NCBI GenBank assembly: GCA_937934275.1 | Contig: CALHAM010000021.1 | Span: forward strand, 1 to 64,000 | Length of the DNA stretch: 64,000 nt | Source of the DNA: an uncultured Saprospiraceae bacterium | GTDB taxonomy: Bacteria; Bacteroidota; Bacteroidia; Chitinophagales; Saprospiraceae | Direction of reading: 5' to 3' | Shown: positions 1-64,000 of the stretch, piece by piece | How the letters are laid out: each line of letters starts with the position of its first letter | Numbering within the stretch: position 1 is the first letter of the stretch | The notes under the pieces: model-generated | The model's input: the letters and a program-made list of their open reading frames with translations, nothing else | Told to the model about the DNA's origin: nothing | Databases searched by the model: none | Program-made: the position numbers and the translations under genes

Positions 1-58
1 CTTGCGCTTTTTTCAATTCTCCGCCCCTTCTTAGAGCTTACCTTTTTACTCTTAAACT

Positions 59-574
59 ATGATCCGATTCCTTTTCACTGTTATTTTCCTCGTCTTGGTA
101 GGCATTTTGGTATACAACCGCTTCTTTGGCACAGACACTGAAAAGGAGCAAGCCAAAGAGATTTTCCGAAAAACAGGTGACTTGCTGGGAGACACTTGGA
201 AGCTGCTGCGTTTGGAAAAGGAAAAGCTCGATGCCGGCAAATACAACCGCGCCTTGGAGCAATTGGGCCACGCCTATCAGTCGCTTCGCCAGGGTGCCAA
301 ATACTTGGACGAAAACGTCTTGCGCCGCTTGGGTGAGTTGGAGCGCCGAAAAGCCAACTTAGAGCGCCAGCTAACCGAATTGGAAGCCGCCGAACAAAGC
401 CTGCGCGACGCCAGCCCACCGCCATTGGCCAAAAAAGGCTCAAAAGGCGCTCCTGCTAACGATACCGGTGCTCGAAAAGCGGAATTGGAACGACAACGGC
501 AAACCTTAACAAAAGAATTAGAGCAGTTGATGCGCGACTCGGAAAGGCTAGTGCGGCAAGCCCAACAGCAATAA
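59..574 (+). CDS. Hypothetical membrane-anchored coiled-coil protein
   Basis: ORF of 171 aa; N-terminal hydrophobic segment (FLFTVIFLVLVGILVY) followed by Glu/Arg/Leu-rich helical region. Confidence 0.7.
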   Translation: MIRFLFTVIFLVLVGILVYNRFFGTDTEKEQAKEIFRKTGDLLGDTWKLLRLEKEKLDAGKYNRALEQLGHAYQSLRQGAKYLDENVLRRLGELERRKANLERQLTELEAAEQSLRDASPPPLAKKGSKGAPANDTGARKAELERQRQTLTKELEQLMRDSERLVRQAQQQ

Positions 575-576
575 CC

Positions 577-1785
577 TTAAGTTGCAGCGTCGGAGCCTTT
601 GTAGCTGAGTTCGCGCAAGGCCAACCAGGCCATCAGGGCTACCCCCGTCTCAAGAGCCTTCTCGTCAACATCAAAACGGTTGGTATGCACCGGTGCAGTA
701 ATGCCATTTTCGGTATTGCCTGTACCCAGCCGATAAAAACAGGCCGGCAGGATTTGGGAATAATAGGCAAAATCCTCGGCCGTCATGCGAATGGGCAAGT
801 CTACGACGCGGTCTTTTCCGAGCAGCTCGACGGCCCAAGCGCGGGCACGGCGCGTGAGTTGGACATGGTTGTGCAACACCGGATAACCTTTGACGATGCT
901 AAACTCACAAGCCCCACCCATACTTTTGGCGATGGCTTCGGCCATTTTTTTCATTCGACGGTGGGCTTCTGCGCGCCAGCGCTCATTCATAGTGCGAAAG
1001 GTACCCTCCAACCGCACGGCATTTGGAATGACATTGGTGGCACCACCGTCCGACGCGATTTTTCCAAAAGTGAGTACCGTAGGTACGGCTGGGTCGGCGT
1101 AGCGGCTGGCAAGTTGCTGAAGAGCTACGACAATTTGGGCGCTGATGGCGATGGGGTCGATGCACTGATGGGGCATGGCAGCATGGCCGCCCCGACCCTT
1201 AACGGTAACGTAGATCTCGTCGGCAGAGGCCATGTAGTCGCCCGCTCGGAAGCCAACGACGCCAGCGGGCAAGTCTGTATATACATGCTCGCCGAAAATG
1301 GCTACTGGGCGCGGGTTTTCCAAGACACCGGCTTTTATCAGAAGACTTGCCCCACCAGGCAGTCTCTCTTCGCCGGGTTGGAACAGGCACTTGACTGTGC
1401 CCGAAAATTGATCGCGCAGGGCATGCAAAAGGCGCACCACACCTAATAAGGTAGCGGTATGTACGTCGTGCCCACAGGCATGCATGACCCCGTCGTGGAG
1501 CGAGCGATAGGGCACATTGTTGGCTTCTTGAATGGGTAGTGCATCCATGTCGGCTCGTAGCGCAACTGTGCGCTTACGTGGGTTTTTTCCGCGCACAAAC
1601 GCCACAATGCCTGTGCCGGCTATGCCTTTGCGATGCTCTATACCCCACTCCTGAAGAAGAGAAGCGATATACTGCGCTGTCTTTTCCTCTTGGAAGGACA
1701 GCTCGGGGTGCTGGTGCAAGTGTCGCCGGTACGCAACGACGTCGGGCTGTAAGCGCTCGGCGAGTTCCCAGATCACTTCTCTCAT
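577..1785 (-). CDS. M20 family metallopeptidase / amidohydrolase
   Basis: Start re-assigned to MREVIWELAE inside a longer ORF; HPELSFQE, ALRADMDALP, HACGHDVHTA, FQPGEE and MTAEDFAYY motifs typical of M20 aminoacylase-type enzymes. Confidence 0.9.
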   Translation of the reverse strand: MREVIWELAERLQPDVVAYRRHLHQHPELSFQEEKTAQYIASLLQEWGIEHRKGIAGTGIVAFVRGKNPRKRTVALRADMDALPIQEANNVPYRSLHDGVMHACGHDVHTATLLGVVRLLHALRDQFSGTVKCLFQPGEERLPGGASLLIKAGVLENPRPVAIFGEHVYTDLPAGVVGFRAGDYMASADEIYVTVKGRGGHAAMPHQCIDPIAISAQIVVALQQLASRYADPAVPTVLTFGKIASDGGATNVIPNAVRLEGTFRTMNERWRAEAHRRMKKMAEAIAKSMGGACEFSIVKGYPVLHNHVQLTRRARAWAVELLGKDRVVDLPIRMTAEDFAYYSQILPACFYRLGTGNTENGITAPVHTNRFDVDEKALETGVALMAWLALRELSYKGSDAAT

Positions 1786-1864
1786 GGAGGCAAGCGGAAA
1801 GGAAGTGAAAAGTGAAAAGTAAAAAAAGAAATAGGGACCACTCTTTCTGTGGTGTTGCAGATGT

Positions 1865-2614
1865 TTAGCCGATGGCGATTTGCTCACTGATTTTGCCGAA
1901 GCGGCGCTCGCGTTGCTGGTAGTTGGCGATAGCCTCCATGAGTTCTTCGCGACCAAAGTCGGGCCAAAAGACGGGTGTGAAGTAGAGCTCGCTATAAGCT
2001 GCTTGCCACAGCAAAAAGTTGGACAAGCGCGTTTCGCCACCAGTTCGGATGAGTAGGTCTGGGTCGGGGATGCCTGCGGTACACAGAGCACCCTCAAAAA
2101 TAGTGTTATCGATGTCGTGAGGTTGTAATTGACCAAAAGCGGCTTTTTCGGCCAATTGGCGAGCAGCGCGTAGGATTTCCCAACGGGCCGAGTAGTTGAG
2201 GGCCAATACGAGGGTAAGACGGGTATTGTGCTGAGTTTGTTCGATGCCTTCCAGCAGAGCATTTCGGCTGGCTGCCGGCAGAGCGCTCAAATCGCCAATA
2301 GTAGCTAAACGCACACCGTTGCGGTGTAAGTCCTGAATTTCTGTGCGCACTGTCTCGACCAAAAGATTCATCAAAGCGGAAACTTCGGCTGGTGGACGGC
2401 TCCAGTTTTCCGTGCTGAAAGTGTATAAGGTGAGGTATCGGACACCGATTTCGGCAGCCGCTTCGGTGATTTCGCGAACGCTCTTGACGCCGCTGCGGTG
2501 GCCCAGCACGCGAGGCAACCCTTTGCGCTTGGCCCAGCGGCCGTTACCGTCCATAATGATCGCGATGTGGGTGGGTATTGGGCCAGCGGAAATGCGCGTT
2601 TTCAGGTCGGACAT
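1865..2614 (-). CDS. uppS: Isoprenyl transferase (undecaprenyl diphosphate synthase)
   Basis: IAIIMDGNGRWAKRKGLPRVLGH, TLYTFSTENWSRP and DLLIRTGGETRLSNFLLWQAAYSELYF motifs of cis-prenyltransferases. Confidence 0.95.
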   Translation of the reverse strand: MSDLKTRISAGPIPTHIAIIMDGNGRWAKRKGLPRVLGHRSGVKSVREITEAAAEIGVRYLTLYTFSTENWSRPPAEVSALMNLLVETVRTEIQDLHRNGVRLATIGDLSALPAASRNALLEGIEQTQHNTRLTLVLALNYSARWEILRAARQLAEKAAFGQLQPHDIDNTIFEGALCTAGIPDPDLLIRTGGETRLSNFLLWQAAYSELYFTPVFWPDFGREELMEAIANYQQRERRFGKISEQIAIG

Positions 2615-2689
2615 AGCATTGGATGCGGATTGTATCGGAGTAAGAAATATGGCGGGTAAAGATAAGGGGCTATGGGCCGAGCCAACGGG

Positions 2690-5182
2690 TCAAGAAGCGA
2701 TTTCAGCGGATGAAGTTGCCTTTTTTCGCAGCTTCTTTTTGTCCACTCCGTTAGTGTTGTTCTGCGAGGCAGGCCTTGGGATGCCCAGCGCAATTTCGAG
2801 CACTTCAGCCATGGTGTCCACGTAGTGGAACTGCAGGCCCTTAATGTACTCCGGTTCAATTTCAGCCACGTGTTTTTGATTGTCTTTGCACAACAGCACT
2901 TCGCGCAAGCCGGCGCGCTTAGCGGCCAAGATCTTTTCTTTAATACCGCCGACGGGCAGCACCTTACCTCGAAGGGTGATTTCCCCGGTCATGGCTAAGA
3001 AGGGCTTGACCGGCCGCTTCATAAAGGCCGAGGTCAGGGCAGTGAGCATAGTTACGCCCGCCGAAGGACCGTCTTTGGGTATGGCACCTTCGGGCACATG
3101 GATGTGGATATCGGTTTTGTCGAAGACTTCGGGGTCAATGGACAGTTCTTCGGCGTGCGCTTTGATGAAACTAAGGGCCGTGGTGGCGCTTTCTTTCATG
3201 ACATCGCCGAGGTTGCCCGTCATTTGCAGGCGACCGCTGCCTTTGTTGAGGCTGGCTTCGATGAAAAGAATATCGCCACCGAAGCTCGTCCAAGCCAGCC
3301 CGATGGCAACACCCGGCGATTGCGGCTCCTGATAAACCTCTGCATCGAACTTAGTTGGGCCTAAGATGTCTTGGATGTGTTCGGGTCGAACGACCTGCTC
3401 ATAAGGCTCCTGCATGGCGACTTTCTTAGCAATATATCGCATGACGGAGCCAATTTCGCGATTGAGGTTGCGCACTCCGCTTTCAGCAGTATAGTGCCGG
3501 ATGATGTGGGCCAAGGCCCGATCGGTAATTTTGACCTGTTCGGGTTTTAAGCCGTGCTCTTTGCGCTGTTGGGGGATGAGGTGGCGCTTAGCAATCTCCA
3601 TCTTTTCCTCATGGGAGTATCCAGCAATCTGAATGACTTCCATGCGGTCGAGTAAAGCCGCTTGAATGGTCGAAAGGGTATTGGCTGTAGCTATAAAGAG
3701 CACTTTCGACAAGTCGTACTCCAATTCGAGGTAGTTGTCGTAAAAGGTTGTATTTTGCTCTGGGTCGAGCACCTCGAGCAAGGCCGAAGACGGGTCACCG
3801 CGAAAATCCTTGCCGACTTTGTCGATCTCATCCAGAATAAAGACCGGGTTACTGCTCTTGCATTTTTTGAGGGACTGGATGATGCGCCCCGGCATGGCCC
3901 CGATGTAAGTGCGCCGGTGGCCTCGAATTTCGGCTTCGTCGTGTAGGCCACCGAGACTCATGCGCGCGTACTTGCGGCGAAGGGCCTTTGCAATGCTCTG
4001 GCCCAGCGAAGTCTTACCTACACCAGGCGGACCCACCAAACACAGGATGGGCGCTTTCATGTCGCCCTTTAGCTTCAGCACGGCCAAGTGTTCTAAGATG
4101 CGCTCTTTGACTTTGGTCAGACCGTAGTGATCTCTGTCTAAAACGGTCTTGACGCGTTTAAGGTCAAAATTGTCTTTAGTATACTCCTGCCACGGCAAAT
4201 CGAGCAGCGTTTCCAAATAGGTTAGCCCAATAGAGTATTCGGCAATTTGCGGATTGACGCGGCGCAGCTTATTAATTTCGCGATGGAAGGCCTCCTCGAC
4301 GTTCTTGGGCCACTTCTTCTTTTTTGCGCGTTCGAGTAGGGCGTTTATTTCCTCCTCTTGTGGGTTTTGACCCAGCTCTTCTTGGATGGTTTTGAGCTGT
4401 TGGCTGAGGAAATAATCGCGCTGCTGCTTCTCAATATCGCTGCGCACTTTAGCCTCTATCTGGTCTTTGAGCTCGAGCAATTGCAGCTCGGCATCCATGT
4501 GCTGCAGGATGCGATTGGCTTTTTCTTTGAGGCTATTTATTTCCAATATGGACTGTTTCTCCTCCAATTTGATGTTGAGGTTGGAGGCAATGAAGTTGAG
4601 GAGAAAATTGTCGCTGGTGATGTTTTTGAGCATGACCACCGCCTCGGAGGGAATGTGCGGCGATAGTTCAATAATCTGACGCGCCGTGTCGCGAATACTG
4701 CTGATGAGCGCGCGAAACTCCAATTTGTTTTTCGGCAAGGTATACTCTAACGGGCTGACGGCAGCCGTTAAGTACGGTTCTTCGCTCAAGACCTCGCGTA
4801 CCTCAAAGCGCGTACGCCCCTGTAAAATGGCTGTTGTGGAGCCATCGGGCATGCGCAACATCTTGAGGATGCGCGCCACTGTGCCCACGCTGTATAGGTC
4901 GCGAAAAGTGGGGTTCTCTATCTTAATGTCACGCTGCGACAATACGCCAACGTAGCGGTGCTCATCGTAAGCGCGGTGTACGGCTCGGATGCTCTTGTCA
5001 CGCCCAATCGTAATAGGTGTTACGATGCCCGGAAAGAGCACCGTATTCTTCAAGGGCAAAATCGGCAATACCTCTGGAAAACGCTCGTCCTGTCCAAACT
5101 CTTCGTCTTCTTCTAAAGAAAATATCGGAGAGATTTCGGGTTCATCTTCCGACTGCACTTCCAACATCCAATTCTCAAACAT
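2690..5182 (-). CDS. lon: ATP-dependent endopeptidase Lon
   Basis: 830 aa; LON substrate-binding N-domain ([14 protein letters not shown]), Walker [12 protein letters not shown], catalytic PKDGPSAG and [11 protein letters not shown]. Confidence 0.97.
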
Positions 5183-5611
5183 ATTAACAGGAAAAAATCA
5201 TTTTATTTGTAAAAGACTTCTGCAAAGACTTGTGGCATTTTCTCTATCAATGTAGTGTCTTTGCTTTGAAAACTAAATTACCTTTTATAAGACGCCGTAT
5301 CAAAGACAAATAACGCGCAAACGTTGCAAGTTTTTAAGAAATAAAACGGGGAAAAACGCTTTTTGTCTCGGGCTGACGCTATTTGTTTTGCCTCGTGGAG
5401 TAAGTTACTTGTTCAAAACACTTGCCAGCCATCAAAACTCGGCTTATCTGACAGGAAACCCGCCAAAACGGCAGGTGCTGTGGAGTACGGTCGTGGTTTA
5501 TCAGCGCCTTCTTGTGGGCGACACCAAAGGGCGCGAGGCGCTGAAACGATTGGTCTGAAAGGGAAAAAGTTAGTCTCTCTTGCTCAGTGCCGGTGTAAGT
5601 TTGTACCTCCT

Positions 5612-6382
5612 ATGGAAGCTTTGCGCGACCTTCTAGAGCAGGCAACCCAGCGCTACAACACGGTAGCATTTATTGAGGGCGACCCCATCAGTGTGCCGCA
5701 TCGCTTTGAGCGCCTACAAGACCGAGAGATCGCGGGTTTTTGGGCGTCAACGCTAGCCTGGGGGCAACGCAAAGCTATCATTCAGAGTGCTTTGCGTGCT
5801 ATGGCGCTAATGGACTGGTCGCCTCACGCTTTTGTCGTGGGCCACAGCGAGGTTGAGCGCAAGCGCTTTGCGCGCTTTTATCACCGCACGTTCCAGCCTA
5901 CGGACGCCCTCTATTTTCTCGCGTTCTTTCAAGACTACTATCGGCAGCATACTTCTTTGGAAACAGCCTTTGCAAGGCATTTGCAGCCTGGCGATACTAC
6001 CGTTGAACGCGCACTGATAGGTTTTCACCGCGACTTTTTCAACCACCCTTGGGCACCAGAGCGCACGCGAAAACACCTGCCTAGCCCCCTGCGCGGCTCT
6101 ACCTGCAAGCGAGTTAACCTGTTTTTGCGCTGGATGGTGCGCCGCGACTCCGCAGGAGTAGACTTTGGCGTGTGGCAACGGATCCGACCCGCCCAGCTGC
6201 TTTTGCCCTTAGACATGCACGTCGAGCGGGTGGCCCGCCAATTAGGGCTGTTGCATCGCCAACAGACGGATTGGCGAGCTGTGTTGGAACTGACCGATGC
6301 ACTGCGAGTGTTTGACCCGGAAGATCCGGCCAAATACGATTTTGCACTTTTCGGCCTAAGCGCCGGATTAGAATTGAAGTAA
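5612..6382 (+). CDS. TIGR02757/DUF2400 family protein
   Basis: Start re-assigned to MEALRDLLEQ; RDREIAGFWASTLAWGQRKAII and KRVNLFLRWMVRRDSAGVDFGVW motifs characteristic of the family. Confidence 0.8.
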   Translation: MEALRDLLEQATQRYNTVAFIEGDPISVPHRFERLQDREIAGFWASTLAWGQRKAIIQSALRAMALMDWSPHAFVVGHSEVERKRFARFYHRTFQPTDALYFLAFFQDYYRQHTSLETAFARHLQPGDTTVERALIGFHRDFFNHPWAPERTRKHLPSPLRGSTCKRVNLFLRWMVRRDSAGVDFGVWQRIRPAQLLLPLDMHVERVARQLGLLHRQQTDWRAVLELTDALRVFDPEDPAKYDFALFGLSAGLELK

Positions 6383-6394
6383 GTGCCGCCCCTG

Positions 6395-6402
6395 TACCTT
6401 TG
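6395..6402 (+). promoter_or_regulatory. Bacteroidota-type -7 element TACCTTTG with TTG (6374-6376) 18 nt upstream
   Basis: Perfect match to TAnnTTTG consensus 27 nt before the ATG at 6430. Confidence 0.55.
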
Positions 6403-6429
6403 AGGCGCAAAAAAACCATTCGTTAGCGT

Positions 6430-7704
6430 ATGTCTGCTTTTCTGCTGCACTCGCAAGGGCGTTTTACTGCTGCGCATTTGGCTGTTTTTTCGGCGTGCGT
6501 TGTGGTCATCAGTATGCCGATATCGCCCTTTTTACTTTCGGTGGGCATGTGGGGGTTGGTTTTCAGTGCACTTTGGCATCGGGTAGAGGAGATGGCCGCC
6601 TCTAAGGTCAGTGTACGAGTGCTCATGCAGGCGCTAAAACAGTCTTTTCGGATGTTTGTGGAGCGTTGGCCGTTGGCCGTGTTAAGCCTGCTGTTGTTGA
6701 TCCCTTTGGCCAGCGGCTTGTGGTCGGAGGACCAGGTGTTCTGGCTGGAGCGCGTGCGCGTGCGCATCCCCTTTGTGGTAATGCCTTGGGTGTTTGCCAA
6801 TTGGCCGCCGCTGAGCCAGCGTCAATACGACGGAGTGTTGTATGCGCTGGTTTGGACCATGACTCTGCTGGGCATAGGCGTTTGCATCAATTATGCCTTG
6901 CACGAAGAACAAATCTTGGAAGCTATAGAGCACGGTAAGCCCATACCAGTGCCGCGGCATCACATCCGATTCAGCCTGATGGTGGCCACTGCTATTATAA
7001 CAGGAGCCTGGCTGTGGATGCGCGGTTTTGTGCTGTACTACGCCTGGGAGCGCCCATTATTGGCGTTAGCCCTGGTTTTTTTGGTGGGCTTCATTCACTT
7101 CCTCTCTGTGCGCAGTGGCTTAGCGGCGCTCTATGCCGGAATCTTGTTTGCTTTAGCGCATTGGACTTGGAGGAAGCGCCGCTGGAAGACCTCCTTGGCG
7201 GTCTTGGCAGGCATTGCTTTGTTGGCGTGGAGCGCTTTCCTGATGTTTCCCAGCATGCAGGAGAAGTGGAGTTACGTGGCGCACGATTGGCAACAATATC
7301 AGCACGAGGACGGAGCAAATTATTCCGACTCGGAGCGCTGGGTTTCGCTTCAGGCGGGTTGGATGTTGTGGAAAACAAATCCGTGGTTTGGGGTGGGCAC
7401 CGGCGACTTGCCTCGCGAAATGGCGCGCATAGTGGCGATGTGCTTTCCAGAGCATATGCAGACGTTCAAGCTGCCGCACAATCAATTCGTTTATGTGCTG
7501 GCCAGCAATGGTTTATTAGGGCTGCTAGGCAGTTTGCTGGCCTGGCTTGGCTTAGTATGGAGCGCTCAGCACCGCCATTGGCTGTTTGGCGTGTTCCAGG
7601 TGATGCTGCTGATGTCGTGTATGGTAGAGTACACTCTGGAGACCTCTGCAGGAGTAGCCTGGAGCCTGTTTTATTCCCTTTGGTTTTGGGTCGACGCACG
7701 GTAG
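6430..7704 (+). CDS. O-antigen ligase (Wzy/WaaL) family membrane protein
   Basis: 424 aa multi-TM protein; WMLWKTNPWFGVGTGDLP...PHNQFVYVLASNGLLGLLGSL pattern typical of Wzy_C ligases. Confidence 0.85.
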   Translation: MSAFLLHSQGRFTAAHLAVFSACVVVISMPISPFLLSVGMWGLVFSALWHRVEEMAASKVSVRVLMQALKQSFRMFVERWPLAVLSLLLLIPLASGLWSEDQVFWLERVRVRIPFVVMPWVFANWPPLSQRQYDGVLYALVWTMTLLGIGVCINYALHEEQILEAIEHGKPIPVPRHHIRFSLMVATAIITGAWLWMRGFVLYYAWERPLLALALVFLVGFIHFLSVRSGLAALYAGILFALAHWTWRKRRWKTSLAVLAGIALLAWSAFLMFPSMQEKWSYVAHDWQQYQHEDGANYSDSERWVSLQAGWMLWKTNPWFGVGTGDLPREMARIVAMCFPEHMQTFKLPHNQFVYVLASNGLLGLLGSLLAWLGLVWSAQHRHWLFGVFQVMLLMSCMVEYTLETSAGVAWSLFYSLWFWVDAR

Positions 7705-7985
7705 TAGTCAAGAAGTAAAGATTTTTTAGGCGTAGGGTTAAGTATTGGGCAGATGCTTTTACATTTGCCGAGCTAACTAAATTTAATATCAAAAAAAACT
7801 CGATTTTCGTTTCATTTTATCAGTATTTATCCTCAAAATGCTTTACTTATACTACAAAACTTAGACTATAAGAGTAGCGATAGTTCTGAAAAGTCTGGCA
7901 GGCGGTTGGCGTTCATCCATGTTTCACACAGGGCGTCTTTCTTTACGCTTTTTATTCGTTTGCCGAGCTAAAACACTGAGGCAGC

Positions 7986-9089
7986 ATGCGCTATTTGTCG
8001 GTAGATTTTTATCGAGGCCTGACCATCGCCTTCATGCTGGTGGTAAACACACCGGGCACTTGGGAACATGTGTACGGGCCTTTGCTGCATGCTGACTGGC
8101 ACGGGTGCACACCAACCGATTTGGTGTTTCCGTCTTTTTTGTTTATTGTAGGGGTTTCGATGCAGTTCTCCTTTGCTAAGTACGGTCAAGGGGAACGGGC
8201 GTTTTTATTCCGCAAAGCACTTCGGCGGTCAGCCCTGTTGTTTGCCTTGGGTTTACTGCTAGCGTGGTATCCTTTTTGGAACAAAAGCCTATCGGAGCTG
8301 CGTTTTTTGGGAGTATTGCAGCGCATTGGGCTGTGTTACGGGTTGGCATCGTTGCTGGTCCTCTATTTGTCGCCTCGTTGGGTATTTTGGATGGCTTTAG
8401 GGTTTCTCTTGGCCTATTGGGGGGCGCTGGTGTGGGGGGTTGCTCCAGGTGTTGACCCTTTTTCACTGGAGCACAACTTGGTGCGGCGCATGGATTTGGC
8501 TGTTTTAGGAGCGGCTCACCTGTGGAAGGGCAAGGGAATTCCTTTTGACCCAGAGGGCTTGCTTAGTACTTTACCGGCAGTAGTAACGGTCCTGATGGGC
8601 TGGCAATCGGGCAGAATAATCCAACAATGCAGGGAACAGAAAATTAGGGCAGTGAAGGTTTTGGGGTTAGCTGGAGTGGTGCTGACGGCATTAGGAGGCG
8701 TTTGGCATTGGCTTATGCCCATCAATAAAAGCCTGTGGACGAGTTCATTCGTGCTCTACACGGGTGGTCTTTCGATGATATTACTGGGCGTAAGCACTGG
8801 GTTAATTGACGTGCTGGGCTGGCGCCGCGGCACTCGTTTTTTCTTAGTGTTTGGTGCAAATCCGCTGTTTGCCTACGTATTGTCGGGGCTGCTGGTAAAA
8901 ACCTTACTCAATCTTCGCTGGACGGTCGGCGAAGAAAAATGGAATGCATACAGCTGGTTTTATCGGACTGTTTTCGCATCTGTAGAGCCGCCTGAGGCGG
9001 GATCCTTGCTTTTTGCCTTGACGTTCTTGCTGGTATGCTGGCTAGCATGTTGGCTGCTGTATCAGCGCGGCATTTACATTAAGATATAA
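7986..9089 (+). CDS. Heparan-alpha-glucosaminide N-acetyltransferase-like / DUF5009 (NagX-like) membrane acyltransferase
   Basis: MRYLSVDFYRGLTIAFMLVVNTPGTWEHVYGPLLHADWHGCTPTDLVFPSFLFIVGVSM; C-terminal FGANPLFAYVLSGL. Confidence 0.85.
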   Translation: MRYLSVDFYRGLTIAFMLVVNTPGTWEHVYGPLLHADWHGCTPTDLVFPSFLFIVGVSMQFSFAKYGQGERAFLFRKALRRSALLFALGLLLAWYPFWNKSLSELRFLGVLQRIGLCYGLASLLVLYLSPRWVFWMALGFLLAYWGALVWGVAPGVDPFSLEHNLVRRMDLAVLGAAHLWKGKGIPFDPEGLLSTLPAVVTVLMGWQSGRIIQQCREQKIRAVKVLGLAGVVLTALGGVWHWLMPINKSLWTSSFVLYTGGLSMILLGVSTGLIDVLGWRRGTRFFLVFGANPLFAYVLSGLLVKTLLNLRWTVGEEKWNAYSWFYRTVFASVEPPEAGSLLFALTFLLVCWLACWLLYQRGIYIKI

Positions 9090-9117
9090 GATTCACTCAA
9101 ACCTACATTTCTGTGTT

Positions 9118-12100
9118 ATGAAGCATTACATGTATCTCTGTGTGCGGGCTATGCTCTTTTGGCTTATGCCTGCGGTGCTAGCAGCGCAGTCTGTTAGTTT
9201 CAGTATCAAAGGCACGGTTACCGACGAGCGAGGCGAGCCACTTGTGGGTGCTGTGGTGAGCCTAGCGGAACGCCGGATAGGGACCTCCACCGATCTGCGC
9301 GGCTTTTATTCCTTGGAAGGCACGGCACCCGAAGGTAATTACACGCTGACGGTTGCCTATGTGGGATATACCACCCACCGCATGCCGATAGAGATTCGCC
9401 AAGGGTCTCCGATTGCGCAGGACGTAGTCCTGAGCAGTGACATCCTTAAACTCGATGAGGTGATTGTTACGGGAAACTCGCCCACAGCTACGCGCAAGCA
9501 ATTGGGCAACGCCATTGGGGTAGTGGACGGCAACAGCTTAGAGAAAGCCGGCTCCAACAACACGCTGGGGGCGTTGGCGGGCAAGGTGGCCGGAGCTCAA
9601 ATTAGCCAAAATTCTGGTGACCCCGGAGGTGGTTTTACCATTCGCCTACGCGGGGTCAGTTCTGTCAAGGGTAGTTCCGACCCGCTGTATATCGTGGACG
9701 GTGTTATCGTGGATAACTCCTCGCAAAACGTCATCAACCGCAGCGCCGACGCTATGACAGTGGGCTTAGCTGCCGGGCAAAACCGCCTAATCGACATCAA
9801 CCCCAACGATATCGAGCGCATCGAAGTACTCAATGGTGCTTCGGCTGCTGCCCTGTACGGTTCGCGAGCCTCAAACGGCGTCGTCCAGATCTTTACGAAG
9901 CGCGGGCGTTCGGGCAAACCGGTGATTGAGTTCAGCACCTCCGCCAGCCTCAGCCAGCTTCGCAAGCGGGTCTTCGTCACCAAGTATCCGAAGCGCTTTG
10001 GCGTCAAGGGCAACGACCGCTTAGAGACCAATCGAGACCGCCTAACCATCTTGCTGACGCTGGGCTTCACAGAGCAACAGCTCATCAACCAAAACATCAA
10101 TTACGTTAAAGTCGGTTCCGCTAACCGCATCCTCATCACCGACCAATACGACGTAACGCGTTACGACTACCAAGACCACATCTTCCGAAATGCTTTCGGC
10201 ACCGACAATCACCTCTCTGTCCGCGGCGGTACCGACCGCAGCAACTATTTTGTCTCTTTTGGTTACTCGAACAACGACGGCATCATCCCCAACACCAACT
10301 TCAACCGTTACTCGGCGCGCCTACGCCTCAACCAAGAGCTGACTTCTTGGGCAACACTCAGTACCGGCCTCAGCTACGCGCGCAGCGGCAGTCGCGACAT
10401 GCCCAACGGCAACAACTTTTTTAACCCCATCAGCTGCATGTTTATCATTGATAACGTGTGGGACATCACCGAGCGCAACGCCGACGGCACCCTCAAACAA
10501 GTGGAGTTGGTGCGCGTCAACCCACTGTCGGTTATCGAAACCTTCGACATCACACAGCGCACCAATCGCATCATTAGCGACGTCAACCTAAAACTGTTTC
10601 CTTTCAGAGGCTTCCGAGTAGACTACACGATAGGCTTGGATAACTATAGCCTTCAGGGCAATGAGCTCTATCCGCGACTGCCTTATGCTGGCGTAGCGGC
10701 CACCTTCTTCCCCGACGGCTACGTGGCGTTCGCCAACAGCAATGTCTTCCAACTCAACAGCGACTTGTTGCTCTCTTACGAAGCGCAAATAGGGGAACAC
10801 ATTAGCTCCACCACTACGGCAGGGCATCAGTATCAATACGGCAAAAATCAATTTACCGGGGTAGAAGGCCGGGACTTAGCTCCACTCATTAAGAACATTG
10901 CCGGGGCATCCAACCTCTTTAGCCTGCCCGCGCAATCCATTGGTGAATTTGCCCTCAATGGCTACTTTTTACAGCAAACCTTTGGGCTGAAAGACCAGCT
11001 GTTCCTAACGCTGGCTGGCCGTATTGATGGCTCTTCCTACTTTTCAAAAGACAACCAAAACAACTTTTATCCTAAGGCCAGTCTTAGCTGGATAGCTTCG
11101 GAGCTGTTGCGCAATAGCGGCCTCGCTAACACCATTAGCGCGCTCAAATTGCGCAGCTCGTACGGTAAGGCAGGTAACTTAACGGGCATTGGCTTCTACG
11201 ATCGGTTCAACAACTTCCCGGGCAGCAATTTGACGGGCTTTCCGGCTTTGCTGCCGCCTTCGCTGTTGAACAACCCAAACGTAGCGCCAGAAGTAATGAC
11301 CGAAGTGGAAGGTGGCTTCGATTTAGCCGTTTGGAAAAATCGCATCGGCTTGAGCCTAACGCTTTACCAACAGCAGATCGATAACTTGGCCATCAATCGG
11401 CCGCTTCCGCCCTCCGTAGGCGGTAGCAGCGTGGTGACGAATGTGGGCAGCATGACCAACCGCGGCATCGAGTTACTGCTCAATGCGCAGCCGGTGCGCA
11501 CGAATAACCTTACTTGGAACTTAGGTTTCAACTTTTCGCGCAATGTCAATGAAGTTTCTGGCGTAACGGGCATACTGAGCCTGCGCGGCTCCGACGGCAC
11601 ACAGTCTGTGCTCAATGGGCAGCCCTTTGGCGTCTTCTTTGGCCGCTACTATGCGCGCAACGACGATGGTTCGCTCTTGCTGACCTCGCAAGGACTGGCC
11701 CAACCCGAGCGCGGGCTAGTTATACCAGAAGCCCAGTTCAACGAAGCCAGCCTCCCGTCGGGAGCACTTAAAAATCGCATTTACCGCTACGGCGGTAACG
11801 TATTCGTGCCCATGCGCGACGCCAACGGTCAGCCGCTGACTGTCGGCACCCAAGAATTGCGCAAAGTGTTGGGCAATCCCTTCCCCGACTGGGTGGGTGC
11901 GCTCATCACGTCATTGGGCTATAAGAAGCTAACTTTCAATCTGCAACTGGATATTTCGCAGGGCAACGATGTCTACAACTGGAACCGCATCACCAGCAAC
12001 AATGTAGGCTTTGGACCCTTGGCCGAAAAGGAGCTGAGAGGCGAAGTGCCGCGCGGTTATGTGGCCTCCATCGCTGGCGGTGTTACGGGCCAACGCATCC

Positions 12101-12357
12101 AAGAAGAACACGTCGAGGACGGTTCCTACGTGAAACTGCGCGAAATCGGCCTCACCTACGGCTTGGGTCGCATCGCCAGAGGCGTAGATAATCTATCCAT
12201 TGGCGTATGGGGCCGCAACCTTTATTCTTGGGACAATTACCAGGGTTTTGATCCGGAAACCAATTCGGCTGGCCAAAACGACCGCGTGCGTGGAGATGAC
12301 TTTGGCAATGTGCCGATCCCACGCATGTTTGGCATTCGAATCTCTGGTAGGTTTTAA
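9118..12357 (+). CDS. SusC/RagA family TonB-linked outer membrane protein
   Basis: Signal peptide, carboxypeptidase-regulatory-like domain (IKGTVTDERGEPLVGA), plug (LYIVDGVIVDN, IERIEVLNGASAAALYGSRASNGVVQIFTKRG), C-terminal barrel ending ...ISGRF. Confidence 0.96.
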   Translation: MKHYMYLCVRAMLFWLMPAVLAAQSVSFSIKGTVTDERGEPLVGAVVSLAERRIGTSTDLRGFYSLEGTAPEGNYTLTVAYVGYTTHRMPIEIRQGSPIAQDVVLSSDILKLDEVIVTGNSPTATRKQLGNAIGVVDGNSLEKAGSNNTLGALAGKVAGAQISQNSGDPGGGFTIRLRGVSSVKGSSDPLYIVDGVIVDNSSQNVINRSADAMTVGLAAGQNRLIDINPNDIERIEVLNGASAAALYGSRASNGVVQIFTKRGRSGKPVIEFSTSASLSQLRKRVFVTKYPKRFGVKGNDRLETNRDRLTILLTLGFTEQQLINQNINYVKVGSANRILITDQYDVTRYDYQDHIFRNAFGTDNHLSVRGGTDRSNYFVSFGYSNNDGIIPNTNFNRYSARLRLNQELTSWATLSTGLSYARSGSRDMPNGNNFFNPISCMFIIDNVWDITERNADGTLKQVELVRVNPLSVIETFDITQRTNRIISDVNLKLFPFRGFRVDYTIGLDNYSLQGNELYPRLPYAGVAATFFPDGYVAFANSNVFQLNSDLLLSYEAQIGEHISSTTTAGHQYQYGKNQFTGVEGRDLAPLIKNIAGASNLFSLPAQSIGEFALNGYFLQQTFGLKDQLFLTLAGRIDGSSYFSKDNQNNFYPKASLSWIASELLRNSGLANTISALKLRSSYGKAGNLTGIGFYDRFNNFPGSNLTGFPALLPPSLLNNPNVAPEVMTEVEGGFDLAVWKNRIGLSLTLYQQQIDNLAINRPLPPSVGGSSVVTNVGSMTNRGIELLLNAQPVRTNNLTWNLGFNFSRNVNEVSGVTGILSLRGSDGTQSVLNGQPFGVFFGRYYARNDDGSLLLTSQGLAQPERGLVIPEAQFNEASLPSGALKNRIYRYGGNVFVPMRDANGQPLTVGTQELRKVLGNPFPDWVGALITSLGYKKLTFNLQLDISQGNDVYNWNRITSNNVGFGPLAEKELRGEVPRGYVASIAGGVTGQRIQEEHVEDGSYVKLREIGLTYGLGRIARGVDNLSIGVWGRNLYSWDNYQGFDPETNSAGQNDRVRGDDFGNVPIPRMFGIRISGRF

Positions 12358-12378
12358 CCATTAAAAATGCTCCACATC

Positions 12379-13689
12379 ATGAAAAAATACACCTTTCTGC
12401 TTTTACTTACGGCCCTGATGACGGTGCCGGCATGTCAAAAGGAGTTCCTCAATCCAAATGCCGCCGACGGCAGCCAAGTTGTCAAAACAGCGGAAGGCCT
12501 CACCGCCCTCATTGTGGGTATTAAACGCGACTTCAGCGTAGGTGCTACCAGCGCCCTGTACAACGCCATTTCGAGCAACGGCCTGACGACGAAGGAACTA
12601 TACGTAATCAACACCGGCAATGGTGAGCTCACCGCCCTAGAGTCCGGCGGCGGCACGGTAGGTGGCAACAACGCTTTCATCAATAACATTTGGGCCAACT
12701 GCCACCGCGTGAAGGCCAATGCCCAACTGCTCATCGATAATGCCGTCAATGTGCGCGAAACAGGTACTACGGAAATGATTCAGGCCTACGGCTACGTTTT
12801 CAAAGCGCTGGCTATCGGCACACTGGCCAATTTTTGGGAGCAAATCCCGACGGAGGTAATACCTGTTAGCGAATACTTAGCCGGTCGACGCCCTACCTTC
12901 AAGAACCGCATTGATGCTTTGAAAGAAGCTATCGCTCTGCTGGAAGCGGCTCAGCCTCTCGCGGAAAGCGTCACTCCTTCCGCTTTTTTCAATACTAAGG
13001 TGGGAACAGACATTGACCTTAAAAACCTTGTTTATGCCCTGCAGGCACGCTACAACTTGATGGTAGGCGATTACACCAAGGCCCTAGCGGCTGCAAGCAA
13101 GGTAGATTTGAATAAGCGATCCGTGTTCCGCTACGACGCTGTAAGCCAAAACCCTGTGTATCGCGTCTCACTGGTCAACAACAACACGTACAACGGAGTG
13201 GTCAACTTCGGCCTGACAGGAGCGCTTACTCCAGAGGTGGGCGACGAGCGCATTTCCTTCTATCTGGGCAACAATACCGTTCCAGTGCGCGTGCAAGGCT
13301 TCTTCAAAAGCGACGCCGACCCCATACCGCTCTATCTACCGGGCGAAATCATGCTCATTAGGGCAGAGTGCTACGCGCGTTTAGACCAACTACCCGAGGC
13401 CATCGCGGAGCTGAACAAGGTGCGCACCAAAACGACTGACCCCTTTGGTGTAACCGCTAAATTAGGCCCATACGCGGGTAGCCCTACCGATAAGGATGCT
13501 ATTCTGCTCGACATCTACCAGCAACGCTGCATCGAATTGTACATGAGTGGCCTTAAGCTCGAAGACTCGCGCCGGTTTGGCCGGCCAGGGCCTGGCCAGC
13601 CGGGTGCGGAACGCAGCCGCAACTTCTATCCGTATCCAACTGTCGAACGCGATAACAATCCGAATACTCCGCCCGATCCGCCAGTTTAG
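12379..13689 (+). CDS. SusD/RagB family nutrient-binding lipoprotein
   Basis: Follows SusC by about 20 nt; lipobox VPAC|QK; EIMLIRAECYARLDQLPEAIAELNKVR and QQRCIELYMSGLKLEDSRRFGRP typical of SusD. Confidence 0.92.
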   Translation: MKKYTFLLLLTALMTVPACQKEFLNPNAADGSQVVKTAEGLTALIVGIKRDFSVGATSALYNAISSNGLTTKELYVINTGNGELTALESGGGTVGGNNAFINNIWANCHRVKANAQLLIDNAVNVRETGTTEMIQAYGYVFKALAIGTLANFWEQIPTEVIPVSEYLAGRRPTFKNRIDALKEAIALLEAAQPLAESVTPSAFFNTKVGTDIDLKNLVYALQARYNLMVGDYTKALAAASKVDLNKRSVFRYDAVSQNPVYRVSLVNNNTYNGVVNFGLTGALTPEVGDERISFYLGNNTVPVRVQGFFKSDADPIPLYLPGEIMLIRAECYARLDQLPEAIAELNKVRTKTTDPFGVTAKLGPYAGSPTDKDAILLDIYQQRCIELYMSGLKLEDSRRFGRPGPGQPGAERSRNFYPYPTVERDNNPNTPPDPPV

Positions 13690-13729
13690 TCGCGAAACAT
13701 GAAGCCAACCAAAAGGCTGACCACTTAGG

Positions 13730-13767
13730 AGGCGGGAGGGTTTCACAATGCTGGAACCTTCCCGCCT
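13730..13767. terminator. Inverted repeat between convergent genes, possible bidirectional terminator
   Basis: AGGCGGGAGGGTT / AACCTTCCCGCCT, 13-bp stem with one G-U; no strong T-tract. Confidence 0.5.
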
Positions 13768-13794
13768 TAGGTCAGTAACCTGCCTATAGCCTGC

Positions 13795-14886
13795 TTAGAC
13801 CTTTACTTTGTTGGCACAAATTGCCGGCGCGTTCATGAGGCGTTCTTGCTGATGAATGCTTTCTTGGTGAATGGCTTCTAAGAGGAGCGCGATAAACTCT
13901 TGGCTGAGTTCGTTTTTCTGGCCGCGCAACAGCAAGGCTTCGCGCAAGGCTCGGAAACGCTCGGGCTGCAAAACAGCCACATTCTTTTCTTTTTTAATCA
14001 GCGCGATGTCGCGCACCAATTGCATGCGCCGCGCGATGAGCGTGATAATCTCTTGGTCAATCTCATCAATGGCGCTTCGGCAGTTTTCGATAGAAGCCAG
14101 AAAGTCTGGGTCGTCTGTGGTGATGGCCCGCCTCATGAGGGCAGCTGTCATTTGCTGAAATTGTTCGGGGAGAATTTGCTGGGCAGCATCGCTCCAAGCC
14201 TGGTCAGGAGTAGGGTGCACTTCGACCATCAGGCCGTCGTAGTTGAGGTCGTAGGCCATTTGAGCCGTTTGAGCCAATGTGTCGCGGCGTCCGCAAATGT
14301 GGCTAATGTCGCAGAGAATTTCTAAGTTGGGAAAGGTTTGCATCAGGTCAATGGCAATTTGCCATCGCGGAGCGTTGCGGTAGGTGGAGTCGCCGTAGCT
14401 GGAGAAGCCGCGGTGCACAGCAGCCATTCGGCGAATGCCGGCGCTGTGCAGCCGCTCGAAAGCGCCGATCCAGAGCTTTAGGTCGGGATTGACGGGGTTT
14501 TTGACCAACAGGGGTATGTCAACGCCGCGTAAAGCATCGGCGATCTCCTGTACGGAAAAGGGATTGGCGGTCGTGCGCGCTCCAATCCAGAAGACGTCAA
14601 TGCCGTGCTTTAAACACTCTTCTACGTGTTGGGCATTGGCGACTTCAGTAGTTACGGCTAAGCCCACTTCCTGACGGACGCGCTGCAGCCATTTTAGACC
14701 GGGCTTTCCGATGCCTTCGAAGGCTCCTGGGCGAGTACGAGGTTTCCAGATGCCGGCGCGAAACAAGGCAATGCCGCTATCTTGCAGGGCGCGGGCAGTA
14801 GCCAGCACTTGCTCTTCTGTTTCGGCCGAACAGGGACCAGCCACAAGAATAGGGCGCGTGGAGGAAAAGACAGGCTCAAAGGTCAT
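13795..14886 (-). CDS. Bifunctional 3-deoxy-7-phosphoheptulonate synthase / chorismate mutase (type II)
   Basis: N-terminal DAHPS (LVAGPCSAET, GIWKPRTRPGAFEGIG, DISHICGRRDT, VEVHPTPDQAWSDAAQQI) fused to C-terminal chorismate mutase (RSAIDEIDQEIITLIARRMQLVRDIALIKK). Confidence 0.95.
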   Translation of the reverse strand: MTFEPVFSSTRPILVAGPCSAETEEQVLATARALQDSGIALFRAGIWKPRTRPGAFEGIGKPGLKWLQRVRQEVGLAVTTEVANAQHVEECLKHGIDVFWIGARTTANPFSVQEIADALRGVDIPLLVKNPVNPDLKLWIGAFERLHSAGIRRMAAVHRGFSSYGDSTYRNAPRWQIAIDLMQTFPNLEILCDISHICGRRDTLAQTAQMAYDLNYDGLMVEVHPTPDQAWSDAAQQILPEQFQQMTAALMRRAITTDDPDFLASIENCRSAIDEIDQEIITLIARRMQLVRDIALIKKEKNVAVLQPERFRALREALLLRGQKNELSQEFIALLLEAIHQESIHQQERLMNAPAICANKVKV

Positions 14887-14959
14887 GGATGCGAGATGAA
14901 ATAAAACGGGATACCCGTAACAGTTTAGCCCTCAGAAGGTTTTCGCTTCTCATCAACAC

Positions 14960-16027
14960 TCATTCACCGGTTGCCTGTGGCTTTTCGCTCTCTTCTGCAG
15001 CTGGTGGCTCGTTTTGTTGTTGTTCTTTCTGCTGGCGCAGGCGCTCGCGGCGCAAGCGCTCTTCCGCTTCGATTTTATCGTAGGCACGAATAATTTCTTT
15101 GACTAAGCGATGGCGCACCACATCTTCGGCGGTGAGATTTAATACCGCAATGCCGCTCACGCCTTCTAAGATCTCCATAGCTTGGCGCAGGCCCGACTTT
15201 TGGTGCCCGGGCAGGTCTACCTGGCTCAGATCGCCGGTGATGATGCACTTGGCGTTAGGCCCTAAGCGCGTGAGGAACATCTTGAGTTGCAAGGGTGTGG
15301 CGTTTTGCGCTTCGTCGAGGATGATGTAAGCGTTGTCGAGCGTGCGCCCGCGCATGAAAGCCAACGGCGCAATTTCGATGATGCGGTTGTCCATGAAAAA
15401 CAGGAGTTTATCCATGGGCAACATATCGTCTAAAGCGTCGTAGAGGGGGCGCAAGTAGGGATCTACCTTTTCTTTGAGGTCGCCGGGCAAGAAGCCCAGG
15501 CTCTCGCCCGCTTCGACTGCGGGTCGGGTGAGGACGATCTTTTTGACCAACCGGTTCTTGAGAGCGCGTACGGCAATGGCTACAGCGGTGTAGGTCTTGC
15601 CGGTACCGGCAGGCCCTATAGCAAACACGATATCGTTGTTTTCGCACACTTCTACCAAGCGCTTTTGGTTGCGCGTTTTAGCCTTGATGGGCTTTCCGTC
15701 GCGCCCAAAAAGGATAACATTGCCGGAGTCGTTGCTTTCGGGCAAGCGCACCTCAAAGGGGTTTTCGCCGCCCAGCAAATCTTCAATCGTCTGGATGGGG
15801 AGCTCTCGGTGTTCGCGCAAGTAGCGCACCATAAGCTCAAACTTAGCTTTGGCCAGCTGAGTATGGCGCTTTTCGCCGACGAGTTTGAGGCTACTGCCGC
15901 GCGAAGTGATGGTCAGCTCAGGGAAGGCTTTGCGTAGTAGATTTAATTTAGCGTTATTCTCGCCGTACAGTTCGAGTGGGTCGACGCCTTCGATGGTCAG
16001 GATGATCTCGCTCAAGTTTTTCTTCAT
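14960..16027 (-). CDS. phoH: PhoH family protein (ATPase)
   Basis: Start re-assigned to [87 protein letters not shown]. Confidence 0.95.
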
Positions 16028-16112
16028 TAAAGTGTTGTAGCAGCGGGAGGGCTTTCGAGTGCCGTTGGCCAACTCATTCAATTAGGTGCAGGACGCCTCC
16101 ATGCTTTGTGCA

Positions 16113-16120
16113 TACCTTTG
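16113..16120 (+). promoter_or_regulatory. Candidate -7 element TACCTTTG upstream of SAM hydrolase gene
   Basis: Perfect TAnnTTTG match in the divergent phoH / SAM-hydrolase intergenic region. Confidence 0.4.
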
Positions 16121-16194
16121 CCGTACTGTTATCGCACCACAAATGTAGTGCAGCATCACGGTTTAACGAACAGGCTTTGCCTGCGAAAAGTTCT

Positions 16195-16971
16195 ATGCTG
16201 GCTCGTCCCATTGTTTCGCTCACGACGGATTTTGGTCTGCGAGATTACTATACGGGTGCCCTGAAGGGTGCGCTTTTGCGCGCATGTCCACAAGCGTGCT
16301 TGGTCGATATTTCGCATGCCGTTCGGCCTTTCGATATTGCCCAAGCAGCTTTTGTGGTTAAGAATGCCTATGTTTTTTTTCCCGAAGGAACTATTCACTT
16401 AGTGGGAGTTCACTGTACTTATGGGCCAGAGCCGCGCTTTGTGGTTGCCCAGGAGGGAGGGCACTTCTTTGCGGCGCCGGATAACGGCGTGCTGTCGCTC
16501 TTGCTCGAGAGAGTGTCGGAGGCCCGCGCGCTTTCGGTGTCGACCAACAGTTTCCTTTCCTTCATCGAGGCCTCTGCTAAGACCTTGGAGCATTTAGGCT
16601 CTGGTCAGCCGTTGGATAGGTTAGGCGTTTCAGCTGGAGCGTTGGTGGAGCGCGTCGGTTTGCGCCCGGTGGTGGCGCGCTCGCGCATACGAGGCGTCGT
16701 AATGAACGTGGATAATTTCGACAATGTGCAAGTAAACATAAGCCGTGAAACCTTCGACCGCATTGGTCAAGGGCGCCCTTTCGCGCTTTTTTTTAGGCGC
16801 CATGACCCGATCACTACGCTATCGAACTGCTACACAGATGTACCCGAGGGTGAGCCGCTGTGCTTGTTCAATTCAGCGGGCTATCTGGAAATCGCAGTTA
16901 ATATGGGGCGGGCTGCCACTCTTTTTGGCCTGAAAGAGGAGGACATTGTCGAGGTGATTTTTCAAGACTAA
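16195..16971 (+). CDS. S-adenosyl-L-methionine hydrolase (adenosine-forming) / DUF62 family
   Basis: IVSLTTDFGLRDYYTGALKGALL, DISHAVRPFDIAQAAFVVKNAYVFFPEGTIHLVGV, FFAAPDNGVLSLL. Confidence 0.92.
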   Translation: MLARPIVSLTTDFGLRDYYTGALKGALLRACPQACLVDISHAVRPFDIAQAAFVVKNAYVFFPEGTIHLVGVHCTYGPEPRFVVAQEGGHFFAAPDNGVLSLLLERVSEARALSVSTNSFLSFIEASAKTLEHLGSGQPLDRLGVSAGALVERVGLRPVVARSRIRGVVMNVDNFDNVQVNISRETFDRIGQGRPFALFFRRHDPITTLSNCYTDVPEGEPLCLFNSAGYLEIAVNMGRAATLFGLKEEDIVEVIFQD

Positions 16972-17127
16972 AGCGCCTCAGATTTAGCCTGCGTTACTTT
17001 CCCGAAAATTTCTTGTTAAAAAATCTGGGAGGAATTTGGCATTTTTGCCCTGGACTTCCCTTCCCGGCCTGGGGTTTGGGTTGCTGAGTTGAGTAATCAT
17101 TCGTTTCACTAACCAAACTTTCTGAGT

Positions 17128-20100
17128 ATGAACAGGATTTTACTTGGGCTGGTTCTGCTCTTGTGCAGCGCCAGTGTGGCTCTAAGCCAACGCACGGTCA
17201 GCGGTAAAGTGACCGACGAAAACGGCGAGGCGCTGGTGGGCGTTACGGTAACGGCCCCCGGAACTCGAGCCGGCACACAAACCGACGCAAACGGCATGTT
17301 CTCTTTAGAAGTGCCGGCCAATGCGGTAGTTTTAAAATTTTCGTACACCGGCTATGAGACCCAAGAGGTGCCGCTTACCGCTGCGAACGTGTACGATGTA
17401 ACCTTGGCGACGAGTGCTAGCGCCATTACGGAAGTCGTGGTAGTAGGTTACGGCACCCAACAAAAGCGCGCCATTACCGGCAACGTCGCTACCGTGCGCG
17501 GCCAAGACATCGCCGCGCTGCCGGCTCAAAGTTTCGATCAGCTGTTGCAAGGCCGTGCGGTGGGTGTCAACGTTAACCTGCCTAACGGCGTAATGAACAA
17601 CCCACCTGTTATCCGGGTACGCGGGATCAATTCCATCAACCTCAGCTCCTTCCCGCTCGTAGTGATTGATGGTATCCCCACGTTCACCGGCGACCTAAGC
17701 GGTACGGCAGCAGCCAACAACGCCTTGTCCGGCTTGAACCCGAACGACATTGAGAGCATCGACATCTTGAAAGATGCTTCGGCATCGGCCATTTACGGTT
17801 CGCGCGCTTCAGCAGGCGTGATGCTCATCACTACCAAGCGGGGGAAGAAGGGCAAGACTCGCGTACAGTACGACGCATGGGCAGGATGGACGCAGGTAAC
17901 TCGCGAGCCAAAAATGATGAATGCTTTGCAGTACGTTGAGCTGAAGAACGAGGCGGCCGCCAACGCCGGGCTACCAACACCGCGCTTCTTCTTAGACACC
18001 ATTCCGGGCCGCAATACGCACATCGACACCCGTTGGGCCGACTATGTCTACCGCGTGGGCTTCTCACACAACCACGCGCTGAGTTTCTCCGGTGGTAACG
18101 ACCAAACGACTTTCTACTTGGCGCTGGGCTACACCGACCAAGAAGGCATGATTATCGGCAACGACTTCAAACGCCTAAACGGTCGTCTGAACTTGGACCA
18201 CAACGTAAGCAACAGGATTAAGATCGGCGGTACGCTGGGCTACACCAACTCCAACAACTTTGGCCCGCAGTCAGGCTCGCTACCCGGCTCTGCCTTTGCC
18301 ACAGCCGGTGCAGGTCGTCTGGCTTTCGTGGCGGCTCCCATTGTAGACCCGTATCGCTACGACGCTAACGGCAATCGCTTGCCCGGCATCGCGGGCTACA
18401 ACATCGCTTCTAACAACCAGCTGGGCCGCGGCAAAAACTTGGAACAAACGGGCTTCTACAACCCGACCATCATTCTCGACCTGAACAAACACAGCTCTGA
18501 ATCTAACCAAGTTCAGGGCGCCGCTTATGCCCAGTGGGAAATCCTAAAAGGGTTAGCGGTAAAAACCCAGTATGGCATAGACAACATCAATGTAGAAGAC
18601 ATTACCTTCTGGAACCCGTATCACGGCGATGGCTTTGGTCAAAATGGCTATGCTGCCAATTTAAGCCGCCGCCTACGCCGTTGGAACTGGCAAAACCTCT
18701 TGACCTACGACTTAACGCTGGCGGAAAAGCACAACATCGGCTTGCTGGCTGGCCACGAGGAGCAGCACACTGTGGATGAGCGCTGGGGCGCCTCGCGCAC
18801 GCAGATTGCCGACCCGTTCTTCACCAGCTTTCAGGGTAACTTCACGACCATCAACCCGCTGGGCAACTTCCAAGGTGAAAACTACCTGTTGTCGTACTTC
18901 GGCCGCCTCAACTACGAGTTCAACCGCATGATCTATCTGACGGCCAACTGGCGCCAAGACGAATACTCCGCCTTTGCACCGGGCCGCAAGCGCGGTACGT
19001 TCTGGGGGGCGTCGGCGGGCTTTACGGTATCAGAGCTCGCCTTCTGGCAAAACGCATTGGGCAACACCATCAACTTCTTTAAGATTCGGGGCAGCTATGG
19101 CACAGTGGGCAACAACCTCGGCATTGGCGACTTTGCTTCGCAGAGCCTGTACGCATCTGGTCTTTATGGAGCCGTGCCCACGTTTGTGTACAGCCAGGCC
19201 GGCAACCCGCTCCTGTCGTGGGAAAAAAGTAAAAAAACGGATGTAGGAGTCGTGTTCGGTCTGTTTAACGACCGCATCCAGGGCGAGTACACCTACTTTA
19301 CCAATAACATCGACGGCTTAATACAGAGTGCTCCGCAAGCGCCCTCTAAAGGTATTCCGGGCAACGTCATCGCTATCAACATCGGCTCCATGGTTAACCG
19401 GGGCCACGAATTCGGCCTGGGCGGCACCATCGTTCGCAGCGGCCAGTTTTCCTGGTCTTCCAACGCCAACATCACCTTCATGACTAACGAAGTTACCTCG
19501 CTGTACGAAAACAGCGATGTGTTGGCGGCCACCTCTAACTTAGAGACGACGAACATCACGCGAGTAGGTGAATCGGTAGGCAGCATCTACGCCGTCGAAA
19601 CCCGCGGCGTCAACCCAGACAATGGCCGCCGCATCTTCGTCCTCGGCGACGGCACGCTGATCCAGTACAACCACGCTGCTCCTGCCGGCCAGCGCTGGAC
19701 GAAAGTATCGGACGGCACGCCGTCTCGCGCTCCGTCGCTGGCTACTGATGGCAAGGTGTATGGCCCCGCTATTCCGAAATGGTTCGGCGGATGGGACAAC
19801 ACCTTTACTTTTAAAGGGTGGGATTTGAACATCCAAATGAACTATGCCGGTGGTTACTTTGTCTACAACGGTAGCAAGGCCGGTCAACGCGACCAGCGCT
19901 TCTGGAACAACTCTGTGGAAGTGTATGAGAAGCGCTGGACAGAAAACAACAAGAATGGTACGATTCCCCGCGTAGTCTTCGGCGACAACGTCTCCAACGG
20001 CTCGTTCCTGCCCATTTCGGAAAATGTCGAAAAGGCAGACTTTTTACGCATTCGCAACATTACGCTGGGCTATCGCCTGCCGACTAGACTGCTCGACCAA

Positions 20101-20280
20101 GCCCGCATCAGCAGCTTACGCTTTTACGTCAACGTCAACAACGCTTTCCTATTTACAGGTTACACGGGCACTGACCCAGAGGTCTCTTCGAACGGCAACA
20201 GCAACACTACGCCAGGTGTGGACCGCAACACGGTACCCATGTCTCAAAGCTTCACCATTGGCGTCAATCTCGGTCTCTAA
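17128..20280 (+). CDS. SusC/RagA family TonB-linked outer membrane protein
   Basis: Regulatory-like domain (VSGKVTDENGEALVGVTVTAPGT), EVVVVGYGTQQKRAITG, plug IESIDILKDASASAIYGSRASAGVMLITTKRGK. Confidence 0.97.
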   Translation: MNRILLGLVLLLCSASVALSQRTVSGKVTDENGEALVGVTVTAPGTRAGTQTDANGMFSLEVPANAVVLKFSYTGYETQEVPLTAANVYDVTLATSASAITEVVVVGYGTQQKRAITGNVATVRGQDIAALPAQSFDQLLQGRAVGVNVNLPNGVMNNPPVIRVRGINSINLSSFPLVVIDGIPTFTGDLSGTAAANNALSGLNPNDIESIDILKDASASAIYGSRASAGVMLITTKRGKKGKTRVQYDAWAGWTQVTREPKMMNALQYVELKNEAAANAGLPTPRFFLDTIPGRNTHIDTRWADYVYRVGFSHNHALSFSGGNDQTTFYLALGYTDQEGMIIGNDFKRLNGRLNLDHNVSNRIKIGGTLGYTNSNNFGPQSGSLPGSAFATAGAGRLAFVAAPIVDPYRYDANGNRLPGIAGYNIASNNQLGRGKNLEQTGFYNPTIILDLNKHSSESNQVQGAAYAQWEILKGLAVKTQYGIDNINVEDITFWNPYHGDGFGQNGYAANLSRRLRRWNWQNLLTYDLTLAEKHNIGLLAGHEEQHTVDERWGASRTQIADPFFTSFQGNFTTINPLGNFQGENYLLSYFGRLNYEFNRMIYLTANWRQDEYSAFAPGRKRGTFWGASAGFTVSELAFWQNALGNTINFFKIRGSYGTVGNNLGIGDFASQSLYASGLYGAVPTFVYSQAGNPLLSWEKSKKTDVGVVFGLFNDRIQGEYTYFTNNIDGLIQSAPQAPSKGIPGNVIAINIGSMVNRGHEFGLGGTIVRSGQFSWSSNANITFMTNEVTSLYENSDVLAATSNLETTNITRVGESVGSIYAVETRGVNPDNGRRIFVLGDGTLIQYNHAAPAGQRWTKVSDGTPSRAPSLATDGKVYGPAIPKWFGGWDNTFTFKGWDLNIQMNYAGGYFVYNGSKAGQRDQRFWNNSVEVYEKRWTENNKNGTIPRVVFGDNVSNGSFLPISENVEKADFLRIRNITLGYRLPTRLLDQARISSLRFYVNVNNAFLFTGYTGTDPEVSSNGNSNTTPGVDRNTVPMSQSFTIGVNLGL

Positions 20281-20302
20281 CATTTAAAAAAGCAAGAACA
20301 CT

Positions 20303-21790
20303 ATGAAACATATGGTGCAAATACCCAAAGTAGGAGCAGCATTGGCCACCGCCCTACTCTTACTTTTCTCTGCAAACTCCTGCCGGCGCGAACTGCTCGA
20401 TCCGGTACCCATCAACACACTGGCTGATGCCACCGCTTTCGCTACGCCTGACCGCTTTCTGAGCAACCTCAACGGCATCTATGCACAGCTCAAGAGTGGC
20501 CAGTTTTACGGTGGCCGCTTTTTGGTGTACAACGATGTGCGCGGCGAGGAATTCCTCAACGAAACGGGTAACGGGGTAACCGCGCTCCAAACCTGGAACC
20601 ACTCCGTTTTTGAGTCCTCCAACGAAGTCAATAACCTTTGGAGCGCCGCCTACCAGACCATCAACAGCTGCAACATCTACATCGACCGCGCCGACAAAAA
20701 CCGCAGTGTAGTGGGCAACGATGCGCTGGTGGATCAATACATCGCTGAAGCGCGCTTCATTCGCGCGCTGTGCTATCACAGCCTGGCGCGCATGTACTGC
20801 CCGCCTTATGCTGACGTAGTAGCGAATCCGTCGCGCAACCAATACGGCCTCCCTCTGCGTTTGCGCCCGGAAATCGGCCCAGAAAACAACGACTTGGCGC
20901 GCAGCACGGTTACAGAGGTGTACAACCAAATCTTAGACGACCTGAATGCGGCAGAACCTAAGCTAGCCGCCTCTCATGCCACCGCTCTGCTCAATGTAAC
21001 ACGCGCTCACCGCAACACAGCCATTGCGCTCAAAGCGCGCGTGTACATGGGTATGCAGCAGTACAGCAATGCACTGACAGAACTGAACAAAATCGTGCCG
21101 GCAAGCGCTCCCTTCAAAGCCCCTAGCGGCGTTGCCCACGAGCTACAGGCGAACATCAAAAACGTATTCAGTTCGCCGTTCACCACTACGGAGAGCATCT
21201 TCTCGATGCCGTTCACACCGAATAACCTGCCAGGCACCCAAAACGGCCTAGGCAGCTATTACAACCCAGGACCGCGAGGCATCGGCGACTACTCGCTCAA
21301 TCCAGCCGGAATTATTGGCGACTCCGCAGCCTTCCCCGGAAACGATGCACGCCGTCAATTCGTGCTCATCCACACCAACAACAAGCCGTATTTGAACAAA
21401 TTCCCCCTCGGCCCTGAGCACCTGGACTATGCTCCCGTCCTGCGCTATGCTGAAATGCTGCTCCACGTAGCAGAAGCAGAAGCCCGTGTCAACGGTATCA
21501 ATAACCGCGCCTTGGCGGCCCTCAACGCAGTGCGAGGCCGCTCCAACCCAAGCCCAGCCTATACGGCCGCAGACTTTGCCACAACAGACGACTTTATCCA
21601 AGCTGTGCTCAAGGAGCGCCGCATAGAATTCCTGGGCGAAGGACACCGCGCTTTCGACATCCAGCGCCTGTTGCAGCCTTTCCCGGCTAAAGGCCCTGTT
21701 GGTGCCGTACCGCCTACGGTTTCGGAATACCTGTGGCCCATCCCTTCGAGCGAACGCGCCACAAATAAAGCCATCATTCCGAACCCATAA
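20303..21790 (+). CDS. SusD/RagB family nutrient-binding lipoprotein
   Basis: Lipobox ANSC|RR; IYAQLKSGQFYGGRFLVYNDVRGEE, RFIRALCYHSLARMYCPPY, ERRIEFLGEGHRAFDIQRL. Confidence 0.95.
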   Translation: MKHMVQIPKVGAALATALLLLFSANSCRRELLDPVPINTLADATAFATPDRFLSNLNGIYAQLKSGQFYGGRFLVYNDVRGEEFLNETGNGVTALQTWNHSVFESSNEVNNLWSAAYQTINSCNIYIDRADKNRSVVGNDALVDQYIAEARFIRALCYHSLARMYCPPYADVVANPSRNQYGLPLRLRPEIGPENNDLARSTVTEVYNQILDDLNAAEPKLAASHATALLNVTRAHRNTAIALKARVYMGMQQYSNALTELNKIVPASAPFKAPSGVAHELQANIKNVFSSPFTTTESIFSMPFTPNNLPGTQNGLGSYYNPGPRGIGDYSLNPAGIIGDSAAFPGNDARRQFVLIHTNNKPYLNKFPLGPEHLDYAPVLRYAEMLLHVAEAEARVNGINNRALAALNAVRGRSNPSPAYTAADFATTDDFIQAVLKERRIEFLGEGHRAFDIQRLLQPFPAKGPVGAVPPTVSEYLWPIPSSERATNKAIIPNP

Positions 21791-21809
21791 GGGCTTTGAT
21801 AGCTCGCAC

Positions 21810-21855
21810 AAAACAGGGTGGTGTCTTGATCCACAGGACGTCATCCTGTTTTTTT
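21810..21855 (+). terminator. Rho-independent terminator after susD
   Basis: AAAACAGG ... CCTGTTTT stem with internal GTGG/CCAC, followed by T7. Confidence 0.7.
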
Positions 21856-22024
21856 ATGCCTAATTTTTAGGCAGAGCCTATTTGCCCATCGTAGCAAAAC
21901 GACGTAAATGTCCGCAACACCATGAACCCTTTCAAAGCCCCGCTGTCTGGAAACGGAAAGTCTAAAAGGAAGCAAAGCGCTATAGCTTAAGACGAAAATA
22001 CCGGTAGCTGAAACACCTACGCAA

Positions 22025-22863
22025 ATGATCCAAATTCTAAAAAACGCCTCTTTTTTAGCCGCTACTACCCTTCCGATTCTACTCTCGTATGTCCTCACTA
22101 CCCACCCTCTTTATGCCCAACCCTCGGCCTCGCGCTCGCAGTTGGAGGAAACTGGCATCTGGAACGGTCTGTATCTCAAAGTCAAAATCTCCAGAAAAAT
22201 TGGCTATTACGGCGAACACCACTATCGCGTGCGCAACCGATTGGACAACCTTACCAGCTTCGTTGGGCGCACTCGCCAAATCTATAACCGGGCCGGCATT
22301 AATTTATTCTTCAACGAATACTTCGAAGCGGTAATTGGCCCCACCCTAGTTTTTAATTTTTCTCCTGAGCCTGGCAACGAAAACTTCGAACGAGTTACTC
22401 TGGAGCCGCGCATCTGGCACCAATGGCTGTTCGCAATGCCTCCTATGGGCCGTTTCCGCCTGTTCCACCAGTTCCGATTTGAACACCGATGGCGGCGCAG
22501 CAACCGAAAAGGCGCTGAATATGAATACACCGACCGCTATCGCTACAAGTTCTTTGCCTTTATTCCGATCAACAAAAAAAGATCGAAGACGGCGCCCTGT
22601 ACTTCTCGCCTAGCGCGGAAATCTTCCTGCAATCCGGCAAATCCATCGTTTATAACCCTTTCGAAGACTTTCGCACTTACAACGGCTTTGGGTACATCCT
22701 CAATTCGAACTTTACCTTCTTTGCTGGCCACATGTGGACGTTGGGTCAAAAGGCCTCCGGATTTGAATACCGAACAAGCCACATCCTTCGCTTTAATGTG
22801 CTAATAGGTCTGGACTGGAGAAAAACCGACAAGAAGATACCTCCTATCAACTTAGGCTATTAA
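22025..22863 (+). CDS. DUF2490-like outer-membrane beta-barrel protein with an apparent frameshift at an A7 run (22574-22580)
   Basis: Frame of 22025-22804 is DUF2490-like up to FFAFIPINK; after the A7 run the -1 frame continues KIEDGALYFSPSAEIFLQSGKSIVYNPFEDFRTYNGFGYILNSNFTFFAGHMWTLGQKASGFEYRTSHILRFNVLIGLDWRK...NLGY* to 22863. Confidence 0.75.
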
Positions 22864-22878
22864 ATAACTACTGCCCAC

Positions 22879-23757
22879 ATGCAGAAAACTTATCGTTACT
22901 TCTTAATCGCACTTTTAGGCCTCTTTTTAGCGGGTTGGCTATATGTAGAAAAAAAGCAGCGCACAGCCGCTAAAAAAGCAGAAAGCCACCGACAAATAGC
23001 TGAGCAAAAAGCCGCCGGGCTTCAAGAGCAATTGACCGAAGCTACCCAGCGGCTGGAGCGCCATCAAACAATGCAAGTAGCCTTGCGCGACCTCCTGCAA
23101 AAACAAGGGCAACCGCTGCCTGAAGATTACAGCGATGATATGCTTCTATCTATCCTCAACCACTTGCTGCGGACCAAAACGCAAGAGGTGGGCAGTATTG
23201 CTGCTGAGCGCGCTCGAGTGGAAAGGCAACTGACGGAAATGAGAGGCTCGTTAGAACAAATGACGCAGATGCGCCTGGAGGCCGAACAAGCCCGAGACTC
23301 CAGCAAGCACCTCCTACAGGTGTACCAACAGCAACTCGATAGCCTGCAGGGCGAGCTGTCGCGAGCACTCCAACACTTGCAGAACACTCAATTAGACACA
23401 CTAACACTTCTGTCGCCCAAAGAGGTACCGATATTCTTTTTAGGAAAATTGGTCAACGGCGAACCTGAAGGTTTTGGCATCGGCTTCTACAAAGAAAAGG
23501 GCTATTACATCGGGCACTGGAAAGGCAATCGACGGCACGGAAACGGTAAGCATTGTTACTTAAACGGCGATGTTTACGAGGGCATGTTTGTAGAAGACAT
23601 CCGACAAGGTTTTGGCCGCTACCTCTTCGCCTCAGGAGAGTTGTATGAAGGCGAATGGCACAACGACCTCATGCACGGTCATGGGCGCATTACGTTTAAG
23701 AACGGCAGTTCAAAAAGCGGATTTTGGGTAGAAGGGAAGATGAAAGAGAATAACTAA
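22879..23757 (+). CDS. Membrane-anchored coiled-coil protein with C-terminal MORN repeats
   Basis: N-terminal TM, long Gln/Glu-rich coiled coil, then repeated GYYIGHWKGNRRHGNGKHCYLNGDVYEGMF... / GELYEGEWHNDLMHGHGRITFKNG. Confidence 0.85.
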   Translation: MQKTYRYFLIALLGLFLAGWLYVEKKQRTAAKKAESHRQIAEQKAAGLQEQLTEATQRLERHQTMQVALRDLLQKQGQPLPEDYSDDMLLSILNHLLRTKTQEVGSIAAERARVERQLTEMRGSLEQMTQMRLEAEQARDSSKHLLQVYQQQLDSLQGELSRALQHLQNTQLDTLTLLSPKEVPIFFLGKLVNGEPEGFGIGFYKEKGYYIGHWKGNRRHGNGKHCYLNGDVYEGMFVEDIRQGFGRYLFASGELYEGEWHNDLMHGHGRITFKNGSSKSGFWVEGKMKENN

Positions 23758-24899
23758 GCCTTTCGAGAGCCTTCGTACAGTTCAAATTTTTGGAAGACAC
23801 ACTCCAGCGCCCCGTTGTAGAGTGTCATTCTTTGAGAGGGGTGAAGACCCAAGTGCTTAAGGGCATCGCGGTTGGAAGAGATGATCCAGGCTGTCCAGCC
23901 CGACCAGTGCCTTTTGAGGTGGTTGCCGATGGCTTCGTAAAACTGAGCAACGTCGTCAGTGCGCAGCCGTTCATCGTAGGGTGGGTTAGTGATGAGTACG
24001 CCGGCGGGAGCAGGAGGCACGAGTTTTTCAAACGGCATTTTCTGCACCTGAACGAGGTTTTCCAACCCCGCTGAGAGCAGGTTAATAGCCGTAGCGTTGC
24101 GAGCACGCGTGTCCTTATCCGAAGCGTAAAGGGTAAACATGGGCTTTTTTGCGCGGGCATCGGCTTCGGCTTTGAGGCGCTCCCATAGTTTTCGGTCAAA
24201 ATTTTTCCAGCGAAAAAAGCCAAACGAAGATCGCGTGCGTTGCGGCGGGATGTTGGCAGCCAACAGAGCTGCCTCAATAGCGATAGTGCCGCTGCCGCAC
24301 ATAGGGTCTACGAAAGGGCCGGTATCGTTCCAACCCGAAAGAAGCACGAGGCCTGCAGCCAAAACTTCGTTGAGCGGCGCCTCCACAGTGTCGCGCCGGT
24401 AGCCGCGCTTGTGTAAACTGTCGCCACTGGCGTCGAGCAAAAGCGTGCACTTAGAACCGTGAATGCGCGCATGGACGCGCAAATGAGGCGCCTCTGGGTT
24501 TACATCAGGGCGACGCACATAGCGATCGCGGTAGTAATCTACAATGGCATCTTTTGTCAGCAGAGCCATGTATTGCGAATGGCGAAAAATACCCCCGGAC
24601 AAGACCGCATCCACGGCCAGCGTGCCCGATACATCCAGATATTTGCTCCACTCCACTTCACCGCGCACGGCGCGGTAATAGGCTCTTTCGTTCGAGGCCT
24701 CGAAGGTGTGTATCGGAATGAGCACGCGCAGAGCCGTACGCAACTCGTAGTTAGCCCGGTAGATAAGGGCCAAATCTCCTGTACACGACACGGCCCGCTT
24801 GAGCAGGCGAACATCCGCTGCACCTAAGGCCTTTAACTCCTCCGCCAAAACAGCTTCTAAACCGTGAAAGGTCTTGACAATGATGGGTGTCCTCTCCAT
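23754..24899 (-). CDS. THUMP domain-containing class I SAM-dependent RNA methyltransferase
   Basis: Start re-assigned to MERTPIIVKTFHGLEAVLAEEL; HKRGYRRDTVEAPLNEVLAAGL, DPMCGSGTIAIEAAL, LITNPPYDERL. Confidence 0.93.
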   Translation of the reverse strand: MERTPIIVKTFHGLEAVLAEELKALGAADVRLLKRAVSCTGDLALIYRANYELRTALRVLIPIHTFEASNERAYYRAVRGEVEWSKYLDVSGTLAVDAVLSGGIFRHSQYMALLTKDAIVDYYRDRYVRRPDVNPEAPHLRVHARIHGSKCTLLLDASGDSLHKRGYRRDTVEAPLNEVLAAGLVLLSGWNDTGPFVDPMCGSGTIAIEAALLAANIPPQRTRSSFGFFRWKNFDRKLWERLKAEADARAKKPMFTLYASDKDTRARNATAINLLSAGLENLVQVQKMPFEKLVPPAPAGVLITNPPYDERLRTDDVAQFYEAIGNHLKRHWSGWTAWIISSNRDALKHLGLHPSQRMTLYNGALECVFQKFELYEGSRKA

Positions 24900-24927
24900 A
24901 AAAAGATGCCAGCAAGCGCACAATGCT

Positions 24928-26439
24928 TTAGAGCCTACCCGTGCTGATTTTTTGCTCCAAATGAGGGGAAGGCGCTATCTGAGCAGCTTTGCGCCAATGT
25001 GCTACGGCCTTTTCTTGTTGCCCCGTCCAGTAAAGGGCATCGCCGTAATGTTCCAGAATACCCGCATGGCGTTCCCCTCCTTGACTAAGCATCTGCTCGT
25101 AGTGCTTCTGAGCGGCCACATAGTCTTTTTTTTGCAGGAGCACTCGCCCTATTTGGTCACCAATATCTAAGATCAGAGCAGGATTATTAACCGTCATCAA
25201 GTTCGCCTGTTCTAACGAAGAGGAGGCATCGTCTAATCGGCCCTTCTCCAGAGCCGCCACACCATAGTAATAGTAAGCTAGCGGCTGATTGGGAAAGTCA
25301 TCCATAGCCTGCTCCGATAGGCGCAGTAGCTCGTCGTAGTCACGTTTGCTGTAGAGAATCTCCAGCGTATTGGCCCATACCGAGAAGACGCGCGGATTGA
25401 GCTGGAGGCATTTGCGATAACGCGCCAGCGCCTCATCGTAGCGATTAGCATGATAGTAGAGGTCGCCCGAGAGGCTCCAGGCTTTTGCGTCGTCAGGGTG
25501 CACCTGTTCAGCAATATCGCCCAATTCGAGCAGCAGGGCTATGACCTCAGTAGACAACCCTTCGGCCATCTGGCTGAAGTAAGGGAACACCTGCTTAACC
25601 TTGCTGTCTATGGATATTTTCGGATCCTCGAAAACCCGCCTCAGCACTTGCAAATCGGTCAAGGTCGCACCGCCGCTCTTGCGATCGGTTAAGAGAGCCA
25701 TCTTTGCCGTCTCGTCGTCGGGGGCTATGCGCAAGATTTCCTCGTATACCTTGCGCGCAGCCGCTTTATCGCCGACGGACTCATATATTTGAGCGATGCG
25801 ATGCCGGTAGGTAACGCGATTCGGATAAGCATTGACCAGTCTTTGCAACTCGCTTACGGCTTTCTTTACGTCGCCCAAGCCCAGGTAAATCAGATGTTTC
25901 TTGTCGGCAATGGCCTCCGTGATGCCCGTAATCTTCTCAATTTGATCCAACGTATTTAAAGCGTCCTTGGGCCGCCCTGCCAACACTTGAAAGTAAGCTA
26001 GGCGTTCGAGAAAATCTTGATGGCGAGGCGCCTGCTTACACAGCGCTTGGTAGATACCGACAGCATCGGCGGGCTGGCCAATTTTCTCGAAAATATCCGC
26101 CTGAAGAATTTTGTACCACACGTTAGCCGGGTCGAGAGCCGCTGCCTTAGCAGCAGCTTCTAAAGCGCCGCGAAAATCGTTTTGCGCCTGCAACGCACGC
26201 GCCAAACCGTACCAAGCGGCGGCTTCGTCGCCATGAACGTCGAGGAATTTCCGGTATTTTTCCGCAGCCTTGTCGTAGTGTCCTAACTGACGCTCTAGCT
26301 CCGCCTCAATAAAAGCGCTTTGGCGATTGACCTCGCTCTCAGATACGCGTTTGGCTACACCTTGAAAGGTGTTCTGGGCCGGCAGCAAAACGATGCTCGC
26401 GCCCACAAGGAAGGAAAATATCAGCAAGCGTTGTAGCAC
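24928..26439 (-). CDS. Secreted/periplasmic tetratricopeptide repeat protein
   Basis: Signal peptide-like N-terminus and multiple TPR motifs (AAAWYGLARALQAQNDFRGALEAAAKAAALDP etc.). Confidence 0.88.
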   Translation of the reverse strand: MLQRLLIFSFLVGASIVLLPAQNTFQGVAKRVSESEVNRQSAFIEAELERQLGHYDKAAEKYRKFLDVHGDEAAAWYGLARALQAQNDFRGALEAAAKAAALDPANVWYKILQADIFEKIGQPADAVGIYQALCKQAPRHQDFLERLAYFQVLAGRPKDALNTLDQIEKITGITEAIADKKHLIYLGLGDVKKAVSELQRLVNAYPNRVTYRHRIAQIYESVGDKAAARKVYEEILRIAPDDETAKMALLTDRKSGGATLTDLQVLRRVFEDPKISIDSKVKQVFPYFSQMAEGLSTEVIALLLELGDIAEQVHPDDAKAWSLSGDLYYHANRYDEALARYRKCLQLNPRVFSVWANTLEILYSKRDYDELLRLSEQAMDDFPNQPLAYYYYGVAALEKGRLDDASSSLEQANLMTVNNPALILDIGDQIGRVLLQKKDYVAAQKHYEQMLSQGGERHAGILEHYGDALYWTGQQEKAVAHWRKAAQIAPSPHLEQKISTGRL

Positions 26440-26854
26440 AGTCGTTGTGTTTATGTGGTGAATGGGTAAGCATGCGCTCGAAAGCGCGCAATATGGCCTT
26501 CTAAAACCAATTGCAAAAGTACGCCAGCTCGACTATGCCGCCGCTAAACGCTTCTGCTCAGCGGCAAAACAGCAAGGCTCTTGTAACAATCAAAAATTAG
26601 CACTTTAAGCGCCAAAAGGCCCTTTGAAAGGTGTAACTCGGCCGCTCAAGCCCTGCTTGCTAAAAATTTTTTTAGAAAATTCGCTCAACAAAAGATTTAT
26701 TTGATCAACAAATTAGGCTAATTTGCTTAAAAGAAAGCATCCAAAAAGCGTTTTTTTTCATAAAAATACTCCTTTTTTCCCGAAACGACCTAAGACGGCC
26801 CTACTAAACTCATCAACAAATCGATTTTTTTGTTCTTTGCTGCGCCATAAGGCT

Positions 26855-26992
26855 GTCGCACTTTTGTATCGTCAACGGTATGGAAATGAAAGCGCGGCCA
26901 AATTGCGCGAGACTGTTGACCAAGAGATTTGCGACTTTTCATGAGATTATACGGGAAACCGCCGCGGTGCAAACGAGTACCGCGGTTTTTTT
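26855..26992 (+). ncRNA. Candidate structured small RNA with intrinsic terminator (family unknown)
   Basis: Nested pairings GTCGCA(26855-26860)/TGCGAC(26930-26935), GTCAACGGT(26871-26879)/ACTGTTGAC(26912-26920, one G-U), GCGC(26892-26895)/GCGC(26905-26908), then a terminator; no convincing protein in the interval. True 5' end unknown. Confidence 0.5.
26962..26992 (+). terminator. Rho-independent terminator
   Basis: Perfect CCGCGGT(26962-26968)/ACCGCGG(26979-26985) stem followed by T7 on the + strand, with no recognised + strand gene upstream. Confidence 0.75.
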
Positions 26993-27120
26993 ATATTTAT
27001 TTGGGCCTTCGAAAAGAGAAAAAACCAGAGGGCCGCCCGCACAGGCTTTACTTTTTCGCACTATGCAGGATGTTGCGTTTTGACTTCTCCAAAACCTAAA
27101 ATAGGCCGATGGCGTGCTAT

Positions 27121-27534
27121 TTAGCAATACGTATCGTAAGCCATCTTAAGGTTTTCCGCAATCATGTAAGCGGATCGGCCTTCGATGTGGCGGCGTTCGA
27201 GAAAGTGCACCAATTTGCCGTCTTTGAACAAGGCGATGCTGGGTGAGGAGGGCGGATAAGGAGCCAAATATTCGCGCGCTTTGGCGGTAGCTTCCTTATC
27301 TACGCCGGCGAAAACCGTCAGCAAGCGATTGGGTCGTTTGCTGTGCTGCAGCGACATTTTAGCGCCCGGGCGGGCGTTGGCCGCTGCACAGCCGCAAACG
27401 CTGTTGATAACTAGGAGGGTTACACCACTTTGATTTTCTAAGGCTTGCACTACCTCTTCTGGCGTGGTTAACGACTCAAAGCCGACGTCGGTCAGATCAC
27501 GCGCCATAGGCGCTACCAATTCTATCGGATACAT
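27121..27534 (-). CDS. BrxA/BrxB family bacilliredoxin
   Basis: VINSVCGCAAANARPGA CGC motif, PSIALFKDGKLVHFLERRHIEGR. Confidence 0.94.
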   Translation of the reverse strand: MYPIELVAPMARDLTDVGFESLTTPEEVVQALENQSGVTLLVINSVCGCAAANARPGAKMSLQHSKRPNRLLTVFAGVDKEATAKAREYLAPYPPSSPSIALFKDGKLVHFLERRHIEGRSAYMIAENLKMAYDTYC

Positions 27535-27651
27535 ATTGGGTTGTGTTCGGTGTTGAAAATTGAAATTTCAAAAATATAAAAACAGCAGACGGCGCGACGG
27601 GTTCAAATCGAAGGCCTTTATTTATTTTGCTATTCAAAATGCTGCCGCCTC

Positions 27652-28068
27652 ATGGAAAGCGCTCTACTGGAAGAAATAGCCGTACTGCTCGACAAGGGTT
27701 TTGTGGTATTCGTACATCGGCAAACTTTTGAAGTGCTCAGTTATCCCGATCCCGAGCGCTGGGGAGAGATGGATGCCATAGACAAATACGAAGCCATTCG
27801 CGAGCGCCTGGAAAAGGAAGGAGAAAATTTCATCGAGATTGAGCTGCCCTCTTCCAAAGAGTCTTTCTGCATCATGGAAGACTTTGCCCAACAAGTATCC
27901 GATAATCGTCTGCGCGAGCGCCTATTCGATGCCTTGCATAGCCGCAAGCCTTTTCGCTACTTCCGGCAAACCGTTGAGGACTCAACAGAGCGCGACGCAT
28001 GGTTGGCCTTCAAATCAGCCCGGCTACAGCAATATGTCTTGGCAATATTGGCCGACAAGTGGGATTAG
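27652..28068 (+). CDS. UPF0158 family protein
   Basis: 138 aa; MEDFAQQVSDNRLRERLFDAL.SRKPFRYFRQTVED pattern of UPF0158. Confidence 0.8.
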   Translation: MESALLEEIAVLLDKGFVVFVHRQTFEVLSYPDPERWGEMDAIDKYEAIRERLEKEGENFIEIELPSSKESFCIMEDFAQQVSDNRLRERLFDALHSRKPFRYFRQTVEDSTERDAWLAFKSARLQQYVLAILADKWD

Positions 28069-28664
28069 CTTGCGTTTTTTTTCAGAATCACAAATACCTC
28101 CGTACCTGCCCGCGGAGGAATGGAATTGTAGCAGGGGTCGAGGGTGCGGATGTGAAAAAGCGGCTCAAAGAGCGCTCGATACTCGTCGGCATGACCACCG
28201 AAAGGCGGGCCACCTTCAAAATCGCGATCGAAGAGCACGCCAGCTAGTGTTCCTCCCGAGGAGAGCAAGTGGTGCATGTGCTGGGCATATCGAGGGCGCA
28301 GCACAGGAGGGAGGGCACAAAAAAAGGTTTGCTCTAAAATGAAGTCGAACGTTTCATCGAGTTGGAAAAAGTCAATACATCGAGGGCGCAGCCGAGTGCG
28401 CCAAGAAGGATGCTCGGCGTCTAAGCGCTGTTCTAGCCGCTGTATGGCGGTAGGAGCGATATCTACGACGGTGATGTTGCTAAAGCCTTGGCTAAGTAAG
28501 TACGAGGCTTCGTAGGCATTGCCGCAACCCGGGATGAGCAAACGCAGATGGCGTTTCTCGGGCGGTATTTGATCGGCGTAGCGGCACAAAGGTGGCGAGG
28601 GTTGGCCGATATCCCAACCCGTTTGCCCCATTTGCCAACGCAGTTCCCAATCAACAACAGACAT
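28065..28664 (-). CDS. TPMT-like class I SAM-dependent methyltransferase
   Basis: WQMGQTGWDIGQPSPPL, LLIPGCGNAYEASYL, FDFILEQTFFCALPP motifs of thiopurine S-methyltransferase family. Confidence 0.9.
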   Translation of the reverse strand: MSVVDWELRWQMGQTGWDIGQPSPPLCRYADQIPPEKRHLRLLIPGCGNAYEASYLLSQGFSNITVVDIAPTAIQRLEQRLDAEHPSWRTRLRPRCIDFFQLDETFDFILEQTFFCALPPVLRPRYAQHMHHLLSSGGTLAGVLFDRDFEGGPPFGGHADEYRALFEPLFHIRTLDPCYNSIPPRAGTEVFVILKKNAS

Positions 28665-28806
28665 GCATCAAACTCTTTTTTATGATAACAGCAAAGTAGC
28701 CCTAGCTACCCCATTATTTTCCCTCTAAAGAGGACGCCGAGGTACAGAAATGCATTTTCCGAAAAAATGCGGGTAGCACACCTGTTCGGGGCCGCCTCAT
28801 TTTTCT

Positions 28807-30432
28807 TTAAAATCGGATGGTGAGGCCGCCTAAGACGTTGGTGCCCAGCATAGGATAGTCTAGCCAGCGTTCACGCCGGTTATTGAAGATATTGTTGATG
28901 TCTAAGAAAAGACCTAAGTTATTAGTGATTTGCATAGCAAAGCCCGCATTGAAGTCGAGAAGTAGGTCGGTAAAGTTGGGCTGGTCGGCTTGGTTTCGAA
29001 AGGCGATGTCGTCGGCTAAATACAGTTCTCCTTTAAGGACGATTTTGCCGTCGTAAGGTCGGAACAGGAGGCGGCCATTAAACTCTAAGTTGGGCAGCCC
29101 CCAGGCTTCGTTTTCGTTGCTTAAACTGAAGGTTCGATAGCTGGCCGTTCCGGCCACCGTAAACGTATTACTAATCTGGACGTTGACGGTGCCTGAGATG
29201 CCAAAGATTTGGGCTGTATCGTAAATGGTTCGGAAGCGCGTAATGCCCGGCCGCCCAATGGAATCGTAGTACGTTTGGAAGAGGGCCAAGTCGGCGGCGT
29301 TGCCATAGGAGATGCGGCCTTCGTAGCTGAACCAGCCGAAGTTGCCTTTGGCTCCGCCGTAATATTCACGCCACGCCGTGTTGCGCAGGCGCGAGGCACG
29401 CATCTGCAAGAAGGGGTTATACTCGCTTAACGAGCGGTAGGTGTTTTTGCGCAGGTCGCCCGTAGCCCCGCCAAAAACTTGTATGCCGTCTCCCCACAAG
29501 CGCACGAGCAGCTCTGCATCAAGGAAGGTAGAAAACTCGTCGCGGTTGTTAACGAAGTTGCCGCCTATTTTCAAGCGCAAGAAGTTGAAGTGCAGCGTAA
29601 AGCTCGGCTGTAAGTATATGTTGTTCAGCTTTTGATCGGCCGTGTCGCTATATGAGGTCACGTCGGGCCGGATACCGAGGCGCAAGGCGTGTTTTCCGGC
29701 AAACCACTTGGTGGCCTGCATGTCAAAGGAGAAGCCGGTTTCTCCGTTGGAATAGTAATCGCTGAGGCGATAGAAGCGCGGCGCGAAGCTGAAGTTGAGG
29801 TCTAAGTCGTTGCGCTGGCTGTTGTAGAAACGCCCGCCGAGTTCGAGCAGGTTGAATTCTTGTCGCACCTGTTCGGGGGCGAACTGCAACGAGTCGTGGT
29901 CGTAGCCGTAAAAGAAGACGCGGTCGGCCGAGTAAGTGCCCATACCTTCTACGGCGAGGTTGTTTTCCAAATAGTAGTTGAAGCGCAGGTGCGCATCGTT
30001 GTTGGTGAAGCGCTGGTTTTCCAGTTTTTTACTGTTGGCTTGGTGATGGCGAAACCAGGCCTTGCCGTCGAATTTGTCCTTTGACTGGAAGGCGTAGCCC
30101 GCCTCGCCGTAGTAGTGGTTGGGTGCGCCAGCGCCGAGTTTGACAAAGCCGTTGTACGGTTTTTCAGGGCGCACGGTGCGCATGCTCAAAGGGCGCAGAG
30201 TGGGGGGGTCGTAAGTGACAGCTTGTGGGCGCTGCGGCACCAAGTAGTCGAAGCGCCTCGAAGAGGTATCTAATGGCGGAAGGGTAGGCGGCACGTTGAT
30301 TTTGTTCGACTCCAGTAAGCGCGCGTCGAAGTCTTTAATGATGCTCACTTGTTCGGTGGGCAGGTCTCGCTGCGCCCACAAGTTCGAGAGCGGGGCGATA
30401 AAGCTGATAAGAAGGGCAATATGTTTTTTCAT
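28807..30432 (-). CDS. TonB-dependent-receptor-like outer membrane beta-barrel protein lacking a plug domain
   Basis: Start re-assigned to MKKHIALLISFIAPLSNLWAQ; aromatic-alternating barrel strands and C-terminal NIFNNRRERWLDYPMLGTNVLGGLTIRF. Confidence 0.82.
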   Translation of the reverse strand: MKKHIALLISFIAPLSNLWAQRDLPTEQVSIIKDFDARLLESNKINVPPTLPPLDTSSRRFDYLVPQRPQAVTYDPPTLRPLSMRTVRPEKPYNGFVKLGAGAPNHYYGEAGYAFQSKDKFDGKAWFRHHQANSKKLENQRFTNNDAHLRFNYYLENNLAVEGMGTYSADRVFFYGYDHDSLQFAPEQVRQEFNLLELGGRFYNSQRNDLDLNFSFAPRFYRLSDYYSNGETGFSFDMQATKWFAGKHALRLGIRPDVTSYSDTADQKLNNIYLQPSFTLHFNFLRLKIGGNFVNNRDEFSTFLDAELLVRLWGDGIQVFGGATGDLRKNTYRSLSEYNPFLQMRASRLRNTAWREYYGGAKGNFGWFSYEGRISYGNAADLALFQTYYDSIGRPGITRFRTIYDTAQIFGISGTVNVQISNTFTVAGTASYRTFSLSNENEAWGLPNLEFNGRLLFRPYDGKIVLKGELYLADDIAFRNQADQPNFTDLLLDFNAGFAMQITNNLGLFLDINNIFNNRRERWLDYPMLGTNVLGGLTIRF

Positions 30433-30512
30433 GACTAAAAAGAAAGCCGGTGGATAGCGGTATTTGTCTTTCGAAATAACTAAAAAGAAGAAGTGCTGGG
30501 CCAAAGAACCGT

Positions 30513-33500
30513 TCAATTGCCGCTCTCAAAGTCGATGATGTCGGGCGGTCGCACGCCGCGCGGCTGCTGGGAGGGTCGAAAGTTGAGCCGGTCGTATTTA
30601 TTGCGCGCCTCTTGGAGGATTTGCGGGTCGCCCTTATAGTTGTCTAATACCGCTTCCAGGGCAGCGGCGGCACTGCTCTTGTCGTTTTGAGCCAGATACA
30701 CGTCGGACAGTAGGATGAGGTTGCGCGCGATCCAGTCGTCGTAGCCGGCGCTGGCCTGATTAGCGTTTAAGATGAGCTCTTCCGCCTGTGGGTATTGGCG
30801 CTGCTTATACAGAATTTGGGCCAACAAGTGGTACGCCTCAGCCATGATTTCAGTAGTGGAGTTTTGCGTTACGCGCTCCAAGTGAGGGCGAGCGCGAGCC
30901 AGATCGCCGTTGTCGTAGGCCATTTTGCCCAAGTAATAGTTGGCCGTAGCGACCTGCTCAGTGGAGGCCATCGAAGCATTGGCCACTTTCTGGGCGTACT
31001 CGCTGAGGGTCGAATAGTTCTTAAGGGCATAGGCCGTGCGCATGATGAGCACCTGGGCTTCGAAACGCGAGGCCTCCGAGGTGGAGGACTCTTCCCATTT
31101 TCGGGCAAATTCGAGAGCCTCGGCATAGCTTTGGGCGTTGTAGGCCAACAGAGCGGCCTTTTCAGCAGCGCGGGTGTAGAAGCGGCTGGGGCCTTTGTTC
31201 ACCACGTAGGCGTAGTCTTTTCGGGCCAGATCGGGCTTGCCAATGTTCCGATGCGCATAGCTCTCGGCGCGCAAGAAGTATGCCTGCAGCACGTATCGAC
31301 CGTTGGGGAATTGTGCCAAGTAGTTCGTGAAGCCCTCGATGGCCTGTTGGTATCGGCCGTTCTGGTATTGTACCTCGGCGGCCTGGAACGTGACGCTGTC
31401 TTTAGCTGCGGTGGTGACGTTGTAGCCCGGCACAGTGGCCAGAAAGGCGAAGTACTCGTCGGGTCGGCCTAGGTCGCGCACGTAAATTTCTTCGAGCGCT
31501 GCCAGGGCGTCTTTGGCCTCGTTGGCCTCGGGGTTATTGGCCATGACCTGCTTGTAGTAGTTGATGGCCGCTGTGGTGTTCCCTTGGTTGTAAGAGATGA
31601 GGCCCAGTTTGAGCAACGACCGATTGACGAGGGTAGAGCGGTTGCGGTAGTCGGTTACGATGCGGCGGAAGGCTGCGATGGCCTGTTCGTTGCGCCCTAA
31701 TTCGATGTAGGTGTCGCCGATGTGGAAGAGCGCATCGTCGGCAAAGCGGCTGTTCGGATACTTCGATACCAAATCCTCCAGCGCGATGATTTTGTCGAGC
31801 GGGGCACCGGTCAGCCCCTTGATGATGGCTTTTTGATAGAGGGCGTATTCGAAGCCGTCGCTTTTGCGCTCGATGGCTTCGTTGTAATAGGCCAGTGCCT
31901 CGCGGTATTGGTTGCGCTTGAAGTGGCAGTCGCCTGCGCGCAAGATGGCATCGGTTAGCACGGCCGTTTTAATTTGATCTGATTGGATGTTCCGCAGTTC
32001 GCGCTTAATGCCATCTACAGCGGCCTTGAAGTGGGTAAGTGCTCCCGGAAAATCGTTCATTTTCATCAGGTTATAGCCCTGAATGTAGTTGGCCATGTAG
32101 AGGCTGCTTTCCTCGGGTAAGTCGTTGTAGATTTTAGCCTGCGTCAGGAAGGAGGCTAGGTGATTTTTACTGAAGTTATACTCGCCCTTTTCGTTAGCGA
32201 TGGCGCCCAGCCAGAAAGAGCACAGGGCGGCCGTGCGTTTGTTGATGGGGGTCTCCAAAGACTTGTTGAACATGCGGCGGGCTTCTTCGGGTTGGCCGTT
32301 TTGGTACAGCTGTAAGCCTCGCAAGTAGGTTACCTGTTGATAGATTTCGTTGAGGCGAGCTGTGCGGCTGGGTATTTTTTCTAAGGTAGCAATGGCCCGC
32401 TCGTAGTCGCGCGTACTGAGAAACATTTCACCCAGCAGCGCTTGCGCATCTTCGTAATGGCGCGAGCTAGGGGGTATGCTTTGTAGAGCTACCAGGGCGT
32501 CGCGGTCAAACTTCAGCTCAATGCTCAGCTTAGCGTAGTTGATCTGTGCATCTTCTTTAATAGCCGGAATGAAATCCATGGCTGCTGCTTGCCCGAAGGC
32601 CGTACGAGCGGCAAAGCGGTTGTTGGTGCGCAGATAGCAATCGGCCAAGTGGTATAGGCCGCTTTGCCCCATAGCGTTGTTGCGGTCGTGCTTGGTTTGG
32701 GCTTCAAAGTTGGCAATGGCCTGTTGGTAGAAACCCGACTGATATTGTGCATAGCCCAGTTGGTAGAAGTCGGCAGAGTTCATAGGAGCGCCTTCTTTGG
32801 CCGCAAATTCCAAATAAGGGAGGGCGCGCTTAAAGTCTCCCTTTTCGAAATACGCTCGGCCTACCAGCTGGTTCAACTCAGCGCGGTTGCGCACTTTGTC
32901 GTCCTGGGCTTTAGCGCTGCCGTAGGAAATGACCTGGTCGTACTTCTTTTGGGCAAAAAAGATCTGTGTCAGGTGATAGGGTACGCTTTTGCCGTATTCG
33001 GGCGAGTCCTCACAACGCCGAAAGGCGGAAGCGGCTTCGTCGTAGCGGCCTTCCAAATAGGCACAAGAGCCAGAGTAATAGTTGGCCGCGTAGTACCACG
33101 TACTGCGCGGATTTTCGCGCAAAGGGGCGAAGGCGGCTTTTGCCTGCGCAAAACGCTTCGTCACGAAGTAGCTGTACCCCTGTTTAAAGCGAATTTCGTC
33201 GCGCACAGCGCTTGAGGCCGCTTCTTTTGGTGCCATGTCGTAGTAGGCAATGGCCTGGTCGTATTTTCGGCTATCGAAGTAGTAGTTGCCGATCTCCAGA
33301 GCCGCCTGGCTGGCTTCGGGTGAAGGCGCTTGAGCACGCAGGATATCGAAGACCAATTTTTCTGCTTCGGGGTGCTCCATGCGCACGGCGCACTTGGCAA
33401 AATGCAGCTCTGCATCGGCCTTTAGGGCCGTCCATTCTGGCTCATTGACCGGTCGAAGCAGTTCCATAGCTTCGCGAAACTCCTTTTGCGCTAGCCCATA

Positions 33501-33638
33501 AAGGCGCCGGTCATACAGGTCTAACCCTCGCTTGTAGGCAGCGTTGGCTTCAGTGTAGATGGTAGTCTGCTGTGCTTCCAAACAGTAGGGCAGCCCTAAC
33601 AACCATAGGGCAAGGGTGCTCTTCCAGAAAAATCTCAT
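30513..33638 (-). CDS. Large tetratricopeptide repeat protein (about 1040 aa), probably exported
   Basis: Signal peptide-like MRFFWKSTLALWLLGLPYCLEAQ and many TPR motifs across the length. Confidence 0.9.
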   Translation of the reverse strand: MRFFWKSTLALWLLGLPYCLEAQQTTIYTEANAAYKRGLDLYDRRLYGLAQKEFREAMELLRPVNEPEWTALKADAELHFAKCAVRMEHPEAEKLVFDILRAQAPSPEASQAALEIGNYYFDSRKYDQAIAYYDMAPKEAASSAVRDEIRFKQGYSYFVTKRFAQAKAAFAPLRENPRSTWYYAANYYSGSCAYLEGRYDEAASAFRRCEDSPEYGKSVPYHLTQIFFAQKKYDQVISYGSAKAQDDKVRNRAELNQLVGRAYFEKGDFKRALPYLEFAAKEGAPMNSADFYQLGYAQYQSGFYQQAIANFEAQTKHDRNNAMGQSGLYHLADCYLRTNNRFAARTAFGQAAAMDFIPAIKEDAQINYAKLSIELKFDRDALVALQSIPPSSRHYEDAQALLGEMFLSTRDYERAIATLEKIPSRTARLNEIYQQVTYLRGLQLYQNGQPEEARRMFNKSLETPINKRTAALCSFWLGAIANEKGEYNFSKNHLASFLTQAKIYNDLPEESSLYMANYIQGYNLMKMNDFPGALTHFKAAVDGIKRELRNIQSDQIKTAVLTDAILRAGDCHFKRNQYREALAYYNEAIERKSDGFEYALYQKAIIKGLTGAPLDKIIALEDLVSKYPNSRFADDALFHIGDTYIELGRNEQAIAAFRRIVTDYRNRSTLVNRSLLKLGLISYNQGNTTAAINYYKQVMANNPEANEAKDALAALEEIYVRDLGRPDEYFAFLATVPGYNVTTAAKDSVTFQAAEVQYQNGRYQQAIEGFTNYLAQFPNGRYVLQAYFLRAESYAHRNIGKPDLARKDYAYVVNKGPSRFYTRAAEKAALLAYNAQSYAEALEFARKWEESSTSEASRFEAQVLIMRTAYALKNYSTLSEYAQKVANASMASTEQVATANYYLGKMAYDNGDLARARPHLERVTQNSTTEIMAEAYHLLAQILYKQRQYPQAEELILNANQASAGYDDWIARNLILLSDVYLAQNDKSSAAAALEAVLDNYKGDPQILQEARNKYDRLNFRPSQQPRGVRPPDIIDFESGN

Positions 33639-33919
33639 AGGAGGAGTTAATTTTAAAAAAAGAGATGGTTACTGCGTCCAGGTGTTAAACAACGCTTCCT
33701 TCCGCTCCTTCATTTCTCATTTTAGAGCGATGAGAAAAAACAAGAACCGTGCTGCGAAATTAGTGCAGCTCGCGTATGTTTGTTTTTTTATTCTTTTGTA
33801 TCGCCGTGGCGAAATACCGGCTTTAGAAGCCGGGAACCACAGCCTCCTCCTGGTCTATCTAAAACTTTCTTCGCATAGACTTAGCTGCTGAAACCTTAGC
33901 CCGACGTCGTATCTTTTAC

Positions 33920-35287
33920 TTGGGGATCGGTGTCTACAGCGTTTTCCTCCTGCTGGCTGTGGTGTTCTACCTGGAGCGCATGGCGTTGTTAGACATGGCT
34001 TTTCAGGGCTTTCACATTTTGCGCACTGGCGCGCTGCAAATCCAGAGTGGGCGCTTTGGTGCGGCGGGCACCCAAGTTTTTCCCTGGGTAGCCCAGATGA
34101 TAGGACTTCCGCTTCGAGGGGTGCTGCTGTCTTATTCATTGGGCCATGTGCTCTACTACACTGCTCTTTTTGCCGTCGTCATGCTGGGTTTTCGGCAGTG
34201 GCGCTGGGGGGGTATCTTTTTGCTACTGGGCACCTTGATGACCACGCACACCTTTTATTGGCTGTCTGAAATGCCGCAAGGGCTGGCCTTTTTGGCCGCT
34301 TTGTTGGCCTGGGCGCATACACGCCAGACTCCTCGAGATTTCCGGTGGTGGGAATACCCACTGCTGGCGAGCGCCGTAGTTACTGCCTTCTATTTCCATC
34401 CTCTTGTGCTGCACGCCTTCGCCTTCTGCGCCGCTTACTGCTGGCTCGACGCGTACGCGCCGCGCGGACAGAAACAAAACTACGCTTTGCTGGCCGGCTT
34501 TTTCGCCGCTTGCTTTGTGGCGAAATATTTCGTGCTGCCCTTAGATTGGTACGACAACATGGCTATGGAGCGCTCGCGCGCCTTTGCCGAGCTGTGGCCT
34601 CATTGGTTTGACCTCAAAAGTCAGCGCGACTTTTTGCGGTGGCTCCAGTCCGACTATTGCCTGCTGGCACTCATAGTAGTATTCAACACCGTTTATTTTT
34701 TGTGGCATCGGCGCTGGGGGTTGGCGATGCTCTCGGCTTTTGGGCCTGTGGCGTTTGTTTTCATGGTGAACGTGCCACACCACTCCGGCGCGCCGCAGTT
34801 TTACTTAGAAAATCTGTATCTGCCGCTGGGTATTATGGCGGCTGTGCCTTGGGTGTTTGGCGTACTTCCTGGCCTCTTGCCCCCGGAGCGGATGTGGATG
34901 CCCATAGCCGTTGTGTTACTGATAGGGCTAGTGCGCATCGCCTTGGCGCACAAAACGTGGACAGTACGCCTACAATGGGAACGCGATTTCCTGCAAAAAA
35001 CGGCCCAGATGGAACACCGGAAATGGCTCATTGCCGAGCAACAAGTGCCCATGGATACGCTCATCATGTCGTGGGGCTCTGCTTTCGAATTCCTCATGCT
35101 CTCCTCTTTAGCAAGCCCCGACAGTAGCCGGTGCTTGCTCATCGACGAAGATCCTCAGCGTTTTGAGTCGTCGCGCACCCATCCTCGGCTGTTTTTGGGT
35201 GAATTTAAGAACTATCCTTTCGAGGCCTTGCCCGCGCGCTACTTCCGCCCACGAGACACTACCGAGTATCGCTACTGGATGCAATGA
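33920..35287 (+). CDS. Multi-pass membrane protein, possible glycosyltransferase-like; start uncertain (TTG)
   Basis: 455 aa ORF with many hydrophobic segments; in-frame stop at 33860-33862; no ATG near the first TM. Confidence 0.6.
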   Translation: MGIGVYSVFLLLAVVFYLERMALLDMAFQGFHILRTGALQIQSGRFGAAGTQVFPWVAQMIGLPLRGVLLSYSLGHVLYYTALFAVVMLGFRQWRWGGIFLLLGTLMTTHTFYWLSEMPQGLAFLAALLAWAHTRQTPRDFRWWEYPLLASAVVTAFYFHPLVLHAFAFCAAYCWLDAYAPRGQKQNYALLAGFFAACFVAKYFVLPLDWYDNMAMERSRAFAELWPHWFDLKSQRDFLRWLQSDYCLLALIVVFNTVYFLWHRRWGLAMLSAFGPVAFVFMVNVPHHSGAPQFYLENLYLPLGIMAAVPWVFGVLPGLLPPERMWMPIAVVLLIGLVRIALAHKTWTVRLQWERDFLQKTAQMEHRKWLIAEQQVPMDTLIMSWGSAFEFLMLSSLASPDSSRCLLIDEDPQRFESSRTHPRLFLGEFKNYPFEALPARYFRPRDTTEYRYWMQ

Positions 35288-35365
35288 CGAAGCAATGCCT
35301 CAACTGTTGAGATTTTTAACACTTAGTTACGGCCGTATGTCTGAGACCGATTGGGCTACCCTGCT

Positions 35366-35416
35366 AAAAGGCGCTGGCCCGCCTTGGTGCGGATGCAAAG
35401 ACGGGTCAGCGCTTTT
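35366..35416. terminator. Strong, probably bidirectional intrinsic terminator between convergent genes
   Basis: AAAAGGCGCTGGCCCG / CGGGTCAGCGCTTTT stem (one bulge, one G-U) with A-tract and T-tract. Confidence 0.7.
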
Positions 35417-35448
35417 ACTGGTACTGGTGGAGGTATCTGAGGCAGCCT

Positions 35449-38400
35449 TTACTCTTGCATCACAAACATCTTCTTAGTTGCGCTGTGAGTGGGCGTATCG
35501 AGCTGGTAGAACAGCAAGCCAGCGGGCAATTCGGCGCGGTGGAGCACCGTGCTGTTGAAGCCGGCCTGAAACTGCCCCTTAATGCGCTTAACTAAACGAC
35601 CTTCGGCATCGCTAATGGTCAGGGTAGCTTCTGTAGCCTGAGGCAAATAGAAGACGATGGTGGTAAAGGTGCGCACCGGGTTGGGCGTGTTCTGCATAAG
35701 CTCAAACTCAGCGGCAGATGCCGATTCCGAGCTGCTTCCGAAGCGGAGCGCCAGAGCGGTCTTTTGACCGTCTACGGTGTAAGCTTCTGCGGGGGTGATG
35801 TGGCTGTTGAGGTAGAGCATTTGACTAAGCACGCCATCGCGACGAGCGCGAAACTGGAGCACAAAGCCCTCGCCGCGGTCTAAGGCCGCCGTCAAAGTGT
35901 GTTTATCGTCAAAGGCGGCGAAGTGTTCGCGCGAGAGGTTTTCACTGGGGAAGATGTCTATCAGGTCCAAGTCCGGATAGGTCAGTGTAAATTGGTAGGC
36001 TATGGTCTGTTCGGGCCGGAAGGCTACGGTGAACAACTCTCCTGCCTTCACGTGGCGGTCGTCTAGGAGTAAAAAGGTCGTTCCTGAGGTGCGCTCCTGA
36101 GCAGCGTTGACATGAGCAATGGCGTTACCGCTGACGTCGCCTACTTTAACAGCGACAAAATCTTCATTTAGGCGGTCGGCCAGCACCTCCATCACCTGAA
36201 TTTTTTCTGGGAACACCGTCAGGAACGGGTTGGTTGGGTCAGGGAAGTCGAAATTGCTCGGCAGGAAACGCCAGCTGGGAGCAGCCGGTAGTTCAGTGTA
36301 GATGCCTAAGATGAGTTTGCGCAGTTCCACGAGGTCGAAGGTGGTGATGGAGCGGCTACTATTGGCATCGGCAGCGATCATTTTGTAGGGGCTGCTCAGC
36401 GGCTCAAGACCGAGGATGTGCTTGTTGATGAGCACCAAGTCAAACGTAGAGACGCCGTTGAGTGGGCTGTCGTCCTTTGTCGGTATAAGTTCGTACGAGG
36501 AACCTAAAGGTAAAGCACCCGCAAAGGTGTAGTGGCCGTCAATATCGGTGGGCACAATGAGTTGTGCGGGCGGAATACCCGGCGCACCAAAGGTGACATT
36601 CATTTTGACTTGGGCATAAGAGACGCCCTCCTGCTTTTCCGTTTTCAGCGTGCCGGCAACGCTTGCATTTTGGCCGCTGCATACTCCCATATTGTCTTGA
36701 ATGTTGACTTGGGCCAGGCAGAAATCGGCATTGCCGGCCAAGTCCCTGGACCAGACTTCCACCTCTTGCGGTCCCAATTCACTGCAGGTGAAGGTTACGG
36801 TTTTTTGCGGCTGTCCGTTGGGCAACAGCGGAAAACCTTGCCCCACTCCTTTTTTGCGAATAGCAGTGATGAGTTTATCGGCAGGGGTGCAATTGTCGAA
36901 GGTGGATTGCAAGAAGTCGGCCTCGTTGAGCGTAATCATCTTGGTGGGCATCAGGTTGACGTTAATGTCCTTGCAGACGATCGTGGGCTTTTTGCAGTCC
37001 TTCACTTCGAAGAACCATTCGCAAGTCTGTTCGTTTCCGCAGCCGTCGTCCACAAACCAAACGATTTTATGCACACCGTAGGGCAGTTCGGGCACCGTGA
37101 AGGTATTGGGCGACTGTTGCGTATTCCAGCGGACGGCGGCAGTCTTCTTATTACCACTTGTCGTTACCTGCAAAGCAAAGCCGTACTTTTGGTTGGGCGG
37201 CACGGGGCGGAAGTCGAACTGGCGCGCTTCGCCACCGGTATAGTTGGGGGTGTTCGCGTTGTTGTAGTTCACGCGATTCCAACCCAAGCCGTTTATGCCT
37301 GTTTGCGTGCTGCTGATCACCGTTTCATGCGTGCCGTTGCCGTCGAGGTCTAAGCATAGCAGATAGCGGAAACTGACGTTTGCCCCGGAGCAGAGGTCGG
37401 TGGCGGTGATGTTCAGGTCAGTAGGAGCTTCGCACAGGTCGTGGCTGCTTGTGGTTGCATCCCACCAGTAGTTGGCGTTCCACAATTCGGCGTCGTTGTT
37501 CGTAACGTCGCACACTACATCTGGGCTGGGTTTGCAATTTTCAATGACGGGCTTTTGGTTGTCAATGATTTTAATGATTTGCCTGTAGCGGTAGCCGTTG
37601 GTGTTAGCGCTCCAGTAGAGGGAGAAGTTGGTCGGTGGCGCTCCGGGCGTGAGGGCAACCACTGTGGGCGCCCACGGGGCTGGGGTTCCCAGGGGCGATA
37701 CGGTCGGGCCGGGTAAATTAGAAGGATGGTTGGCCGTGGCGTTTGGCTCAGGGTTGGGCACCTGAGTCAGGCCTTGGTTGGGGTTGTAGCTGCACCAGTT
37801 GATGATCGTCCACGTGCGCTCGATGAGGAAGCAGGCATCGGGAACGACGGTGAAAATTTCGTCTTGGTAAGAGACGGCCAGCGCTTCGCAATCTTTGCCA
37901 AAGAAGGTCGGTTGACCGTAGTTGCCCGTGCCGTCGCAAGAGGTAACGATGACATCATTGGGGAAACGGACGAAATAGTCCTGTTCATAGTTTACGAAGA
38001 TGCGCTGCGAGCAGCTTTGCGTGTTGCCGCCGCAGTCTTTGACGCAAAACGTGCGCGTGATGGTGCCGCGATTGCATAGCGTGTCGAATAGGGCGAGGTT
38101 AACGGTTTGCACGATGGTATCCACGCAGCAGTTGTCTGTGCCTTGCGCCTGGCCGTATTTCGACAACGATGGGTCGAAGTTTTCGCAGGAGACCGTAACG
38201 TTGTTGGGAGCAGTACAGGTAGGCTTGAGTTTGTCCTCTACCGTTACCTGAATCATGCAGTCGTTGGCGTTGTCTTCGCCAAATTCGAGGGATACCTCGC
38301 CGCTAGGCACCGAGATATCGTAAACGCGAAGGATAACAGTAATGCTCTTGCCCACGTCTTCGCAGCAGAAGCGCACTTGGTCGTAGAAGCGGTCGTTGGG

Positions 38401-39810
38401 TTGGCAACCGTTAGCATCCATTCGGCGCGCCTTAAAGCGCACGGTAGGCGCGCAGTTGTCGTAGGAGCCTTTGTCGAAGGTGCTGGCATTGACGAGAGAA
38501 ACACCCGAAGCGCCTAAGGCTACTTTGGTGAATTCAACACACACTGCATTAGGAGGTGTCTGGTCGGCTACAGTGACAAGAAACTGGCAGGTTGAGGTAT
38601 TGCCACAGTCATCGCGCACCACGTATCGCATGAGGGTGTTGCCCAAAGGCAGCCCTTGGGCAATGCCGAATACCCCTAAAGTATCGGGTAGCCAGGGGTT
38701 GTTACCCGGAAAATTCTGCAGCGTACCGGGCAGCGTATGCCCAATGCCGTTGATGGTGTATTCAGCCCAGATGTCTTTGATGCGCGAGCAATTGTCCTCG
38801 ATGAGGATGTCGGGTAGGTCGAGGTCGCGCACGCAGTTCCACGGGTTGGTGTTGACGGTTATGTCTTGAGGACAGTCCACCACTGGCCCTTGATCGTCTT
38901 GTACCTTTATGAGCTGAATATGCTGGCGCGGGTTTGTCCCTGGGCTGGTGGGCAGGCACCAATCGAGTACTGTCCAGGTGCGCAGAATCTTGCGCGAACC
39001 GTCGCAAATAGGCAGGGTTTGGTCGGTGTAAGCGATGCTCAGCTCACAAAACGTGTTTTGCGGGAAAAGCGGAAATTGACGGCCGAACTCCGAAATGAAA
39101 GGCACGCCGGTATTGGCCGGGTCAGTGTCCGGATTTTCGCAAGAGACGGTAATATCTGCCGGGAATTGTACGGCGTTGGCGTTGCGGCGCTGAAAGTAGA
39201 TGAACTGCGTGCACGAGGCCGAATTGCCGCTTTGATCCACAGCCGTCCAGGTGCGGCGGACATAAGCGCTGATGTTGGTCAGCCCATTGACTGTGCCGTT
39301 GCAAGGCAGGTCGGTAAATGCATCTATGTACGACAGCGTGGCGTTGCCACAGTTTTCCACTACGTTGGGATAAGCAGCGCTGATGTTGAGCTCGTTTTGC
39401 AAGTATTGCGGCGTGTAGTTAGTAACCCCACACACCAACGTAATGTTGGTGCACGCGATTTGGGGAGCCAGTTTGTCCTCCACCAGGATGTAGCCCCAGC
39501 AGCTGTTGCCGCTGTTGAGGTCGCGTACGCGCACTTGGAGGGTCTGATTGATATGGTTCGCATTCACGACGCCGGGAACCCAAACACCGTTCACTTTAAT
39601 TTCGACGACAAAGTTGCCGTTTGGGCAGCCATTGCCTTCTAAAATCATGTCTGGGTCTATGGGCACTTCGCAGTCTTCATCCAGAGAGATCTGCACAAAA
39701 TTGTTGCACGACATCGTACATTGCGCTTGGGCGGGATAGGCCGCACCGATGGCGAAAAAAGCCCATAATGCCCACTGAAAAACGGTCAGAGTAAAGCGAT
39801 TCTGATTCAT
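35449..39810 (-). CDS. Large secreted HYR-like multidomain protein with dockerin-like repeats and T9SS type A sorting domain
   Basis: Start re-assigned to MNQNRFTLTVFQWALWAFFAIGAAYPAQAQ; Cys-rich repeats (VSCENFDPS, VEDKLKPTC, CGNTSTCQFLVTVADQTPP); STFDLVLINKHILG / DANSSRSITTFDLVELRKLILG; C-term MQNTPNPVRTFTTIVFYLP...LFYQL. Confidence 0.9.
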   Translation of the reverse strand: MNQNRFTLTVFQWALWAFFAIGAAYPAQAQCTMSCNNFVQISLDEDCEVPIDPDMILEGNGCPNGNFVVEIKVNGVWVPGVVNANHINQTLQVRVRDLNSGNSCWGYILVEDKLAPQIACTNITLVCGVTNYTPQYLQNELNISAAYPNVVENCGNATLSYIDAFTDLPCNGTVNGLTNISAYVRRTWTAVDQSGNSASCTQFIYFQRRNANAVQFPADITVSCENPDTDPANTGVPFISEFGRQFPLFPQNTFCELSIAYTDQTLPICDGSRKILRTWTVLDWCLPTSPGTNPRQHIQLIKVQDDQGPVVDCPQDITVNTNPWNCVRDLDLPDILIEDNCSRIKDIWAEYTINGIGHTLPGTLQNFPGNNPWLPDTLGVFGIAQGLPLGNTLMRYVVRDDCGNTSTCQFLVTVADQTPPNAVCVEFTKVALGASGVSLVNASTFDKGSYDNCAPTVRFKARRMDANGCQPNDRFYDQVRFCCEDVGKSITVILRVYDISVPSGEVSLEFGEDNANDCMIQVTVEDKLKPTCTAPNNVTVSCENFDPSLSKYGQAQGTDNCCVDTIVQTVNLALFDTLCNRGTITRTFCVKDCGGNTQSCSQRIFVNYEQDYFVRFPNDVIVTSCDGTGNYGQPTFFGKDCEALAVSYQDEIFTVVPDACFLIERTWTIINWCSYNPNQGLTQVPNPEPNATANHPSNLPGPTVSPLGTPAPWAPTVVALTPGAPPTNFSLYWSANTNGYRYRQIIKIIDNQKPVIENCKPSPDVVCDVTNNDAELWNANYWWDATTSSHDLCEAPTDLNITATDLCSGANVSFRYLLCLDLDGNGTHETVISSTQTGINGLGWNRVNYNNANTPNYTGGEARQFDFRPVPPNQKYGFALQVTTSGNKKTAAVRWNTQQSPNTFTVPELPYGVHKIVWFVDDGCGNEQTCEWFFEVKDCKKPTIVCKDINVNLMPTKMITLNEADFLQSTFDNCTPADKLITAIRKKGVGQGFPLLPNGQPQKTVTFTCSELGPQEVEVWSRDLAGNADFCLAQVNIQDNMGVCSGQNASVAGTLKTEKQEGVSYAQVKMNVTFGAPGIPPAQLIVPTDIDGHYTFAGALPLGSSYELIPTKDDSPLNGVSTFDLVLINKHILGLEPLSSPYKMIAADANSSRSITTFDLVELRKLILGIYTELPAAPSWRFLPSNFDFPDPTNPFLTVFPEKIQVMEVLADRLNEDFVAVKVGDVSGNAIAHVNAAQERTSGTTFLLLDDRHVKAGELFTVAFRPEQTIAYQFTLTYPDLDLIDIFPSENLSREHFAAFDDKHTLTAALDRGEGFVLQFRARRDGVLSQMLYLNSHITPAEAYTVDGQKTALALRFGSSSESASAAEFELMQNTPNPVRTFTTIVFYLPQATEATLTISDAEGRLVKRIKGQFQAGFNSTVLHRAELPAGLLFYQLDTPTHSATKKMFVMQE

Positions 39811-40016
39811 GTGATTAAGCCAATTGGATGAAACCATAATACTGGGGGGAGATTACGCGGGAGAGCACATGCCCCAAATTTTGAAATAAAGATATTCACT
39901 CAGTCTTTCTCATTTGTCAAAAAGAATGCCCTCTTCATCAAAAGAGCCTTCTCCCCGCCAGTATTTTTTTTACGGCGGAGAGAAAGCAGGTTTCGTGCCA
40001 TTTTTTTGAGGGGGCG

Positions 40017-40694
40017 TCAGACAAGATGGTTCTCCAGGGCTATTTTGACCACTCCAGCCGTGCTGTTGACCTTAAGTTTGCGCATGATGTTCTTTCGATG
40101 CACGCTGACGGTTTGGTCGCTAATGAAGAGCTGCTGGGCGATTTCCTTGTTGCTCATGACTTGAGCAATGTAGCGCAGTACTTCCATTTCGCGACGCGTT
40201 AGGCCGTATTTGCGAGCAAAGCGCGTATCGGGCAAAGTGGGGTCCATACCCAACCCCGCCATTTGTTCGTTAAGGGTGAGGCCGGGGCCTAAGTGAGTTT
40301 TCCCCATTAAGACTGCTTCGATGGCACAGAAAAGATCATCAGCGAAAACGGATTTGGGGAGAACACCGTCTGCACCGCCGCGAAAAGCAGCTTTCAGCAG
40401 ACGCACGTCATCGTTATAGGTAAACAGCAGAATTCGCCCATAGGGATACGTTTTGCGAAGGCTAGATAGTGTGTTGGCTACCTCGCCTCCCAGTAGGGTG
40501 ATGTCTAACAGCAGTAAGTTGGGTTGCTCTTCAGACAGTAAGGGCAGCAGATCAGAAAGCTGCGAAACGACGCCCCGAACTTCGAAGCGATGATGGCCGC
40601 TTCCCGACGCAAGGGCTTGCTGAAGCCCTTCCACGAAAATAGGCTGCGAGTCGGCGATAACAACGCTGAGCGTTCTCACTGCAGAAGTGGTCAT
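40017..40694 (-). CDS. LuxR/NarL family response regulator
   Basis: Receiver (LLLLDITLLGG, GGADGVLPKSVFADDLFCAI) plus LuxR HTH (LTRREMEVLRYIAQVMSNKEIAQQLFISDQTVSVHRKNIMRKL). Confidence 0.93.
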   Translation of the reverse strand: MTTSAVRTLSVVIADSQPIFVEGLQQALASGSGHHRFEVRGVVSQLSDLLPLLSEEQPNLLLLDITLLGGEVANTLSSLRKTYPYGRILLFTYNDDVRLLKAAFRGGADGVLPKSVFADDLFCAIEAVLMGKTHLGPGLTLNEQMAGLGMDPTLPDTRFARKYGLTRREMEVLRYIAQVMSNKEIAQQLFISDQTVSVHRKNIMRKLKVNSTAGVVKIALENHLV

Positions 40695-40933
40695 ATCGTG
40701 TGTGTAGCGTACAGAGAAGGGGCAATTTCCGTACCAGCCCGGGCGCTTTTAGCTTCGAAAGGGAGCCGCGAAGAAGGGCTGCGCAGCGTCCTGTCTGGCG
40801 GGCGACAAAATTGCGGGTAGCAAGGTTGGCAAAATTGTTGCCGCCTTATGGTGGTCGAAGTACGCTCAAGCCCTAGCGTTCGAGGCCCAAACCCATGCAC
40901 TGAGCAAAGCATCGTTGAAAGAAAGTTAAAGAA

Positions 40934-42289
40934 ATGCACATGAGAAAAGTTGGAACGCCATTCCTCTTCTTGCTTTTGCTGGTCTGGGCCTGTCAGCCTG
41001 AGAAAAATTCTTCAGCGTCGGCTCACCTGACCTATCAGGCACAGCGCTACGAGGGGCGCTTCCTCAACGAATGGATAGCCCTAACGCTCTCCGCCATTCA
41101 AGAGCAAAAGCTTAGCCCTCCGGAGGCAGCCCGCGTTTTGGGATACGTAGGCCTGACCGCTTGGGAAGCTATTTGTCGCGGAACACCCAATGGCCAAAGC
41201 CTAAGCGGTCAAATCCGCGATTACGAGGCTCCTCCCTTCGATCCCAACAAAGTGTATGACTGGGGCCTTGTATTGTGCTCAGCCATGCGCAGTGTATTGC
41301 CCGAGGTATTGGAGAACATGACTAACAACCAACGCTCAGCCTTGGAGTTGCTTTTTGCCGCCCAAGAGGACACACTCGCTCAAAGCGGCATTAGCGAGCG
41401 CATCCGCCAAGACTCGCGCTTTTGGGGCGGTCGCATTGGCGCCACCATCGCTGCGCGCGCCCGACGCGACGGACGCTCTGCCCTGCGGCACATTACGCCA
41501 GCACTGCCTCAGCGCAATGCCGAACATCCCCAATATTGGCTGCCCACACTACCCGACCAAAGGGCTGTAGAGCCACTGTGGAGCCAGGTAAACACCTTTA
41601 TTTGGGAGCCTGGCATCTTCTGCCTACCACCCGCTCCACCGCCCTACAGCACGGTTAAGTCCTCAGAATGGTATCTACAAGCCCAAGAAGTAGCCGATGT
41701 TCCCAAAACGACCGCTAACCGCATCATCGCCTTTCACTGGGAAGACGGCCCTGGGCGCTCGAGCACTCCTGCTGGCCATTGGTTCAACATCGCTCGTCAA
41801 TTATTGGAGCGCAGCAGCAGTAACTTGGCGGATTGTGCCCGCCTCTACTGCATGTTGGGCTTGGGCGCTGCTGACGTCAGCTCGCTGTGCTGGTTAGTTA
41901 AATATCAATACTTTCTCTTGCGCCCTATCACCTACATCCGCGAAAACGTAGATCCAAATTGGCAGCCCCTTATCTTCACACCTGCCCATCCAGAATACTT
42001 GAGCGAGGGTGCCGCCATAGCTGCCGCCTGCTCCGAGTTGTTGATCCGCCAATTAGGCGACTCTGGACTTGTGGACCGAACCCACTTAGGTAGCCTTTTA
42101 TTCACCCCTGAAGGCGGCCCTTTTGTCTTGCCCGAACGCACGTTTGGCTCCGTGCGCCAAGCCGCTCAAGAAGCCGCCTTTGCACCTGTACTCGGCGGCA
42201 TACATTTTCGACGCTCCTGTGAAGAAGGGCAGCGCTCTGGCCGCTGTATTGCCGAGCAGCTCCTGCAGCATCTCCAGTTTGTGCGTTAG
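40934..42289 (+). CDS. Vanadium-dependent haloperoxidase / PAP2-like lipoprotein
   Basis: Lipobox VWAC|QP; VKYQYFLLRPITYIRE, TPAHPEYLSEGAAIAAACSELL, GGIHFRRSCEEGQRSG typical of the bacterial VHPO/PAP2 group; an alternative start at 40940 is possible. Confidence 0.85.
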   Translation: MHMRKVGTPFLFLLLLVWACQPEKNSSASAHLTYQAQRYEGRFLNEWIALTLSAIQEQKLSPPEAARVLGYVGLTAWEAICRGTPNGQSLSGQIRDYEAPPFDPNKVYDWGLVLCSAMRSVLPEVLENMTNNQRSALELLFAAQEDTLAQSGISERIRQDSRFWGGRIGATIAARARRDGRSALRHITPALPQRNAEHPQYWLPTLPDQRAVEPLWSQVNTFIWEPGIFCLPPAPPPYSTVKSSEWYLQAQEVADVPKTTANRIIAFHWEDGPGRSSTPAGHWFNIARQLLERSSSNLADCARLYCMLGLGAADVSSLCWLVKYQYFLLRPITYIRENVDPNWQPLIFTPAHPEYLSEGAAIAAACSELLIRQLGDSGLVDRTHLGSLLFTPEGGPFVLPERTFGSVRQAAQEAAFAPVLGGIHFRRSCEEGQRSGRCIAEQLLQHLQFVR

Positions 42290-42384
42290 GGAAAATCGCT
42301 TTTTTTTGCCTTGAGTTGTTGTAGACAAAAAAAACAGCGGGTAACGATGCCACTGTCTTCAAAAGGCACCTTCTTTGGCAGCAA

Positions 42385-42392
42385 TATCTTTG
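42385..42392 (+). promoter_or_regulatory. Candidate -7 element TATCTTTG 13 nt before fadH-like start
   Basis: Perfect TAnnTTTG match; no clear -33 TTG at ideal spacing. Confidence 0.35.
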
Positions 42393-42402
42393 CTCACCTT
42401 AG

Positions 42403-44442
<2,040 letters not shown>

Positions 44443-44493
44443 CACCCCTGCCCGATACCGTCCAAAGAAAAAATTTCGCATTATTCGTACGCC

Positions 44494-44509
44494 AGCAGCC
44501 AAAGCTGCT
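44494..44509. terminator. Short inverted repeat between convergent genes
   Basis: AGCAGC-ccaa-GCTGCT followed by CCTTTT. Confidence 0.35.
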
Positions 44510-44523
44510 CCTTTTGAAATAGC

Positions 44524-47500
44524 TTAACGGATCAACGTTACATCGCCCTTCAGTAGCTCGACCCAGCCATCGAGGTATTCCACTTCGGCATACCAGGCAA
44601 ATACGGCCGGATTGAGCGGCTGGCCGTTGTGGTAGCCATCCCACCCTTCCGAAAAGACATTGGGCGAAAACGCGTACCGTTCAAAAACAAGCTCGCCCCA
44701 ACGGCTGTAGATGCGCAAGACGCGAATTTGACGCAAAAGACCAGGGCGAGCATAAAGGGTAAAATACCGGTTTTCGGGCCATGGTGCCTCCGGATGGAAG
44801 GCATTAGGCGCATAGACGTCATCGCGTACGACGCTGACCAAGACGCGAGCCTCTGAGCGGCACCCGTTCTCCGTGGTAAACGCCACAACGTAAGGAGTGG
44901 TGCGCAGCGGACGCACCCACAGTTCCGTGCAAGTGTCGCATCCTGACAGTACAGCAGTGGGATTGACCCAGTGAAAGCGCACTGCACCAGAGGCACTGGC
45001 CAAAGGCGGTATGGCTACCCGCAGCCAGGCGCTGTCACCCAACCAAATAGTAGTATCGGCGAAGACGTCGCCCAACAATGCTGGCAGTGTAGGCATCGAA
45101 AAAGAGTAGGCAAAGCGGCAGCCCGCCGAGTCCACAACGTTGAGCGTAAGGGGGCCGCCGCCTATGCCATTAAAGCGCGGTACATCAGAATTAGGCGTTC
45201 GGTTGAGGCCGTAGCGCGTGCCGGGCGGAAAGCCCGATACAGACAATAGACCATTGGCCCGATCGGCGCAAGGTTGACGTTCTACTTCAAACGTTGGCTC
45301 ATAGGGTGCCGGCTCGCGCACTTCAACGTCGGTCTGTAGCGTGCAGCCGTTGGCGTCGGTCAATGTCAGTGTGTAGTCACCTGCTGCCAAGTTTTGAGCG
45401 GAAGCGATACTACTTCCACTCGACCAAACATAGTTGTATGGTGGAACACCTCCAGAGGGCTGCGCCACGACACCGCCGCTATTTTCGCCAAAACAGCGCA
45501 CGTCGGCAACACTCAAGGTGACCAATAAGGAATCGGGCTGCGTTACCGAGGTCGAGAGGAGTGCCGTGCACCCCTTAGCATCCGTGAGGACAAAAGTATA
45601 AACACCCACTACTAGCCCTGTCAGCGGTGAAGTTACCGGTTGGCCGCCTTGGACAAACTGGTACGGAGCAGATCCTCCTTGAGCCGCCAGCTCAATGCGA
45701 CCATCACTGCCGCCAAAGCACCGCACTGGCCGAGCTAGAGCCTGGCCTACCAGCAGAGGTGGCTGAGCTATTTCCACTTGTAAAACATACGTGCAACCTA
45801 AAACATCGGAGACCGTAACGGTGTAAACCCCCGCCTGGACCACAATACCGGCAGCTGCGGTGTTATCGGACCACTGATAGGCAAACGGCGGATACCCCGA
45901 AGCCAGCACCTCGGCGCTCCCCCGACCGCCAAAACAGTCGGCCGAGTCGGCCCTGACCGATACCTGCGACGTCAGCGTTTGAAGCACCGCATCGGCACTA
46001 ACACTACAACCATTAGCATCTATCACCACCACCGTGTGCGCACCACCAGAAAGCCCGGAAAGCTGTTGTGCAACGCCCCCTGGCGGCTGATCGTTGACGC
46101 GATACGGCGCCACCCCTCCTGAAACCAGAACATCGATGCGGCCATTGGCCCCTCCGATACAGTGCTCGTCCTCGAGCGCTAGCGACAACAGCAAGGGCAT
46201 CGGCTCAGTGAGCTCAACCGCAGCTATTGTCGTGCAATTGTTAGCATCCGTTAGGGTAAGTGCATATACCCCTGGAGGCAAATTCGCCGGGTTCGGCCCG
46301 CTGCCTGTAGGCGACCACGTATAGGTATAAGGCAATACACCGCCTGCAGCCACAGCGTTAATGGCACCATCAGTGGCGCCAGCACAGGAAACGCCAAAGC
46401 CGTTGTGCTCTAGGGCTGTCAGTTGTACACTTAGAGGCGCCGGCTCCTCAACGACAGCCGTCAGGGTATCCGTACAGCCCAGCGAGTCTAAAACGATTAA
46501 ACCATACGTCCCAGCGGGCAGTTGGGTCAATTGGCTGTCGGGGCTGGCTCCTGTGTCCCAAAGGAATTGCACGGGCAGCAATGCCCCTTGCACTGAGGCT
46601 ATCAGCACACCTGTGCTGTCGCCCGCACACGATACAGGCACAGCCGTTAAGCTCGCTTCTACTTTGCGCACTAAAAGGCGCACTGTATCGAAAGAGGTGC
46701 AGCCCTGAGCACGCGTTGTCTGCAAGACGAGCTGCTCCTGGTGCTGAAGCGATGCATCGAAAGGCCCCAAATAGCGGTAGGTCGGATCAGCAATTGTGCC
46801 ATTGCTCAGCGAAGCCGATGCCGGCGACCAGCTGTACGTCGCGCCGGTTAAAGGCTCAGCCCCTAAATGCGCTATCTGCCCAGCACAAAGCGTTTGGTCC
46901 TGTCCAGCATTGCGCAGCCGCACAAACGGAAGATACACGGTGTCGGGCTGACAAGCGCAGGCCGTATCCGCCAGCACCACCCACAGCCCTGAGCAACCTT
47001 GTGCTGCCGATACCTCAGCTGCGAAATCAAAGCCACTAACCGCACCGGGAAGCAAGCCATCCGTGGGAATTGCAAACGACGTCAGCAGCGAATCCGTCGG
47101 ATCTAACTGGCCGTCTTGGTCAGCGTCTAAGCGCACTTGAAGGGTCAGCAAGCCTCCACCAATTATCGTTGACACATTCTGAACGCGCACATGCAATTCC
47201 CAACGCTCCAAATGAGCACTTGCCGATGTAGCAACCCCGTCTAAGCCGACAAACTGGTAAACAGGTTTTTCCAAACTCAAAAAAGCAGAGTCCTCCAACA
47301 TCGTGAAATCTACAGCACAGCTGAGAGTACCGCACGGCAAATCCACCGCCTGAAGCATCTGCACCAAAACGGGATACATTTCTGCACAAGTTGCCGAAGG
47401 CACTGTTTGGCGCACTTCCAGGCTGAAAACGATGGAGTCGCCGGCTCCTACGCCCTCAGAAAGAGCAAAGGTAAGAAAGCGATGAGCGCCCGCCGCCACT

Positions 47501-50500
47501 ACAGCAGGTTCGGCCACTGGGCCATGGCGCACTGCCTGCAAGCTGCCGGGCACATATTGAAAACTCTCGGGCAACATCAGGCGCACTTTTTCATTCGACT
47601 GTGTCGGGCCGAGATTGCCCGGGTTAGTAATGCGCACGCGCAGCGGTATACGGCCGCAATGGGTGGCGGGCTTGGGTGCCGTCAAGGCTATGAGGTAATT
47701 ATTCGTCTGCGTCGGCGCACCGAGAATAGCCATTTTAGGCGCAGCAAAAAAGCTGGTCTTTTTCTCCACCCCCACACAGGCATTTTGCCAAGCTGCGCCG
47801 TAGCGGATGTATGCAGCGTCTAAGTAGTTGCAATCGGTTACTACGTTGAAGCGAAACACTAAGAGGTTTCTGGGCGAAGCGCTTAAACCCGGTAAAGCCT
47901 CGATGGGCAAAGGCAACTGCGCCAAGTCTACCGCAATATACAAGCCCTCAGGAGTTACCTGGGGGTCGGGTAGCGACACAGCAACACCCTCGTATTCAAC
48001 GGAAAGACTGCCCGGCACATAAGCCTGGCCAATTTCGGGCAAGTGCACCTGTATGGCGATGTCGTACATGGGCCCTTCACCTTGATTGACCAAGTAAATC
48101 TCATAAGGCACTGGCGAACAAAGAGCTACAGGCGAAGATGGGCCAAAAGCGATGATCTGGGGAAGGGCATTCTGAGCGCGGAAGTACAACTCCAAATCTT
48201 GCTTAAGCAAACATGGCTCGCTCTGACCGGCGCACTGAAAGCCCACCCGAAGATGCAGCGTATCCGACTGACAATCGGATGGCGACATGGCCCTAACGAT
48301 CAACTCGATACACTGGCTCCGGCCCAATGCCGGCAGCCGAACGAGCGATTGACCCGCTGGCCCCACCTCGATGGCCAATGCCGAAGTGTCGGTAGAAGTA
48401 ACACGTTGAACCGACAACAGCGGCATATCGGCGTTGTTTTCAAAAAATAAAATAGGCTCAGGTATCGCCATATTGTCCTGAGGTGCGCATAGTCGAACAC
48501 GCCAACTCGGCTCGCGTAAATTAGATACAGGGTTAAGGGTTGTCAGTTGAGTCTTATCAACGCTCTCAAAATGGCCAAAGGTACCGTTGTAAAAAGCACT
48601 TAATGTGTCGTAGAGACTGTAATAGCTATTCCCGACAACGCGCACTGGAAAAGCAGCCGTATCTAACGGGCAGAGGACGTCAAGCGAGATCGACAGCGAA
48701 GATAAGGCTCCACCTTTGTAATAGTCTGTTACCGGCAAGCCAGCAGGGCGCACATATTGCAAGAGGGTGCTACTGTTGGGCAAGGGAATCATCACAGGGT
48801 CAGCCAAGGCCAACGAGGCCAAAGGTGGCTCGCCTTGTGCGCCATCGCCCTCTCGATATGACCATCGAGAGCTGCCTGACACATAGGCGTACCCGGGCAA
48901 CATTTCAATAGTTAATGTATCGTAAACGAACAGTGGTCTTATTTCGCCGGGAAAAAGGTCAGTACTTACCCGATTAGGAATGCCCTGTACAAGCGAGACG
49001 TCCAAGAGCAAATGCCCACAAACTCCGTCTTCAAGGGTGGCGGACAGCTTTACGTCGTATTGCGGGTTGATGCCTCGAAAAGCAGCATTCGCTGTTTTGC
49101 ACAGCATCCGCCCGCCATCGTAGTAATAAGGAAAGCGCACGCGCAAATCTTTAAGAACCTCCACCCCATTGCTGGGCAACGATAGTGTCGTAAAGGCTGA
49201 CACCTCTGCGCGAATGCGATCGCCAGCCGTAATCCGAACGCCGGCATCCGCCAAACACCCGCCTGGCTCCGAAAGCGGCAGCAAATCGAAAGTCCACACG
49301 TGATAGCCATTGATGTACTGGTAAACTGGCCCCAGCCCTTCGCAACTCACCAGCGCGCCTGTTTCAACGTCCTCAACTATAATGCGAGTAAACAGGTGCT
49401 GAAAATACGGAGCAGCACCGTTCCAGTAGTAAATCTCCAATTCGCTTGAATCGAAGGCTTCGCCTGGCAAGCCCTCCACATGGCCAAAGGCCACCATGAG
49501 CACCGTATCGAACGGCAGTGCCACATCTAATTGTAAGCCGGGTTGAGGGCTAACCCGGGCAGACAGGAAGTTATCCACGTAACCTAAAGACAAACGTTGC
49601 ACCAAAAATGCGTCGGCAAAAAGTCCGTGTTTTTGGCTAGTATCCTGAGGGCGCGGACAATCCACTGTGAAAACGAGGTCGTCCATACAGGCCAATTCAT
49701 AGACCTGTGAGCAGCCGTTACCGCATCTCCAATAGACACGCGCAGACATGTTGTACACGCGCGGGTCATAGCAATTCCCACAGACGGATGTATTGTCAAT
49801 ATCTGGCGGACAAACAACCCGAAGAGGTAGGGTTAATCTACCGCGGCTGCTCGGCAACAACAGAGTGAGGGTTGTATCGCTGGATTGCCACCACGGCAGC
49901 GGCTGACCCTCCATTTCAGGAGAGAATATCGGAGGAAGCGCCAGGGTTATGGGCAGCGAAATTTCCATAATTAGGCTATCGTTGGGACACAACTCCGACA
50001 AGCCAGAAAATACAGCATCAACATCGTAACGAAACTCAAAGATAGAGTCGGCCAAAAGGATGAACTCTTGCTCAATGCTCAGTGCACTACTGTCAAAGCT
50101 AATGCCGATGCCGGGTTTTGTCTTTACATGGCTAACTTGCCACTGGTTGCAGGCATTGGTAAAATAAGCACTGGCTGCAATGTACTGTTCAGGGAGGCTT
50201 TGATTGCACAACTTGCACGAAGGGTCCAAGGAAAAAACAAACGACAGCATTGCCTTTTCGCCAGGTGCTAAGTCGTCGAATTGGCCATCGCCGTCCGCGT
50301 CGCTCAGGCCATCCGGGCCGTCTGGGTCGGTGGTGAGCGCTGAAAACAAAAACCAATACGGCTTAAGTGGTGCACCGCCCGTTGTATCGAGGAGGGGGGT
50401 ATTGCCCACTCGAAACTGCGTTATTCGATAGCAAGAGTCCCCTTTGGTGCCTTTGGCAGCAGACAAAGTCGGCAAAGAGATGATGCCAAGTGCCCATTCC

Positions 50501-51435
50501 AAATTCAAGGCCGAAATCTGACCCTTATTTTCCAGACTTAAAACTACTGTCGTCTGTTCACAGGGAGGAGGCGACATGAACGGCATATCGAAGCGAATTT
50601 CGACCAATGCCTGCTGTTCGATAGAGGTACTCACAATCTCGTACTGCAGCAAACGAGGAGCTGCACAAGGTATACCGTCAGCACAGCTCCATCCGTAAGC
50701 AACGGTATTGCCCGCAGCAGAGCAATTCCCTAAGCGGAACGTCTGGGTAACCACAACCGACTCGCGAAAAGCTAAGAAACCATTCGGCCCCAAGTCCGTG
50801 CCGGTCAAAACAAGCGTATCGCCACTGAACGTGCCCGTCGTCTGAAGGAGGGTCAAGCCGGCCTGTCCGTAAGGGTCAACCACGAAAATACGGTAAACAT
50901 TGCCCAAACCCTCATTGCGCAGCCTAAAGGTGCGGGTAAACACCGTATCGCTCGGGCCAGTGAAGGACCAGTTCATCTCAGGCGTCAACGTAATGAGGGG
51001 CGTGCGCACATTGTAGGCGCTGCTCAAAACAAGCGGCTGAGGCATTCCGTCTAAGGTAATGCGCAAAGTATCGCGCTGATCGGCGACGTCTTTAGAAAAG
51101 CAGCCTACGCGTACGCGCAACTCAAACATCAACTTCTCCTGAGGCGCCAAGGCAGGTAAGGTCAACACCGGGCAACGCAAGTCGGTAGTGTCGGCCACTG
51201 TAATGCCCGTAGCGCCAGCAAACAGCAGCCCGGGCAGCAAACAGTATTGCAGCGTGCCGGCCGCTGAAGGCTGATTGCTAGGGTTAGTGACCTCCAAAGT
51301 ATATCCAACCTCTGAGCAAGCCGAGAAGTCTGTGGGAATCCTGGTCTCCACAACAAGCGTCTGAGCAAAACATGCAGAGACGAGTACTGTGCCCACTACC
51401 GCGCCAATGATCCGTTGGGTGAATAAAGTAATCAT
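44524..51435 (-). CDS. Giant secreted protein: DUF11-like N-terminal repeats, SprB-type repeats, gliding motility-associated C-terminal domain (T9SS type B)
   Basis: Start re-assigned to MITLFTQRIIGAVVGTVLVSACFA; repeated VSCAGATDGAINAVAAGGVLPYTYTWS..LPPGVYALTLTDANNC units; C-term YAPNAFHPE...LRIYSRWGELVFER...GWDGYHNGQPLNPAVFAWYAEVEYLDG. Confidence 0.93.
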   Translation of the reverse strand: MITLFTQRIIGAVVGTVLVSACFAQTLVVETRIPTDFSACSEVGYTLEVTNPSNQPSAAGTLQYCLLPGLLFAGATGITVADTTDLRCPVLTLPALAPQEKLMFELRVRVGCFSKDVADQRDTLRITLDGMPQPLVLSSAYNVRTPLITLTPEMNWSFTGPSDTVFTRTFRLRNEGLGNVYRIFVVDPYGQAGLTLLQTTGTFSGDTLVLTGTDLGPNGFLAFRESVVVTQTFRLGNCSAAGNTVAYGWSCADGIPCAAPRLLQYEIVSTSIEQQALVEIRFDMPFMSPPPCEQTTVVLSLENKGQISALNLEWALGIISLPTLSAAKGTKGDSCYRITQFRVGNTPLLDTTGGAPLKPYWFLFSALTTDPDGPDGLSDADGDGQFDDLAPGEKAMLSFVFSLDPSCKLCNQSLPEQYIAASAYFTNACNQWQVSHVKTKPGIGISFDSSALSIEQEFILLADSIFEFRYDVDAVFSGLSELCPNDSLIMEISLPITLALPPIFSPEMEGQPLPWWQSSDTTLTLLLPSSRGRLTLPLRVVCPPDIDNTSVCGNCYDPRVYNMSARVYWRCGNGCSQVYELACMDDLVFTVDCPRPQDTSQKHGLFADAFLVQRLSLGYVDNFLSARVSPQPGLQLDVALPFDTVLMVAFGHVEGLPGEAFDSSELEIYYWNGAAPYFQHLFTRIIVEDVETGALVSCEGLGPVYQYINGYHVWTFDLLPLSEPGGCLADAGVRITAGDRIRAEVSAFTTLSLPSNGVEVLKDLRVRFPYYYDGGRMLCKTANAAFRGINPQYDVKLSATLEDGVCGHLLLDVSLVQGIPNRVSTDLFPGEIRPLFVYDTLTIEMLPGYAYVSGSSRWSYREGDGAQGEPPLASLALADPVMIPLPNSSTLLQYVRPAGLPVTDYYKGGALSSLSISLDVLCPLDTAAFPVRVVGNSYYSLYDTLSAFYNGTFGHFESVDKTQLTTLNPVSNLREPSWRVRLCAPQDNMAIPEPILFFENNADMPLLSVQRVTSTDTSALAIEVGPAGQSLVRLPALGRSQCIELIVRAMSPSDCQSDTLHLRVGFQCAGQSEPCLLKQDLELYFRAQNALPQIIAFGPSSPVALCSPVPYEIYLVNQGEGPMYDIAIQVHLPEIGQAYVPGSLSVEYEGVAVSLPDPQVTPEGLYIAVDLAQLPLPIEALPGLSASPRNLLVFRFNVVTDCNYLDAAYIRYGAAWQNACVGVEKKTSFFAAPKMAILGAPTQTNNYLIALTAPKPATHCGRIPLRVRITNPGNLGPTQSNEKVRLMLPESFQYVPGSLQAVRHGPVAEPAVVAAGAHRFLTFALSEGVGAGDSIVFSLEVRQTVPSATCAEMYPVLVQMLQAVDLPCGTLSCAVDFTMLEDSAFLSLEKPVYQFVGLDGVATSASAHLERWELHVRVQNVSTIIGGGLLTLQVRLDADQDGQLDPTDSLLTSFAIPTDGLLPGAVSGFDFAAEVSAAQGCSGLWVVLADTACACQPDTVYLPFVRLRNAGQDQTLCAGQIAHLGAEPLTGATYSWSPASASLSNGTIADPTYRYLGPFDASLQHQEQLVLQTTRAQGCTSFDTVRLLVRKVEASLTAVPVSCAGDSTGVLIASVQGALLPVQFLWDTGASPDSQLTQLPAGTYGLIVLDSLGCTDTLTAVVEEPAPLSVQLTALEHNGFGVSCAGATDGAINAVAAGGVLPYTYTWSPTGSGPNPANLPPGVYALTLTDANNCTTIAAVELTEPMPLLLSLALEDEHCIGGANGRIDVLVSGGVAPYRVNDQPPGGVAQQLSGLSGGAHTVVVIDANGCSVSADAVLQTLTSQVSVRADSADCFGGRGSAEVLASGYPPFAYQWSDNTAAAGIVVQAGVYTVTVSDVLGCTYVLQVEIAQPPLLVGQALARPVRCFGGSDGRIELAAQGGSAPYQFVQGGQPVTSPLTGLVVGVYTFVLTDAKGCTALLSTSVTQPDSLLVTLSVADVRCFGENSGGVVAQPSGGVPPYNYVWSSGSSIASAQNLAAGDYTLTLTDANGCTLQTDVEVREPAPYEPTFEVERQPCADRANGLLSVSGFPPGTRYGLNRTPNSDVPRFNGIGGGPLTLNVVDSAGCRFAYSFSMPTLPALLGDVFADTTIWLGDSAWLRVAIPPLASASGAVRFHWVNPTAVLSGCDTCTELWVRPLRTTPYVVAFTTENGCRSEARVLVSVVRDDVYAPNAFHPEAPWPENRYFTLYARPGLLRQIRVLRIYSRWGELVFERYAFSPNVFSEGWDGYHNGQPLNPAVFAWYAEVEYLDGWVELLKGDVTLIR
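45130..46660 (-). repeat. Tandem SprB-type protein repeats within the giant CHU_C protein
   Basis: Recurrent CxGxxxGxIxxxxxGGxxPYxYxWSxG......GxYTxTVTDxxGCT units in the translation; boundaries approximate. Confidence 0.75.
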
Positions 51436-51529
51436 AGGTTTAAGATTTAGTGAAAGAAGAATCCTCCCTTGTGTGCACGACCTACCGCCACGCAATCAGA
51501 TGGACACACCGATCCAGCCAAATGCGCGT

Positions 51530-51650
51530 CTAAATTCCTTGAGGAAGGCACGATGATTAACTTCTATAAGCGGTAAAACACTAAAAGACGAGTATATTAT
51601 CTAAGTTCGTCGAAGAATGCGCGATAATTAACTCTAAAAAAGGGCCAAAA
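51530..51650. repeat. Imperfect direct repeat of about 50 bp, period 71 bp
   Basis: CTAAATTCCTTGAGGAAGGCACGATGATTAACT... (51530) versus CTAAGTTCGTCGAAGAATGCGCGATAATTAACT... (51601). Confidence 0.6.
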
Positions 51651-52751
51651 GTTCCATGAAATTAAAATAAAATTGAGGCAATTCCGATAAAAGCTGCAAA
51701 GATTTTAGCATTTAAATGTTTCCAAATAAATATCGCTTTTGCCTACCTCCGGGCAATTGTCGCCGAGAAGTATAAGAAATGCAGGACCTTGCCAAAACAA
51801 GGATATAAAGCTAGCCACAAAGCTTAGACCTACAAAGGCAACCTTACTAACAAAAACTACGCTACCCTGCTTCGATCCGAGGCCTTAGCAAGGGCATATC
51901 GCAAATTTCCTCTGAAGACTAAGCAAAGGGTGATTCCTGTTTTCAGAGCCTGAAAACGCACCTTCTCTCCTTTTAGGTATAATAATACCAAAAGCTGTAA
52001 TCCTGCGGAATGGAGATACCACCTTACACGAGTAAGACACCTGACTGCTTAAGATTAGTCATTAGGGTCTATTGCGAAATTGGAATTAGAGCGCTGATTG
52101 CTGAGTGCTGTCCGGGCGATGGTCTAAGTTAGAAGACCAAACCCATCAAAAAATAAAAACTTTGTGTTTTTTAGATTTTTCTGTTTTTTGTTGATATTCG
52201 TGCCCTCAACTTACCAGATAGAAGGATACCTATGCTCAACCTAAATACCAAACATCCGAATACCCTTTGTCTGCTTTCTTGCTAGGACTTTTATTTACAC
52301 TCTCAGTAAAAGAAGAAAGCATGGGTTTTTCATGCGCTGCTCATGAAATTTTGGTGGTGCCATCTTTTAGATGAAATCTTACGCTCGCGGTAGGATTGGC
52401 GAACCAGCAAGTAGGCGGTTCTGTAAAAGAACAGGCTCAACAACAGGCCAATCAAAAAGCCGACTCATAAACAATACCAAATTTAACGCCTCCGCACACC
52501 AAACCCAACCTATCATCACATAGGCCTGTAGGGACAGCGCCGTTAGTGGCAGGTCAGCCAAAGCGGATGAGTCTATCAGCGTATTCGCATTTTGCCCAAA
52601 AAGGCCGGGCTTTTTTAGTACGGCTAAAAGATGCCAACTCCGTCTACCTCTTGCCAACTGCCTTTCTCTCGCTTGCTGGCGTCGCCCCGCAACATCTGCA
52701 GCAACAGATTATCATTCAAAAAATCTTATCACTATAAAAACAAGTACTTTC

Positions 52752-54251
52752 TTATTTTTTTATGATTTTGGCTCTATGTATAAATATTGCTGTTTTTATT
52801 TCAAGAAGATAAATACCTGTATTCAATGGCGATAGATCTATGTAATTCAGGTTTTTTTGTTGATAAGCACACCTTCCTTGTAGGTCGTATATACGGATTT
52901 CGAAATTAATGTCGCTAATTCCTTCAACATAGATAAAATCAGAAACGGGATTAGGATATACTTTTACAGGATTCAAAGAATACTGGTTCTCTACTACTGT
53001 CGTAGTATCATTCATAGGTGTCTCACAACGCCTTAATTGAAATTGCCTTTTCAGAAGTGGTTTTGACGGCTCAATTTTAATTGCCGAATAATATACCCAT
53101 ACTTTGTTATTCCCAACATAAGGCTCGGGTTCAGAGATATTTAGTGTGCTATCAAAGTGGCTAAGCAACCACATAGTTTGTTGTAAACTATCAATAGTTG
53201 TCATCCATATTTCGCCGGGCTTATTTAATGTAGTTTCTAAATAATTGACTCCTTTTTCATTTATCTGAAATGTAGAATATAATTGATTGTTAAACAAAAA
53301 TGGCTCGTGAGATTGATTAAGAGCAGGATTAGTCAAATGCATGGATGGAGGAACCACCCTTTCGTTGTAAGTGAACATAGCGCCAAAGGAGGTGCGTTTG
53401 TAGAAAAAAGCCGTATCCGTAGTGTTGATCCCACACATTAAGTACTGCTCATTTGTAAGAGGATTCAAAACAGGATAGCCATCTATTTTAGTAGCAGGGT
53501 CATTAGTGACAGCTATAGGTGGCGTTAAAGGCGTATAGGCATTAAATTCTTTAGCCTGAACTTTATTGTTCGCATCTTTATAACCGTAGGTAAGGTAATG
53601 AGTGCTTTTTATCCATCTTGGCACGATTACATCCATCGGAACGGCTCCAGGATAATTGCTCGGCTGTTGTTCAATGAGATAATCATTGGCTGGATTATCT
53701 AAATCTAACAAACGCAATTCATAATATTTGTTTTGCGGCGTAGTAATAGAAAGACCATTGATACTGTCATTTAAAATATAACTTACAAAACGCCTGTTAA
53801 CGTTAGGCAATTGAGATGGATAAAAAACCCTTCTTTTATTCACCACAGGCATTGCGATATCGGTTACTGTTGCATCGGTAGGACTAATTGGACGAACAAA
53901 TTTTATTTGGCCTGCAAAGGTTGCCCCCACGTAATACACTCCAAGACTATCCACTCCCCAATCGGCAGGTCTGGCATAGACATTTGATAAAAAAGGACTA
54001 AAACCTTTACCATTAGGCGGTATCAAATCTCCTGTATTCGGATTAATGCCGCATTGCCAAACCTTAGCTAAAACACCGTTTGAGGTGTCTACTTCTATCC
54101 AAAGCATATAATTTCCCAGGGGTGATATTTCCGGGTTTACGTAATTTACCGTTGTATCACCAATTCTAATGTCGTTTGGTTCAAATTGTTGTGCTAACGA
54201 AATTTTGAAGGCGACTGAGAAAATCAATAAATGTAGTAGTCTATTCTTCAT
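52752..54251 (-). CDS. AT-rich secreted protein with T9SS type A sorting domain, possible beta-propeller
   Basis: Signal peptide MKNRLLHLLIFSVAFKISLAQQ; C-term NPVKVYPNPVSDFIYVEGISDINFEIRIYDLQGRCAYQ...LNTGIYLLEIKTAIFIHRAKIIKK. Confidence 0.85.
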   Translation of the reverse strand: MKNRLLHLLIFSVAFKISLAQQFEPNDIRIGDTTVNYVNPEISPLGNYMLWIEVDTSNGVLAKVWQCGINPNTGDLIPPNGKGFSPFLSNVYARPADWGVDSLGVYYVGATFAGQIKFVRPISPTDATVTDIAMPVVNKRRVFYPSQLPNVNRRFVSYILNDSINGLSITTPQNKYYELRLLDLDNPANDYLIEQQPSNYPGAVPMDVIVPRWIKSTHYLTYGYKDANNKVQAKEFNAYTPLTPPIAVTNDPATKIDGYPVLNPLTNEQYLMCGINTTDTAFFYKRTSFGAMFTYNERVVPPSMHLTNPALNQSHEPFLFNNQLYSTFQINEKGVNYLETTLNKPGEIWMTTIDSLQQTMWLLSHFDSTLNISEPEPYVGNNKVWVYYSAIKIEPSKPLLKRQFQLRRCETPMNDTTTVVENQYSLNPVKVYPNPVSDFIYVEGISDINFEIRIYDLQGRCAYQQKNLNYIDLSPLNTGIYLLEIKTAIFIHRAKIIKK

Positions 54252-54531
54252 GTTCTTATATTTTTTATTTAGACGCTTAATAGTCTTTGCGGTTTAACCC
54301 GTCTTCAATAGGCAAAAACTTTAGAGCTTTGCATTCGAGTGGGCGCGGAGTGCAGAACGGTTAACTCCGTTTTTAACTTGAACAGAGGCATAGGAGCTGG
54401 TTTTGTACGTTGCCCCAGCCCATGACGCAAAGGCTGCACTAGTTATTTCCCTGTGTTAAGAATTTTCTGCTGGTCTAGACCTTGCGCTTCTTATCCGAAA
54501 AAGAAATAAATGCTTAAGGACGAGGAGGTAC

Positions 54532-55641
54532 TCATCGCATGAGCTCATATCGCTTTCCGGGCAAAGCGCGTACGATACCTTTGAATTCTAAGTTTAACAG
54601 CAAAGCAGCCAATTGGCCTGAGTTGCACTGAGCAGATAAGGCCAATTCGTCCACGCCAATTTTCGGATTGGCTCGGATGATATCTACCAACGCCTGTTCG
54701 GCCGGTGAGAGGTCGAAGAAAAGTGTTTGCTGTACGGCCTGAACTTTGCCTTTTTCGGGCCAGTTGAGCATCATGGCTACATCGGCAGCCGACTCGATAA
54801 GTGCAGCGATGTTATTGCGGATGAGCAGATGGCAACCAGCACTTTTAGGGTCGCGCAAGCGCCCGGGTACGGCAAAGATGAAGCGCTCGTACTGATGCGC
54901 TAAATTTGCTGTAATCATAGAGCCACCCATGGTACCCGTTTCCACGACTACGAGTGCATCGCATAAACCAGCGATGATGCGATTGCGCATGGGGAAGTGG
55001 TCGCGCTCTGGGCCTGTGTCGTGAGTAAACTCGGTAAGTAGGCCGCCGTTCTCGGCAATGCGGAGAGCGAGAGGGCGGTGCTCTGTTGGATAGATGCGCC
55101 CTAAGCCATGCCCTAGAACAGCTATGTTGGGTATGCCGTGCGAAACGGCTGCGCGATGCGCCACCCCATCAATGCCAAAGGCTAAGCCACTCACTAAGAC
55201 TGGTTCGTAAGCTAAAAGTCCTTCGACCAACTCTTCGCATACCGATCGGCCATAGTCGGTTGGCTGGCGCGTACCTACTATGGAAACAATGCGCGGGGCG
55301 TTAAGCCACTCTAGTGCCGAGCCTTTGAAATACAGTAGCACTGGGCCATCATTGCACTCTTTTAGGCGTACCGGATAGCGGCTATCGGTAAAAAAGACCG
55401 CTTCTACGCCATGCGTTTCAAGGAAACGCAGCTCCTCTTCCGCTCGTTTGAACGCTTCATTGGGATGGGTAACACTGGCTACTACAATTGGCCCAATGCC
55501 GGGTATGCGGAGTAAATCTTTGCGCGAAGCGCGGAACACCTCATCTACCCCACCGCAATAGCTAACTAAGGTGCGGGCAGTAACAGGGCCTACCTGAGGC
55601 AGCAACGTCAGAGCAATGGAGTGCAGCAGGGAGTCCGTCAT
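54532..55641 (-). CDS. dprA: DNA-processing protein DprA
   Basis: Start re-assigned to MTDSLLHSIAL; VSIVGTRQPTDYGRSV, VSGLAFGIDGVAHRAA, HFPMRNRIIAGLCDALVVVETG, C-terminal winged helix-like region. Confidence 0.95.
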   Translation of the reverse strand: MTDSLLHSIALTLLPQVGPVTARTLVSYCGGVDEVFRASRKDLLRIPGIGPIVVASVTHPNEAFKRAEEELRFLETHGVEAVFFTDSRYPVRLKECNDGPVLLYFKGSALEWLNAPRIVSIVGTRQPTDYGRSVCEELVEGLLAYEPVLVSGLAFGIDGVAHRAAVSHGIPNIAVLGHGLGRIYPTEHRPLALRIAENGGLLTEFTHDTGPERDHFPMRNRIIAGLCDALVVVETGTMGGSMITANLAHQYERFIFAVPGRLRDPKSAGCHLLIRNNIAALIESAADVAMMLNWPEKGKVQAVQQTLFFDLSPAEQALVDIIRANPKIGVDELALSAQCNSGQLAALLLNLEFKGIVRALPGKRYELMR

Positions 55642-55743
55642 ATCTGGCAGAGCGTAGCTATTTTTGCCGACTAAAGATAGGTACAAGCCAAGTGCCTTTG
55701 TATCGGTCTACTGCTTCGAATTTTAACTTAGGCCTTGTTGCCC

Positions 55744-56307
55744 ATGGCGAGAAAAATACCCCGAGTCGAGTCGCTCATCCTCGCTGCCTTTTTGCTCAGC
55801 GTGGCCCTGTGGGCCATCTCTAAGTGTTCGGAGACGCGCCGCGAGCGCATCCAGATGGTGCAGACGGAGGAAGAGGAACTGCGCGCTCAGGACCGCATTG
55901 CGCCCAAGCGCGATACGGTCTACTTGCCTCAACCACAACCCACTCCGACCCAGCAGCCAAAAAACGCTAACCCCTCGCTAAAGCGGCCGACCCTCGTCCA
56001 GGAGCCTCAACCCGAAACAACCGCCACACCAGTAGCAGCTGCTCAGTACAGTACGCTGTACGTTACGATCGAAGGGCTTAACGTGCGCAAAGAACCTAAC
56101 CGTCACAGCCCTGTCCTCGAGCAGCTCAAACTTTATCAACCCGTACTCTATCTGAACAAAAAGAGCGACCAGCCAGAAGAGATCAATCTCGGCAAAGAAA
56201 AGGTTACTGACTATTGGATTCACATCCGCACGCCGTCGGGCAAAGAAGGCTGGGTCTTTGGCGCTGGCCTGCACTATTATCCGATGAAACGCCCGGGCGT
56301 GAATTAG
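55744..56307 (+). CDS. Membrane-anchored SH3 domain protein
   Basis: N-terminal TM, Pro/Gln-rich linker, bacterial SH3 motif YVTIEGLNVRKEPNRHSPVLEQL...DYWIHIRTPSGKEGWVFG. Confidence 0.8.
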   Translation: MARKIPRVESLILAAFLLSVALWAISKCSETRRERIQMVQTEEEELRAQDRIAPKRDTVYLPQPQPTPTQQPKNANPSLKRPTLVQEPQPETTATPVAAAQYSTLYVTIEGLNVRKEPNRHSPVLEQLKLYQPVLYLNKKSDQPEEINLGKEKVTDYWIHIRTPSGKEGWVFGAGLHYYPMKRPGVN

Positions 56308-56365
56308 GTCGCTTAGCCTCTATCGAGCATCTCCATAAGGCGTAGAACCTTTTCCATAAATTTCT

Positions 56366-57832
56366 ATGTCTGTTAAAAAATTAGCCGGTGAGACGGCCCT
56401 TTACGGCTTGAGCAGCATTGTCGGGCGTCTGCTCAACGTATTGTTGGTGCCGTTTTACACGCGTGTGCTCACCTCCACGGCGGAGTACGGGGTTGTCATC
56501 GAACTATACGCCATTTCGGCTTTTGTCATGGTGATCCTGTCGTACCGCATGGAGTCCGCCTTCTTTCGCTTCGGCACCCCTCTCGAAGACCGCGAGCGCG
56601 CCTACAGCACAGGCATGTGGTCGCTGCTGACGACGACAACAGTGGTGGTAACCGCCCTGCTTGCTTTTGCCCCCCTTGTCGCTGAGGCGTTGCGCTATGC
56701 GGAGCATCCTGAGTACGTGCGCTGGTTTGCCCTTATTTTGGGGCTAGATTGCTTAGCCGAACTGCCCTTTGCCCGCCTGCGCATGGAGCAGCGCCCATTG
56801 CGCTTTGCGGCTGTTCGACTGGCGAATATTAGCGTGAACATCGGCATGAACCTGTTCTGGTTGGTTTTCTGCCCTTGGGCTAACCAGCGTGGATACAACT
56901 GGGTGCGCGCAGTGTGGTCGCCGGAGAACCCGGTAGGCTATATTTTCCTTTCTAACCTCATAGCCAGTGCGGTTACCCTATTGCTCTTGAGCGCCCAAAT
57001 ACGGCGCGTGCAGACAGTATTCGATGTACAGCTGTGGCGGCGAATGATCGCCTACGCTGCACCGCTCGTTATTGTCAGCTTTACCGGTATTGTAGACGAG
57101 ATGTTCAGTCGAGCCATGCTCAAGTACCTGCTGCCCGGCTCTACAGAAGAGAACCTGGCACAGGTGGGCATTTTCGGAGCTAACTACAAGCTGGCCGCGC
57201 TTATTTCTCTTTTCACTCAGGCTTACCGCTATGCGGCGGAGCCTTTTTTCTTTCGGAATGCGCAAACGGACGACGCCCTGCGCAACCAGGCTCGCGTAAC
57301 GCAGTGGTTTACGGCAGCTGCAGTCGCCGGCATGTTGGGCATGTTGCTGTTCCTCGACGCAGTGAAGTACTTCATTGCACCGCAGTATTGGTCAGGCCTG
57401 CACGTCGTGCCTGTGCTGCTCATGGCCAATGTGTTTTTAGGGGTTTACTACAATTTCTCAGCCTGGTATCGGGTCAAAGACCGCACGGCTTCAGGCGCTT
57501 GGATCTCAGTAGGAAGTGCTGCTCTGACGGTAGGGCTGAACTTGTGGCTCATTCCGCGCTTCAGCTATGCAGGGGCTGCCTGGGTTACGCTCGTGTGTTA
57601 CGCGTTTATGTGTGTAGCGACTTGGTACACCGGGCGAAAGCATTATCCGGTGCCTTACCCGCTCGGACGGATGGGAGCCTACCTCGCCGGTGCTTGGGTG
57701 ATATACGCGTTGAGTTTAGCTCTCCAATGGGCCTTGCCCTTGCCCAAACTCGTCGAGTGGCTTCTCAGCGCTGTACTGTGGTTGGGTTTTGTATGGGCCA
57801 TTCTCCGCTGGGAAAAAACCGGCGTACAATGA
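56366..57832 (+). CDS. Polysaccharide biosynthesis / oligosaccharide flippase (Wzx-like, MATE/MOP superfamily)
   Basis: 488 aa multi-TM; LAGETALYGLSSIVGRLLNVLLVPFYTRVLTSTAEYGVVIELYAISAFVMVILSYRMESAFFRF. Confidence 0.9.
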   Translation: MSVKKLAGETALYGLSSIVGRLLNVLLVPFYTRVLTSTAEYGVVIELYAISAFVMVILSYRMESAFFRFGTPLEDRERAYSTGMWSLLTTTTVVVTALLAFAPLVAEALRYAEHPEYVRWFALILGLDCLAELPFARLRMEQRPLRFAAVRLANISVNIGMNLFWLVFCPWANQRGYNWVRAVWSPENPVGYIFLSNLIASAVTLLLLSAQIRRVQTVFDVQLWRRMIAYAAPLVIVSFTGIVDEMFSRAMLKYLLPGSTEENLAQVGIFGANYKLAALISLFTQAYRYAAEPFFFRNAQTDDALRNQARVTQWFTAAAVAGMLGMLLFLDAVKYFIAPQYWSGLHVVPVLLMANVFLGVYYNFSAWYRVKDRTASGAWISVGSAALTVGLNLWLIPRFSYAGAAWVTLVCYAFMCVATWYTGRKHYPVPYPLGRMGAYLAGAWVIYALSLALQWALPLPKLVEWLLSAVLWLGFVWAILRWEKTGVQ

Positions 57833-57868
57833 TAATTGTTACATCGTTTAAAAAACACTTACACCGCT

Positions 57869-58324
57869 ATGTTTCATTTAAAAGAAGGAGATGCCGCTCC
57901 CGATTTTGCGGCTCCCAACGAAAAAGGCGAAATCGTTCGCTTGTCCGACTTCAGAGGTAAAAAGTTAGTGCTCTACTTCTATCCGAAAGACGATACTCCG
58001 GGTTGCACTGCTGAGGCTTGCAGCTTGCGCGACGGCTATAGCCAGTTTGTCGAAAAGGGATACGCTATCTTGGGCGTTAGCCCCGACTCGGCGAAAAAAC
58101 ACGCGAAGTTTATCGAAAAGTACAACCTGCCTTTTAGCCTGCTGGCCGATGAAGACCACTCAGTGGCTGAGGCTTATGGCGTTTGGGGGCCAAAAAAATT
58201 TATGGGTCGCACCTACGACGGCATCCACCGCACTACGTTCGTCATTGACGAAAATGGCCGCATCGAGCGCATCATTACCAAAGTGGACACTGAAAGGCAC
58301 GCCGCCCAACTGTTGGAGGCGTAA
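57869..58324 (+). CDS. bcp: Thioredoxin-dependent thiol peroxidase (peroxiredoxin Q/Bcp)
   Basis: Start re-assigned to [35 protein letters not shown]. Confidence 0.95.
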
Positions 58325-58335
58325 AACGACAGCGG

Positions 58336-58365
58336 CCCTTACCCTTGACAATTCGCGGGTAAGGG
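58336..58365. terminator. Hairpin between convergent genes
   Basis: Perfect CCCTTACCC / GGGTAAGGG 9-bp stem, 12-nt loop; weak T-tract. Confidence 0.5.
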
Positions 58366-58387
58366 TCGCCTTCTTGGAAACACTCAA

Positions 58388-59395
58388 TCAATCCAACGAC
58401 TGATTAGCCATACTCGCACTGTTGACCAACTGTTGGTATTCTAAGGGCGTGAGGTTATCCATGCAGAAATGGATGGGATTGATGGGTTTGCCCTTGTAGT
58501 GCACCTCGTAGTGTAAATGAGGAGCTGTAGACAGGCCCGTATCGCCCACCTCTCCGATCTTTTGCCCTTTCTTAACGCGCTCTCCTTTGCGAACGGACAT
58601 TTTATTCATGTGCGCGTACCAGGTTTCGTAGCCGTAGCCGTGGCTGATGCGCACGCAGTTGCCGTAGCCCTGATGCCAGCCCGCTTCTACGACCACGCCA
58701 TCGCCCGTAGCTTGAATGGGCGTGCCAATGCGCGCTGGAAAGTCAACCCCTTGGTGAAACTTTCTAATCTTATAGACGGGATGGATGCGAAAACCAAATC
58801 CTGACAGCACGTTCATGCTTTTTTGCAGCTTGTCCTCGCGAACCGGCTTAATGCTGGGGATACTGGCCAACATTTTTTCCTGGTCTTTAGCTAAGGCCAT
58901 GATGGTGTCTAAGGAGCGCGCTTGCAGGGCCAACTGCTGCTTCAACACATCCATGCGGCTGAGCGTGTGTTGAATGGCTTTCGCGCCGTACTTGAAAGCT
59001 TTAGTCTCCGGATGCATTTCATGACCTCCCATCCCTCCTTGCCAGACGTCGGGGTCTATGGGGTCCATGCCAAAGACTGCTCGGTGCACATAGGCGTCGC
59101 GCTCCTGAATATGCTGAAGAGTCTTAGACATGTTGTCCATCTCTTCCGTGAGCTGGGCAAACTTGCGCTCCATCTGCGCAATTTCCTGCAAGAGCTCTTT
59201 TTCGCGCGGAGAAGGGAAAAAGTGATAGAGTAAGGCGAGAAGGCCAAGGGCGGCCACCAAAACGGCCGAAAAGAAACCAAAGGCCTGCAAAATTCTTGTT
59301 CTTAGGGGGACAACTACCCGTTCGTAGCTGAGGGTTTGTGTGTTGTAAACAAACGTTTCTTTCCTGCCCATAAGGTCGGTTTTTACCCAAGCCAT
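58388..59395 (-). CDS. M23 family metallopeptidase (murein DD-endopeptidase-like)
   Basis: FGFRIHPVYKIRKFHQGVDFPARIGTPIQATGDGVVV, HGYGYETWYAHMNKMSV, HLHYEVHYKG; N-terminal TM and coiled coil. Confidence 0.94.
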   Translation of the reverse strand: MAWVKTDLMGRKETFVYNTQTLSYERVVVPLRTRILQAFGFFSAVLVAALGLLALLYHFFPSPREKELLQEIAQMERKFAQLTEEMDNMSKTLQHIQERDAYVHRAVFGMDPIDPDVWQGGMGGHEMHPETKAFKYGAKAIQHTLSRMDVLKQQLALQARSLDTIMALAKDQEKMLASIPSIKPVREDKLQKSMNVLSGFGFRIHPVYKIRKFHQGVDFPARIGTPIQATGDGVVVEAGWHQGYGNCVRISHGYGYETWYAHMNKMSVRKGERVKKGQKIGEVGDTGLSTAPHLHYEVHYKGKPINPIHFCMDNLTPLEYQQLVNSASMANQSLD

Positions 59396-59871
59396 CGTTC
59401 ACATGGCTGCTGTTTGAAAAACATGCCTTGGCGTGGACGGCTGCGGATTAAGATGTTTTCGCGTTTTTGTCTCAGCTCTTGGGGCGCTCGCCCACAAGGG
59501 ATGACTCAGGTTGGTTCTGACGTTTGGCTCTTTTGCCAAGCAACGCACAAAAGTATTTAAACAATTAGTAGTAACCAAACATTTTTACAAAAAATAAAAT
59601 CGAAAGTCTGCCACTAAGCAAAGACGACTCGTAAGATTTGCCTCATTCAACGCAGCAATACTGGGGCAAAACGTGCCTTTAACAAGGGCGAAGAAAAAAC
59701 TTTTTGAGAGATTGCTGAAACACTCGTGCTAAATTTTAACATTTCTGGAGCCGTCGTCTTACGCCACCGATTAGGCACAAACGACTGTTTTTCAGATTCT
59801 TAAAAGTACCTCCGCCTTGTCTGGCTGTTGTATTATTTTAGGTCGATGGTTTTTTCGCACTTTTGCTGTCT

Positions 59872-60828
59872 ATGATGCAAACGGGAACGGTCATTAAATC
59901 AACGGGGAGTTGGTATCAGGTGCGGCTGAATACTGATGGCTCCGTGTGGGAGTGTCGGATCGCAGGAAAATTTCGCTTAGACAACCTCCCGCTCACTAAT
60001 CCGGTCGCTGTGGGCGATCGAGTAGAAGTGAAACCTGAAAAGGAAGGACAGGGGGTCATCGTCCGAATTCTACCACGGCGCAACTACGTCGTGCGTCAGT
60101 CGCCGCGACGTAAGCACGACCTGCATCTGCTGGCGGCAAACATTGACCAGGCGATGCTAATCACCACAGTAGTGCAGCCCGATCTTAAGCCGGGCTTTAT
60201 CGACCGCTTCTTGCTGATGACGGAGCCGCACGAGATTCCGGTGGTTATCGTATTCAATAAAGGCGACCTCTACGATGAGCGAGCCGTGGATGTCTTTTTC
60301 GAGATGAAAGCCCTCTACGAGAGCATCGGCTATTCGGTATTGGCGACTTCCGTGGTCGAGCGAAAGGGCTTGGAAGCCCTCCAGGAGGTTTTACAAGGGA
60401 AGATAACGCTGCTGGCTGGCCAGTCGGGTGTGGGTAAAAGCAGCTTGATAAATGCCATACAGCCACACTTGAACCTACGTACTGGAGAGCTGAGCGACTA
60501 CTCGGGCAAGGGCAAACACACGACGACGTTTGCCGAAATGTTTGCCCTAGACTTTGGCGGCTACATCATTGACACGCCGGGCATCAAGACGCTGTCGTTC
60601 AACAACAAAGACCCGGAAAATGTGGCTCATTCGTTTCGCGAGTTCTTTCGTTTGTCTGCACAATGTCGCTTTGGTGCTGCCTGTTTGCACCGCAACGAAC
60701 CCGACTGCGCTGTGCGCGCTGCCTTGGAGCGGGGCGAGGTGAGCGAACTGCGCTATTTCAACTATTTAGCCATCCTCGACGAGGTGGAACAAATCAATTA
60801 CTGGGAGCGCAACAAGGAAGTGCGGTAG
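59872..60828 (+). CDS. rsgA: Ribosome small subunit-dependent GTPase A
   Basis: VFNKGDLYD, LLAGQSGVGKSSLINAI, GKGKHTTTFAEMFAL, DTPGIKTLSF, Cys-rich CRFGAACLHRNEPDCAVR. Confidence 0.96.
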   Translation: MMQTGTVIKSTGSWYQVRLNTDGSVWECRIAGKFRLDNLPLTNPVAVGDRVEVKPEKEGQGVIVRILPRRNYVVRQSPRRKHDLHLLAANIDQAMLITTVVQPDLKPGFIDRFLLMTEPHEIPVVIVFNKGDLYDERAVDVFFEMKALYESIGYSVLATSVVERKGLEALQEVLQGKITLLAGQSGVGKSSLINAIQPHLNLRTGELSDYSGKGKHTTTFAEMFALDFGGYIIDTPGIKTLSFNNKDPENVAHSFREFFRLSAQCRFGAACLHRNEPDCAVRAALERGEVSELRYFNYLAILDEVEQINYWERNKEVR

Positions 60829-60842
60829 CCTATGCCGCCGCC

Positions 60843-61574
60843 CTACAGGTCGCCTAGCTGCGGGCGCACTACAACCTCTTCGACTACGGCAGAGGAGGAA
60901 AGCTGATAGGCCGCCCATACCAGTTGCGCAATGTCGTCGGCTTGCATCAAGCGCTCTGTGGGAAGATCAACACCTTGCCAAGAAGCAGACCAGGTAGCGC
61001 CGGGCAGCAACGCCGTTACCCGGATACCTTCTGCTTTTAGCTCCTCGCGCAGCGCTTTAGAAAAGCCCAAAAGGGCAAATTTTGAAATGCTATATGAACC
61101 ACCGTTCGGATAGGCCACTAAGCTCGCAATACTGCACAAGTTGAAAATGTGGCCGCTTTGATAGGGCCGCATCAGCGGCAATAGGGCGCGCGTCAGGTGG
61201 TAGGCACTATACAGATTAACCTCTATAAGCGTTTCTAAGGTTCCCTCAGGCTCATCGCACACGCGGCCTGGGCGGAAAATACCCGCATTGTTGACCAACA
61301 CATCTATGCGCGACCAGCGGCTGCGCACGGCTTCTGCAAAGCGCTGCACATCAGCACGCTGGCTCAAGTCGGCTTCCACGGTCAGAAGCTGCTGGCCTGC
61401 ATAGCGCTCCGACCAGTATTGCTGCATGGCTTCCAAGTCGGCAGACGTGCGCGCGCAAGCAGCAAGGTCAAAGCCGTTTTGGGCAAAACGCTCTGCAATG
61501 GCGCGACCCAGCCCTTTGGTGGCACCACTGACTACAGCTATTGGCCTATTCGTCGGGAAGTCTTGTTGTGGCAT
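60843..61574 (-). CDS. Short-chain dehydrogenase/reductase (SDR) family oxidoreductase
   Basis: Start re-assigned to MPQQDFPTNRPIAVVSGATKGLGRAIA; LVNNAGIF, YSISKFAL. Confidence 0.93.
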   Translation of the reverse strand: MPQQDFPTNRPIAVVSGATKGLGRAIAERFAQNGFDLAACARTSADLEAMQQYWSERYAGQQLLTVEADLSQRADVQRFAEAVRSRWSRIDVLVNNAGIFRPGRVCDEPEGTLETLIEVNLYSAYHLTRALLPLMRPYQSGHIFNLCSIASLVAYPNGGSYSISKFALLGFSKALREELKAEGIRVTALLPGATWSASWQGVDLPTERLMQADDIAQLVWAAYQLSSSAVVEEVVVRPQLGDL

Positions 61575-61597
61575 GTCTGAAATATTGATAAGGTGTG

Positions 61598-61618
61598 TTC
61601 GACAGTACAGCTGTCGAA
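61598..61618. promoter_or_regulatory. Operator-like perfect palindrome TTCGACAG-tacag-CTGTCGAA
   Basis: 8-bp perfect inverted repeat in the divergent SDR / mlaE intergenic region. Confidence 0.5.
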
Positions 61619-61693
61619 ACCAAACAAGGCGTTTAAAGTTCGCCAAAAAGGCTAATCTTTGCTGTTACAAGAAAGGCCATTATTCGTTTAGCC

Positions 61694-62455
61694 ATGTTCA
61701 TCTTAGATAAACGCTTCAACTTTATCTATCACTTTGGCTGCTATCTGTTGCTGATGCGGCAAACTTTCGGGCGCACGGAAAGTTTCTCAATGTACTGGAA
61801 AGAAACCATGCGCCAGATGAACCACATCGGCATCGGTTCGCTCCTCATTGTGTGCCTCATCTCCATTTTCATCGGAGCAGTAGCAGCAGTGCAATTTGCC
61901 TACCAGCTCGATGGCCAGCTCATCCCCCGATACTACATCGGCTACATTGTACGCGACTTGGCTATTATTGAGCTATCACCCACGATCACGTGTTTAGTGC
62001 TGGCGGGCAAAGTCGGCTCTAACATGACGGCCGAAATCGGCGGAATGCGCCAAAAAGAGCACATCGACGCCATGGAAGTAATGGGGGTTAATTCGGCGGC
62101 CTATCTAATTCGGCCGAAAATTATCGCCGCCCTCGTGGCCATTCCTATTCTGGTAACGTTCTCGGCTTTCGTGGCCATTATCGGTGGTTATGCGGCCAGC
62201 GTACCCACAGGCTGGCTGACCGACGACGAATACAACCAAGGCCTGCGCTCCTTTTTCGAGCCGTACAACGTCTTTATGATGTACGTCAAGTCAGTGGTCT
62301 TTGCCTTCATCCTCACTACGGTTTCCTGCTATCAGGGCTATTTCGTTCGAGGCGGTAGTATCGAATTGGGCCAAGCGAGTACGCGCGCAGTAGTGTACAG
62401 CGATATTCTTATTTTACTAGCCGACTACCTGGTGGCTCTGGTCCTCATGGGTTAG
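61694..62455 (+). CDS. mlaE: MlaE family ABC transporter permease
   Basis: MNHIGIGSLLIVCLISIFIGAVAAVQFAYQL, ELSPTITCLVLAGKVGSNMTAEIGGMRQKEHIDAMEVMGVN. Confidence 0.93.
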   Translation: MFILDKRFNFIYHFGCYLLLMRQTFGRTESFSMYWKETMRQMNHIGIGSLLIVCLISIFIGAVAAVQFAYQLDGQLIPRYYIGYIVRDLAIIELSPTITCLVLAGKVGSNMTAEIGGMRQKEHIDAMEVMGVNSAAYLIRPKIIAALVAIPILVTFSAFVAIIGGYAASVPTGWLTDDEYNQGLRSFFEPYNVFMMYVKSVVFAFILTTVSCYQGYFVRGGSIELGQASTRAVVYSDILILLADYLVALVLMG

Positions 62456-63219
62456 ACCGAAGAGCGCAATGCCGCCTGCCGCAAGCGCTGTAAAAAAGGG
62501 GAGGCGAAGATGAAGGACTGCAAATTCTCATTATCGCTGTTGAGCACCTCATGGCGGTTGCCGCTCCACTCCACGCGGCCCTCGAAGAGAAAACAAATGT
62601 TATCGCCGTTCTCCATCACCGAATTCATGTCGTGGGTGTTGATGATGGTAGTAATATCGTTTTCTTGAGTTATGCTTCGGATTAGGTCGTCAATAACAAT
62701 AGCCGTCTTAGGGTCGAGGCCCGAGTTTGGCTCGTCGCAAAACAGATATTTGGGCTGTAAGACGATGGCACGGGCAATACCTACGCGTTTTTGCATGCCC
62801 CCTGAAAGTTCGGAAGGGTATTTCTTATTGCTGCCGGCCAGATTGACGCGCTCTAAACAGTAATCGACGCGATCAGCCTTTTCCTTGGCACTCATACGCG
62901 TGAACATATCCAAAGGAAAGCGCACGTTTTCTTCTACGGTGAGCGAGTCAAAGAGAGCAGATCCCTGAAACAACATGCCCACCTGCATGCGAATTTCCCG
63001 CATCTGTTCCTTCGACAGCGCCGTGAACTCGACGTCATCATACCAAACTTTGCCGCTGGTGGGCTGAAGCAACCCTACCAGGATTTTTACCAAAACCGTT
63101 TTGCCCGAGCCGGAGCGCCCGATGATGAGATTGCACTTGCCGGTTTCAAAAACAAAGGAAATGCCTCTGAGCACTTCCTGCTGATCGAAGGATTTATAGA
63201 TGTTCTCCGCTCGAATCAT
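62452..63219 (-). CDS. mlaF: ABC transporter ATP-binding protein (MlaF-like)
   Basis: IIGRSGSGKTVLVKILVGLLQPTSG, YPSELSGGMQKRVGIARAIVLQPKYLFCDEPNSGLDPKTAIVIDDLI. Confidence 0.93.
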   Translation of the reverse strand: MIRAENIYKSFDQQEVLRGISFVFETGKCNLIIGRSGSGKTVLVKILVGLLQPTSGKVWYDDVEFTALSKEQMREIRMQVGMLFQGSALFDSLTVEENVRFPLDMFTRMSAKEKADRVDYCLERVNLAGSNKKYPSELSGGMQKRVGIARAIVLQPKYLFCDEPNSGLDPKTAIVIDDLIRSITQENDITTIINTHDMNSVMENGDNICFLFEGRVEWSGNRHEVLNSDNENLQSFIFASPFLQRLRQAALRSSV

Positions 63220-63242
63220 ATGTATTTCAATGAGACCGCTAC

Positions 63243-64000
63243 CTACAATGGTAAGGCGGCATAACGCTCAATAAACTCTTGGAGTTCATTTACCATAACG
63301 GGTGAGCCGATGGCTATTGTGGAGCGTTGATGCAATTCTTTGGGTTCTATTTCCAGAATGCGCTTCAGCTGAGTATTTATGGCTTTGCCGCCCGCTTGCT
63401 CCACCACCATAGCCAATGGATTACACTCGTAAAGCAAACGCAATTTGCCCTTCGGATATTTGCGCGTACTGGGATACATGAAAATGCCGCCTTGAATGAG
63501 GATGCGATGAATGTCGCTGACCATAGAGCCGATATAGCGAAGGCCGTAGTTTTGGTCGCTACAGTGGTCAATGTAGCGGCGCAGCTCTAAATCAAACTTG
63601 GAATAGTAACCTTGATTAACTGAGTAGAACTGTCCGTTCTCAGGAATGCGCATATTGCGATGGCTAAGGCAAAACTCGCCAATGCTCGGGTCGAGCGTAA
63701 AACCATTAACGCCATGGCCAGTCGTATATACCAGTATCGTCGAGGTGCCGTAGAGCACATAGCCGGCCGCCACCTGTTTTATGCCGGGTTGCAGAAAATC
63801 CTCTCGCGTGGCTGGCCCTGAATTGTCGCTCTTTCGCCGATAAATGGCGAAAATAGTGCCTACCGATACGTTTACATCGATATTGGACGAGCCATCTAAG
63901 GGATCAAACAGCACTACGTAATTGCTCTTTTTAGAAAAGACCGGCTCCACCTGAATGATGTCTTCGCATTCTTCCGAAGCAATGGCGCAGCATTCGCCGC
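63243..64000 (-). CDS. fbp: Class 1 fructose-1,6-bisphosphatase, 5' end truncated by the window edge
   Basis: Frame open to the window end ([54 protein letters not shown]...); [37 protein letters not shown]. Confidence 0.95.

Follow-up and report, generated by a model that had tools for sequence, protein, structure and literature searches.

A multicopy RNA family of Saprospiraceae that probably pairs with start codons in giant surface-protein operons

The closest known system to the small RNA (sRNA) described here is FopS, which, like GibS, is an sRNA of Bacteroides thetaiotaomicron (PMC11697453, Nat Commun 2025). FopS occurs as multicopy paralogues that combine a single-stranded, conserved seed with a terminator hairpin, pairs near the start codons of outer-surface-protein operons, and is also found in a tailed phage; its seed lies at the 5' end and is followed by the terminator only, its targets are susC-like transporters, it works with RbpB (an RRM_1 protein), and it has been deposited in Rfam (PMC11697453). 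Several near-identical copies are a feature that the present sRNA also shares with LhrC of Listeria and Qrr of Vibrio, multicopy sRNAs cited in the same paper, of which LhrC represses the adhesin LapB (PMC11697453). Few studies have explored post-transcriptional control in Bacteroidota other than Bacteroides. A second point of reference is provided by leader-peptide attenuators and upstream open reading frame (uORF) control, in which a short ORF and then an intrinsic terminator precede the operon. PMC12121999 gives a bacterial uORF example.

We analyzed a 64,000-nt stretch of the genome of an uncultured Saprospiraceae bacterium (the window), in which TPR and bacilliredoxin genes, both on the minus strand, lie on either side of an intergenic gap (26440-27120). 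A preliminary description had proposed that the plus strand of this gap holds a structured sRNA with its own terminator, and conservation, covariation, a promoter-like block and multicopy occurrence now give that proposal strong support. Taken jointly with the mechanism set out below, the sequence in the gap is probably one paralogue within a multicopy family of trans-acting sRNAs (about 125 nt, seed CUUUUCAUGAGAUUAUA) in Saprospiraceae; this family was previously unlisted and is new. Its layout (Table 1) consists of a promoter block, helix 1 with a variable loop, CTTTTCATGAGATTATA(TA)CGGGAAACC, a terminator hairpin with loop GCAAACGAG, and a T run. The Bacteroidota promoter consensus is TTTG / TAnnTTTG, to which the block in the window is close, and such a block stands upstream of nearly all copies with both position and sequence kept; transcription would accordingly begin within the interval given in Table 1, probably at TATCGTC (26867 onward). 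Two relatives (G010 and G035) have the window copy between the same two neighbors; other copies adjoin genes that, from their sequence, we take to be lysS, recQ or asnS-like genes, so the sRNA is not bound to its neighbors. A PADLOC search of the neighboring genes for a defense-linked context gave no result.

Table 1. Features of the sRNA locus and its flanking genes, in window coordinates
Feature	Position	Strand	Basis or remark
Promoter-like block	26836..26866	+	TTTG 26836-26839, 19-nt spacer, CACTTTTG 26859-26866
sRNA (predicted)	26867..26992	+	start about 26867-26873, end within T run
Helix 1, 5' arm GTCAACGGT	26871..26879	+	covarying helix
Helix 1, variable loop	26880..26911	+	holds non-conserved GCGC/GCGC; from alignment
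Helix 1, 3' arm ACTGTTGAC	26912..26920	+	covarying helix
Core CTTTTCATGAGATTATA	26935..26951	+	almost invariant, single-stranded, proposed pairing site
Conserved CGGGAAACC	26952..26960	+	ATATACGGGAAACC instead in some copies
Terminator hairpin GCCGCGGTGCAAACGAGTACCGCGG, conserved loop GCAAACGAG, then T7	26961..26992	+	pattern scan
TPR protein gene, flanking (context only)	24928..26439	-	Pfam
Bacilliredoxin family gene, flanking (context only)	27121..27534	-	Pfam Disulph_isomer

We evaluated the spread of the sequence by blastn over 101 related genomes, which returned it in 41 of the 42 genomes of the same genus and gave no match in the other genera sampled among the 101. Genomes of the genus often hold two to six matches, many of them arranged in tandem at spacings of 120-600 nt; a further contig of the window's genome holds a second copy, and the named public contigs that bear the core are mostly Saprospiraceae metagenome-assembled genomes. 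Covariation was tested on helix 1 and the terminator in an alignment of 39 copies. Across these copies 96.7% of cells are paired, 11 of the 18 pairs are changed on both sides, and cells with both-side changes number 96 (27 in shuffles); no covariation measure was reached by any of 500 shuffles, and shifted structures collapsed. Both-side changes fall in five of the eight modeled pairs of helix 1, and compensatory changes in six of the ten terminator pairs, where 100% of cells are paired. The nine-pair helix and the hairpin with its T7 run, both read from the window alone in the preliminary description, are thus present where it placed them and covary across the 39 copies. Within the core, TTTCATGAGATTATA shows no variation in any aligned copy. 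The covariance model matches the window at 26867-26996 (118 bits, E 2e-20), the window copy being among the sequences from which the model was built. The copies are paralogues that keep both seed and terminator, as multicopy trans-acting sRNAs do.

One locus of a different form (L012/L050, G004:C5:124388-124836) contains four core-plus-hairpin units about 129 nt apart, apparently in one transcript, with a promoter on the first unit alone and a full T run on the last alone.

The remaining structural proposals fared less well. The helices had been nested into a long rod, with GTCGCA (starting at 26855) paired to TGCGAC (starting at 26930) on the outside and GCGC to GCGC on the inside, and the rod had been loosely likened to 6S RNA. 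All of these segments exist in the window, and the rod does appear in the minimum-energy fold of 26700-27000; but the outer helix is complete in the window copy only and pairs to the same extent with its own as with swapped partners (3.11 of 6 in both cases), and the inner one sits in the variable loop and is unconserved. Because the outer helix lies within the promoter and lacks conservation, the rod is unsupported. Folding energy only modestly beats chance (z -2.1 for 26700-27000; z -2.3, 3 of 200 shuffles, for 26869-26992). We therefore give almost no weight to a 6S-like RNA, which would bind RNA polymerase as a long, internally bulged rod: the likeness to 6S RNA (RF00013) and 6S-Flavo (RF01685) lies in a rod predicted for one copy, whereas the conserved rod with a central bubble is absent, and multicopy tandem occurrence is not a 6S feature. 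No Rfam family, RF00013 included, matches the gap at its gathering score, and a permissive search (E<=10) gave nothing worth following; a search for RF00013 and RF01685 likewise found no match, one search having a silent control that makes it weak alone. The Rfam search also gave no FopS match, in a copy of the database that may or may not include FopS. The preliminary description had further allowed for a conserved protein, the hairpin then being the terminator of a small protein-coding gene. Both ORFs in question (26723-26944 and 26880-27083) exist, but between copies indels of 1-3 nt (for example, ATAC/ATATAC) break their frames in the core and stem, so that overlapping ORFs are not the explanation, and it is the RNA helices that covary; this reading, too, we consider hardly credible.

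The proposed targets of the sRNA emerge from the distribution of the complement of its core. Besides the two sRNA copies, exactly two places in the window's genome match the reverse complement TATAATCTCATGAAAA with no more than one mismatch. Each is the start codon of a short leader ORF (beginning UAAUCUCAUGAAAAG...) that is followed by a terminator hairpin, and immediately downstream of each leader is an operon that encodes a small secreted protein (about 138 aa) together with a giant repeat protein; the same leader is present in further members of the genus. In a relative, the complete giant protein is 2,206 aa long and contains HYR domains as well as a type IX secretion system (T9SS) type A tail (TIGR04183 barely over its cut-off, the Pfam equivalent under its own). 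At the start of the giant gene itself, both operons of the window's genome carry a 12-nt complement, (A)TCTCATGAAAAA, and the complement spans 11-12 nt in most other operons examined. Among 216 sampled genes, TCTC precedes ATG in the two giant genes only, and the other 214 starts offer at most nine contiguous complementary bases. Complementarity of the seed to target translation starts, a further mark of multicopy trans-acting sRNAs, is thus found as well.

The small secreted protein (about 137-145 aa) also adjoins the giant protein at L239:4285-4698, L240:5535-5945 and L389:640-1074; these three gave no Pfam match, and the L239 and L389 copies also no NCBIfam match. At five loci (L273, L277, L281, L299 and L218) a farther copy of TAATCTCATGAG/TAATCTCGTGAG lies about 370-430 nt upstream of the small-protein gene, where it begins another short ORF (MSAGVPxxxRPxR-like), usually with TTTTAATCC before it.

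We assessed the complement across the genus by searching with a profile of the small secreted protein (seven sequences, found via the motif) and fetching 56 upstream stretches from the profile matches, 54 of which were not seeds of the profile. The antisense 11-mer TAATCTCATGA is exact in 10 of the 56 and within one mismatch in 23, compared with 0.01 and 0.5 expected from Markov resampling and with zero exact and at most two one-mismatch occurrences for permuted 11-mers; the upstream regions are related by descent and so are not independent trials. The other 33 profile matches, many of them weak, have no recognizable site. In the sense orientation there is no exact match in the 56 regions, which argues for RNA pairing over a DNA site. 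It is accordingly very improbable, in our judgment, that a transcription factor recognizes the motif as a DNA site in both sRNA genes and leaders: the same 11-16 bp do occur in both, but always in the sense orientation in the sRNAs and in the antisense orientation in the leaders, and the motif lies inside the transcript, is centered on AUG codons and, in the sRNA, has covarying RNA helices on either side. In some genomes the leader site is mismatched to the invariant seed with no compensating change in the sRNA, and duplex energies of full-length sRNA and leader do not exceed those of composition-shuffled controls; the predicted pairing signal is confined to the contiguous core.

Because the most conserved stretch of the sRNA exactly complements the start-codon region of the operons, base pairing probably turns them off. 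The seed would pair across the start codon of the leader ORF and, in the same operon, across that of the giant T9SS-exported HYR protein. With the leader ORF blocked, no ribosome would overrun the 5' arm of the leader terminator, the terminator could form, and the operon would stay off; pairing at the second site would directly stop translation of the giant protein. We consider repression of the giant-surface-protein operons by this twofold pairing probable: the sequence itself shows the RNA family with its structure, the complementarity and its specificity, and the layout of the leaders, whereas transcription of the sRNA, its pairing and the repressive sign are inferred. The leaders have the geometry that such a mechanism would need: in all 19 leaders with a strong terminator, the stop codon of the ORF that starts at the target AUG lies inside the 5' arm of the terminator, past it, or no more than 11 nt short of it, so that ribosomes translating the ORF should interfere with the hairpin, as translation of a short ORF can in a leader-peptide attenuator. 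The evidence for coding is moderate: leader peptides start with MKxNCT or a similar sequence and show synonymous codon changes, but the terminator lies so close to the AUG that a second reading frame also often reaches its stem. The leader resembles attenuators in placing a short ORF and an intrinsic terminator before the operon and differs from them in that its start codon bears the complement of the seed of a trans-acting sRNA; the strong variation of the leader sequence past the start leaves no obvious amino-acid sensing. Such a layout, with an sRNA acting at a leader ORF and a terminator forming as a result, would be one that has rarely been described.

The sign of regulation could also be the reverse, with the sRNA pairing to the leaders so as to activate or protect them through altered leader folding, or with the leader transcripts serving as sponges that draw it off from other targets. 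Strong terminators stand at the ends of the leaders, which could be short transcripts in their own right, the four-unit transcript of L012/L050 resembles a multi-site titrating RNA, and the type-2 relatives described below likewise have tandem units. The sites, however, lie on two AUGs, that of the leader ORF and that of the giant gene, where repression usually acts, and we regard activation or titration as unlikely, with repression the preferred reading.

The sRNA resembles FopS in its paralogous copies, its conserved single-stranded seed with a terminator hairpin, its predicted pairing near start codons of surface-protein operons and its link to tailed phages. Its seed, however, is internal, behind a covarying stem-loop; its predicted targets are a leader ORF and a giant T9SS surface protein; and a search of the window's genome for RRM_1 proteins of the RbpB kind found no match (the control was detected in Bacteroides). 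Because structure, target and partner differ, we describe it as working like FopS but do not file it as FopS. LhrC and Qrr belong to other phyla, have other sequences and structures, and are not known to have the layer of leader ORF and terminator; that layer sets the Saprospiraceae family apart as a variant within the known multicopy sRNAs. Since the family comes with a seed, a structure and a predicted operon as its specific target, its pairing is directly testable, and the family gives a handle on the timing of giant surface protein display in environmental bacteria.

Beyond the genus, the exact core pattern matches 36 of 395 Bacteroidia genomes, and in the 30 core loci that we read, a hairpin and T run follow the core in Saprospiraceae only, the others resembling chance. 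A related RNA (core GTTCATGGGATTATAATTTG or similar, plus hairpin) occurs in five other Saprospiraceae genera (g8, g61, g112, g118 and g137) and in the window's own genome, on contig C134. Matches to a 20-base pattern in Flagellimonas, Allomuricauda and a euryarchaeal bin had no covariance model match and were rejected.

A second sRNA type, type 2 (G000:C134:1726-1739, outside the window; L187, L241), has core AATGTTCATGGGATTATAATTTGTT and terminator GCCACGCC-ATAAGA-GGCGTGGC, with relatives at L329-L358, and is spread over several Saprospiraceae genera, partly as two- or three-unit core-hairpin arrays. In a search of 10 genomes for leaders to match its seed TAATCCCATGAA, nearly all of the matches were sRNA copies, and none resembled a leader.

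The core with its hairpin is also carried by five viral contigs (L140, L133, L139, L144 and L094), two of which (L133 and L144) have a terminase gene nearby, and by the integrase-bearing elements L093 and L095; L096 is like L093 in its tRNA-Met arrangement. This raises the question of whether phages steer host surface display. We tentatively suggest that a family-wide Saprospiraceae sRNA system, with two seed types that often occur as multi-unit tandems, may control giant T9SS proteins through the leader-ORF block and terminator, and that tailed phages and integrative elements may carry the core to manipulate the host surface, an extension that we hold with low confidence.

In the five viral contigs (L140:7112-7215, L133:4888-4991, L139:11313-11416, L144:1924-2022 and L094:12826-12949) the core stands right behind a TAnnTTTG-like promoter, with no 5' stem, and in L144 it follows the gene for the terminase large subunit. 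On the viral contigs L093 (4157-4324) and L096 (818-975), core and hairpin lie about 65-75 nt behind a tRNA-Met (CAT) gene.
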